45,671 nt of DNA from Candidatus Thermokryptus mobilis (GTDB lineage: Bacteria > Bacteroidota > Ignavibacteria > Kryptoniales > Kryptoniaceae): positions 188,010 to 233,680 of the forward strand of contig NZ_FAOO01000001.1 of the NCBI RefSeq assembly GCF_900070205.1, in the 5' to 3' direction. Made by a program: the position numbers and the translations under genes. Below are positions 1 to 45,671 of this stretch, in pieces. The notes under the pieces are model-generated. The model ran no database searches. It was given only the letters and a program-made list of their open reading frames with translations, and had not been told where the DNA came from. Within the stretch, counting starts at the first letter, position 1. Each line of letters opens with the position of its first letter.

Positions 1-9
1 AAAATAACC

Positions 10-987
10 ATGTGTAACGCAAGAAAAACTCAAACGCCAAGGGAAAGCTATGCAAACCCGGAAACGCTTAAAATTGGCGTGATTTTTATTCTGCTGTTGT
101 TCATACCACTTGCTAATCTGAAATCTCAGGGTTGTTGTATTGTAGGAACACCAAAAACTGGTGGAACTTTTGACTATGGGATTCTTCTAAGAAATTCTTT
201 TTTGATAAACGCTGGATATGAATTTTATAGGGGGACAAAACTTTACAATGGGAAGGAACGGGTAGTATCAAGCTTGATGCCCATTAAAGATAAAAAGGTG
301 CACAACTTTTATATTGATTTAAGCTACGCCCCGTTGAATCGTTTAACCTTAAGTATAACCGCAATTTATACGCAAAAAATCCGCAAATTGACCGATGTAG
401 TGCAAAAAAGCTATGGCGTTGGAGATGCAGTGATTTTAGGGAAATTTTCAATCATAGCACCTAATATAACCAATCAAAGGGAACTTACAGTTGGTTTGGG
501 ATGGAAAGTTCCAATTGGGAATTCATCCTTCCGTTTAGATGGGGTTAAGCTATCAATTGACATGCAACCAACAATCGGATCAATTGATAAAATCATTTGG
601 TTTTACTTCTATCAAGCGTTCCTACCAAAACCGTTTAATTTCTTCGTCTCAGGGATATTTAAGCTAAACGGGAGAAATTTAGATGGATATAAATTGGGAA
701 ACGAATTCTTTTTGAACACCGGTTTCTACATAAAATTAAACAACTACTTATTTCTTACCGCCAGAGGGCGGTTAAAATACTATGCCTCTGATACTTATGC
801 TGAATTACCAGTTCCAAACACAGGTGGGCAGTGGTTTTTTGTGTCACCAGAAGTTATTTATTTAAATGATAATGTGAGTTTACGTTTCTATCTTGATTAT
901 CCAGTTTACTTGAATGTGAAGGGCACACAACTTGTTCCTGATTATATCGTCGGGCTATCAGTTGGATATAATTTAAAAATTAAATAA
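10..987 (+). CDS. Predicted outer-membrane beta-barrel protein, function unknown
   Basis: A protein of up to 325 residues. A hydrophobic signal-peptide core lies at about residues 21-37 (ILLLFIPLANL) and is followed by SQGCC, so the mature chain probably begins near a Cys pair. The rest is rich in alternating aromatic and polar residues and ends in YNLKIK, as expected for beta strands of an outer-membrane barrel. No enzyme motif is visible. The frame is open back to base 1, so the start is unproven; the 20 polar residues ahead of the signal core suggest that either the ATG at 10 is too early or the signal peptide has a long n-region. The next gene encodes a CopZ-N-like metal-cluster protein, which hints at metal handling (inference). 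It may belong to the loose group of barrel proteins annotated as transporters. Confidence 0.6.
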   Translation: MCNARKTQTPRESYANPETLKIGVIFILLLFIPLANLKSQGCCIVGTPKTGGTFDYGILLRNSFLINAGYEFYRGTKLYNGKERVVSSLMPIKDKKVHNFYIDLSYAPLNRLTLSITAIYTQKIRKLTDVVQKSYGVGDAVILGKFSIIAPNITNQRELTVGLGWKVPIGNSSFRLDGVKLSIDMQPTIGSIDKIIWFYFYQAFLPKPFNFFVSGIFKLNGRNLDGYKLGNEFFLNTGFYIKLNNYLFLTARGRLKYYASDTYAELPVPNTGGQWFFVSPEVIYLNDNVSLRFYLDYPVYLNVKGTQLVPDYIVGLSVGYNLKIK

Positions 988-1088
988 CTGATAAAATGAT
1001 TTTAACCATAACATCAATTGACGGCGTTGAATTGAACATATCCCATAGGTTTTATCGTTTATTGAACGAGTCAAAGGAAAAAAGAGAA

Positions 1089-1571
1089 ATGATATGTAAG
1101 GTTTGTGGGAGAGAGGCGTCAAATTCAGTTCGCAGGATAACGATGGATAATCTTGTGAAAGATGAGTATAAAAATTTTATAACCGAAGACAAATACTATT
1201 TCTGCGCAACTTTTATGTGTCCGGTTGTTTACTTTAAAAACGATCCAGATATTTACTTTACAAAAAATTCTTTAAAGGTTAGAGTTGGGATAAAAGAAGC
1301 AACACCGCCTATAACGGTTTGCTATTGTTTAAATGTTGATGAGCAAACGATCCTTTATGAGATTGTTGTAAAAGGGTGCTGTGATTCAATTGAAAAAATA
1401 AAGGAATACACAAAAGCAAGAACGGGTCGTGAGTGCCATATAAAAAATCCCTCTGGAAAATGTTGTGGTGAATTTGTGAAAAGAGTCCTTGAAAAGGGTT
1501 TATCATTTAACATTGAAGAAAGCTTGAAAAGGATCGCGATTGAAAATGCAAATCAAATACCTGACGAATAA
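1089..1571 (+). CDS. CopZ N-terminal-type [2Fe-2S]/zinc metallochaperone-like protein
   Basis: The Cys pattern fits the iron-sulfur and zinc domain found at the N-terminus of archaeal-type CopZ copper chaperones: CKVCG near the start, then YFCATFMCPVVYF, then TVCYC, and finally ECHIKNPSGKCCG. The C-terminal heavy-metal-associated (HMA) domain of full CopZ is absent, so this is a stand-alone cluster domain of about 160 residues. I place the start at the ATG at 1089, which has AAGGA and AGAG upstream and lies next to the first CxxC. An upstream in-frame ATG at 996 would add 31 unremarkable residues and has no ribosome-binding site. The gene follows the barrel protein on the same strand, and a hairpin follows its stop. 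Copper or redox handling is inferred from the family. Confidence 0.72.
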   Translation: MICKVCGREASNSVRRITMDNLVKDEYKNFITEDKYYFCATFMCPVVYFKNDPDIYFTKNSLKVRVGIKEATPPITVCYCLNVDEQTILYEIVVKGCCDSIEKIKEYTKARTGRECHIKNPSGKCCGEFVKRVLEKGLSFNIEESLKRIAIENANQIPDE

Positions 1572-1593
1572 GGGGCAAGCAAATGCTTGCCCC
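1572..1593. terminator. Hairpin between convergent genes, likely bidirectional terminator
   Basis: A perfect 9-bp stem, GGGGCAAGC / GCTTGCCCC, with a 4-base AAAT loop starts at the stop of the metallochaperone gene and ends 7 bases before the stop of the convergent PfpI gene. The minus-strand read is followed by TTATTC. The plus-strand side has no T-run. Confidence 0.65.
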
Positions 1594-1600
1594 AAAAGAA

Positions 1601-2200
1601 TCAAACGGTGACTTTTTCCTCGTGAATTATCTTCGTCCCAAGCAGTTCAAGAAACTTCGCAAGCCAATCGGGATGAGCTGGCCAAGCTGGCGCGGTTACA
1701 ATGTTCCCGTCAACTATTGCTTTATCCCATGGTAATTCAACATATTCACCGCCGGCGACTTTGACCTCTGGTCCAACGGCTGGATAAGCATTAATTTTCC
1801 TCCCCTTCACAACTCCAGCTGCTGTTAACACTTGTGCTCCGTGACAGATCGCTGCGATCGGCTTATTATTGTCAGCAAAATGACGCACAATTTCAAGCAC
1901 CTTTTCATTCATTCTGATATATTCGGGTGCTCTACCGCCTGGGATCACAAGCGCATCGTATTCAGCTGGATTGATGTTGTCAAATGTCGCGTTAAGCGTG
2001 AAATTATGCCCGGGCTTTTCACTATAAGTTTGATCACCTTCAAAATCGTGAACAGCGGTCCTTACCTTTTCCCCGGCTTTTTTACCCGGACAAACGGCAT
2101 GAACGGTATGTCCAACCATTTGAAGTGCCTGAAATGGCACCATCACTTCATAATCTTCCACAAAATCACCAACAAGCATCAAAATTTTTTTCCCCGCCAT
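1601..2200 (-). CDS. DJ-1/PfpI family protein (PfpI-type glutamine amidotransferase-like)
   Basis: A cytoplasmic alpha/beta protein of 199 residues, usual for the PfpI/YhbO branch. The nucleophile elbow AICHGAQVL carries Cys at about 119 followed by His. The conserved Glu lies in GGRAPEYIR. Members are described as intracellular proteases, chaperones or glyoxal/deglycase enzymes, and the sequence does not decide between these. The start is the ATG at 2200 because GGAGGG lies just upstream; the longer frame from a TTG at 2212 would put this Shine-Dalgarno sequence inside the gene. It is a single gene, convergent with the metallochaperone. A link to the methylglyoxal synthase gene far to the right is possible but only inferred. 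Confidence 0.9.
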
Positions 2201-2432
2201 GATACCCTCCAAATTTTTGTTTTTAACTTTGCAAGTTTAATTTAAATAAATAATCTGACTTTGTCAAGAAGGAAACTTCAAAAGCATTCAAGCATTTTTA
2301 AAATTTCACCGCGCGAGAAATCATTTACCACTAATTTTTTCTTTATTATCTTCTCCACTGTGAAAAATTTTCCCCTAATATGTTGTCATCTTTAAACCCG
2401 ATTCTCTATGGCAACTTGCGCTTTAGGAAAAC

Positions 2433-2461
2433 TTGTTTTTCATCCTGTCATTTTTTAAATT
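2433..2461 (+). promoter_or_regulatory. Possible sigma70-type promoter for tRNA-Leu/SRP RNA
   Basis: TTGTTT (2433-2438), a 17-base spacer and TAAATT (2456-2461) lie 16 bases before the tRNA. The -10 matches 4 of 6 consensus bases and the -35 matches 3. The rest of the gap from 2201 is AT-rich with no gene. Confidence 0.35.
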
Positions 2462-2476
2462 TTTTAATGAAACATT

Positions 2477-2563
2477 GCCCGGGTGGCGGAATTGGTAGAC
2501 GCACAGGACTTAAAATCCTGTGTCCCCCAAAGGGACGTACCGGTTCGAGTCCGGTCCCGGGCA
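2477..2563 (+). tRNA. tRNA-Leu (anticodon UAA)
   Basis: An 87-base class II tRNA. The acceptor stem is GCCCGGG / CCCGGGC with discriminator A. The D-arm is of the GGCGGAATTGGTAGAC type, the anticodon stem is CAGGA / TCCTG with loop CTTAAAA (anticodon TAA), there is a long variable arm, and the T-loop is GGTTCGAGTCC. The 3' CCA is not encoded. The SRP RNA begins only five bases later, so the two are probably cut from one transcript. Confidence 0.97.
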
Positions 2564-2568
2564 CTTTC

Positions 2569-2694
2569 AAGGTCCGATGTTTGGGTCAGGTCCTGCGCAA
2601 CGGGATGTTGCCAAACCCCGCCAGGCCCGGAAGGGAGCAACGGTAGGCAAATTATTCCGTGTGACGCAGGGTCGCCTGCCCATCATCGGACCTT
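2569..2694 (+). ncRNA. ffs: Signal recognition particle RNA (small bacterial type)
   Basis: The diagnostic domain IV core is present at about 2620-2648 as GCCAGGCCCGGAAGGGAGCA followed by ACGGTAGGC: a GGAA tetraloop with the asymmetric loops bound by Ffh. The ends pair as AAGGTCCGATG with CATCGGACCTT, giving a long rod of about 126 bases without an Alu domain. A T-rich run (2693-2700, TTCTTTTT) directly follows the closing helix, so the terminal helix probably serves as the terminator. The last bases overlap the stop codon of the convergent GH57 gene. The RNA is expected to pair with Ffh/FtsY for co-translational targeting to SecY, which is encoded further right. Confidence 0.93.
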
Positions 2695-4827
2695 CTTTTT
2701 AAAAGAAACAACTATTGATTCATCCCTTGGCCATCTCTCCAATGCTTTGTGGTCCTCATAAACATGGATGTGAAACTTCACCCTTGGTAAATCTCCAAAA
2801 GCGCAAAGCGTCTCACGGCTTATCTCAAGCTCAAAAACCTCACCAAAAGCATATTTCAAATCAAAAACCTCCTGCTTATTTCTCCGGCTAATTTTTCTAA
2901 CTGAAAATCCCTCGTGATTAAATTCAATTCTTATCTCGCATGGTTCAACAAAATGAACCTCTATGCGATTTCTATCTGTCAATCCCCTTGAAGTATCAAC
3001 GCGAATGAAAAATTTATCCTCATTATAGCCGAAATAAATCCTCTTAACAATACTTGTGACTTGATGCATTGCCGTTCCTGTTCGGGCAACATCATAATAG
3101 CCAGCCCCTTCCCACTCAAAATTTTTCTTCCTCATTCCATCAATACTCGGATAAATAAATCTTCTCGGTTCAACGATAAAGAACTTAACAAGCTTTCTCT
3201 TTATCGGATGATAAAGTTCAACAGGCGCTTCATAACCGAGAATTTCATAGACATTTATCAAATGTTTTCTAAAAAGGAAATCAAACTCATCTGCTTGTGC
3301 GCTCACATGCTCATCGCCAAACCACCAACACCAATCGCTCCCCTCAGCGATATAAATCTCCTCCCAAGCCCTTTTTATCGTCTCTTCACTATGCCTTCCG
3401 CTTGAAATCTCCCTCACAAGCAAATCCCTCACACGCTTCAAAAGGTCCCACGCTTTATTGTCCTCATCATGACCAATCCAAATGTTAAAATTAGCATTTA
3501 TCCAAGAGCCAGGGAAAATCTTCTTCAAAGCGATGGCATCACAACTTTCAAAGAAATCACTTAATCTTACAGTTTCAAGCCTTTCATCATTTGAAATCAA
3601 CCAATATAAAGTTCTTAAAAAATCCTTCCCATCGCTTTGGTAATACTCCCAGCAATTCTCACCATCAAGAATGATGGCAACAATTGAGTTCTTTAATGCT
3701 TCTTCACCCTCCCTTTGAATTATTTCATCACGTATCCTTAAAATTCTATTGACAAGATCATTCGCTGCGTCATCCGGAGACCAACTTGAATAAACAAATC
3801 CGATCAAGTCGGATAAAATTCTATCCCTAAATACGATTTTGACTTCTCCAAATGGCGTAACAAATTTATATGGTTTGTAAATTCTAATTCTCTCATTTAC
3901 GCCATTTTCAACGAGAGATAAAGATTTTAGCAATACTTCCTCATCGGAAGCTGTCCATCTCAAGCCATTTTCAGCCATCAATTGAATCGCTTCTTCACTT
4001 ATACTCCCTTCACTTGGCCACATGCCGACGGGCTTTCGCCCAAAAATTTCTTCATATAATTTTATCGCCTTCTTAATTTGTGCGTCCGCATCTTCCGGGT
4101 GGGAAAATTTTACCTTCGGCAACTTAATCTCGGGAGATGAAACTTTAGCAATTGAAACATCGCATAAAAGTGGTAAAATCGGATGATAAAATGGACTTAC
4201 ACTCACCTCTATCTGCCCGCGATTTTGTGCTTCAATATGTTTTGGGATTATCCTCCCCAAAATCTCATAATGACCGTTGATCAAAATATGTTTGTCATCC
4301 TCTGTAAATCCACCGCCTTTTTCAAAAAGTTTCTTAAACGGCTCGTCATACTTGCTGTATTCCCCAACCCAAATAAGGTTATACCAAACTTGAAGATCAA
4401 GCCAATCCTGGGAACTAAACCTTGTGACAACCTCATTGAAAACTTCAACACTAAAAGAGAAACCACCACGCTTATTAAAAAGCTCAAGATACCTCGGAAA
4501 TGGCTTTATCATCCTGTCAAAATTAGCCAGAAAAAAATTCTTCAAAATCTCAAGCTTATCGTCCTCTGTTAGTTCATCAACCCTTTTTTTCGTCAATTTT
4601 AAAATTTTATCCTCAGCTCTGTTTTCAACATAATCCAAAATTTGAACTATAAGCGAGGGCGCAAGGTTGAATGTCTGCTTTATCCTTGGATAATCATCAA
4701 GTATCCGCACCATATCCCAATAATCCTTCACCCCGTGAAATCTAACCCAAGGCAATAAATACTCCCCATCTTGCTTATAATACGGCTGATGCTGATGCCA
4801 AAGGAAGGCAACTTTTATCGGCTCCAT
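2683..4827 (-). CDS. Glycoside hydrolase family 57 protein (alpha-amylase/amylopullulanase-like)
   Basis: A 714-residue GH57 enzyme without a signal peptide, so probably cytosolic and acting on glycogen or maltodextrin-type alpha-glucans. The conserved GH57 regions appear in order: HQHQPYY near residue 13; GMWPSEGS with the expected nucleophile Glu at about 273; FRDRILSDLIGF with the acid/base Asp at about 340; and ILDGENCWEYY near 390. The last 200 residues are a beta-rich accessory region. I chose the ATG at 4827 over the TTG directly before it because AGGA lies 7 bases upstream of the ATG. The 3' end runs into the terminal helix of the SRP RNA on the other strand. Exact specificity (amylase, branching enzyme or 4-alpha-glucanotransferase) cannot be read from sequence; the tail and length favour an amylopullulanase-like enzyme. 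Confidence 0.9.
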   Translation of the reverse strand: MEPIKVAFLWHQHQPYYKQDGEYLLPWVRFHGVKDYWDMVRILDDYPRIKQTFNLAPSLIVQILDYVENRAEDKILKLTKKRVDELTEDDKLEILKNFFLANFDRMIKPFPRYLELFNKRGGFSFSVEVFNEVVTRFSSQDWLDLQVWYNLIWVGEYSKYDEPFKKLFEKGGGFTEDDKHILINGHYEILGRIIPKHIEAQNRGQIEVSVSPFYHPILPLLCDVSIAKVSSPEIKLPKVKFSHPEDADAQIKKAIKLYEEIFGRKPVGMWPSEGSISEEAIQLMAENGLRWTASDEEVLLKSLSLVENGVNERIRIYKPYKFVTPFGEVKIVFRDRILSDLIGFVYSSWSPDDAANDLVNRILRIRDEIIQREGEEALKNSIVAIILDGENCWEYYQSDGKDFLRTLYWLISNDERLETVRLSDFFESCDAIALKKIFPGSWINANFNIWIGHDEDNKAWDLLKRVRDLLVREISSGRHSEETIKRAWEEIYIAEGSDWCWWFGDEHVSAQADEFDFLFRKHLINVYEILGYEAPVELYHPIKRKLVKFFIVEPRRFIYPSIDGMRKKNFEWEGAGYYDVARTGTAMHQVTSIVKRIYFGYNEDKFFIRVDTSRGLTDRNRIEVHFVEPCEIRIEFNHEGFSVRKISRRNKQEVFDLKYAFGEVFELEISRETLCAFGDLPRVKFHIHVYEDHKALERWPRDESIVVSFKKKVR

Positions 4828-4987
4828 CAATAGATCCTAAAATTTGTTTTTTCAGTATAGTTTATGTCACAAATTTAAATTTACCCAAATCAATGCTCAA
4901 ATTAAAGTTTGCTTTTATCAGTGCAAATTCTTTAAATTTTTTAAAACGAAAACAAAACCACTTGGAAATTTGCCCTGGGTTCTTAGG

Positions 4988-6172
4988 ATGACACTTTTGC
5001 TACTTGGACTTCTTCTTTTAATTTACATCTACTTGTCGTCTAAAATTTCCTTCGCTTTAAGACAATTGGGGTTCAATCACTTGAAATTTCTCCCGCTTTT
5101 CATCTTGATTTATTTCCTCTCTTATCCATTAATTGGACTTTTCGGCTTCTTGCTTGGTTCACAGGCGATAATCTCAACATTTCGTTTTGGGAATAAAATT
5201 TTTGATGTGACTTTCACTTATCCATTCTGGGTTGGTCTCGTCTTTGCGCTTCAAACATTCTTCCCATTTCTCTTAATTGACATAGCAAGGTTAATTTTAA
5301 AATCAACAACGCTCGCTTTAAATCAGGCAAGGTTAAATATCATTTTCCCCTTGCTGATAATTTTAATAGCCGTCGTAAACCTAATATACGCTGGGGTAAA
5401 AACATACATTGACACGAACAAGATAAACATCAGCAGGGCAACTTTAAAAGTTGACAATCTTCCGGGAAGTTTGAACGGTTTTAAAATCGTTCACATAAGC
5501 GATATTCAAGCCGATGAAAGAACCGGAAGGGAAAAGATTGGGAGATACATAAACATTGTAAACTCGCTTGAACCTGACATTGTAATTTTCACTGGTGATA
5601 TAGTCACTTATGGAACCAAACACATTCCATTAGCGGTTGAAATGATTTCAAAGGTGAATTCAAAATTCGGCTTATATTCTTGCATTGGTGACCACGATTA
5701 CTGGGCTGGCGTTGAAAACATAAATACCGAAATGGCGAAATACGGCTTAAAACTCTTTGATAATGAAAATGTGAAATTAAAAATTGACGGCGCAACGCTT
5801 GGCTTAACCCTCGTAACTAACATATATAGCAAACGACCGCAGACGGATATACTTGAAAATCTCGCATCAAGTAATGATGCTGATATAAAAATTTTTGTTA
5901 CCCACCAACCATCTGAGTTCCTTGTTAATTTTGCAAAAGAAAGAAATTACAAACTTTTCCTTTCGGGTCACACTCACGGTGGTCAAGTTGTCATTTCGCT
6001 TTTCGGATTTGAGATAATACCTTCAAGAATTGAAACAAAATTTGTCTCGGGGTTCTATGATCTCGGCTCAATTTTGGTAAGTGTAAATCGCGGGCTTGGT
6101 TTTACAGCTGCGCCAATACGGTTCAATGCACCCGCGGAGGTGACGCTAATAAAACTCGTCCCAGGAAGTTAA
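4988..6172 (+). CDS. Membrane-anchored calcineurin-like metallophosphoesterase
   Basis: Several membrane segments fill the first 150 residues (for example LLLLGLLLLIYIYL and FLPLFILIYFLSYPLIGLFG). A metallophosphoesterase domain then carries HISDIQ, FTGDIV, IGDHDYW, VTHQP and LSGHTHGGQ, in family order. Two motif positions are unusual: the common SDxH reads SDIQ and the common GNHD reads GDHD. The domain order resembles YkuE-like enzymes. The start is taken as the ATG at 4988, directly before the first membrane segment. The frame is open back to 4844, but those 48 residues are Phe/Lys/Cys-rich and do not look coding. An FN3 lipoprotein gene follows after one base. The substrate is unknown. 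Confidence 0.82.
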   Translation: MTLLLLGLLLLIYIYLSSKISFALRQLGFNHLKFLPLFILIYFLSYPLIGLFGFLLGSQAIISTFRFGNKIFDVTFTYPFWVGLVFALQTFFPFLLIDIARLILKSTTLALNQARLNIIFPLLIILIAVVNLIYAGVKTYIDTNKINISRATLKVDNLPGSLNGFKIVHISDIQADERTGREKIGRYINIVNSLEPDIVIFTGDIVTYGTKHIPLAVEMISKVNSKFGLYSCIGDHDYWAGVENINTEMAKYGLKLFDNENVKLKIDGATLGLTLVTNIYSKRPQTDILENLASSNDADIKIFVTHQPSEFLVNFAKERNYKLFLSGHTHGGQVVISLFGFEIIPSRIETKFVSGFYDLGSILVSVNRGLGFTAAPIRFNAPAEVTLIKLVPGS

Positions 6173-6173
6173 A

Positions 6174-7142
6174 ATGAAGCGCCTTTTAATCGTTCTTTTC
6201 ACTTTGCTAATTCTCGGATGCTCAAGGGAATTAAATGAAATGACAGGTCCTGACACAACTCCACCCTCACCACCCCAAGGACTTTCTGTTTATTTCGCCG
6301 GCGATGGTATGGTTATTCTCGTCTGGCAAAATAACACAGAACCAGATGTTGATTTCTACAAAATTTATCGCTCAAATGACAGCATAAACTTTCTCAATAT
6401 AGGTCAATCTTATGAAAACATATTTTCCGACAAAGGACTTTATTATGATACGGTTTATTACTATTACATAACCGCTGTTGATAACTCTGGAAACGAGAGC
6501 CAACCGAGTTCAACTGTAAGCGCAAAACCTGTGAATAAGTATCCACCCACTCAACCTTTCGGTTTAAGCGTTGATGCACACAATGACCCTGATGGCATTT
6601 ACTTTAACCTGAAATGGTATAAAAATCCAGATGGAGACATAAATCTTTACAAGATCTACAGATCAACAACGCAAAATTTCACTCCCAGCGATTTAAATTT
6701 AGTTGGATGGACAAAGGACAATTACTTTCGCGATACTGTTAATTTAAGCGTAAATCAGAGATATTACTACAAAATCGTAGCAGTTGACAAAGGAGGACTT
6801 GAAAGCAAACCAAGCTACGAAGACGATGACATAATTTTGAAATGCCCGAGTTTGCTAAATCCACAAGACAATGGCACAACGGATTACAACCCGGTTTTCA
6901 AGTGGGAAAAAGTTGAAAACGCTTCTGGATACATAATTTTTGTCTCAACCTCAAAATTTGGAAATGAGATATGGAAAAAAGTGATAAAAGGTGAAGATTC
7001 CGATACATTTAGCGTCACTTATCTTGGTCCGTCACTCTATGATGGCAGGATTTATTTTTGGAAGGTTGCAACTTTTACAAAAAGTGAAAACCTGATAAAT
7101 TCAATAAGTGAAACAAGGAGCTTCAGGGTTAGCATAAGATGA
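6174..7142 (+). CDS. Lipoprotein with fibronectin type III-like domains
   Basis: A 322-residue exported protein. A lipoprotein signal peptide ends in LLILGC, with acylated Cys at residue 16. Two FN3-like units follow at roughly residues 28-120 and 125-225; each shows the pattern PxGLSV, an LxW strand, FYKIYRS or LYKIYRS, and YYYITAVD or YYYKIVAVD. The C-terminal third (from about 226) has the F-x-W...Y-x-x-x-VS arrangement of another Ig-like fold. AGGA lies 7 bases ahead of the ATG. Its stop overlaps the ATPase gene start (ATGA), so translation is probably coupled. It is likely a surface or periplasmic adhesion or scaffold protein; no catalytic residues are evident. Confidence 0.85.
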   Translation: MKRLLIVLFTLLILGCSRELNEMTGPDTTPPSPPQGLSVYFAGDGMVILVWQNNTEPDVDFYKIYRSNDSINFLNIGQSYENIFSDKGLYYDTVYYYYITAVDNSGNESQPSSTVSAKPVNKYPPTQPFGLSVDAHNDPDGIYFNLKWYKNPDGDINLYKIYRSTTQNFTPSDLNLVGWTKDNYFRDTVNLSVNQRYYYKIVAVDKGGLESKPSYEDDDIILKCPSLLNPQDNGTTDYNPVFKWEKVENASGYIIFVSTSKFGNEIWKKVIKGEDSDTFSVTYLGPSLYDGRIYFWKVATFTKSENLINSISETRSFRVSIR

Positions 7143-7900
7143 TTGAGGCAATAAACATAGTCAAATACTATAACGATAAACTTGTGCTTAAGGGTGTAAG
7201 TTTCAGCGTCGGTGAGGGTGAAATATGTGGTTATATTGGACCGAACGGGGCTGGAAAAACAACAACGATAAAGATTTTAACTGGGATTATAAAACCAAAC
7301 TCCGGCTTGGCTTATATTAACGGGATAAATGTGGTTGAAAAACCAGATGATGTAAAAAAAATAATTGGTTATATCCCGGAACATGCACCTATGTTTGAAA
7401 CATTGACGCCGATGGAGTTTTTAAGTTTTGTCGGGAAAATCTACGGAATGAGCGAGGGGGAGATTGAAAGAAATGTCTTTGAACTTATGGAAATTTTTGA
7501 AATTTACGATTTCAAAGATGAACCGATGTTAAGTTTTTCAAAGGGCATGAAACAGAAGGTCATTTTAATTTCAGCCATTATGCACGACCCGAAGGTTTTA
7601 TTCCTTGATGAACCGCTTAATGGTCTTGACACGAACGCAATTCAAATTTTTAAGGAGATGATCAAAAAAATGGCGAAAAATGGAAAAACGATTTTTTACT
7701 CCTCACATCTACTTGATGTGATAGAAAGGATATGCGACAAGCTTATAATAATAAACAAAGGTAAAATAATAGCAAGTGGAACCGTTGAAGATATCTTGCG
7801 AGAAGCCAATGTCTCGCAGTTAAATGAAGCGTTCATCAAATTGACGGGGATTGAAACCCCAAGCGAAAAGATAGATAAATTTTTAAATCGTTCAAAATGA
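7139..7900 (+). CDS. ABC transporter ATP-binding protein
   Basis: A complete 253-residue ABC ATPase with Walker A GPNGAGKTTTIKIL, signature FSKGMKQK in place of LSGGQ, Walker B KVLFLDEP, a D-loop region (LNGLDTN) and the switch His in YSSHLLD. The signature variant and overall pattern match the ABC-2/CcmA-type exporter ATPases (drug, Na+ or gliding exporters). A four-base overlap couples it to the lipoprotein gene. No permease lies beside it: the next gene is on the other strand, two bases away. The membrane partner is therefore encoded elsewhere or the set has lost it. Confidence 0.9.
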   Translation: MIEAINIVKYYNDKLVLKGVSFSVGEGEICGYIGPNGAGKTTTIKILTGIIKPNSGLAYINGINVVEKPDDVKKIIGYIPEHAPMFETLTPMEFLSFVGKIYGMSEGEIERNVFELMEIFEIYDFKDEPMLSFSKGMKQKVILISAIMHDPKVLFLDEPLNGLDTNAIQIFKEMIKKMAKNGKTIFYSSHLLDVIERICDKLIIINKGKIIASGTVEDILREANVSQLNEAFIKLTGIETPSEKIDKFLNRSK

Positions 7901-7902
7901 CC

Positions 7903-9363
7903 TCACGAAAATAACTTAATCCCGATAGCACATGCGTTACAGAGCGAATTTGAACAATAAAATTTATAAAGTTGAATCCCGCCCTGATGCATCACCGCTG
8001 AAGGTGAAATTCTAACCTTCCCAAGCAAAAGCTCTTCCTCAATTTTTGAAGTTATCCAATTTGGTGAAAGACCTGGGAAATTCTTATAAATCTCTATAAC
8101 TCCATTCTCTAACACCCTGTTATTAAAAATTCTTGCAAAGGTCAGCATCATCGGCAAAACTCCGTTCACAACAATTTCGCTTGCTTTTGAGGTACCAATA
8201 GCGAAACCAGTTTTAACCCGACTGCTACCACCAAAATTATAATGGTTCTCCCAATAGCCCTCTGACCTCACACGAAATAGTTCAACAAGATGTTTTGCCT
8301 TTTCAATCGGCTTCAATTTTGAGGTTATGATATCGCTCATCTTCGCAAAAAAATCCTCGTGAATTATTCTCCACACAATTTTAGAAGCACCGCTGAGTTT
8401 AAAAATCGGCGAATTGGCAGGTCTGGTAGAGGAAAATTTCCATTCCGAATAGTGCAAAAGTTCCCTGCGATAATTTTTCTTTACCTCAAGCCATTCTCTC
8501 TCCAGCTCATTAAGAAAAATTTTCGTCTCCGCATCGCTTCTTTTCCCCTTGTAATGCTTAATGAAACCAGCTACACCGAAAAGTATAGATTGAATTTTCA
8601 AAATTTGTCTTTCATATGTATGAGCGAAGGAATTATCGGCGATGAACCTCAAGGTTAAATTTCGTGCAAGCTTTTGAAATGGCTCTTTGTTCTTTGAATA
8701 CCCAAGGGCTTCCATAACTTTTTCATAAAGAAGTTGATCCCAAACAAATTTATGTGAAAGCTGGAAAAGAGAATAACCTTTATATGTTGAGAAATAATCT
8801 GATGGGGACTCTGCTATCATAAAAAAGTTCTCATCAATTATCTCAGCCAATCTCTCGCTTAAGTTCCTCGCCTTGAAAAACAACCTTGTCAGACCAAGCT
8901 TCTTAATCCATTTCAATTTTTCGTCCATCGGGACATTTTTATTAAAAGCATAGCATTTTATCCTTTCATCTCTTTTGATCGCTTTGCTAAACTCATTTAT
9001 ATTGGATATTTCAGCCGTGAGGACGCCTCTGCCAGAAACCGTATAAACAAAGCCATTGTCTGTATCGTCATTGGCAACGACATGGAGTATGACAGTGTTA
9101 TATCTTTCATCAATGTGATGTTTGTGATTTTTCCAATCAGATGCCTTAAGGTGTATTTCAACATCGCCTCTAAGAATTTTCCCATTTATCTTTATTCTTG
9201 CATCTGTGAAGTCAGCCCCATCGCTTGTGTTCATCTCGCCAGAATTTAAAACTTCAATTTTATCCGAATTTTTCGTCCGAAGTTCAAGCTTGTCCCAAAA
9301 CGAAAGCCAAATTGAATAAAGATATGTTTCATCTATTGCGCGAGGCATTTGAACTTTTTTCAT
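7903..9363 (-). CDS. DUF2851 family protein
   Basis: A 486-residue protein recognisable as DUF2851, a family common in Bacteroidota relatives and without an established function. The N-terminal third carries the family signature: GADFTDARIKINGK, then GDVEIHLKASDWKNHKHH, then VILHVVAND. The D...E-x-H/K layout resembles a PD-(D/E)XK-like nuclease fold, but that is only an inference. The C-terminus ends in a Cys cluster, YCSNSLCNACAIG, possibly metal-binding. The start is the ATG at 9363, with AAGAGA upstream; a second ATG five codons later lacks a ribosome-binding site. It overlaps the preceding small lipoprotein gene by 35 bases and is the last gene of the speD-speE series. Confidence 0.82.
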   Translation of the reverse strand: MKKVQMPRAIDETYLYSIWLSFWDKLELRTKNSDKIEVLNSGEMNTSDGADFTDARIKINGKILRGDVEIHLKASDWKNHKHHIDERYNTVILHVVANDDTDNGFVYTVSGRGVLTAEISNINEFSKAIKRDERIKCYAFNKNVPMDEKLKWIKKLGLTRLFFKARNLSERLAEIIDENFFMIAESPSDYFSTYKGYSLFQLSHKFVWDQLLYEKVMEALGYSKNKEPFQKLARNLTLRFIADNSFAHTYERQILKIQSILFGVAGFIKHYKGKRSDAETKIFLNELEREWLEVKKNYRRELLHYSEWKFSSTRPANSPIFKLSGASKIVWRIIHEDFFAKMSDIITSKLKPIEKAKHLVELFRVRSEGYWENHYNFGGSSRVKTGFAIGTSKASEIVVNGVLPMMLTFARIFNNRVLENGVIEIYKNFPGLSPNWITSKIEEELLLGKVRISPSAVMHQGGIQLYKFYCSNSLCNACAIGIKLFS

Positions 9364-9643
9364 CTATGTATCTCTTGACCTTGTCAAAAAACTCAACCCA
9401 GCGCTTTGGATTCTCGCTGTAAACCCTTGAAAGCGAATCAAACTGTTGATAGCTCATTTTTTTAGATTTGAGAAGCGAATCAACCTTTGCTTTCAACAGA
9501 AGCGAATCGCTACTAAATTTTTCAGATAAGAGCAAGACCTCGCCATAAACCTCAACAAATTTATCATCGCTTTTTCCCTTGCCCGAACGACAAGAAAAAA
9601 ATAAAGCTAAAAAGATCAAGCAACAAACCCACTTGAAACCCAT
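9329..9643 (-). CDS. Small lipoprotein, DUF4296-like
   Basis: A 104-residue protein: a hydrophobic signal core (CLIFLALFFSC) gives a lipobox with acylated Cys near residue 16, and a helical, charged domain follows. The segment MSYQQFDSLSRVYSENP with downstream WVEFFDKV recalls the C-terminal half of DUF4296 lipoproteins of Bacteroidota; this match is from memory of the pattern. The open frame extends upstream to 9799, but that part is antisense-like to nothing useful and overlaps speE out of frame. The ATG at 9643 lies 13 bases after the speE stop and gives a proper signal peptide. There is no clear ribosome-binding site. The gene lies between speE and the DUF2851 gene, and its end overlaps the latter by 35 bases. 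Confidence 0.7.
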   Translation of the reverse strand: MGFKWVCCLIFLALFFSCRSGKGKSDDKFVEVYGEVLLLSEKFSSDSLLLKAKVDSLLKSKKMSYQQFDSLSRVYSENPKRWVEFFDKVKRYIDEKSSNASRNR

Positions 9644-9656
9644 TTTAACAAGAAAT

Positions 9657-10535
9657 TTACTTGAGTAAATCTTTAAAGAAGTTCGGTAAAGCGAAAGATG
9701 CCCAGTGTATCTGCTCGTTGTAGTACTTAAGTTGAAATCCGGCAACTCTGTTGGGGTTGAAATCCTCCACTGGGTCAAATTTCTTAGAACCAAGAACAAA
9801 ACTTATAAGACCGCTTGCATATGTTGGGACATTTGCGAGATAAAAACGAACTATTGGAAAGTATTTATTGAAAACGGAATGAATTTTTTTTATCAAGTCG
9901 GGGAAAACGAACGGTGATTCCGCTTGCGCGACAACTATACCAAAGTCATTCAAAGCTGAGAAGACATCTTTATAGAAGTTTTCTTCAAAAAGACCAACCG
10001 CCGGACCTATTGGGTCTGGCGAATCTATCAAAATGACATCGTAAACGCCATTTTTTGACTTGATGAATTCAACCCCATCTTGAAATATCACCTCAACTCG
10101 CTCATCATCAAGATAGGACGATACTTGGGGAAAAAATCTTCTCGCTGCGTTTACAACTTCTTCATCTATTTCAACAAGTTCAATCCTTTCAACTGATTTA
10201 TGCTTTAAAACTTCTCTTACAACACCGCCATCTCCTCCACCTATAACCAAAACTCTAACTGGATTTGGGTGAGTAAACAACGGCACATGAGCTATCATTT
10301 CGTGATAAATAAACTCATCCTTTTCCGTCAGCATTATAAATCCATCAAGCACCAAAACCTTTCCATAATCATAAGATTCAAAAATCTCTATTCTTTGAAA
10401 AGGCGTTTCCTTCTCAAAAATTTTGCGCGATATCTTCAACGATAAAGCGGTATTCTCCGGACCGTATTCCGTAAACCAAATTCCTTCGCTGTTACTATTC
10501 GGGATGTCAGTATTTACTTCACCTTTCTCCTGCAA
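9657..10535 (-). CDS. speE: Spermidine synthase (polyamine aminopropyltransferase)
   Basis: Transfers an aminopropyl group from decarboxylated S-adenosylmethionine to putrescine or a related amine. Family motifs are clear: [20 protein letters not shown], the cofactor loop [18 protein letters not shown], the acidic ELVEIDE, and the catalytic Asp region [13 protein letters not shown]. The length (292) is usual. The start is uncertain: the frame opens at a TTG at 10535, giving a 17-base overlap with speD, and there is no ATG before the conserved region. speD directly upstream supplies the aminopropyl donor, so the two form a biosynthetic pair. Thermophile enzymes of this family may make longer polyamines; specificity cannot be read here. 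Confidence 0.95.
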
Positions 10536-10926
10536 GAACCCCTGCCATTATTTTCTTTGTGCTTGTGCTAATGATATTCTCTGACAGACCTCTTTTTACC
10601 TCCATGATGTAGGAGGCTTTCGCTTTAAATTTTTCCTTCAGATACTCATAGCTAACATATGGATCAACATCATCCCCACAGGTGAAAACATCAATTGCAG
10701 CGTAACCATATTCTGGCCATGTGTGAATTGTCAGATGTGACTCAGCGATCACAACGACACCGCTGACCCCGTGGGGATTGAAAGTGTGAAAAAATGTTTT
10801 AACGATCGTCGCCCCTGCAAGCTCAGCCGATTTCGTCAGGATTTTCTCAACAAAAGAAACATCGTTAAGGAGTTTCCTATCACAGTTAAAGAGTTCAATT
10901 AAAAGATGCCTTCCTAACGCTTTCAA
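10519..10926 (-). CDS. speD: S-adenosylmethionine decarboxylase proenzyme (class 1B)
   Basis: A 135-residue pyruvoyl-dependent decarboxylase that makes the aminopropyl donor for SpeE. The self-cleavage site is in [12 protein letters not shown]. With the start used here, Glu62-Ser63 is the cut, Ser63 becomes the pyruvoyl group, and His68 and Cys83 (VFTCGD) fall at the same numbers known for the Thermotoga maritima enzyme. The start is the TTG at 10926, preceded by AGGAGGAGG with a five-base gap. A longer frame to 11001 begins inside the predicted -35 box and is rejected. A palindrome lies immediately upstream of the ribosome-binding site. Confidence 0.96.
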
Positions 10927-10943
10927 TTTCACCTCCTCCTGTT

Positions 10944-10964
10944 TTTTAGAGTTTAACTCTAAAA
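10944..10964. promoter_or_regulatory. 21-base perfect palindrome upstream of speD (operator or leader hairpin)
   Basis: TTTTAGAGTT, one central base, then AACTCTAAAA: two 10-base arms without mismatch. On the coding strand it lies between the predicted -10 box and the strong ribosome-binding site of speD, so it would cover the start of transcription or form a hairpin directly before the Shine-Dalgarno sequence. Confidence 0.6.
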
Positions 10965-10972
10965 TGCAATAA

Positions 10973-11001
10973 TTAATAATAAATTTTTTGTTAAGTTTCA
11001 A
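10973..11001 (-). promoter_or_regulatory. Likely sigma70-type promoter of speD-speE
   Basis: On the minus strand, TTGAAA (10996-11001), a 17-base spacer and TATTAA (10973-10978). The -35 matches 5 of 6 and the -10 matches 4 of 6 consensus bases. Transcription would begin near 10966, at the edge of the palindrome. The box lies 8 bases after the stop of the M20 peptidase gene, which separates the spe genes from the upstream series. Confidence 0.5.
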
Positions 11002-11009
11002 GTTTTAAT

Positions 11010-12395
11010 TCATTTTATCTGCGATATCTCGTAGAAATACCTGACGAATGTTTTCATACCTCCGGATGCTTGACGCCAATCATAGTTTTCATTCGGTTCA
11101 TGATAACCGTGCTCTGGCAAACTTAAACCGATGAAGACAATTGGAACTTTCAAATGTTTTTTCATTGTGACAACCGCTCCTATTGAGCCTCCCTCCCTTA
11201 TAAAAGCTGGCTTCAAGCCGAAACCATATTGAATAGCCCTAACGGCTGCTTCTGCATACGGACCTGTGAATTCACCATAATATGGCTCAAGCGCATTCTC
11301 CCTTATAACTTGAACATCAGGGTTCAGTTTCTTAACATAATCCTTCAAAAGTTTAAACACTTTATCCGGTTTCTGATCTGGGACAAGTCGCATGCTTATT
11401 TTAACCTCTGCTCGTGGGGGGATAATCGTTTTTATCCCAGGTCCAGTATATCCGCCGACGATACCGTGAACTTCAAATGTCGGCTCAGCCCATATCCTAC
11501 GCAATATCTCAGCTTTATTCTTAGTCCTTACGCTCTTAAACCCATAAACTTGAATCCAACGCTTGACATCAAATCCTGAAGCGAGGAAGTTTTTCAACTC
11601 CTCTTTGGAAAGCTTTCTCACATCCTTATAAAATCCGGGAATTTTAACTTTTCCGGTCTTTGCATCATACAGCTGTGATACAAGTTGACAAAGTTCGCCG
11701 ATCGGATTTCTGGCTACACCGCCAGTTGTCCCTGAGTGAACATCTTTAGTCCCGGTATCAAGCACAAGACGAGCGCCTTGAAGTCCCCTCAAACCATAAG
11801 GTATTGACGGTTTTTCAGGGGAAATCCACAAAGTATCGGAAACAAGAATAGAATCAACCTTTAAATCCGACTTGTTATTTTTGATGAAGTATTCAAAATT
11901 CGGGCTTCCATTTTCTTCCTCAAACTCCCATATGAATTTGATGTTTATCGGAATGCCATTTTCAACAGCAAAACGAGCTGCAAAAAGCGCCGTTAAAGCC
12001 GGACCCTTATCATCGGTTGTCCCTCGCCCATAGTATTTCCCATTCTCCTTAGTGAACTTAAACGGCTCTCTAACCCATTCAGGTCCACCAGCTGGCTGAA
12101 CATCAAGGTGATTATAAATTGCAACAGTGGGATTTTTTGAGTCAGTTATATAAGAACCTAAAACGACTGGATTCCCTGGTGTTTCGCACTTCTTTGCATC
12201 AAAACCAAACTTCTTTAAAAACTCAACCGCAAGATCAGCTCCTTTCTCAATCTCACCCTTATAAGATGGGTCCATGCTAACTGTCGGAATTTCCACTATT
12301 TGCCCGAGCATATCTTCAAATTCATTCCTGACATCCTCAACATAACTTGATAGTTTCTCGGATATGTTCTCCCAGTTTGGAAGTCCATTTGCCAT
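11010..12395 (-). CDS. M20 family dipeptidase
   Basis: A zinc-dependent aminoacyl dipeptidase of the carnosinase/CNDP-like branch of M20, 461 residues and cytosolic. Metal-site motifs appear in order: [14 protein letters not shown] (HxD), [10 protein letters not shown] (bridging Asp), [11 protein letters not shown] (catalytic and metal Glu), the substrate region [11 protein letters not shown], and the last His in [15 protein letters not shown] central dimerisation domain lies between. The start is the ATG at 12395, with AAGGGA five to eight bases upstream. It follows xerC/D by 21 bases on the same strand and may be co-transcribed. Likely role: peptide turnover for amino-acid use. Confidence 0.92.
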
Positions 12396-12416
12396 TTTTG
12401 TTCCCTTTTTTGGTTT

Positions 12417-13349
12417 TTAATTTGACCTTGGGTGATAAAGAAAATAAACCTCTTTTAAGTTCTCAATGTTTTTCGCACGGATATAAATTTGAGTCGTTGA
12501 TATATCAACATGACCAAGCATTTCTTGAACGGCTCTTAGGTCAGCTCCATTTTCAAGAAGATGTGTTGCGAAAGAATGACGCAATGTGTGCGGATGAATT
12601 TCTTTTTTAATCCCAGCCATTAGAGCATATTTCTTAACGATTTTCCAAACCGCCATCCTTGTAAATCTCTTTCCTAATCTACTCAAAAATAAAATATCTC
12701 CACTTGTAATTTTAACAAATTTCGGTCTAACTTTCAACTGATACTCCCTGATCCATTTGATCGCGGTCTCCCCAATCGGTATCAACCTTTGCTTTGAACC
12801 TTTCCCAAAAACCCTAACGACTTCCTTATCTATAAACAAATCCGACTGCTTAAAATTTATTAATTCCGAAACCCTAACCCCAGTTGCATACATAAATTCA
12901 AGCATAGCCCTGTCCCTTACGCCTATCTCCGTACTAACATCTGGTTGTTCAAGAAGCGAGAAAATCTCTTCTATCGTTAAAACCTCGGGCAATTTTCTCC
13001 TAATCATAGGTCCTTCAATGTCATCAACGGGATAATTTTTTGTGTATGCCACATTCCATAAGAACTTGTGAAATGTCCTTATTGATGATATGTTCCTTGA
13101 CACACTTGATTGGCTTAATCCAATGCTTTGCAGTTCAGTGATATATCGCTTCACGATTTCCTCGCTCACCCAATCGGGATGTTCTATCCCGTTTTCCTCA
13201 AGAAATTTTATATATCTCACCAGATCAATTGAGTAGGAAGATACGGTGTTCTTTGAATAACCTCTTTCAACTTCAATTGATGTCAAAAAATAAGTCAAAC
13301 TTTTTCGCCAAATCTCGCCTTTTATCTTTTCCCGCTCAAACATAATCAC
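12417..13349 (-). CDS. xerD: Tyrosine site-specific recombinase XerC/XerD
   Basis: A 310-residue XerC/D-type recombinase for resolving chromosome dimers at dif. The N-terminal SAM-like DNA-binding domain (about 12-105) holds the ERGYSKNTVSSY pattern. The catalytic domain carries Arg159 (ATGVRVSELI), Lys183 (VFGKGSKQR), His254 and Arg257 (HPHTLRHSFATHLLENGAD), His280 (LGHVDISTT) and the Tyr289 nucleophile. All catalytic residues are present, so it is probably functional. The start is a GTG at 13349 sharing one base with the pgpH stop and preceded by AAGG; an ATG two codons later is an alternative. It sits in a housekeeping run rather than beside an attachment site, which favours a Xer role over a phage integrase. 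D versus C is uncertain. Confidence 0.88.
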   Translation of the reverse strand: MIMFEREKIKGEIWRKSLTYFLTSIEVERGYSKNTVSSYSIDLVRYIKFLEENGIEHPDWVSEEIVKRYITELQSIGLSQSSVSRNISSIRTFHKFLWNVAYTKNYPVDDIEGPMIRRKLPEVLTIEEIFSLLEQPDVSTEIGVRDRAMLEFMYATGVRVSELINFKQSDLFIDKEVVRVFGKGSKQRLIPIGETAIKWIREYQLKVRPKFVKITSGDILFLSRLGKRFTRMAVWKIVKKYALMAGIKKEIHPHTLRHSFATHLLENGADLRAVQEMLGHVDISTTQIYIRAKNIENLKEVYFLYHPRSN

Positions 13350-15631
13350 TATTTAACCTTTCTGCTTTTTCTTTGTCTTGTCTTTTCATTTTCAGAAACC
13401 TTATCCTTCGTCCTCTCTTTCTCCTGTCCGGGATACTTTATCCTTGGATGGTATAAATTCACAAGAATTTGAACGAAAGCCTTCTTTATCTCTTCAATAT
13501 CTTTCAAAGTTAAATTTGACTCATCAAGCTGACCATCCTCAATTCGGTTTTCAAAAATTGCATCAACGATCTTCTCTATATTTTCTGGCGTTTTCTCATC
13601 AAGCGAGCGGGTTGCTGCTTCAACCGAATCAGCAAGCATAACGATAGCGGTTTCTTTTGAATCTGGCTTTGGTCCCTTATATCTAAAGTCCGACTCCTTG
13701 ATTTCAACATTTTTGAGTTCCCTTCTCTTCAACGCCTTGCCATAAAAATAGGCAACGAGCGTCGTCCCGTGATGCATAGGGATAAACTTTATTATCTCTG
13801 ATGGAAGCTTATATTTTTTAGCAAGCTCTTGCCCGTCTTCAACATGGGATATTATTATTTGAACGCTTTGCTCCGGGGTTATAGAAGTGTGAAGTTTTTC
13901 TGATTCCATTTGATTTTCAACGAAGAACTCGGGATTCAAAATTTTTCCAATGTCATGATAATAAGCCCCAACCCTTGCAAGAATGGGATTTGCACCTATT
14001 GCTTTAGCTGCAGCTTCTGCAAGAGTTGCAACCGCAATGCTGTGATGAAATGTCCCAGGAGCTCTTGCTGAAAGCTCACGCAGAAGAGGATGATTGAAAT
14101 CGGAAAGCTCAAGAAGGGTGATTTCAGTCATTATTCCAAATATCCTCTCAAAAAAAATCAATAAACCATAAGTTATGATTGGCGAAAGCAATGCATTTGC
14201 CCCAGCAAAACCAAACTTCGCAAGAATATTGCTAAAGCTTTCATATTTTTGGAGCGAGAAGCTAGCGATCACAAAAACATAAGCGATAAGTATAAATATG
14301 AAACTTCTAAAAATTTGCATCCTATTCCCAATGTTCCTGACGGAATAAATCGCAATTGTTCCGGCTATAAGAGAAGCACTTGTCACATCATAATTGTAAC
14401 CGACAGCGGAGCCAACTATAAGTGAAATCGCAACCGTCCCCCAAAAGGCAACCCTTGAATCAAAAATTATCGTCAATAACATTGAAGATGAAGGAACAAG
14501 CACAAAATAATTTACCTCATTCCCGACCTTTATCTTCGTGATCAAAAACGCAACCAAAATTTGAAATAAGAAAAGCGCATCTATCAATAAAAGAAGTTTA
14601 TTGTCAAAATAAATTTTTTTCCGATACATATAAATGTAAAGCCAAAAAATCGCAAGAACACTTCCTGTAAAAACAAATCGTCCAAGGTCTTTAAGAATTT
14701 TACCAGCGCCGATACCACGCTCCTTTTGCGCCTTTTTCAATGACTCAAGTTTTAAATATGCCTCTGGCGTAACAATTTCATGTCTTGAAATTATCTTCTC
14801 GTTTTCCCTAACGATTCCAACCGTCTTTAAAATTTTTCCCTTTTCCCGCTCCAATAGTTCCTCTGTCTCCCCTTGATTGAAAATTAAATTGGGCTTTACA
14901 AAGGAAAAAAGAATTTTTGACATCAAATCAAAAGCACCTGTGTCAACCAAAGCAATTTCCCCAAAATTTCTCTTTGATAATTCCTTCGCCACTTCAAGGC
15001 ATTCGCCTAAATCGTAAAACTTTCCCTGCCTATAAATCTCCTCAAACCTTCCCTTTCTCAAGACAATCTCGTTCCTTCTCAAAGATGTCCTCGGTATTGA
15101 AATAACCCCAGCAGAGGAATAAATCAAGGATAGATATGTCTCCCCCGTTATTTTAAACTTACCGACATCAAAATATCCAACTCTATTCAAGTACTCAATC
15201 CTTTCAATTTCATCAGCCGAAATTTTATTCAATAGTTTCACCCTTAATCTTTCAATTTCCACCGAATCGCGAGCGCTCACATGTTTAAATTTCTTTATGT
15301 CAAGATACGATTTTAAATCAGTTATGAACGCCTCAAATTCCTTTTTCTGCTTTTCAACCACCGTTGTATCAACATCAAAAATGAAATAAACCTGCGAATA
15401 TACCTTGTTTATCTCCTCCTGATACTGTTCCTCGCTCTTGTAAATAGGGAAAGAGAAAGGGGCAACGACATCATCATAAAGCCAAACGCTTCCAATCTCA
15501 TACTTATAATCAATTCCATAAGGGGATGGGAACATTATAACAACGGTGAAAGGGATCAAAAGGAAAATAAGAAACTTTAAAGTTAAATCACTTAAAAAAA
15601 TCCCTTTTATTTTGCCGAAAAATTCCCTCAT
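13349..15631 (-). CDS. pgpH: 7TM-HD cyclic-di-AMP phosphodiesterase (PgpH/YqfF)
   Basis: A 760-residue membrane protein with the domain order of PgpH. An N-terminal membrane segment (FLIFLLIPFTVVIMF) is followed by a large extracytoplasmic 7TMR-HDED domain (about 45-310), a bundle of membrane helices (about 320-500) and a cytosolic HD phosphohydrolase domain. The HD ligands are visible in GTFHHSIAVATLAEAAA, the diagnostic YYHDIGK and FIPMHHGTTLV. It should hydrolyse c-di-AMP and so affect cell-wall, potassium and stress balance. The C-terminal tail is strongly basic (RQRKSRKVK). Its start overlaps the HAD gene stop (ATGA) and its stop touches xerD, which points to an operon. Confidence 0.93.
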   Translation of the reverse strand: MREFFGKIKGIFLSDLTLKFLIFLLIPFTVVIMFPSPYGIDYKYEIGSVWLYDDVVAPFSFPIYKSEEQYQEEINKVYSQVYFIFDVDTTVVEKQKKEFEAFITDLKSYLDIKKFKHVSARDSVEIERLRVKLLNKISADEIERIEYLNRVGYFDVGKFKITGETYLSLIYSSAGVISIPRTSLRRNEIVLRKGRFEEIYRQGKFYDLGECLEVAKELSKRNFGEIALVDTGAFDLMSKILFSFVKPNLIFNQGETEELLEREKGKILKTVGIVRENEKIISRHEIVTPEAYLKLESLKKAQKERGIGAGKILKDLGRFVFTGSVLAIFWLYIYMYRKKIYFDNKLLLLIDALFLFQILVAFLITKIKVGNEVNYFVLVPSSSMLLTIIFDSRVAFWGTVAISLIVGSAVGYNYDVTSASLIAGTIAIYSVRNIGNRMQIFRSFIFILIAYVFVIASFSLQKYESFSNILAKFGFAGANALLSPIITYGLLIFFERIFGIMTEITLLELSDFNHPLLRELSARAPGTFHHSIAVATLAEAAAKAIGANPILARVGAYYHDIGKILNPEFFVENQMESEKLHTSITPEQSVQIIISHVEDGQELAKKYKLPSEIIKFIPMHHGTTLVAYFYGKALKRRELKNVEIKESDFRYKGPKPDSKETAIVMLADSVEAATRSLDEKTPENIEKIVDAIFENRIEDGQLDESNLTLKDIEEIKKAFVQILVNLYHPRIKYPGQEKERTKDKVSENEKTRQRKSRKVK

Positions 15632-16500
15632 GGGTTTGTTCTTTTCTTTGAATCAAGCAAAATTTCAAGAAACTCACCAACACCATCTTCATCATTTGTC
15701 CTTGAAGTCACATAGTCAGCGTTAAACCTTACCTCTGCCACCGCATTTCTCATTGCAACAGAAACTCCGACGCTTTTCAAAAATTCAATATCATTGTAAA
15801 AATCACCAATGCCTGCGATTTCTCTGCGCTTCAATTTGAAAAACTTTCGGACATATTTCAATCCCGTCGCCTTTGAAATTCCCCTGCGCTTCACCTCAAG
15901 ATATGTAAGATGATCATATTTAAGGGATGGATAAATTGTAGTTGATATATTTGAAAAGAAAGGCGGTTCAAGCTTATGCGCAACTTTATAAAGGATATAA
16001 TTCCTATCTGAACTTAAAACAACTCGGAGGACCTTATCAGTATAATCATAGTAAGAGTCAACTTCCATTGTCTCTGCTTCAAGGTTTCCGATATAGGATG
16101 GGAAAATTGTGTTCTCAGGCGTGTAAATGACTTTATCCTCAGAATAAAAAAGTATATTGACGAAAAATCTCTCTGCAAGTTCAAGCGCCTTTAAAACCTT
16201 TTTCTCGGGAAGATAAAATGCTTTTATCGTCCCCCCTTCAGGAAACTTAACTAAAGCCCCATTTAACGAAACTATCGGGTCATCAACACCAAGCATTTTA
16301 GCATACTTTACAGACGCGGAATGAACGCGTCCTGTTATAAGCGTAAATTTAACCCCGTGTTCCTTCAATTCTTTAACCAGTTGAATTGTTCCCTCACCAA
16401 CTCTATTATCTGAAGAAAGTAAAGTTCCGTCAATGTCACAGGCAACGAGCTTGATATCCTTTAATCTTTTTTTAAGCTCATCAAGTTCAACCTTCGCCAC
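15628..16500 (-). CDS. Cof-type HAD-superfamily hydrolase
   Basis: A 290-residue cytosolic phosphatase of the Cof/YwtE class. The nucleophile motif is VACDIDGTLLSSDNR, motif II is FTLITGR, and motif III/IV is GIGDFYNDIEFLKSVGVSVA with the second Asp pair. A cap domain of the C2 type fills residues 90-200. Members act on sugar phosphates or flavin/pyridoxal phosphates, and the substrate is not evident. The start is a GTG at 16500, with no strong ribosome-binding site. It is the first gene of the pgpH-xerD-peptidase series. The 123-base AT-rich gap to the divergent antiporter should hold promoters for both sides, though I could not fix one. Confidence 0.9.
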   Translation of the reverse strand: MAKVELDELKKRLKDIKLVACDIDGTLLSSDNRVGEGTIQLVKELKEHGVKFTLITGRVHSASVKYAKMLGVDDPIVSLNGALVKFPEGGTIKAFYLPEKKVLKALELAERFFVNILFYSEDKVIYTPENTIFPSYIGNLEAETMEVDSYYDYTDKVLRVVLSSDRNYILYKVAHKLEPPFFSNISTTIYPSLKYDHLTYLEVKRRGISKATGLKYVRKFFKLKRREIAGIGDFYNDIEFLKSVGVSVAMRNAVAEVRFNADYVTSRTNDEDGVGEFLEILLDSKKRTNP

Positions 16501-16623
16501 AGCTTATGACTAATTTTTTTCAAAAATTTAGCAAAAAAAGACGAATAAAAAAAGATATGAAAACCCACGATTTGAGGATTTCCTGAAATTTTTGTTAATT
16601 ATAAATAAAAATCTTGAAAACTT

Positions 16624-17811
16624 ATGGAAAACTTATCTCTGATAACGTTAAGCATTCTTCTCCTAACCGCCTATATTCTGGATTTAACATTATCAAGGAT
16701 ACAAATACCACCTGTTATCATACTGCTTTTAATAGGATGGTTTATATCACAGATTTTCTTTTTGCTTAATATCACCGACATCCCAAACTTTCAAAATCTC
16801 CTCCCAATTATGGGAACGCTTGGGCTTATACTTATAGTTCTTGAGGGTTCATTTGAACTTAAAATTGAAAGAGATAAAATCAAATATATCATACGTTCCA
16901 TGACCTCAGCGCTTCTATCGGTCATAATCATTATCTTTTCTTTGTCCTTAATTTTCCACATAATTTTTCAAACTGAATTTAAAAAAGCCCTAATAAATAC
17001 TGTCCCGCTTTCTGTCATAAGCAGTTCAATCGCTATACCGAGCGCATCAAATCTTACAACACATCTTCGCGAGTTTGTCATCTATGAGTCAAGTTTATCC
17101 GACATCTTGGGAATAATTTCTTTTAATTTCATATCACAAGCCGTGGAAAGTTTTGACTTGAGTACAATCTTTTCAATGCTCTTTCAACTCTTACTGATGG
17201 TCTTAATTTCAATTTCATCAACCGCTTTTTTGATATCCCTGCTTGGCAAGTTAAACCACCCCGTTAAATTTATCCCGCTGATTTTGATGATCATTTTGAT
17301 ATATTCAATTGCGAAAATCCTTCATCTGCCAGCGCTTATATTTATTCTAATTTTTGGGCTTTCGCTCGCCAACTTCAACAAGATTCATCGTTCCCTGAAC
17401 TTGAAATTTGTAAAACTTGAGGAAGTGGAAGAAGAGATCGGGAAATTTCAAAATCTTGTCATTGAATTAACCTTCCTCGTGAGGTCATTCTTCTTTCTAT
17501 TGTTTGGATACACCCTGGAAACAAAAGAAATACTCAAACCCGAGGTTCTCCTCTTAAGCGTCGTGATAACAGCGCTTATAATCGGGACGAGATATTTGAC
17601 CTTAAAAATAGTTGGAGAACAAATCATTCCATTGATTTACATTGCCCCACGTGGTCTGATAAACATTTTGCTCTTTATCTCAATCTCACCAAACTTAGGG
17701 ATACCTAAAATAAATCAAGCGCTTATAACACAAGTCATCATTCTAACAAACCTTTATATGGTGTTCGGCTTGATCAAATCATCAAGAGAGAAGGGAACGC
17801 AAAGTTTTTAA
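16624..17811 (+). CDS. Monovalent cation:proton antiporter (CPA family), membrane domain only
   Basis: A 395-residue integral membrane protein made of about 11-12 hydrophobic segments. It starts in LITLSILLLTAYILDLTLSR and shows the Na+/H+ exchanger pattern IMGTLGLILIVLEGSFEL (the region where CPA proteins have GL-x-x-F-x-x-G), SAIPSAS-like motifs after LSVISSSIA, and a late APRGLINILLF segment. No cytosolic TrkA-type domain follows, so it is a bare transporter. It is likely to exchange Na+ or K+ for protons across the inner membrane. A short ATG region with little ribosome-binding signal precedes it. Its end overlaps the convergent engB by four bases. The c-di-AMP phosphodiesterase encoded on the divergent side fits ion homeostasis, but that link is inference. 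Confidence 0.82.
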   Translation: MENLSLITLSILLLTAYILDLTLSRIQIPPVIILLLIGWFISQIFFLLNITDIPNFQNLLPIMGTLGLILIVLEGSFELKIERDKIKYIIRSMTSALLSVIIIIFSLSLIFHIIFQTEFKKALINTVPLSVISSSIAIPSASNLTTHLREFVIYESSLSDILGIISFNFISQAVESFDLSTIFSMLFQLLLMVLISISSTAFLISLLGKLNHPVKFIPLILMIILIYSIAKILHLPALIFILIFGLSLANFNKIHRSLNLKFVKLEEVEEEIGKFQNLVIELTFLVRSFFFLLFGYTLETKEILKPEVLLLSVVITALIIGTRYLTLKIVGEQIIPLIYIAPRGLINILLFISISPNLGIPKINQALITQVIILTNLYMVFGLIKSSREKGTQSF

Positions 17812-18455
17812 GATACTTTTTGAGGTTGACGACCTTGGGTCTTTGAGATGTTTTTTCCCCTTTGAACCGAACCGATATATTGCTCTATTATTGATAGCAA
17901 TTCATTTTTTCCAACACCGGTAATGGCTGAAAAAGTTACAAATTGCTGACAATACCTAAGCTTTCCAAACGCATTTTTTATCATTTCCACCTGTCTTGCG
18001 ATTTTACTTCTTGCGATTTTGTCAATTTTCGTTATCACGATAACATATGGGATCTTGAAATAATCAAGCCAACCAGCCATCATTTTGTCAAGTTCGGTGG
18101 GCTCGTGTCTTGCATCTACAATGTGAAGGACGAGTTTGAGTTGTTCCCTTCCGCCCAAGTAATTTTCAATCAATTTGCTCCATCCAGCTTTAACATGTTC
18201 TGGCACTTTTGCATAACCATAACCGGGTAAATCAACGATATAAAACGACTCGTTTATGAGGAAGAAATTTATCGTTTGTGTTTTCCCCGGGGTTGAACTA
18301 ACGAAAGCGAGGTTCTTTTTATTGCAAATTTTATTTATCAAGGACGATTTTCCAACATTTGACCTTCCAACTAGAGCCACTTCGGGGAGACCATCCGTTG
18401 GGAGTTGTCTTATATCGGAAAGGGAGGCTATAAACCTTGCTGATGTTATTTTCAT
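17808..18455 (-). CDS. engB: Ribosome biogenesis GTPase EngB/YsxC
   Basis: A 215-residue TrmE-Era-like GTPase needed for 50S assembly. G-motifs in order: G1 GRSNVGKSS (30-38), G2 region STPGKTQTINFF, G3 VDLPGYGYAKV, G4 ITKIDKI and G5 FSAITGVG. The C-terminus adds about 15 basic residues. It lies downstream of rplQ on the same strand, separated by a strong hairpin, so it may be read partly from the ribosomal transcript or on its own. The function fits that neighbourhood. Confidence 0.96.
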   Translation of the reverse strand: MKITSARFIASLSDIRQLPTDGLPEVALVGRSNVGKSSLINKICNKKNLAFVSSTPGKTQTINFFLINESFYIVDLPGYGYAKVPEHVKAGWSKLIENYLGGREQLKLVLHIVDARHEPTELDKMMAGWLDYFKIPYVIVITKIDKIARSKIARQVEMIKNAFGKLRYCQQFVTFSAITGVGKNELLSIIEQYIGSVQRGKNISKTQGRQPQKVS

Positions 18456-18485
18456 ATTCTTTAGGGGATATGTTTTTTAAACGAC

Positions 18486-18509
18486 AAGCGGGGCGTTTTA
18501 ACCCCGCTT
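18486..18509. terminator. Hairpin after rplQ, probable terminator or attenuator
   Basis: AAGCGGGG / CCCCGCTT form an 8-bp perfect stem with an 8-base loop, 12 bases past the rplQ stop and 30 bases before engB. On the coding strand only GTCGTTT follows, so the U-tract is weak and read-through into engB is plausible. Confidence 0.6.
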
Positions 18510-18520
18510 AAAACCTATCA

Positions 18521-18955
18521 TTATTGAGTTGTTGCTTGTTCTGTCGGTTGAGTTTCAACTTTCTTTTCTTTCTTAGGCTTGACCATTCCCGTTCCGATGT
18601 TGTAATCAACCAATTCAAGGACGGCAAGTTCAGCTGAGTCCCCACGTCTAAAACCAAGGCGGACAACCCTCGTATAACCCCCTGGTCTATCCATAACCCT
18701 CGGTGCTATCTCATCAAATAATTCTTTCAACGCTTTTCTATTTTTGATAAATCTCGCCACAAGACGTCTTGCATGGATATCCCCTCGCTTCGCTTTTGTT
18801 ATAAGTTTTTCAGCAAATCTTCGCGCTTCCTTTGCTTTTGCAACAGTTGTCACAATCCTCTTATGGAGAAAAAGAGAAGTTGCAAGCGCTGATAAAGTCG
18901 CCTTCCTGTGACTATGTGTCCTTTTTAGCTTTCTTCCCTTCTTTAAGTGTCTCAT
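18521..18955 (-). CDS. rplQ: 50S ribosomal protein L17
   Basis: A 144-residue L17 beginning MRHLKKGRKLKRTHSHRKA, with the conserved LFLHKRIVTTVAKAKEARRFAEK stretch (shown only in part here) and GYTRVVRLGFRRGDSAELAVLEL. The family core ends near residue 118; the remaining tail, rich in Lys, Glu, Thr and Gln, is a species-specific extension. It is the last gene of the alpha block, 24 bases after rpoA, with a hairpin downstream. It binds 23S rRNA near the exit tunnel. Confidence 0.98.
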   Translation of the reverse strand: MRHLKKGRKLKRTHSHRKATLSALATSLFLHKRIVTTVAKAKEARRFAEKLITKAKRGDIHARRLVARFIKNRKALKELFDEIAPRVMDRPGGYTRVVRLGFRRGDSAELAVLELVDYNIGTGMVKPKKEKKVETQPTEQATTQ

Positions 18956-18979
18956 TGAAAGTCATCCAGAATTATTTTT

Positions 18980-19978
18980 TTAATCCTGATACTTGTCAAC
19001 ATCAAAACCGAAATAAAGTCCGTAACTTTCAATCGCGCTCTTTATCTCATTTAAAGCGGTCCTTCCAAAATTTCTGAAGCTTAAAAGTTGATTTTCGTTG
19101 TATCTGACAACATCACCAATGGTGTTAATCCCATTTTGTTTCAGAGCGTTGAATGTGCGAACTGTAAGCCCAATGTCCTCTATAGGTGTTTTCAAAATTT
19201 TCTTTATCCTTTCCTTCTCGGGTAAACCTTCGTCTTTTATTATATCTGCTGGTTGTGCTTTCGGATGAAGTTCTACCACGATTTCAAAATGTTCCTTCAA
19301 AATTTTAGCTGCTAGAACTAACGCATCGTCAGGAGTTATTGAACCGTCCGTTTCAACCTCAATTGTAAGTTTTTCATAATCTCCCCTTTGTTTCAAGCGA
19401 ACATTTTCAATAAAATATCTGACATTTTTAATCGGCGTAAAAATAGCATCAAGAAGAATTATACCTGGTTCTGGCTTAACGGGTGGCGCTGGCCCAAGCA
19501 TCTCAATTTCTTCGGAAGGAACATATCCTTTACCATAACCAATCCATAGGTCCATCTCAAACTCAACATTACCAGTTATTTCAGCAATATGATGATCTGG
19601 ATTCAAAATTTCTATACCTGAATTTTGTTTCTGTAAATCCCCTGCTTTAAATTCACAAGGACCCTTGACGAGAACATTTATTTTTTTAAGTGATTTCTCA
19701 AGCAGTTTAAATCTCACGCCTTTTAAATTCAAGACGATATCAGCTACATCCTCAACAACACCTGGAATTGTTGAGAATTCATGCAATACACCTCCTATCT
19801 TGACAGCAACGAAAGCATAACCTGGGATAGAGGAGAGCAAAACCCTTCTTAAAGCATTTCCTATCGTAACGCCATATCCTCTTTCAAGTGGTTGTAAAAT
19901 AAATCTTCCAAAAGTATTTGAATAACTCGCCTCGTCCATCACCACATTTTCTGGAAAAGTTAACAAAATGTTTGGCAT
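18980..19978 (-). CDS. rpoA: DNA-directed RNA polymerase subunit alpha
   Basis: A 332-residue alpha subunit. The N-terminal dimerisation domain holds FGRFILQPLERGYGVTIGNA and LRRVLLSSIPGYA; the insert domain follows around residues 50-170. After a linker near residues 235-255, the C-terminal domain shows IEDIGLTVRTFNALKQNGIN and NFGRTALNEI, the helix-hairpin-helix that contacts UP elements and activators. The length and both domains are complete. It lies between rpsD and rplQ, as in most bacterial alpha operons. Confidence 0.99.
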   Translation of the reverse strand: MPNILLTFPENVVMDEASYSNTFGRFILQPLERGYGVTIGNALRRVLLSSIPGYAFVAVKIGGVLHEFSTIPGVVEDVADIVLNLKGVRFKLLEKSLKKINVLVKGPCEFKAGDLQKQNSGIEILNPDHHIAEITGNVEFEMDLWIGYGKGYVPSEEIEMLGPAPPVKPEPGIILLDAIFTPIKNVRYFIENVRLKQRGDYEKLTIEVETDGSITPDDALVLAAKILKEHFEIVVELHPKAQPADIIKDEGLPEKERIKKILKTPIEDIGLTVRTFNALKQNGINTIGDVVRYNENQLLSFRNFGRTALNEIKSAIESYGLYFGFDVDKYQD

Positions 19979-20001
19979 TTCTGTCCTTTATAACTTAATT
20001 T

Positions 20002-20631
20002 TTATTTGGAATAAAGTTCAACGATCAATTGTTCGTTCACATTTACAGGTATTTCAGAACGTTCAGGTGTATACATAAAAACACCGCTTAAATTCGCCTT
20101 ATTAAGCTGAAGCCAAGGGACAAGCGATGTCTCTGTAACTCTCCGGAGAGAATTATGGATAATTTCCAGTTCTTTGCTTTTATCTCTGACTCTTATCTCG
20201 TCACCCGGCTCAACAAGATAAGATGGTATATCAACGACTTTACCGTTCACAAGGATATGTCTGTGTTTCACAAGTTGCCTTGCAGCTTTTCTTGAAGGGG
20301 CAAATCCAAGCCGATAAACAACATTGTCAAGTCGCCTTTCAAGTATCTTTATTAGATTTTCACCCGTTTTGCCTTTTTGTTTAGTCGCCATTTCAAAATA
20401 TCTTCTAAATTGTCTCTCAAAAACACCGTAAATTCTACGAAGCTTTTGCTTTTCCCTGAGCTGAATTCCATACTCAGACAACCTCGCTCTTCTGTAAGGA
20501 CCATGCTGTCCGGGTGGATAATTTTTCTTTTCAAGCGGACATTTCTCCGTATAACATTTCTCACCCTTCAAGTAAAGTTTCATTCTCTCTCTTCTGCATA
20601 GCTTGCAAACTGGACCTGTGTATCTTCCCAT
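20002..20631 (-). CDS. rpsD: 30S ribosomal protein S4
   Basis: A 209-residue S4 that nucleates 30S assembly on the 5' domain of 16S rRNA. The N-terminus [20 protein letters not shown] contains CxxC, and a second Cys pair follows in KCYTEKCP, so this is the zinc-binding form of S4. The S4 RNA-binding fold is seen in [20 protein letters not shown] and [16 protein letters not shown]. In several bacteria S4 represses its own operon; no clear S4 pseudoknot target could be made out here. Confidence 0.99.
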
Positions 20632-20652
20632 GATTTTTCAATTTTTAATTTT

Positions 20653-21036
20653 TTAAACTCTTCTTCTCTTCGGTGGTCTGCAACCATTATGTGGAATTGG
20701 AGTGACATCACGGATCGTCAAAATTTCAAGCCCAGCTGTTTGAAGAGCGCGAATTGCCGCTTCTCTTCCCGAGCCTGGACCTTTGACAAGAACATCAACT
20801 TTCCTTACACCAAGATTATACGCCTCTTTCGCAGCCGCTTCAGCAGCAAGCTGAGCAGCAAAAGGTGTCCCCTTCTTCGTCCCCTTGTAACCAATCCTTC
20901 CACCAGATGACCAAGCTAAAACATTACCATATCTATCGGTTATCGTCACAATTGTATTGTTAAAGGTCGCCTTAATATGCGCTATTCCGTGAGCATCAAC
21001 TTGAATTTTCTTCTTTTGCTTTTTCGTCTTAGCCAA
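20653..21036 (-). CDS. rpsK: 30S ribosomal protein S11
   Basis: A 127-residue S11 of the 30S platform. The conserved core [57 protein letters not shown] and the C-terminal [20 protein letters not shown] are all intact. The basic N-terminus ([10 protein letters not shown]) is short, as in most bacteria. It is separated from rpsM and rpsD by about 20 bases on each side. Confidence 0.99.
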
Positions 21037-21058
21037 TTTAAACCTCCGAAATTATTTT

Positions 21059-21442
21059 TTACTTTTTAGCTGTTGCCTTCTTCTTCCCTGGCACTGTCTT
21101 CCTCTTACCTTTTCTCGTCCTCGCATTAGTCCTTGTTCTCTGACCCCTGACAGGCAAGCCGCGACGATGTCTTAAACCGCGATAACAACCTATATCCATA
21201 AGACGCTTTATGTTCATCTGAATTTCAGCCCTTAAAGCCCCTTCAACTTTATACTCAGTGTTTATAATATCCCTGATCTTACTTATCTCCTCATCTGTAA
21301 GCTCGCCTATTTTCTTCATCGGGTCAACACCCGCTTTCTCAAGAATTTTAAGTGCTGAACTCCTACCTATGCCATAAATGTAAGTTAAAGCGATAAAAGC
21401 CCTTTTATTTCTCGGCAATTCAACACCCGCTATTCTTGCCAT
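21059..21442 (-). CDS. rpsM: 30S ribosomal protein S13
   Basis: A 127-residue S13 of the 30S head, contacting the P-site tRNA and the 50S subunit. Family blocks: [53 protein letters not shown] and [11 protein letters not shown]. The basic C-terminal tail ([15 protein letters not shown]) is complete. It starts three bases after the rpmJ stop, so translation is probably coupled. Confidence 0.99.
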
Positions 21443-21445
21443 AGT

Positions 21446-21562
21446 TTAACCTTGCCTTTGTTTGTGCTTTGGATTCTTTTTGCAAACAACTCTAACAACG
21501 CCCTTGCGCTTGATAATCCTGCAGTGCTCACAAATTTTTTTAACAGAGGAGCGAACTTTCAT
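21446..21562 (-). CDS. rpmJ: 50S ribosomal protein L36 (zinc-binding form)
   Basis: A 38-residue protein read from the minus strand. It begins [14 protein letters not shown] and ends [10 protein letters not shown]. Cys11, Cys14, Cys27 and His33 form the standard Cys-x2-Cys-x12-Cys-x5-His zinc site. The gene lies between infA and rpsM, the classic position. The stop TAA is three bases before the rpsM ATG. The ATG is preceded by GGGATGAGACT, a modest ribosome-binding signal. Confidence 0.97.
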
Positions 21563-21579
21563 AGTCTCATCCCAAAGTT

Positions 21580-21798
21580 TTATTTGTACCTATAAACTAT
21601 CCTTCCTTTCGTTAAGTCATATGGAGAGAGTTCAACCTGAACTTTATCACCAGGCAAAATTTTTATAAAATGAATTCTCATTTTTCCTGAAACATGAGCT
21701 ATAACTTCGTGTCCAGTGTCAAGCTTCACCTTAAAAGTCGCGTTCGGCAACGCCTCCAAAACCACTCCATCAACTTTTATGCCCTCCTGTTTCGCCAT
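21580..21798 (-). CDS. infA: Translation initiation factor IF-1
   Basis: A 72-residue OB-fold factor that sits in the ribosomal A site during initiation. Family motifs: [58 protein letters not shown] and the end [10 protein letters not shown]. The start is the ATG at 21798, which overlaps the map stop as TGATG. The GTG one codon earlier is not needed. Gene order map-infA-rpmJ-rpsM is conserved in many bacteria. Confidence 0.98.
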
Positions 21799-22571
21799 CA
21801 CAAAGTTAAAATCTCTGGTTTTCCTTTTCTAACAACGATTGTATGTTCAAAATGAGCCGATGGTAAGCCATCAAGCGTGTAAACAGTCCAACCATCGCTT
21901 CCAAAGTAAACTTGCCAAGTTCCGGCATTCACCATCGGTTCAATCGCAAGCGTCATACCTTCACGCAATTTAATGCCCTTCCCTTTTTGTCCAAAGTTTG
22001 GGACCGCTGGTTCTTCGTGTAATCTTTTACCTATACCATGCCCAACAAGGTCCCTGACAACAGAAAATCCCTGCGACTCAACATAATTTTGAATTGCATA
22101 ACCAATGTCAAAAAGATGATTTCCATCAACCGCCTGTTCAATTCCAATGTAAAGCGCCTCCTCAGTAACCTCCATTAATCTTCTTTTTTCTCCATTCACA
22201 TTACCAACGGCAAATGTCCTAGCAGCGTCACCATAAAATCCATTTTTATAAGCACCAACATCTATTGAAACTATCTGACCTTCGCGCAAAACTTTATCGC
22301 TTGTTGGAATCCCGTGAACGACTTCGTCATCAATTGAAACACAAATCGTTGCCGGATAAAGATTTTTCTTATCAAACCCGTATCCTTTAAAAGCAGGTTT
22401 TGCACCTTGTGAAAGTATGAAATCCTCGGCTATTTTATCAAGTTCATATGCTGAAACTCCCGGTTTTATGTACTTGCCCAACAATCTCAATGTATCCGCA
22501 ACTATTTTACAAACCTCTCTCATCAAATCTATTTCCTTTTCACTCTTTATGCTCACTCCCTTAATAGCCAA
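21798..22571 (-). CDS. map: Methionine aminopeptidase, type I
   Basis: Removes the initiator Met from nascent proteins using two metal ions. Ligands are visible: the Asp pair in [19 protein letters not shown], His in [13 protein letters not shown], and Glu in LAIEPMV and in HFEHTIVV. The length is about 250 residues, without a zinc-finger N-terminus. The start is not settled. The frame opens at a TTG at 22571, inside the end of secY; an in-frame GTG at 22556 (reading [15 protein letters not shown]) better matches family starts but has AGGGA directly against it. Most bacteria have adk between secY and map; here it is absent. Confidence 0.97.
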
Positions 22572-23904
22572 CTCTACTTTTTATTCTACCTGTTTTCATA
22601 AACCCATCATAATGACGCATCAAAAGATATGTCTCAATTTGCTGAAGTGTATCAAGTGCAACTCCAACAACTATCAACAAGCTTGTCCCACCAAAGAAAG
22701 AAGCCATCGTCGGTGAAACTCCGAGTCGGATCATAAAACCAGGCAATATTGCTATTACTGCAAGAAATATCGCTCCCGGCAGAGTTATCTTCGTGAGTAT
22801 ATTATCAATGAAATCAGCGGTATTCTTCCCAGGTCTTATCCCCGGGATAAATCCACCCTGTTTTCTCATCGTGTCAGCTATGTCTTGCGGATTAAAAACA
22901 ATCGCTGTATAAAGGTAAGTGAAGAAAATCACAAGCAACGCATAGATAAAACTATACCAGAAAGATGTATAATTAAAGTTTGCTGCAAACTCTTGAAGCG
23001 ATTCACTCTGAGGGAAAAAGGTTATGATAGTGCTCGGCAAAAACATAACCGATTGAGCAAAAATTATAGGCATTACACCTGCTGCATTAACTCTAATTGG
23101 GATATACTGGGTCACGCCACCATAAACTCTTCTTCCCACAACCCTTTTTGCATATTGAACAGGAATTCTACGCGTCCCAGTGGTGACGAGTATGACAAGA
23201 GCTACAACCAAAACCATTCCAGTGATTATAAGCAACTCTTCAATTATACTCCTTGAGCCAGTTTTTATCATTTGAAATTCTTCAAGCAAAGCGTTTGGGA
23301 AACGAGCGATTATTCCAACGAAAATTATCAACGAGATACCATTTCCGATTCCTCGTTCTGTGATTTGTTCACCAAGCCACATTATAAAAATTGTCCCGGC
23401 AGTTAAAATAAAAACCGTACTTATAATAAACCCAATACCTTTAACTGCCTCTGGAACTATCGGAAGTCCTCCTGGGGTTGTCATATTCATCAATCTTATG
23501 CTCACTCCCCATGCTTGCAAAGCAGCAACTAAAACCGTTCCCTGTCTTGCATATTGTTCAAGTTTTCTGCGACCTTCTTCACCTTCTTGCTGTAGCTTTC
23601 TAAAATATGGAACAACAGCACCAAGCAGCTGCAAAATAATCGCAGCACTTATATAAGGCATTATCCCAAGCGCAAAAACAGCAGCGTTTTGAAAAGCGCC
23701 TCCCGCAAAAAGATCGTATAGTGCAAAAAGTGAATTTTGTGATTGACTCCTTATCACCTCGGCGAGAAGCGATGCATCAACACCAGGCAAAGTTATATGG
23801 GCTCCGACTCTGACAACCGCAAGCAAAGCAATAGTAAAGAGAATCCTATCACGAAGCTCCTCAATCTTGAAGATGTTTCTGAGATTTTCAACTAATTTAC
23901 TCAT
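22561..23904 (-). CDS. secY: Protein translocase subunit SecY
   Basis: A ten-helix inner-membrane channel, 447 residues, for Sec export and membrane insertion. It begins NLRNIFKIEELRDRILFTIA. Segments include PGVDASLL (plug region), LGIMPYISAAIILQLLGAV, GIGNGISLIIFVGI, the cytosolic loop with VQYAKRVVGRRVYGG and the late FNPQDIADTMRKQGGFIPGIRPG. All ten membrane helices can be placed. Its ATG overlaps the rplO stop (ATGA), so it is translationally coupled to L15. It works with the SRP whose RNA is encoded near the left end. Confidence 0.98.
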   Translation of the reverse strand: MSKLVENLRNIFKIEELRDRILFTIALLAVVRVGAHITLPGVDASLLAEVIRSQSQNSLFALYDLFAGGAFQNAAVFALGIMPYISAAIILQLLGAVVPYFRKLQQEGEEGRRKLEQYARQGTVLVAALQAWGVSIRLMNMTTPGGLPIVPEAVKGIGFIISTVFILTAGTIFIMWLGEQITERGIGNGISLIIFVGIIARFPNALLEEFQMIKTGSRSIIEELLIITGMVLVVALVILVTTGTRRIPVQYAKRVVGRRVYGGVTQYIPIRVNAAGVMPIIFAQSVMFLPSTIITFFPQSESLQEFAANFNYTSFWYSFIYALLVIFFTYLYTAIVFNPQDIADTMRKQGGFIPGIRPGKNTADFIDNILTKITLPGAIFLAVIAILPGFMIRLGVSPTMASFFGGTSLLIVVGVALDTLQQIETYLLMRHYDGFMKTGRIKSRVGY

Positions 23905-24365
23905 AGTTTCAACGCCTTGCCTCCTATTGCTTGTATCTTTTGTAATGCTGATTTACTGAAAGCGTGCGCTGAAATTTCAAGAGCAACTTTTAATTCTCCA
24001 TCACCAAGTATCTTAACCGGAAGCGTTCTCTTTGAAACAGCTCCAACTTCATAAAGCAACTCTGGCGTAACCTTCGCATCGGGCGAAATTTTACCTTTGT
24101 CCACCAACTCCTGAAGACGACCTAGATTCACCACTTGGTACTCAACTTTAAATGGATTTCTAAAACCTCTCTTTGGTATCCTCCTTATAAGTGGCATTTG
24201 ACCGCCTTCAAACCAAGCGGGTATGCTAGCACCAGACCTTGACTTTTGCCCTTTATGTCCACGAGTTGATGTACCTCCGTGCCCAGAACCTTGTCCCCTT
24301 CCGATCCTTTTCTCTTTTTTCCTTGAACCGGGTGCTGGCTTTAAATTGCTCAAGATATTAGGCAT
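23901..24365 (-). CDS. rplO: 50S ribosomal protein L15
   Basis: A 154-residue L15, an early assembly protein of the 50S subunit. The long Gly/Arg-rich N-terminus [20 protein letters not shown] and [20 protein letters not shown] is typical, followed by [20 protein letters not shown] and a globular C-terminal domain ending [18 protein letters not shown]. Its start overlaps the rpmD stop by 8 bases and its stop overlaps secY. Confidence 0.98.
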
Positions 24366-24561
24366 TTTCTCCTCCGTCTTCTATTTCTTCTACAACTACA
24401 AGATGTTTAACCTTATTTATCATACCACGAATCACAGGCGAATCATAATGAATCACCGTTTTGTGCGGTTTACCAAGTCCAAGTGCCCTTATAGTCCTGC
24501 GCTGTTTCTCTGGAGTTCCGATTATACTTCTCACTTGTGTGATTTTAAGTTTTTTCGCCAT
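24358..24561 (-). CDS. rpmD: 50S ribosomal protein L30
   Basis: A 67-residue L30 with the standard core [40 protein letters not shown] and [15 protein letters not shown]. The acidic tail is short. It overlaps rplO by 8 bases, and its order between rpsE and rplO is canonical. L30 is lost in some bacterial lineages, so its presence is informative for placing the genome. Confidence 0.97.
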
Positions 24562-24576
24562 CTTGCAAAACTCAGT

Positions 24577-25110
24577 TTAAATTTTTACAAGTGAATCAGA
24601 TTCAAAAAGCTCTTTTAATGTCATACCTCTTTTTCTTGCCATCGTGTGAGCGTCAATCATACTGCTCAAAGCCTTGAGAGTTGCTTTTGTAGTGTTGTGC
24701 GGATTTGTCGAGCCGAAACATTTAGTTAAAACATTTTGCACACCCGCAAGTTCAAGCACTGCTCTTACGGCTCCACCAGCGATTATACCAGTTCCCGGAG
24801 CAGCCGGCTTAATTAGAACTTTTGATGCGCCAAATTTCGCAACTATCTCATGAGGAACAGTCCCATTTACAATTGGAACTTCAATTATATTTTTCTTCGC
24901 ATTTTCGCTCGCCTTTTGGATAGCATCAGTAACCTCACGCCCCTTACCAAGCCCAACACCCACATGTCCATTTTTATCTCCAACAACAACAATAGCACTA
25001 AAACGGATTCTCTTACCACCTTTAACGACTTTCGCAGTCCTATTAATTGCAACAAGCTTTTCCTTTAAACCTTCAAGCTCCGATGGTTTAACTTTTTTTA
25101 CCTTCGGCAA
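24577..25110 (-). CDS. rpsE: 30S ribosomal protein S5
   Basis: A 177-residue S5, important for decoding fidelity. The N-terminal double-stranded RNA-binding fold contains [20 protein letters not shown] and [20 protein letters not shown]. The C-terminal domain has [39 protein letters not shown] and [12 protein letters not shown]. The beta-hairpin loop where ram mutations map looks normal. Confidence 0.98.
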
Positions 25111-25131
25111 TTTCCCAATTTCAATTTTGTT

Positions 25132-25509
25132 TTAAAATATCAAACCACCTTCACGAGCTGCTTCAGCAAGCGCTTTAACTCGCCCGTGATATTTATAACC
25201 ATTTCTGTCAAAAACAACTTTAGTAATTCCTTTCTCAAGCGCCTTTTTCGCAAGAGCTAAACCAACAATTCTGCTAACCTCTGTCTTTGTCTTCACCTCT
25301 TTAACCTTATCTCTTATCTCCTTTGACAAACTTGACATTGCAACAAGCGTATGACCCTTCGTATCGTCAATTATTTGCGCATAAATATGTTTTAAACTCC
25401 TATAAACCGACAATCTTGGTCTTTCTGGTGTCCCGAAAATTTTTGACCTAACACGCTTGCGAATTTTCTCCCTGCGAATCTTCTTCTTTTCAAATTCTCG
25501 CTTTATCAT
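25132..25509 (-). CDS. rplR: 50S ribosomal protein L18
   Basis: A 125-residue L18, which binds 5S rRNA together with L5. Conserved blocks: [39 protein letters not shown] and the C-terminal [20 protein letters not shown] with REGGLIF. The ATG lacks a clear Shine-Dalgarno sequence. It is preceded by a 12-base palindrome, GTTAAATTTAAC (25512-25523), and by a larger hairpin in an unusually long 76-base gap after rplF, so its translation may be specially controlled. Confidence 0.98.
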
Positions 25510-25542
25510 CTGTTAAATTTAACCAATTTTATTTTAAATTCC

Positions 25543-25579
25543 GAACGAGGTTACGCCCTGAAAAGGACCCGCCTCGTTC
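25543..25579 (-). promoter_or_regulatory. Structured RNA hairpin between rplF and rplR
   Basis: On the coding strand GAACGAGG pairs with CCTCGTTC (8 bp). Inside, GTCCT-TTTC-AGGGC can form a further 5-bp helix with one G-U pair, separated by a small internal loop. It lies seven bases after the rplF stop, in the longest gap of this part of the cluster. No U-run follows, so a processing, attenuation or protein-binding element is more likely than a terminator. Confidence 0.55.
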
Positions 25580-25585
25580 ATCAAA

Positions 25586-26125
25586 CTACTTACCAGCTGA
25601 CTTTCCTGCCTTCATTCTTATAACTTCGCCCTCGTAGCGAATCCCTTTGCCTTTGTATGGCTCAGGGGGTCTGAAAGAACGAATTTTCGCCGCAACCTGC
25701 CCAACAAGTTGCTTGTCAATACCACTTACAACTATATTCGTCGGCTGCGGAACCTCAACCTTCACACCATCAGGTGGAATAAAAATTATCGGATGGGAAT
25801 AACCCAGATAAAGAACCAACGCCTTCCCTTTCAACTCAGCCCTGTATCCAATGCCGACTATCTCAAGCTTTTTAGTATAACCTTCCGTGACCCCAACAAT
25901 CATATTATTTATCAACGATCTCCACAATCCATGAAGCGCCTTATCAATTCTCGTATCGCTTTTCCTCTTAACCAAAATTTGATCAGAACTAATTTCAACC
26001 TCTATCCTCGGATGAACTTGAGCTGTAAGCTCACCTTTGGGACCTGAAACCTTTATAACGCCATTGCTTTTTTCAACCTTGACACCTTTAGGTATCGGTA
26101 TCGGCTTCCTACCAACTCTTGACAT
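25586..26125 (-). CDS. rplF: 50S ribosomal protein L6
   Basis: A 179-residue L6 made of two related alpha/beta domains near the factor-binding site. Start MSRVGRKPIPIPKGVKVEKS; then KVSGPKGELT, HGLWRSLINNMIVGVTEGYT, KKLEIVGIGYRAELKGKALV and the C-terminal IRSFRPPEPYKGKGIRYEGE. It is complete. Upstream, instead of rpsH directly, is the inserted coiled-coil membrane protein gene, 16 bases away; downstream is a structured 76-base gap before rplR. Confidence 0.98.
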   Translation of the reverse strand: MSRVGRKPIPIPKGVKVEKSNGVIKVSGPKGELTAQVHPRIEVEISSDQILVKRKSDTRIDKALHGLWRSLINNMIVGVTEGYTKKLEIVGIGYRAELKGKALVLYLGYSHPIIFIPPDGVKVEVPQPTNIVVSGIDKQLVGQVAAKIRSFRPPEPYKGKGIRYEGEVIRMKAGKSAGK

Positions 26126-26141
26126 TTTCTTAACCGAAAAT

Positions 26142-26537
26142 TTATTTTAAACCAAAACTTAAGATTTCCCATATCACAGCTACAACTACCGCTGTATATG
26201 CGATTGTTGTCCCGACCATCCGCCTGATTAAACTTACCTTTGAACTTTCTATCCTATCTATCAACCCGTTTCTCAAAGCCTCATTCTCATCTTTCAATCC
26301 ACCCCTTGAAGATTCAATCTCACTTCTCACAAATTCAATTCTTCCTATTAAATCACTCTTTGTCATTTCCATTCTCTCAATCATCTCGCTACGCAAAGTT
26401 CCGATTTTCTCCATCAAATCTGTTTTATCCCTTTCCGTCTTTTCATATAAAATTTCTCTGACATCGCTTATCACTCCATCATATAAACCTTCAAGTCGCG
26501 AGACCCTTTCTGCTAATTCTTCAAGTGTAGTTGACAT
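26142..26537 (-). CDS. Hendecad coiled-coil, tail-anchored membrane protein inserted in the spc operon
   Basis: A 131-residue protein without a ribosomal-protein signature. Residues 4-20 form a short amphipathic helix (TLEELAERVSRLEGLYD). Residues 37-106 are a coiled coil with 11-residue spacing: Leu41/Met52/Leu63/Ile74 and Val70/Leu81/Leu92/Leu103, with repeated endings LRSE, TKSD and VRSE. Residues 108-127 form one membrane helix (MVGTTIAYTAVVVAVIWEIL), followed by a four-residue tail. Similar small coiled-coil plus membrane-helix proteins are frequent in thermophiles, without a known role. It lies between rpsH (26-base gap) and rplF (16-base gap), positions that are adjacent in nearly all bacteria, and shares their strand and base composition. 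GAGA lies upstream of the ATG. The function is unknown; a link to membrane-bound ribosomes is only speculation. Confidence 0.82.
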   Translation of the reverse strand: MSTTLEELAERVSRLEGLYDGVISDVREILYEKTERDKTDLMEKIGTLRSEMIERMEMTKSDLIGRIEFVRSEIESSRGGLKDENEALRNGLIDRIESSKVSLIRRMVGTTIAYTAVVVAVIWEILSFGLK

Positions 26538-26563
26538 TGAAATTTCTCACTTGTTTTTACTTT

Positions 26564-26959
26564 TCACCAAACATAACATATAACTTCTCCGCCGACTCTC
26601 TCCTTCCTCGCACGCCTATCGGTCATAACTCCTTTTGAGGTTGACAGAATAGCAATCCCGAGTCCATTCAAAACCCTCGGAATTTCCTCAACACCAACAT
26701 AAATCCTTCTTCCCGGTTTACTAACGCGGACAAGGTTCGTAATTGCTGGCTCACCGTCCTCTGCGTACTTCAAATAAATCCGCAAAATTCCTTGTTTCCC
26801 ATCTTCAATAACCTCATATCCATTTATAAACTTTTGCTCAAGCAAAATCTGAGCTATCGCTCTCTTAAGCTTTGAAGAAGGGGCTTCAACAACCTTATGT
26901 CTTGCTCTAACAGCATTTCTAATTCTCGTCAGGAAATCCGCAATTGGATCTGTCATCAT
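26564..26959 (-). CDS. rpsH: 30S ribosomal protein S8
   Basis: A 131-residue S8, a primary 16S rRNA binder. [20 protein letters not shown], the linker [20 protein letters not shown], and the C-terminal [40 protein letters not shown] and GGEVICYVW are intact. Two ATG codons stand in tandem at the start; the second (26956) has better spacing from AAGGA and matches the family, so the first Met may not be used. In E. coli S8 represses the spc operon at rplE; no such target was identified here. Confidence 0.98.
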
Positions 26960-26981
26960 AGATTCCTTAAACTGTTAATTT

Positions 26982-27167
26982 TTACCAACTTGCTTTTCTA
27001 ACGCCAGGGATTTTCCCCTCAAGCGCTAATTTTCTAAAACAAATCCTGCAAAGCCCGAACTTTCTGTAATAACCTCTAGGTCTTCCACAAATTGAACAAC
27101 GATTTCTTTTTCTCACCTTATACTTCGGTTCTCTTTTCGCCTTTTGAATTGATGCCTTGCGTGCCAA
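26982..27167 (-). CDS. rpsN: 30S ribosomal protein S14, zinc-binding type (type Z)
   Basis: The short 61-residue S14 form. [20 protein letters not shown] with CF completes a CxxC...CxxC zinc site, followed by [18 protein letters not shown]. It starts 23 bases after the rplE stop and ends 22 bases before rpsH. The zinc form agrees with Cys-containing S4, L24 and L36 in this cluster, which suggests that the organism did not need to replace zinc ribosomal proteins here. Confidence 0.98.
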
Positions 27168-27190
27168 ATTAATCTCTTTAAATTTTGTTT

Positions 27191-27832
27191 TTATGCAACC
27201 GCTTTCTCTTCAACAACAACTTCCCGTTTCCTAAACGGCATACCAAACAATCTCAACAGCTCATACGCCTCTTCATCTGTTTTCGCAGTCGTAACAATAG
27301 TAATATCCATTCCGAAAATCCTCTCAACTTCATCAACATTTATTTCAGGGAAAATTATATGTTCCTTAATCCCAAGGGTATAATTCCCTCTCCCATCAAA
27401 CGATTTATCCGACAAACCGCGAAAATCCCTTATCCTCGGAATAGCTGCATTTATCAATCTATCAAGGAACTCATACATACGCTCGCGCCTCAAAGTTACC
27501 TTGCATCCAATAGCCATACCAGCTCTTAACTTAAAGTTTGAAATTGACTTCTTTGCTCTTCTTATAACTGGCTGTTGTCCGGTTATCTTCGCTAACTCTT
27601 TCATCGCCATCTCAAGCAATTTCGGGTCCTGGGTTGCTTGACCAACTCCCATATTGACAACAATTTTAACAAGGCGAGGAACTTGCATCACACTCTTATA
27701 GCCAAACTTCTTCATCATCTCAGGTATTATGACATCACGATACAATTTCTTCAACCTCGGGACAACTTTTTCCTGAGTTTCCTCAACTTCTTGTATTTCT
27801 TGCTCTTGTTTTTTCTTTTTTTCCTTTGCCAT
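27191..27832 (-). CDS. rplE: 50S ribosomal protein L5
   Basis: A 213-residue L5, which binds 5S rRNA and contacts P-site tRNA. The core runs from [20 protein letters not shown] through [47 protein letters not shown]-like [15 protein letters not shown] and [20 protein letters not shown] to LLRLFGMPF. Usual L5 is about 180 residues. Here an N-terminal extension of about 23 charged residues (Lys, Glu, Gln) and a short acidic C-terminal tail add the rest. Confidence 0.98.
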
Positions 27833-27856
27833 CTTTCAAAATCCTAAATTTTTTAA

Positions 27857-28177
27857 TTAAAACATTTCACCACACTTTTTACAAACTCTCATCTTTGCCT
27901 TTTTACCGTCACTTGAGACAAGTTTTGTATGACCAACCCTTGTCGCCTGACCGCACTTTGGACATACAAGCATCACATTTGAAACATGAATTGGTGCCTC
28001 CATTTCAATTATTCCACCCTGCGGATATTTCGGCGACTTTCGCACATGCTTTTTAACAATGTTCACACCCTCAACAAGGACTCTTTCCCTTTCGGGGAAA
28101 ACTTTTAAAACTTTACCAATTTTACCCTTGTAATTTCCAGCGATTACTTTTACAACATCGTTTTTCTTAATGTTCAT
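27857..28177 (-). CDS. rplX: 50S ribosomal protein L24
   Basis: A 106-residue L24, an assembly initiator of the 50S subunit with a KOW fold: [40 protein letters not shown] and [20 protein letters not shown]. The C-terminal part holds CxxC pairs (CPKCG and CKKCGEMF), giving the zinc-ribbon form common in bacterial L24. GGGAGAGG lies ahead of the ATG. Confidence 0.98.
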
Positions 28178-28198
28178 CCTCTCCCAAAAATTAAATTT

Positions 28199-28567
28199 TT
28201 ATATGACTTCAGGTGCAAGCGAAATAATTTTCATAAACTGCTTCTCCCTTAACTCCCTCGCAACGGGTCCGAAAATTCTTGTTCCTCTCGGCTCACCATA
28301 TTTGTCAAGTAAAACAACAGCGTTTTCATCAAATCTGACATATGAGCCATCCTTTCTTCTTATTTCCTTTTTTGTACGAACGACGACAGCCCTTGTCACT
28401 TCTCCTTTTTTAATTGGCGCTCCTGGGATTGCGCTCTTGACTGAGACAACTATTATGTCTCCAACCGTTGCTGTTAATCTTTGATGTTGACCTATAATTC
28501 CGATGCAACGGACCTTCTTAGCGCCTGAATTATCCGCCACCACAAGGTCAGTTTCTCTTCTTATCAT
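28199..28567 (-). CDS. rplN: 50S ribosomal protein L14
   Basis: A 122-residue L14 at the subunit interface. [80 protein letters not shown] and [20 protein letters not shown] show a complete, highly conserved protein. It lies 15 bases after rpsQ and 21 before rplX. Confidence 0.99.
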
Positions 28568-28582
28568 AGCAAATCCAGAATT

Positions 28583-28888
28583 TTATTTTGCCCTTTGGAT
28601 TATTTCAACAAGACGCCACCTTTTATGCCTGCTCAAGGGTCTCGTTTCCATGATTTTAACAATATCACCGATATTACACTCGTTGTTCTCATCGTGTGCC
28701 ATAACCTTCGTCGTCCTCACATAAACCTTTTTATAAAGTGGGTGCATAACTTTCCTTTCAATAGCAACAACTATCGTCTTATTCATCTTGTTACTGACAA
28801 CTCTCCCAATTCTAACTTTCCTTTGTCCTCTCTTCGGTTTCTCAGGCTGTGTTTGCTCCTGTTGTTCTTGAATTCTCTCTTCGCTCAT
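28583..28888 (-). CDS. rpsQ: 30S ribosomal protein S17
   Basis: A 101-residue S17 with its OB fold: [40 protein letters not shown] and [20 protein letters not shown]. The family core is about 80 residues; the first 20 here (Glu, Gln and Pro rich) are an extension. The start is the ATG at 28888, overlapping the rpmC stop as ATGA. A TTG one codon earlier is not needed. Confidence 0.98.
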
Positions 28889-29106
28889 CAAGCAACCTTA
28901 CTTTTTGTTTTCTCCCTTTCAATTTCTCTCTCCCTTAAAATTGTCTTCATCCTCGCTATATCTTTGCGTATCATCTTAAAGCGATGTGGTTTCTCAAGTT
29001 GACCTAATGCTTTCTGAAACCTCAAATTAAAAAGTTCCTCCTCCAACTCCTTTATCCTTTGCTTTATTTCCTCATCGGAAAGCTGTCTTATTTCACTTGG
29101 TTTCAT
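28888..29106 (-). CDS. rpmC: 50S ribosomal protein L29
   Basis: A 72-residue two-helix protein next to the exit tunnel, where trigger factor and SRP dock. [20 protein letters not shown] and [20 protein letters not shown] followed by [16 protein letters not shown] match the family. The stop overlaps rpsQ by the ATGA arrangement, so the two are coupled. Confidence 0.98.
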
Positions 29107-29129
29107 CTCAATGTTATAAAATTTTATTT

Positions 29130-29549
29130 TTAACCGCCTGTTTCCATTCTCGCAACAAACTTCGTCTTTATAGGCAACTTATCAGCTGCAAGTTTCAATG
29201 CTTCCTCAGCCACATCCCTGCTAACTCCACTGATTTCAAACATTATCCTACCTGGTTTTACAACAGCGACCCAACCTTCAACATTTCCTTTTCCCTTTCC
29301 CATACGTGTCTCAGCTGGTTTCTTTGTGTATGGTTTATCTGGGAAAATTCTAATCCAAATCTTTCCGCCTCTTTTTAATGTCCTTGAAATTGCAACACGA
29401 GCCGCTTCTATCTGCTTATTTGTGATCCAAGCTGGCTCAAGCGCCTTTAAGCCGTAATCTCCAAAAGCAAGGGTTGAAGCCCGATATGATTTACCCTTCA
29501 AACGACCTCTCTGTTGTTTCCTATATTTAGTCCTGCTTGGCATTAACAT
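29130..29549 (-). CDS. rplP: 50S ribosomal protein L16
   Basis: A 139-residue L16 near the peptidyl-transferase and A-site tRNA elbow. [80 protein letters not shown] and [17 protein letters not shown] are canonical. The Arg hydroxylated by YcfD-type enzymes in some bacteria lies in the conserved RMGKGKG segment context. Confidence 0.99.
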
Positions 29550-29574
29550 AACCTTAAAACCTCACAAATTAATT

Positions 29575-30219
29575 TTAACGAAGTTGAACTCTCTTTCCTA
29601 AAACCTCTCCCTTGAAAATCCAAACCTTAACACCAATTTTCCCATAAATCGTCAACGCTTCTGCAATTGCAAAATCAATGTCCGCCCTTATCGTATGCAG
29701 TGGAACTCTTCCTTCAAGATACCACTCACTTCTTGCAATTTCAGCCCCAGCCAATCTTCCCGAACACATCACCTTAATTCCCTGTGCTCCCATCCTCATA
29801 GCAGCTGTAACTGCTGCTTTCATCGCCCTCCTATAAGAAACCCTGTTTTCAATTTGAGCTGCTATCGCCTCAGCCACAAGGTAAGCATCAAGTTCGGGAC
29901 GCTTAATCTCAACAACTTCAATTTTAACTTCCTTTTTGGTCAAATGCTTCAACTCCGCCTGCAATTCGTCTATATCTTTTCCACCCTTACCTATAACCAT
30001 TCCCGGTCTTGACGTATGAACCTTAATCTCAATTTGCCTTGTCTTCCTGTCAATTATAATTCTTGAAACACCGCTTCTTTTGAGACGAGCCCTCAGGTAA
30101 TTCTGAATCATTATATCCTCTTGAAGCTTTTCAGCGAAGTTCTTATCATCAAACCAATGAGCATCCCAATCCCTTATGATTCCAAGCCGAAAACCTATCG
30201 GGTGTGTTTTCTGTCCCAA
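29575..30219 (-). CDS. rpsC: 30S ribosomal protein S3
   Basis: A 214-residue S3 at the mRNA entry channel. MGQKTHPIGFRLGIIRDWDA, the KH domain with HTSRPGMVIGKGGKDIDELQ, and the C-terminal domain with RRAMKAAVTAAMRMGAQGIK and LAGAEIARSEWYLEGRVPLH are complete. The C-terminus is short, ending KGEVLGKRVQLR, without the long tail found in some species. Confidence 0.99.
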   Translation of the reverse strand: MGQKTHPIGFRLGIIRDWDAHWFDDKNFAEKLQEDIMIQNYLRARLKRSGVSRIIIDRKTRQIEIKVHTSRPGMVIGKGGKDIDELQAELKHLTKKEVKIEVVEIKRPELDAYLVAEAIAAQIENRVSYRRAMKAAVTAAMRMGAQGIKVMCSGRLAGAEIARSEWYLEGRVPLHTIRADIDFAIAEALTIYGKIGVKVWIFKGEVLGKRVQLR

Positions 30220-30234
30220 GACGCCTCCACCTTG

Positions 30235-30609
30235 CTACTTTGTTTTTGATTTGTTCTTTTCTCTTTCAGATTTTTCAGCAACAACTATAGTCAAATGATT
30301 GCTTCTTCTTCTGATGATATAAGCCCTCCCAAATGGAGCTGGCAAAATTCTCTTCAACATTGGTCCAGGGTCAACATATGCTGCTTTGACATAAAGGTCC
30401 GATAAATCAACTCTCCTTTCTGTCTCCTTGTTCATGAAATTCGCAACCGCAGAGCGTAAAACTTTTTCCGCAATTTTAGCCGCGCGCTTCGGAGTGTAAT
30501 GTAAAATGTTCAATGCCTCATCAACTGACTTACCTCGTATAAGGTCAATCACAACTCTCATCTTCCTTGGAGAAGATGGTATATACCTTGCCACTGCCTT
30601 CGCTTCCAT
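30235..30609 (-). CDS. rplV: 50S ribosomal protein L22
   Basis: A 124-residue L22 lining the exit tunnel; its loop is the macrolide-sensing constriction. ARYIPSSPRKMRVVIDLIRG, VDEALNILHYTPKRAAKIAE, KAAYVDPGPMLKRILPAPFG and RAYIIRRRSNHLTIVVAEKS cover the fold and the loop. The C-terminus adds about ten Lys/Glu residues. Confidence 0.98.
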   Translation of the reverse strand: MEAKAVARYIPSSPRKMRVVIDLIRGKSVDEALNILHYTPKRAAKIAEKVLRSAVANFMNKETERRVDLSDLYVKAAYVDPGPMLKRILPAPFGRAYIIRRRSNHLTIVVAEKSEREKNKSKTK

Positions 30610-30623
30610 TTCTATGTCCGAAT

Positions 30624-30914
30624 TTACTTTTTCATTTTACTTGCTTTTTCCGCCTTTGTCCCAGGATGACCTCTAAAGGTTCGCGTTGGAGCAAACTCAC
30701 CGAGTTTATGTCCAACCATATTTTCGGTTATATAAACTGGAATGAACTGTTTCCCATTGTGAACCGCAAATGTAAAGCCAACGAATTCCGGGATTATAGT
30801 GCAATCACGCGCCCAGGTCTTTATAACTTTCTTCTGACCCGTCTTTAACATCTCTTGAACTTTCTTTAAAAGTTTCTTATCAACATAAGGACCTTTTTTA
30901 AGCGAGCGAGCCAT
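30624..30914 (-). CDS. rpsS: 30S ribosomal protein S19
   Basis: A 96-residue S19 in the 30S head, partner of S13. [60 protein letters not shown] and [19 protein letters not shown] are all present. It follows rplB by 16 bases. Confidence 0.99.
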
Positions 30915-30930
30915 ATTCTAAAAGTTCGGT

Positions 30931-31764
<834 letters not shown>

Positions 31765-31784
31765 TCCAATAGCTCCTCAATTTT

Positions 31785-32075
31785 TTAAATGTTCTCAAAT
31801 ATATCAATCTTATACCCTGGCTCAAGCACAACAATTGCCTTCTTCCAATCCCTACGCTTTCCTTCAAATCTCCCTCGCCTTGTCAACATAAACTTCCTCT
31901 TTCCCTTAACGATCATAGTACGAACCTTCTTAACCTTAACATTAAACCTTGCCTCAACCTCTTTCTTTATCTCAATCTTATTAGCATTCATCGCAACCTC
32001 AAAGACATACTGATTGTTCTCCCTCAAAATCGTTGATTTCTCCGTAACTATAGGTCTAATTAAAACACTTGGCAT
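31785..32075 (-). CDS. rplW: 50S ribosomal protein L23
   Basis: A 96-residue L23 at the tunnel exit, the docking site for trigger factor and SRP. VLIRPIVTEKSTILRENNQY, VFEVAMNANKIEIKKEVEAR, FNVKVKKVRTMIVKGKRKFM and GRFEGKRRDWKKAIVVL match the family. It lies between rplD and rplB, each about 20 bases away. Confidence 0.98.
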   Translation of the reverse strand: MPSVLIRPIVTEKSTILRENNQYVFEVAMNANKIEIKKEVEARFNVKVKKVRTMIVKGKRKFMLTRRGRFEGKRRDWKKAIVVLEPGYKIDIFENI

Positions 32076-32095
32076 TTTCTCTCAAAAATTAATTT

Positions 32096-32725
32096 TCACT
32101 CGGTAAATGTACTTTGCAAAACATCAACAGCGCTTTTTTGAATCAAGATCATTTGATTGTTCAAAATATCATATGTTGATGCCTTGTATGCTTCAAGGAT
32201 ATTAAGCCCTGGTATATTTCTCCCGGACTTATAAACATTAACATCTGTCTTCGCTGTCAAAAGCAAAACCTTTTTATTCAAAAGATTGAACGCCTTTAAA
32301 ATCTCAATCATTTGTTTCGTTTTTGGCTGTTCAAATGTAAAGTCCTCAACAACTATAATTTGTTCATCTTTAAGCTTATACGATAGAGCCGACTTTCGTG
32401 CAAGCTGTTTAACTTTCTTCGGCAAATCCAGGGAATAATCCCTTGGAACGGGTCCGAAAACAGTTCCACCTCCAACCCACAAAGGCGATCTTATTGAACC
32501 AGCCCTTGCTCTACCTGTGTGCTTCTGTGGCCAGGGTTTCCTGCCACCGCCTCTGACTTCACCCCTAGTTTTCGTCTTATGTGTCCCTTGCCTTTGATTA
32601 GCAAGATATGCCTTGACAGCAAGATATATCGCATGGTCATTTGGCTTTATCTCAAAAATATCGGGTCTTAATTCAACAAATTCACCCGTTCTCGTTCCGT
32701 CAATTTTATAAACCTCAATCTTCAT
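32096..32725 (-). CDS. rplD: 50S ribosomal protein L4
   Basis: A 209-residue L4. The tunnel loop is clear: ANQRQGTHKTKTRGEVRGGG, RKPWPQKHTGRARAGSIRSP and LWVGGGTVFGPVPRDYSLDL. The globular part ends with YDILNNQMILIQKSAVDVLQ. In E. coli L4 represses the S10 operon; here rpsJ follows tuf by 14 bases, so there is no room for an S10-leader of that kind. Confidence 0.99.
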   Translation of the reverse strand: MKIEVYKIDGTRTGEFVELRPDIFEIKPNDHAIYLAVKAYLANQRQGTHKTKTRGEVRGGGRKPWPQKHTGRARAGSIRSPLWVGGGTVFGPVPRDYSLDLPKKVKQLARKSALSYKLKDEQIIVVEDFTFEQPKTKQMIEILKAFNLLNKKVLLLTAKTDVNVYKSGRNIPGLNILEAYKASTYDILNNQMILIQKSAVDVLQSTFTE

Positions 32726-32745
32726 CCCAATTTTTCACTTACTTT

Positions 32746-33387
32746 TTAAGTTAACTTAACTACCTTGACATAACTATTCTTCGCCCCCGGGACAGAGCCC
32801 TTAACAACAAGCAAATTCGCATCCGGTATCACCTCAACAACTTCAAGATTTCTCACCGTGACTTGCTCGTCTCCCATATGTCCTGCCATTCTTTGACCTT
32901 TAAATGTATGTGACGGGAAAGAGCTTGAACCAACTGAACCAGGAGCTCTATGTCTATCACTTTGACCGTGCGTTTTTGGACCCCCACCAAAACCATGTCT
33001 TTTGACAACTCCTTGAAAACCTTTACCTTTTGAGCGACCAGTAACCTTAACGATATCACCAACAGCAAAAATATCTTCAACCCTTATCTGATCGCCCGGC
33101 TTATACTTCCCTATATCAAAACCCTTAAACTCCTTTAGAACCCTCAAGAAAGGCGCACCTGCTTTCTTAAAGTGTCCTTGCAACGGCTTTGTGGTATGCT
33201 TCTCTTTCTTAAGTTCAAAACCAAGCTGTAACGCTTCATAGCCATCTTTTTCTTTCGTCTTCACCTGAACAACATAACAAGGTCCAACTTCAAGCACGGT
33301 ACATGGTATAGCAACGCCATTTTCACCAAAAATTGTAGTCATCCCAAGTTTTTTCCCTATTAAACCGACCATTTTCTCAGAAATCAT
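32746..33387 (-). CDS. rplC: 50S ribosomal protein L3
   Basis: A 213-residue L3 reaching toward the peptidyl-transferase centre. [60 protein letters not shown] and [20 protein letters not shown] are conserved, including the Gln of the GQRMAGH loop. The ATG at 33387 adds five residues before the usual start (ATG at 33372); neither has a strong ribosome-binding site. Confidence 0.98.
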
Positions 33388-33392
33388 TTTTT

Positions 33393-33704
33393 TTATGTCT
33401 TTATCTCTACCTCAACACCAGCTGGCAAATCAAGCCTTGTCAAAGCGTCCATCGTCTTAGCGTTCCAACTCAAAATATCAATCAAGCGCTTATGCGTTCT
33501 TATCTCAAACTGCTCTCGCGATTTCTTATCAACATGTGGAGACCTTAAAACAGTAAAGACCGAGCGCTTTGTCGGCAGGGGTATAGGCCCTGAGACAATA
33601 GCGCCCGTCTTCTTTACCTCCTTAACTATCTTCTCGGCTGACTTGTCAATTAGACGATGATCGTATGATTTCAGCTTTATTCGGATTCTCCTTTGCTGTG
33701 CCAT
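33393..33704 (-). CDS. rpsJ: 30S ribosomal protein S10 / transcription factor NusE
   Basis: A 103-residue S10, also NusE in antitermination complexes. [60 protein letters not shown] and [14 protein letters not shown] are complete. It directly follows tuf, joining the str and S10 operons. Confidence 0.99.
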
Positions 33705-33718
33705 CTTTGGAAATTTTT

Positions 33719-34930
33719 TTATTCAAGTATTTTTGTTACAACACCTGCACCAACCGTCTTACCTCCTTCACGAATAGCAAACCTCAATCCTTCCTCCATA
33801 GCAACCGGAGCAATCAACTCTATCGTCAACCTCACATTATCTCCTGGCATAACCATCTCATAACCCTCTGGCAATCCGACAATCGTCCCAGTGACATCCG
33901 TCGTCCTAAAATAAAACTGTGGTCTATAACCCTTATAAAACGGAGTATGACGACCGCCCTCTTCTTTTGAGAGAACATAAACCTCTGCCTCAAACTTCGT
34001 ATGCGGAGTTATGGTTCCAGGTGCAGCTATGACCATACCGCGCTCAAGTTCGTCTTTTTCAATACCACGCAAAAGCAAACCAACATTGTCCCCAGCAATC
34101 GCTTCATCAAGTTCCTTGCGGAACATTTCAATACCAGTGACAACCGTTTTCTTATGCTGTCCCAAACCGACAACTTCAACCTCATCACCGAGTTTAACTC
34201 TTCCTCTTTCAACACGTCCTGTTCCAACCGTCCCACGGCCAGTGATTGAGAAAACATCTTCAACAGGCATAAGGAACGGCTTATCAATATCGCGCTGTGG
34301 CAACGGGATATAGTTATCAATTGCATCAAGCAGTTGATAAATTGGCTGTAGATCAGGATGATCGGGTGTCGTCTCGGGCTTCATACCCGCCTCAAGCGCC
34401 TTCAATGCACTACCCCTGATAACAGGAACCTCATCGCCCGGGAACTCATACTTTTTCAAAAGGTCTCTTACCTCAAGCTCAACGAGGTCAAGAAGCTCAG
34501 GGTCATCAACCATATCAACCTTGTTCATAAAGACAACGATATATGGAACATTAACTTGCCTAGCAAGAAGGACATGTTCTCTGGTCTGAGGCATAACACC
34601 ATCATTTGCAGCCACAACGAGAATAGCACCGTCCATCTGTGCTGCTCCAGTTATCATGTTCTTAATATAGTCGGCGTGACCTGGGCAGTCAACATGGGCA
34701 TAATGTCTCTTTTCAGTTGAATACTCAACATGGGAAACAGCTATAGTAATTCCACGAGCCCTTTCCTCAGGAGCATTGTCAATTGATTCAAATGGCCTTG
34801 GCTGAGCAAGTCCTTTCTTCGCAAGCGCATAAGTTATCGCAGCGGTGAGAGTTGTCTTACCGTGATCAATATGACCTATTGTTCCAACATTAACATGAGG
34901 TTTGTCCCTTACAAATTTCTCCTTCGCCAT
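33719..34930 (-). CDS. tuf: Elongation factor Tu
   Basis: A 403-residue EF-Tu delivering aminoacyl-tRNA. G1 [10 protein letters not shown] (19-28), the switch [17 protein letters not shown]3 [21 protein letters not shown]4 NKVDMVDD and G5 [10 protein letters not shown] are seen, then beta domains II and III ending [16 protein letters not shown]. The length is eight or so residues above E. coli EF-Tu, with the extra residues in domain I. AAGGAG sits just before the ATG. Only this copy is in the window. Confidence 0.99.
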
Positions 34931-34958
34931 AACTCCTTCTCTCCTTAATTTTTAGTTT

Positions 34959-37064
34959 TTAAACATTTAAAGTTTCTTTAGTTTTGCCTTTGACTTTTTC
35001 TATTAACATGTCGGCAATCTGCTGAGGCACTTCTTCGTAATGATGGAATTGCATCGTATAAATTGCCCTACCTTGAGTAATTGATCTCAATCTTGTAGCA
35101 TAACCGAACATCTCAGCAAGCGGAACAAGCGCCTTTACAACCTGACCATCCTTTCTCATATTTATACCCTCAATTCTCCCACGTCTTGAATTCAAATCAC
35201 CAATGACATCACCAAGATATTCATCCGGAGTCACTACTTCAACTTCCATTATTGGCTCAAGTAGCACGGGTTCAGCCTGCTTTGCAGCTTCTTTGAAGGC
35301 AATTGACGCTGCTATCTTAAAGGCGAGATCAGAAGAATCAACTTCGTGATATGAACCGTCAAACAAAGTAACTTTAACATCAACAACTGGATATCCAGCA
35401 ATTATGCCGTTTTGCATCGCCTCTCTTATGCCTTGATCAACAGCAGGTATGAATTCCTTAGGGATTACTCCACCAACAATAGCATCAATAAATTCATATC
35501 CTTTGCCACGATTTGGTTCAATTTCAATCCACACATGACCATACTGACCGCGACCACCTGTCTGACGAATAAACTTACCTTCAGCCCTTGCCTTCCTGCG
35601 AATCGTCTCTTTATAAGCAACCTGCGGTTTTCCTATATTTGCCTCAACTCTGAACTCACGCCTTAATCTATCAACTATAATTTCAAGATGAAGCTCACCC
35701 ATACCGCTTATCAAAGTTTGACCTGTCTCTTCGTCAACCGTGACTCTAAAGGTTGGGTCCTCATCCATAAGTTTTGAAAGCGCCTCACCAAGCTTATCCT
35801 GGTCAGCTTTCGTCTTAGGCTCAATAGCAACTGAAATAACCGGCTCCGGGAATTCCATCCTTTCAAGCAAAATGGGGTCATCCTCCGAACAAAGTGTATC
35901 CCCAGTCTTTGTATTTCTTAAACCAACTAAAGCAACGATATCACCAGCATACGCTTCTTCAACATCTTCCCTATGATTGGCGTGCATCCTTAAAATTCTA
36001 CCAACACGCTCCTTTTTACCTTGCGTAGAATTATAAACATATGAACCCGACTTCAGCGTCCCGGAATAAACTCTTATAAATGTTAATTTTCCAACATAGG
36101 GATCAGTCATTATCTTAAAAGCAAGAGCTGTAAACTTTTCATCGTCTGAAACTTGTCTCACTACTCTGTCATCTTTAAATGGATGATGCCCAATTACCTG
36201 CCCATTATTTATGTCAAGAGGTGAAGGCAAATAATCAACAACAGCGTCAAGCAACCTTTGTATCCCCTTGTTTTTAAACGCAGAACCACAGAGGACAGGC
36301 ACTATCTTGAATTCAAGCGTTGCCTTTCTAATTGCACTTTTAATCTCCTCTTCGCTTATCTCCTCACCATCAAGATACTTTACAAGCAAAGTATCATCAA
36401 ATTCAGAGACCGATTCAAGCATTTTAGTTCTATACTCAACCGCCATATCAACGAGCTCTTTCGGTATATCAAACTCCTCCCAGGTAGATCCAAGCGTTTC
36501 TTCTTTATAAACAACCGCCTTCATTTTTATTAGATCAATTATACCTGTAAATAGCTCACCCTGACCCATCGGCAATTGTATCGGGACGGGATTTGCACCG
36601 AGTCGCTCACGGATCATATTGACAACATTAAAGAAATCGGCACCAACCCTGTCCATTTTATTCACAAAGGCAATCCTCGGAACGCGGTACTTATTTGCTT
36701 GTCTCCAAACCGTCTCGGATTGTGGTTCAACTCCACCAACAGCACAAAAGAGCGCAATCGCACCATCAAGCACACGAAGAGAGCGCTCAACCTCAACCGT
36801 AAAATCAACATGTCCGGGTGTATCTATAATGTTAATCCTATGCCCCCTCCAAAAGCATGTTGTAGCTGCACTTGTAATCGTTATACCGCGCTCTCTTTCC
36901 TGCGGAAGGAAATCCATCGTCGCTGAACCCTCGTGAACTTCACCCATACGGTGAATTCTTCCAGTATAATAAAGAATCCTCTCGGTCGTAGTTGTTTTAC
37001 CCGCATCTATATGCGCCATTATACCTATATTTCGCGTCTTCTCTAACGGATACTCCCTTGGCAT
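34959..37064 (-). CDS. fusA: Elongation factor G
   Basis: A 701-residue translocase GTPase. G1 [15 protein letters not shown] (17-31), the switch [18 protein letters not shown]3 [21 protein letters not shown]4 [10 protein letters not shown], domain [17 protein letters not shown], domain [25 protein letters not shown] and [19 protein letters not shown], and the domain V end [19 protein letters not shown]. The GRGQYGH loop at the tip of domain IV supports a translocation-competent EF-G. Confidence 0.99.
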
Positions 37065-37104
37065 AAAATTAATGGCTCACCTCGTAAATTTTGTTTTTAA
37101 AATT

Positions 37105-37572
37105 TCACCACCTAAAATGAGCAAATGCCTTATTTGCCTCAGCCATCTTATGTGTATCTTCACGCTTTTTGACAGCCATACCTTCATTCCTTGCAGCAGC
37201 CATCAACTCCTCAGCAAGTTTAACCATCATCGGCTTACCCTTTCTTTCGCGAGCATATTGAACAATCCATCTCAATGCCAAAGAGATACTCCTTTCTGGT
37301 CTAACCTCTATTGGAACTTGATATGTAGCTCCACCAACTCTGCGTGGTCTTACTTCAAGAACTGGCTTTACATTTTCAACGGCTTTTTTGAAAACCTCAA
37401 GAGGGTCCTGACCCGTCTTTTGTCTTATTATTTCAAAAGCGTTATACACAATCTTCCTTGCTATGCTTTTCTTCCCATCGCGCATGACCTTATTTATCAA
37501 CTTTGCAACAAGCACATCACCATATTTTGGATCCGGTGCTATTTCTCTTGGCTCAGCTCTTCTCCTTCTCAT
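37105..37572 (-). CDS. rpsG: 30S ribosomal protein S7
   Basis: A 155-residue S7 that organises the 30S head. [60 protein letters not shown] and [20 protein letters not shown] are conserved, and the end [17 protein letters not shown] is canonical. S7 represses the str operon in E. coli at the rpsL-rpsG junction; here that junction is only seven bases long. Confidence 0.99.
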
Positions 37573-37579
37573 GATTTAA

Positions 37580-37966
37580 TTATTGCCTTTGTTGTTCTTT
37601 TGGCCTTTTCGCTCCGTACTTAGAACGACCTTGTTTGCGCCCCTCAACGCCAGCTGTATCAAGAGCCCCACGTATTATATGATACCTCACCCCAGGCAAA
37701 TCCTTAACTCTACCTCCACGAACCAACACAATTGAGTGCTCCTGCAAATTGTGCCCTTCCCCAGGTATATAAGCGATGACCTCAATTCCATTTGTCAATC
37801 TAACCTTTGCAACTTTTCTAAGAGCTGAATTCGGCTTCTTCGGCGTAGTCGTATAAACCCTCACACATACACCTCTTTTTTGAGGACAACCCTGCAAAGC
37901 AGGGGATTTACTCTTCCATTTGACTTTTTCTCTGCCGTACCTTATTAATTGATTGATCGTCGGCAA
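37580..37966 (-). CDS. rpsL: 30S ribosomal protein S12
   Basis: A 128-residue S12 of the decoding centre. [60 protein letters not shown] and [20 protein letters not shown] are intact; the Lys residues of KKPNSAL and around PGEGHNL, where streptomycin resistance arises, have the wild-type form. The start codon is TTG at 37966, with GAGGAG six bases upstream. It is the first protein gene of the fused str-S10-spc-alpha cluster. Confidence 0.98.
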
Positions 37967-38052
37967 AACCTACTCCTCAAATTTTATTTTTACAAGTTTC
38001 AAATTTAGCAAAAAAAATTAACATTAGCAAATTGATTACAAATTAAAGTTCG

Positions 38053-38125
38053 TGCACCACCCGGGACTCGAACCCGGAACCCACGGATTAAGAGTCCGTT
38101 GCTCTACCAGTTGAGCTAGTGGTGC
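38053..38125 (-). tRNA. tRNA-Lys (anticodon CUU)
   Basis: A 73-base tRNA on the minus strand: acceptor GCACCAC / GTGGTGC with discriminator A, D-arm TAGCTCAACTGGTAGAGCA, anticodon stem ACGGA / TCCGT with loop CTCTTAA (anticodon CTT), and T-arm GGGTTCGAGTCCC. CCA is not encoded. It lies 86 bases upstream of rpsL on the same strand and may share its transcript. Confidence 0.97.
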
Positions 38126-38148
38126 AAACCTCTGATGAGGCGGTTTAA

Positions 38149-38177
38149 AATATAAAAAATTTTTCAAACAAAATCAA
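38149..38177 (-). promoter_or_regulatory. Likely promoter of tRNA-Lys, possibly also of the ribosomal cluster
   Basis: On the minus strand, TTGATT (38172-38177), a 17-base spacer and TATATT (38149-38154); 4 of 6 and 5 of 6 consensus bases. Transcription would begin near 38142, about 17 bases before the tRNA. No better promoter was found in the 86 bases between the tRNA and rpsL, only a T-run without a GC stem. Confidence 0.5.
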
Positions 38178-38210
38178 ATTGAAATTACCCAGCCACTTAA
38201 AAAAATCTTC

Positions 38211-38239
38211 TTGAAAGAAAAACCAATTGTTCTTATATT
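38211..38239 (+). promoter_or_regulatory. Sigma70-type promoter of dnaX
   Basis: TTGAAA (38211-38216), a 17-base spacer and TATATT (38234-38239), each matching 5 of 6 consensus bases. The predicted start near 38246 leaves a leader of about 22 bases before the dnaX ATG. Confidence 0.6.
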
Positions 38240-38267
38240 AAAACAAAAATAATCCAACGACACAATA

Positions 38268-39953
38268 ATGAGCTATCTCGTCACAGCAAGGAAATGGCGA
38301 CCAACCAAGTTCGCCGAGGTTGTCGGACAGGAACATGTCACAGCAACACTTCTTAACTCGCTTAAACTTGGAAGAATTGCCCATGCCTATATCTTTGCCG
38401 GTCCAAGAGGGGTCGGGAAAACAACAGTTGCAAGAATACTTGCAAAAGCAATCAATTGCCTCAACCCGCAAAATTATGAGCCATGCAACGAATGTGAAAT
38501 GTGCCTTGAAATCTCAAACGGACGCAGTATTGATGTGCTTGAAATAGACGGCGCCTCTAATAGAGGTATTGACGAAGTAAGAGACCTGCGTGAATCAGTA
38601 AGATATACACCTACAAAGGCAAAATACAAAGTTTATATCATTGACGAAGTCCATATGCTTACAAAAGAGGCTTTCAACGCTTTACTCAAAACCCTTGAAG
38701 AACCGCCCCCACATATTTTATTCATCTTCGCCACAACAGAACCACATAGAGTTCCACCAACAATTCTATCAAGATGCCAAAGATTTGACTTCAGAAGAAT
38801 TGAAATAAACAAGATAATTGAACGCCTGAAATTAATATCCCAACAGGATAAAATTGAAATTGACGACGATTCCCTCTTCACCATAGCCAAAAAAGCGAAT
38901 GGATCACTCAGAGATGCACTAAGCATATTTGATCAAGTCGTCTCGTTCTGCGGTGAAAAAATAAAGTTTGAGGATGTCTCAAAAGCACTCAACATAATTG
39001 ACCAGGAAATTTTCTTTAAAGTTACGGATTTAGTCAAAAACAAAAATATAAAAGCTGGATTTGAACTTGTTGATGAAATCGTAAAACTTGGCTATGATTT
39101 CCAAGAGTTTTTAAGTGGTCTATCTGAACATCTGCGCAACTTCCTCGTTGTCAAGACGACAAACTCATCCGAGCTAATTGAAGCAACGGAATACTATAAG
39201 AACCGTTACCTTAATGAATCTAAAAGTTTTAACGAAGCGGATATATTAAGAATGCTTAAAATTGTGAACGAGGCGGAGATGACGATAAAATGGTCACCTC
39301 AACCGAGATTAAAACTTGAAATGGTTTTAACACAACTTGCAACATTAGATAGCACGGTTAAAATCCAAGAATTAATTTCAAAGATTGAAGACCTTGAAAG
39401 GAGGATAAACTCTGGAAATTTTAATTTCCCCCCTAAAGGGGGACAATCCTCAGATGAAGTGGTAAATCAACAGAAAGAAAAAACAACCTCTCAACAGGGG
39501 ATTATACTTGAAGACCCGTTATACGGATATGAACTCAAACCGATAAAACCTCAAACATCGCAAGGGCAACTTAAAATTGATGAGCAAACAGCGCTGAACT
39601 TACTTCGTCAGAAATGGGATGAAATTGCAAAAGAAGCACAACAATATAATCTAAATCTCGCATCGTCGCTCAAACTTTCCTATCCGATTGAAATAAAAGA
39701 AAAGCGACTTAACATTGGTGTTGCTGGTGAAATTTACAGCGATTGGATAAAAAAGAACATAAAATTCATCCATCAAAAAGTAAAAGAAATATGCGGTGTT
39801 GAACTTGAAATAAAAACATCAATATGCGACATTGAAAAGTTCAAAGAGGATGTCGTAAATATCAACCCCGAATTAAAATTAAAAAAACTCATGGATGAAT
39901 CCCCTATCGTCAAATCAATCATTGAAAACCTCGGTGCAAAACCGATTGATTAA
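38268..39953 (+). CDS. dnaX: DNA polymerase III subunit gamma/tau
   Basis: The clamp-loader ATPase, 561 residues. Walker A GPRGVGKTT is at 45-53. The zinc module Cys64, Cys73, Cys76 and Cys79 has the same numbering as in E. coli. Walker B is VYIIDEVHML and the sensor/arginine-finger region is PPTILSRCQRFDF. Domain III (about 240-370) is followed by a Gln/Ser-rich linker and a C-terminal domain that would bind polymerase and helicase in the tau form. At F387-P388-P389 the codons TTC CCC CCT lie in a C6 run within a hairpin; a -1 shift there would end the protein at 389 residues, close to domains I-III of E. coli gamma. The 3' end overlaps the PorV-like gene. Confidence 0.97.
   Translation: MSYLVTARKWRPTKFAEVVGQEHVTATLLNSLKLGRIAHAYIFAGPRGVGKTTVARILAKAINCLNPQNYEPCNECEMCLEISNGRSIDVLEIDGASNRGIDEVRDLRESVRYTPTKAKYKVYIIDEVHMLTKEAFNALLKTLEEPPPHILFIFATTEPHRVPPTILSRCQRFDFRRIEINKIIERLKLISQQDKIEIDDDSLFTIAKKANGSLRDALSIFDQVVSFCGEKIKFEDVSKALNIIDQEIFFKVTDLVKNKNIKAGFELVDEIVKLGYDFQEFLSGLSEHLRNFLVVKTTNSSELIEATEYYKNRYLNESKSFNEADILRMLKIVNEAEMTIKWSPQPRLKLEMVLTQLATLDSTVKIQELISKIEDLERRINSGNFNFPPKGGQSSDEVVNQQKEKTTSQQGIILEDPLYGYELKPIKPQTSQGQLKIDEQTALNLLRQKWDEIAKEAQQYNLNLASSLKLSYPIEIKEKRLNIGVAGEIYSDWIKKNIKFIHQKVKEICGVELEIKTSICDIEKFKEDVVNINPELKLKKLMDESPIVKSIIENLGAKPID
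39428..39442 (+). promoter_or_regulatory. Candidate -1 frameshift or slippage site in dnaX
   Basis: Six C, then TAAA, then five G. In the reading frame this is C CCC CCT, the X XXY YYZ form of a -1 slip heptamer. After slipping, the next codon is TAA (39434-39436). CCCCC and GGGGG form a perfect 5-bp stem over the same bases. An AGGAGG (39399-39404) lies 23 bases upstream. Confidence 0.5.
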
Positions 39954-40932
39954 TAAATTTATCTGCCTTTTTCTCTTATCCCTCACATCTTTAAGCGCCG
40001 GGGAATTGAAATTTTCAAAGTATGCCAGTGAATTTATGTCAATTGGAATTGGCGGAAGAGCTCTGGGCATGGGAAATGCATTTACAAGTGTCGCAAACGA
40101 TGTAACCTCAGGGTATTGGAACCCAGCAGGGCTTGCTGACCTAGTGGCAACTCAAATAATACTTATGCACGACGAAAGGTTCGCAGGAATAGTAAATTAT
40201 GACTACATCGGTCTTGGGTTCAAACCTTCCTATGTGTACTCATTCGCCATCTCAATTATAAGGGTTGGGGTTGATGATATACCCTACACTGAGAATTCAT
40301 TCATTGATAACAACGGCAATGGAATCTTTGACCCAGATGTTGATCGCCTTGACCCAGAGAAATTCTCATTTGTCTCATCATCCGACTGGATTGTCTTGAC
40401 ATCATTTGCAAAAGCTATAAATGATAGATTTTCAATTGGAGCGAGCGCAAAGCTTATCTACAGAAAAATCTCAAAAAACACAGGGATTGGCTTTGGATTT
40501 GACTTCGCATTAAAATACAAAATCTCAAAAACTTCAATCGGTTTGGTCTTAAAAGATGCAACTTCAACTTTGATATCCTGGGACACCGGGAGAAATGAAC
40601 TTACCACACCGTCGCTTATCTTTGGTGCGAGCACCGAGCTTGAACTTTTATGGGGGAGATTCACACCAGCATTTGATTTAGTTTTCAGATTTGAAGGTAG
40701 AAACAAGACCGCACTTTTAGGCACAAACTTTGCAAGCGTTGACATAAACGCCGGGGTTGAATACATATATAAAGATGTGATCGCGGTGAGATTCGGATAC
40801 ACAGAAAATAAAGAACTCACACTCGGCACAGGTCTTAAGTTAAATCGGCTTGATATTGACTACTCATTTGCAAAATTTAACAGTGAACTTGGAAACACAC
40901 ATCGTATTTCTGCTAAGTTCTCATTGCATTAA
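39946..40932 (+). CDS. PorV/PorQ-family outer-membrane protein
   Basis: A barrel protein of about 328 residues. A signal peptide (INKFICLFLLSLTSLSAG) precedes the family hallmark FMSIGIGGRALGMGNAFTSV and SVANDVTSGYWNPAGLADL, as in PorV/PorQ and FadL-like proteins used in type IX secretion or as porins. The C-terminus ends in HRISAKFSLH, an outer-membrane strand. The start is taken as the TTG at 39946, which begins the signal peptide and overlaps the dnaX stop by eight bases; the frame is open back to an ATG at 39895. No clear ribosome-binding site exists, so coupling to dnaX is likely. Similar proteins are numerous in FCB genomes, so a secretion role is not assured. Confidence 0.8.
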   Translation: MINKFICLFLLSLTSLSAGELKFSKYASEFMSIGIGGRALGMGNAFTSVANDVTSGYWNPAGLADLVATQIILMHDERFAGIVNYDYIGLGFKPSYVYSFAISIIRVGVDDIPYTENSFIDNNGNGIFDPDVDRLDPEKFSFVSSSDWIVLTSFAKAINDRFSIGASAKLIYRKISKNTGIGFGFDFALKYKISKTSIGLVLKDATSTLISWDTGRNELTTPSLIFGASTELELLWGRFTPAFDLVFRFEGRNKTALLGTNFASVDINAGVEYIYKDVIAVRFGYTENKELTLGTGLKLNRLDIDYSFAKFNSELGNTHRISAKFSLH

Positions 40933-40952
40933 AAATAAAGCTACCGAAAACG

Positions 40953-41696
40953 ATGAAACTTTTTGCCCTTGCAGTGGCTGCACACCCAGATGATATAGAG
41001 TTAAGTTGTAGCGGAACGATAATCAAATTAACAGATAAAGGTCTCCCTGTTGGAATACTTGATTTAACGCGTGGGGAACTTGGCACAAGGGGAAATGAAA
41101 AGATAAGGAAAAAGGAGGCAAAAGAAGCTACGAAACTTATGGGCGTAAGCATAAGGGAAAATCTTGCTCTCCCGGATGGAAAAATACAAGTCACGATGGA
41201 GAACAAGATTGAAATAATAAAAATCATCAGAAAATTCCAACCCGAGATAATTTTTTCACCATATTGGATTGAAAGGCATCCAGATCACGAAAACACAAGC
41301 CGACTTGTCCGCGAGGCATGGTATCTTTCCGGGCTTGAAAAATTCAAAACAAAATTTAACGGCAAAATTCAAGAGCCATACCGACCGAAGAAAATCTTTT
41401 TCTATGTTCAGTATTTTTACCAGCAATTCATCCCGAACTTGATAATTGATATATCCGAAGTATTTGAACGAAAGATCAAGGTGATTGAATGTTATAAATC
41501 ACAATTTTTCAACCCGAATGTCAATCTGAAAGAAAAGGAAACGCTTTTGAGCACGCCCGACTTCAAAGAATATCTTATAGCAAGGGCGAGATTTTTCGGA
41601 GAAATGATCGGGAGAAAATATGGGGAACCATTTTTGACACTAAGCCCAATCGGGTTAAATGGAATTGATGAGGTCGTTTTACCAATAAGAAGTTAA
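40953..41696 (+). CDS. bshB1: Bacillithiol biosynthesis deacetylase BshB1 (PIG-L/LmbE family)
   Basis: A zinc deacetylase of 247 residues expected to convert GlcNAc-malate to GlcN-malate in bacillithiol synthesis. Metal and catalytic motifs: AAHPDDIELSCSGT (His11, Asp13, Asp14) near the start and ERHPDHENTSRLV for the third ligand. LDLTRGELGTRG and the C-terminal FFGEMIGRKYGEPF with SPIGLNGIDEV are characteristic of the BshB1 branch. The partner genes bshA and bshC are not in the window. It follows the PorV-like gene by 20 bases. Confidence 0.9.
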   Translation: MKLFALAVAAHPDDIELSCSGTIIKLTDKGLPVGILDLTRGELGTRGNEKIRKKEAKEATKLMGVSIRENLALPDGKIQVTMENKIEIIKIIRKFQPEIIFSPYWIERHPDHENTSRLVREAWYLSGLEKFKTKFNGKIQEPYRPKKIFFYVQYFYQQFIPNLIIDISEVFERKIKVIECYKSQFFNPNVNLKEKETLLSTPDFKEYLIARARFFGEMIGRKYGEPFLTLSPIGLNGIDEVVLPIRS

Positions 41697-41713
41697 ACAA
41701 AAAGAGTTTTAAA

Positions 41714-42061
41714 TTGAAACTTGAAGAACTGCTCGGACTTATAAATGTGCTGTTTTACTTACTACACTTTACAATTTTTTTCATCATAACACGAAGTAAA
41801 TACAAAACCAGTGGTTTAAATTCAGCCCTTCTGATTTTGTTCTTCCTGCTTATAATTTTTTTCATCTCATTTCAAATCGGGAGTTTTTTAGGGCAGTTGC
41901 CTCTGCTTGGGAAAGATATGACAACAAGGTTGAAAGCAATACACGATACTTTAAGCATAACGATTGGGACGATAATTGAAACACCAATATGGTTTGCCTT
42001 TCTGAAAAAGAAAAAAGAAAAGGCAGATGAAACAACGAACGATAGCACTAATAGCACATGA
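41714..42061 (+). CDS. Small membrane protein, function unknown
   Basis: A 115-residue protein with three hydrophobic segments: LLGLINVLFYLLHFTIFFII, ALLILFFLLIIFFISFQIGS and a weaker ITIGTIIETPIWFAFL, then a Lys-rich turn and a Thr/Asn/Ser tail. No family was recognised. It starts with TTG (41714), with AGAG about nine bases upstream, 17 bases after bshB1. Its last 35 bases overlap the start of mgsA in another frame, so the two are likely co-translated. The length and intact frame in an operon support a real gene. Confidence 0.7.
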   Translation: MKLEELLGLINVLFYLLHFTIFFIITRSKYKTSGLNSALLILFFLLIIFFISFQIGSFLGQLPLLGKDMTTRLKAIHDTLSITIGTIIETPIWFAFLKKKKEKADETTNDSTNST

Positions 42062-42401
42062 TAGGAAGAAGGCGGACATGGTAGCTTTTGCGACGAAGAA
42101 TAAAAGGAAACTTGAAAAATTTAAACTCATTGGGACTGGGACAACCGCAAAAATAGTAAAGGAAAAAACAGGTCTAAATGTAAAGGCGTATCATTCAGGA
42201 CCTTATGGAGGTGATGTTGAGATCGCAGCGCTTGTCGTCAAAGGGAAATGCGATGTTGTTATATTTTTGCACGATCCACTTGAACCTCATCCACACGACC
42301 CAGATATAAAGACACTTATGCGCGTTTGCGATGTATACAATGTCCCGCTCGCGACTAACCTTACAACAGCTGAAATAATTTTAAACTCAATCACCAAGTG
42401 A
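42027..42401 (+). CDS. mgsA: Methylglyoxal synthase
   Basis: Converts dihydroxyacetone phosphate to methylglyoxal and phosphate, a bypass of lower glycolysis under phosphate limitation. The 124-residue protein has all family motifs: IALIAHDRKK (His11, Asp12), LIGTGTTAKIV for phosphate binding, SGPYGGDVEIA with catalytic Asp63, and HDPLEPHPHDPDIKTL with His90 and Asp93. These match E. coli His19, Asp20, Asp71, His98 and Asp101 with a shift of eight. The ATG lies inside the 3' end of the preceding membrane-protein gene. Confidence 0.95.
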   Translation: MKQRTIALIAHDRKKADMVAFATKNKRKLEKFKLIGTGTTAKIVKEKTGLNVKAYHSGPYGGDVEIAALVVKGKCDVVIFLHDPLEPHPHDPDIKTLMRVCDVYNVPLATNLTTAEIILNSITK

Positions 42402-42473
42402 ATAGCCAAGTTTGATTTTTTTAATTTTGAAAGTTAAATTTTTTTGGCTTAACAAATAAAAATTCAGTTCATC

Positions 42474-43379
42474 ATGAACCCATTAAATGAGCTCATCGTT
42501 CGCACCCTGCCTCTCGTCCCAAGAAGGATTGTTCGCCACTTCGCAAGCAGATATATTGCAGGGGAGAAAATTGAAGACGCAATTCAAACCGTGAAAAAAC
42601 TCAACGAACAAAAGAAACTCGCAACAATTGATGTCCTGGGTGAAAACATCACCACCGAGACCGAAGCAACCGAAGCTCTAAAAACTTACAAACTCGTCCT
42701 TAAAACGATAAAGGACTTCAACCTTGACTCAGACCTGTCAATCAAACTTACACAGCTTGGTTTGAAACTTGATTTTGAATTTTGTTATGCGAATGTTGAA
42801 GAACTTGTCAAACTGGCGAAAGAATATAACAACATCGTTGAAATTGATATGGAGGACTCATCAACTACGGATGCGACGCTTGAAATTTACAGAAGATTGA
42901 AATCAAAATTTGATAATGTTGGTGTCGCAATTCAAGCATATTTAAAACGAAGTGAAGAAGATATAAAATCACTTTTACCGCTAAAACCGAGGATAAGGTT
43001 GTGCAAGGGAATTTACATTGAACCTGAAACGATCGCTTACAAAAAGAAAGAACTCATCAATCACAACTTTAAACATCTCTTAAATCTGCTTCTCCAAAGC
43101 GACGCATATACCTGTATCGCAACACATGACGATGAGTTGATAAACGAAGCATATCACTTGATCAGAAAGTATGACCTGAAAAATGAACGCTTTGAATTTC
43201 AAATGCTTCTAGGTGTAAGACCAGAGCTTGGGAATAAAATCGTCTCAGATGGGTATAAACTCAGAATATATGTTCCCTTCGGTGAGAAATGGTATGCTTA
43301 TTCAATGCGTAGGTTCAGGGAAAATCCGCAAATTGCAGGTTATGTCTTCAAAGCGATCTTCACAAGAAATTCATTCTAA
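42474..43379 (+). CDS. Proline dehydrogenase (single-domain)
   Basis: A 301-residue FAD-dependent PRODH of the monofunctional type, oxidising proline to pyrroline-5-carboxylate. The TIM-barrel signatures are LSIKLTQLGLKLD, VEIDMEDSSTTDATLEIYR, VGVAIQAYLKRSEEDI, RIRLCKGIYIEPETIAY, CIATHDDELI, FEFQMLLGVRPEL and the Arg pair in YSMRRFRENP. The first 40 residues are helical and basic. Pyrroline-5-carboxylate dehydrogenase is not nearby. Urocanate hydratase follows after 21 bases, so the pair may form an amino-acid-to-glutamate catabolic unit. Confidence 0.93.
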   Translation: MNPLNELIVRTLPLVPRRIVRHFASRYIAGEKIEDAIQTVKKLNEQKKLATIDVLGENITTETEATEALKTYKLVLKTIKDFNLDSDLSIKLTQLGLKLDFEFCYANVEELVKLAKEYNNIVEIDMEDSSTTDATLEIYRRLKSKFDNVGVAIQAYLKRSEEDIKSLLPLKPRIRLCKGIYIEPETIAYKKKELINHNFKHLLNLLLQSDAYTCIATHDDELINEAYHLIRKYDLKNERFEFQMLLGVRPELGNKIVSDGYKLRIYVPFGEKWYAYSMRRFRENPQIAGYVFKAIFTRNSF

Positions 43380-43400
43380 ATTTACGGGAGGTGAAAAAAT

Positions 43401-45083
43401 ATGACAGAAGTTTTAAATCAAATTCAGGAAATTGATGTTAAAAACATCCGCGCTCCCAGGGGAAACACTTTGATCTGTAAAGGTTGGGCTCAAGAAGCAG
43501 CTCTAAGGATGTTAATGAACAATCTTGATCCAGAAGTTGCTGAGAAACCTGAGGAACTCATCGTCTATGGTGGGACTGGAAAAGCTGCAAGAAATTGGGA
43601 ATGTTTCCGCGCCATAGTTAACAGTTTGATAGAGCTTGAAAATGATGAGACGCTTTTAATTCAATCTGGCAAACCGGTTGGGATTTTCAAAACGCATGAA
43701 TTCGCCCCGAGGGTTTTAATTTCAAATGCGATGCTTGTCCCGGCTTGGGCAACTTGGGATGAGTTCAGACGGCTTGAAGCGCTTGGTTTAACAATGTATG
43801 GACAGATGACAGCTGGAAGTTGGATTTACATCGGGACACAAGGGATTTTGCAAGGAACTTATGAGACATTTGCAGCTTGTGCAGACAAATATTTTGGAGG
43901 AACACTGGCTGGAAGATTTCTTCTAACATCTGGGCTTGGTGGGATGGGCGGTGCTCAACCTCTTGCAGCAACGATGAACGGAGCTTCTTTCCTCGGAGTT
44001 GAAGTTGACAGAAAAAGAATTGAAAGACGACTTCAAACTGGATATCTTGACAAGATGACCGATAATCTTGATGAGGCACTTGAAATCGTTTTAAAAGCAA
44101 AGGAAAAGAAAGAAGCGATATCAGTCGGACTCGTCGGAAACGCTGCGGATGTTCTCCCGGAAATTTTAAGAAGGGGAATAATTCCTGATATCGTAACAGA
44201 TCAAACCTCGGCTCACGACACGCTCAATGGTTATGTCCCAAACGGCATACCGTATGAAGAAGCGCTTGAACTTCGCAAGAAAGACCCGCAAAAGTATATC
44301 CAAATGGCGAAACGCTCAATCGTTGAACATGTCAAAGCAATGCTTGAATTCAAAAGAAAAGGTGCCATCGTTTTTGATTACGGAAACAATATAAGAGGTG
44401 AAGCTTACGCAAACGGTGTTAAAGATGCGTTTGAAATACCCGGATTCGTCCACGAATTTATAAGACCCCTTTTCTGCGAGGGGCGAGGTCCATTTAGATG
44501 GGTTGCATTAAGCGGTGACCCTGAAGACATCTATGCAACTGATGAAGCGGTGATAAAGACATTTCCGGAGAATAAATCGCTTGTGCGTTGGATTCAGAAG
44601 GCACAAAAGCATGTCAAGTTTCAGGGGCTTCCTGCAAGGATATGCTGGCTTGGATACGGCGAAAGGGCAAAGATGGGAAAGATTTTTAACGAGATGGTAA
44701 GAGCAGGCGAAGTAAAGGCACCAATCGTAATAGGGCGAGACCATCTTGACACTGGTTCAGTTGCGTCCCCAAATCGTGAGACCGAGAAGATGAAAGACGG
44801 CAGCGACGCAATCGCCGACTGGCCAATACTTAATGCACTATTAAACGCTGTAGCCGGGGCAAGCTGGGTAGCCGTTCATCACGGCGGTGGTGTTGGAATA
44901 GGCTTGTCAATTCACGCCGGAATGGTCGTAGTCGCCGATGGGACAAAAGAAATGGAAATACGACTTGAAAGGGTCTTAACAACCGACCCAGGGCTTGGAA
45001 TTGTCAGACACGCCGACGCTGGATATGAAAAAGCAATTGAAATAGCAAAAAAATTCGGAATAAAAATACCAATGCTGAAATAA
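43401..45083 (+). CDS. hutU: Urocanate hydratase
   Basis: A 560-residue NAD+-dependent enzyme of histidine degradation, hydrating urocanate to imidazolonepropionate. Family blocks: [58 protein letters not shown], the NAD-binding [59 protein letters not shown] and [20 protein letters not shown]. The ribosome-binding site GGGAGGTG is strong. hutH, hutI and hutG are absent from the window, so either they lie elsewhere or the pathway is split. Confidence 0.97.
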
Positions 45084-45104
45084 ACCTACAAAACACACTT
45101 GCAA

Positions 45105-45671
45105 ATGGAAGCCAAACCCAATTTAGACGAACTCATAAGCAGATACTCTACTAAAATTTTTCGGGAATGCGAAAAACTATCTTCAAGCGGTGTTAATGAA
45201 ACCGAGTTTCGTCAACCGATTGACCATATGCTTGAGGATTTTTGTGCTGAAGCGAGATTAAATCCATTGGCTCGTTCTGAGTATACCCTTGCAACGGGAC
45301 GAGCCGATGCCGTCTTCAACCGCTTGGTCATTGAGTATGAGCGACCGGGGACACTTTCTGATCGGCTTGCTCATCAGGCAACTGCTCATGCTGTTGACCA
45401 GGTTAAAAGATACATTTCGGGGCTTGCACAGCGACAACGCCACGAGCTTACACGCATGGCAGGCGTTGTATTTGACGGTCGCTACATCATCTTCGTCCGC
45501 TACCGAATGGGTGATTTCGCTGTGGAACGACCCGCTCCCACTACGAAAGAGTCGCTGGAGCGTTTTCTTCGGTGGCTTGCCAGCACCGCCTCGGGAATTG
45601 CACTGACGGCTGAAAACCTGAACCGTGACTTTTCCATTGAGCAACTTCGGACGCAAAACATTTTGCGAGCT
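45105..45671 (+). CDS. 5' part of a restriction-modification-like gene (truncated by window end)
   Basis: An ATG at 45105 opens a frame of 189 codons without a stop to the window end. The protein begins MEAKPNLDELISRYSTKIFR. GRADAVFNRLVIEYERPGTL resembles the PD-(D/E)XK N-terminal nuclease of Eco57I/type IIG or BREX-PglX-like enzymes, though the last acidic or Lys position reads Glu. HAVDQVKRYISGLA and the later GIALTAENLNRDFSIEQL are also like the region before the methylase domain. The gene has more GC than its neighbours (35 of 60 bases at 45541-45600, against 21 of 60 at 44041-44100) and uses many CGN Arg codons, suggesting transfer. No ribosome-binding site is evident. The methylase domain lies beyond the window, so the call is provisional. 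Confidence 0.6.
   Translation, partial: MEAKPNLDELISRYSTKIFRECEKLSSSGVNETEFRQPIDHMLEDFCAEARLNPLARSEYTLATGRADAVFNRLVIEYERPGTLSDRLAHQATAHAVDQVKRYISGLAQRQRHELTRMAGVVFDGRYIIFVRYRMGDFAVERPAPTTKESLERFLRWLASTASGIALTAENLNRDFSIEQLRTQNILRA

Follow-up and report, generated by a model that had tools for sequence, protein, structure and literature searches.

A small coiled-coil gene with a predicted membrane anchor in the rpsH–rplF junction of one Kryptonia species, and its counterparts at other operon junctions

Few gene neighbourhoods in bacteria are as well conserved as the rpsH–rplF junction. In the window analysed here, a stretch of 45,671 nucleotides from Candidatus Thermokryptus mobilis (Kryptonia genome G000; 2.42 Mb, 97.5% complete, draft), a further gene lies in this junction, which raises the questions of what the gene is, how it arrived there and whether its position ties it to the ribosome. 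The features of the region are as follows.

26142..26537, minus strand: inserted gene; head (residues 1–29), hendecad stalk (about 30–106) and predicted C-terminal membrane anchor (about 107–131)
26142..26252, minus strand: anchor segment (residues 96–131 and the stop codon), homologous to the korA–korB gene and to planctomycete and Nitrospira members
26538..26563, minus strand: leader from the rpsH stop to the inserted gene; its sequence TAAAAACAAGTGAGAAA weakly resembles the leader/korA end of the kor locus of the same genome
26126..26141, minus strand: gap from the inserted gene to rplF; together with the last codons of the ORF it matches AAAATAAATT upstream of rplF in insert-free congeners
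26564..26959, minus strand: rpsH (S8), upstream neighbour, 94–96% identical in congeners
25586..26125, minus strand: rplF (L6), downstream neighbour, 87–90% identical in congeners

The inserted ORF encodes 131 aa from an ATG start to a TAA stop and is co-directional with the spc operon, at a distance of 26 bp from rpsH and 16 bp from rplF, in agreement with an earlier sequence-only reading that had placed a tightly spaced gene on the same strand between the S8 and L6 genes. The 11-residue repeat described there was also recovered: over stalk residues 31–106 the lag-11 identity equals 18 against 5.4 expected (0/10,000 shuffles), and the hydrophobic residues are clustered modulo 11 (9/10,000 shuffles). 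A test at lag 7 gave no heptad signal in the stalk, and the hydrophobic power of the protein at periods 3.3–4.0 was not significant (361/2000). The regular hydrophobic pattern, previously drawn over residues 37–106, was slightly overstated, as the hendecad register is clean only in residues ~30–73 and 96–106 and is broken at 74–95 (IESSRGGLKDENEALRNGLIDR). The membrane helix proposed for the C-terminus is found there: the most hydrophobic 19-mer of the protein (residues 112–130, KD 2.03) ends one residue from the C-terminus, and this single predicted membrane helix at the extreme C-terminus classes the protein as putatively tail-anchored. AlphaFold2 predicts one continuous helix over residues 5–130 with mean pLDDT of 91.6. 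Searches with the protein gave sub-threshold coiled-coil matches only among NCBIfam families and weak lipoprotein coiled-coil matches only among solved structures.

The codon usage and GC3 of the inserted gene are host-like and close to those of its neighbours, and its adaptation index is somewhat lower (0.63 vs 0.68–0.77 in the neighbours). No terminator-like site was found in the rpsH–insert–rplF region, and the gene is probably co-transcribed with the ribosomal genes.

The junction was then compared among four congeners in which the region is assembled; the incomplete assemblies of two other congeners do not contain it. The rpsH–rplF gap is 438 bp in G000 vs 26, 45, 55 and 67 bp in the four congeners, and it ranges from 12 to 120 bp in 24 more distant relatives. 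Hence the insertion is private to one Kryptonia species among the genomes compared, and because of this there is no conserved link of the inserted gene to S8 or L6. The sequence-only reading had proposed to inspect this junction in relatives and had held that an insertion confined to one assembly would speak against it; an insert unique to one species comes near to that outcome. Uniqueness, the draft state of the genome and runs of N in its other coiled-coil repeat genes might be taken for signs of an assembly or binning artefact. However, the insert is internal to a contig of 233 kb and has no N nearby, the operon continues on both flanks, codon usage is that of the host, and genes of Kryptonia are among the nearest relatives, so that an artefact is scarcely credible.

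Alignment with the congeners sets the right edge of the insert at or inside the stop codon of the ORF, because AAAATAAATT precedes rplF in the congeners too. This placement is compatible with joining at a short shared sequence. The ends of the insert carry no terminal inverted repeats; the nearest copy of the gene in the same genome is only about 40% identical and there are no near-identical copies, and no family match was found in viral contigs. A mobile element was rejected on these grounds.

Since coiled coils align by composition, the head and the anchor were compared apart from the repeats, with shuffle controls. The head is homologous to that of a gene located between korA and korB in Kryptonia and to those of external family members (z 8.0–11.7, with 0/2000 shuffles reaching the score). 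The anchor is homologous to those of the kor-type gene and the planctomycete and Nitrospira members (z 10.8–14.1, or 11–14 rounded; 0/2000 shuffles). The family features are a head of ~30 residues (LEELxxRVSRLE), a stalk that starts with YEKTERDK and continues in 11-residue repeats, and an anchor ending in IWAILSFALK. On these similarities the inserted gene is assigned to the kor-type/planctomycete YEKTERDK coiled-coil family. External members that share this head and this anchor were found in Ca. Kuenenia, Ca. Scalindua and other planctomycetes, a Nitrospira MAG and Thermodesulfovibrionales; they mostly occur once per genome in unrelated surroundings, and the planctomycete hosts include anammox bacteria. 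In 295 other Bacteroidota searched the subfamily was not found.

The closest relatives are the genes of ~100–193 aa between korA and korB, present in 6/6 Kryptonia genomes with the locus. The korA–korB gap is 337–958 bp in Kryptonia vs −23 to 16 bp in 13 outgroup genomes, and G002 (Ca. Chrysopegis kryptomonas JGI-23) carries two coiled-coil genes in tandem at this locus. Substitution rates, e.g. dN 0.054 and dS 0.441 between G001 (Ca. Kryptonium thompsonii JGI-4) and G003, indicate that the kor-type gene is under purifying selection, its position being kept in all six. The placement of homologues, which had been suggested as a check for randomness, is thus of two kinds: scattered single-copy loci in other phyla, and a fixed korA–korB position in Kryptonia.

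The origin of the insert was addressed with a tree of heads and anchors, in which the window gene forms a long branch (0.55–0.78 substitutions per site) that lies between the kor genes and the external members. It is not nested within the kor clade, and AU tests (p 0.05–0.14) leave no placement secure. The leader TAAAAACAAGTGAGAAA matches the genome's own kor locus at 16/17 aligned bases with one gap (30/2000 shuffles, the best of six comparisons). This resemblance is suggestive only and the tree lends no support, and derivation from the genome's own kor copy was not adopted. The gene most likely arose within this lineage, by duplication or by acquisition. The simplest account is that a kor-type gene was duplicated and the copy then changed rapidly; the gene may instead have been acquired separately.

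As dS was saturated or failed for several pairs with paralogues, differences by codon position were used in place of dN/dS. Between the window gene and the kor gene of G005 they equal 0.31/0.34/0.60 at positions 1/2/3. The excess at third positions points to coding constraint over much of the divergence, although part of this path is the kor branch and not the window gene. The earlier statement that coiled-coil regularity proves protein-level selection was too strong, although these differences agree with constraint. Because the branch is so long, the window gene may also have come under relaxed constraint or begun to decay.

Coiled-coil genes occupy other junctions of Kryptonia as well. Their tally, obtained from homology searches, is a lower bound, and the gene names at these junctions were read by eye from translations, not by profile search. 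A gene of another family lies between rplU and rpmA in 6/6 genomes (gaps of 255–1231 bp vs 3–188 bp in 13 outgroups), and in several of them its start overlaps the rplU stop by one base. This second ribosomal junction, taken with the position of the window gene between two ribosomal protein genes, its strand and its anchor, would suit a tether that holds the ribosome, or S8 or L6, to the membrane and is deliberately made together with the spc products. Yet no membrane anchor is present in the rplU-type protein (KD19 maximum 0.59), the rpsH–rplF position is not conserved in any relative, and the homologues occupy metabolic or unrelated loci. We therefore consider such a tether quite improbable. 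The function tied to ribosome synthesis that the sequence-only reading had offered is not supported, given an insertion seen in one species only among the genomes compared and nearest homologues at korA–korB and scattered loci.

The junction of a P5CDH-like gene and sucC holds a coiled-coil gene in G000, G004 and G005 (gaps of 531–749 bp), and none in G001, G002 and G003 (24–61 bp). The gene at this junction is DUF1640-like, an intriguing parallel to Put6/Put7, the yeast DUF1640 proteins required for proline utilisation (PMC7519068). In G000, sucC itself seems to be interrupted by a frameshift, with one TGA inside the match (L003:190-1366, L192), which is either real or an assembly error. Further junctions, each in a single or a few species, are hslU/FemAB-like, acyl-CoA dehydrogenase/guaB, tdh/kbl, atpC/ferredoxin and pdh E1/E2. 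All embedded coiled-coil genes run in the direction of the host operon. The hslU type reaches the PF07798 cut-off, and ATK motifs occur in the guaB and tdh types.

Several observations on these genes may be recorded separately. In G002 tandem duplication is seen alike at korA–korB, acyl-CoA dehydrogenase–guaB and rplU–rpmA. In G000 runs of N lie inside the coiled-coil genes at korA–korB (L002:1498-2427) and rplU–rpmA (L101:1501-2292), probably because internal repeats defeated the assembly. Two contig ends of G000 (C24, C6) each hold part of a DUF1640-like gene whose neighbours appear to be a threonine-dehydrogenase-like gene and kbl. A separate coiled-coil family, with the start KxxKKVTLELxYEVVDERTKSI and QLRQEM/QIAQLNQK repeats, is present at several loci of G001 and G004.

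The presence of a gene at P5CDH–sucC in some species and its absence in others show that genes of this kind are gained or lost. This is in line with the window gene being a neutral passenger, in which case a coiled-coil ORF would have been copied into a junction that tolerates it, would be functionless there and would be heading for decay or spread. Its restriction to one species, its long branch and its lack of positional conservation are in line with this too. On the other hand, the ORF has stayed intact while its protein diverged by more than 50% from the homologues, the head and anchor motifs are retained, and differences are concentrated at third codon positions (0.60 vs 0.31–0.34). We regard neutrality as possible but doubtful. 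Of the two roles offered by the sequence-only reading, the passenger in a strongly expressed place fits the rpsH–rplF site better; it does not extend to the homologues, which are not random mobile passengers: the kor-type gene keeps its korA–korB position in 6/6 genomes with the locus and is under purifying selection.

The number of junctions also permits a Kryptonia-wide scheme. Housekeeping operons would then encode coiled-coil rods drawn from several unrelated families, and each rod would be dedicated to its host operon, whose products it would bind as an adaptor or tether to the membrane; the rpsH–rplF gene would be a new recruit. The occupancy of korA–korB and rplU–rpmA in 6/6 genomes with the loci, in addition to the other junctions, would be expected under it, and so would the common direction of all embedded genes and a window head and anchor that show no relationship to their sucC-, hslU- and pdh-type counterparts. 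Protein length at the kor site, however, varies greatly (about 100–193 aa), and the rpsH–rplF and P5CDH–sucC sites are not conserved. The scheme is unlikely as an explanation of the insert.

We consider it likely that the inserted gene is a lineage-specific copy from a small membrane-anchored coiled-coil family, lodged as a guest in the spc operon of a single species. It would have arrived by gene duplication, probably from a kor-type gene, or by transfer, and would have been joined at a short A+T-rich sequence without a transposon. The protein would be made from the spc transcript, with the ribosomal operon acting as an expression supply only, and would be inserted into the membrane post-translationally with the N-terminus in the cytosol, as RR ahead of the membrane helix suggests. 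The product may be an oligomeric rod on the inner membrane. Its likeliest role would be the generic one of the family, that of a membrane-attached spacer or scaffold with no ribosome-specific part, and we infer that it may function as a tether.

A coding insert at rpsH–rplF shows how far conserved operons tolerate guests. The pattern of occupied junctions across the genus, which sister lineages lack where they were checked, is a more interesting finding than the single insert. It offers a natural system in which recruitment of small structural ORFs as operon-specific adaptors can be set against their mere accumulation at places of high expression. Literature searches found no account of coiled-coil genes in Kryptonia or of such insertions in spc operons.

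Among known systems, CCDC90-like/DUF1640 proteins (PF07798), which include MCUR1, CCDC90B, yeast Put6/Put7 and prokaryotic relatives (PMC7519068), share with the window protein a coiled-coil stalk on a C-terminal membrane anchor, whereas the head differs. Membership in PF07798 was rejected: the protein scores 18.0 bits against the gathering score of 33.5, and its stalk start lacks the beta-layer motif [aliphatic]-A-T-K-[polar]-[DE] found at this place in CCDC90-like proteins (PMC4786415). The P5CDH–sucC, hslU, guaB and tdh–kbl types resemble the window gene in architecture, in their placement at housekeeping junctions and in 11-residue repeats; among the types tested (sucC, hslU and pdh), the shuffle test found no homology to its head or anchor. 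The nearest counterparts are the Kryptonia korA–korB gene and the relatives in Ca. Kuenenia, Ca. Scalindua and the Nitrospira MAG, to which the window protein is 30–47% identical. It has in common with this family the head motif, the YEKTERDK stalk start, the 11-residue repeats and the anchor end IWAILSF. It differs from the kor copies in its genomic site and in a shorter head without the IDKKFxxIDKRL stretch, and from the family in its long branch and in an anchor that carries RR and has lost the conserved W of LIxW.
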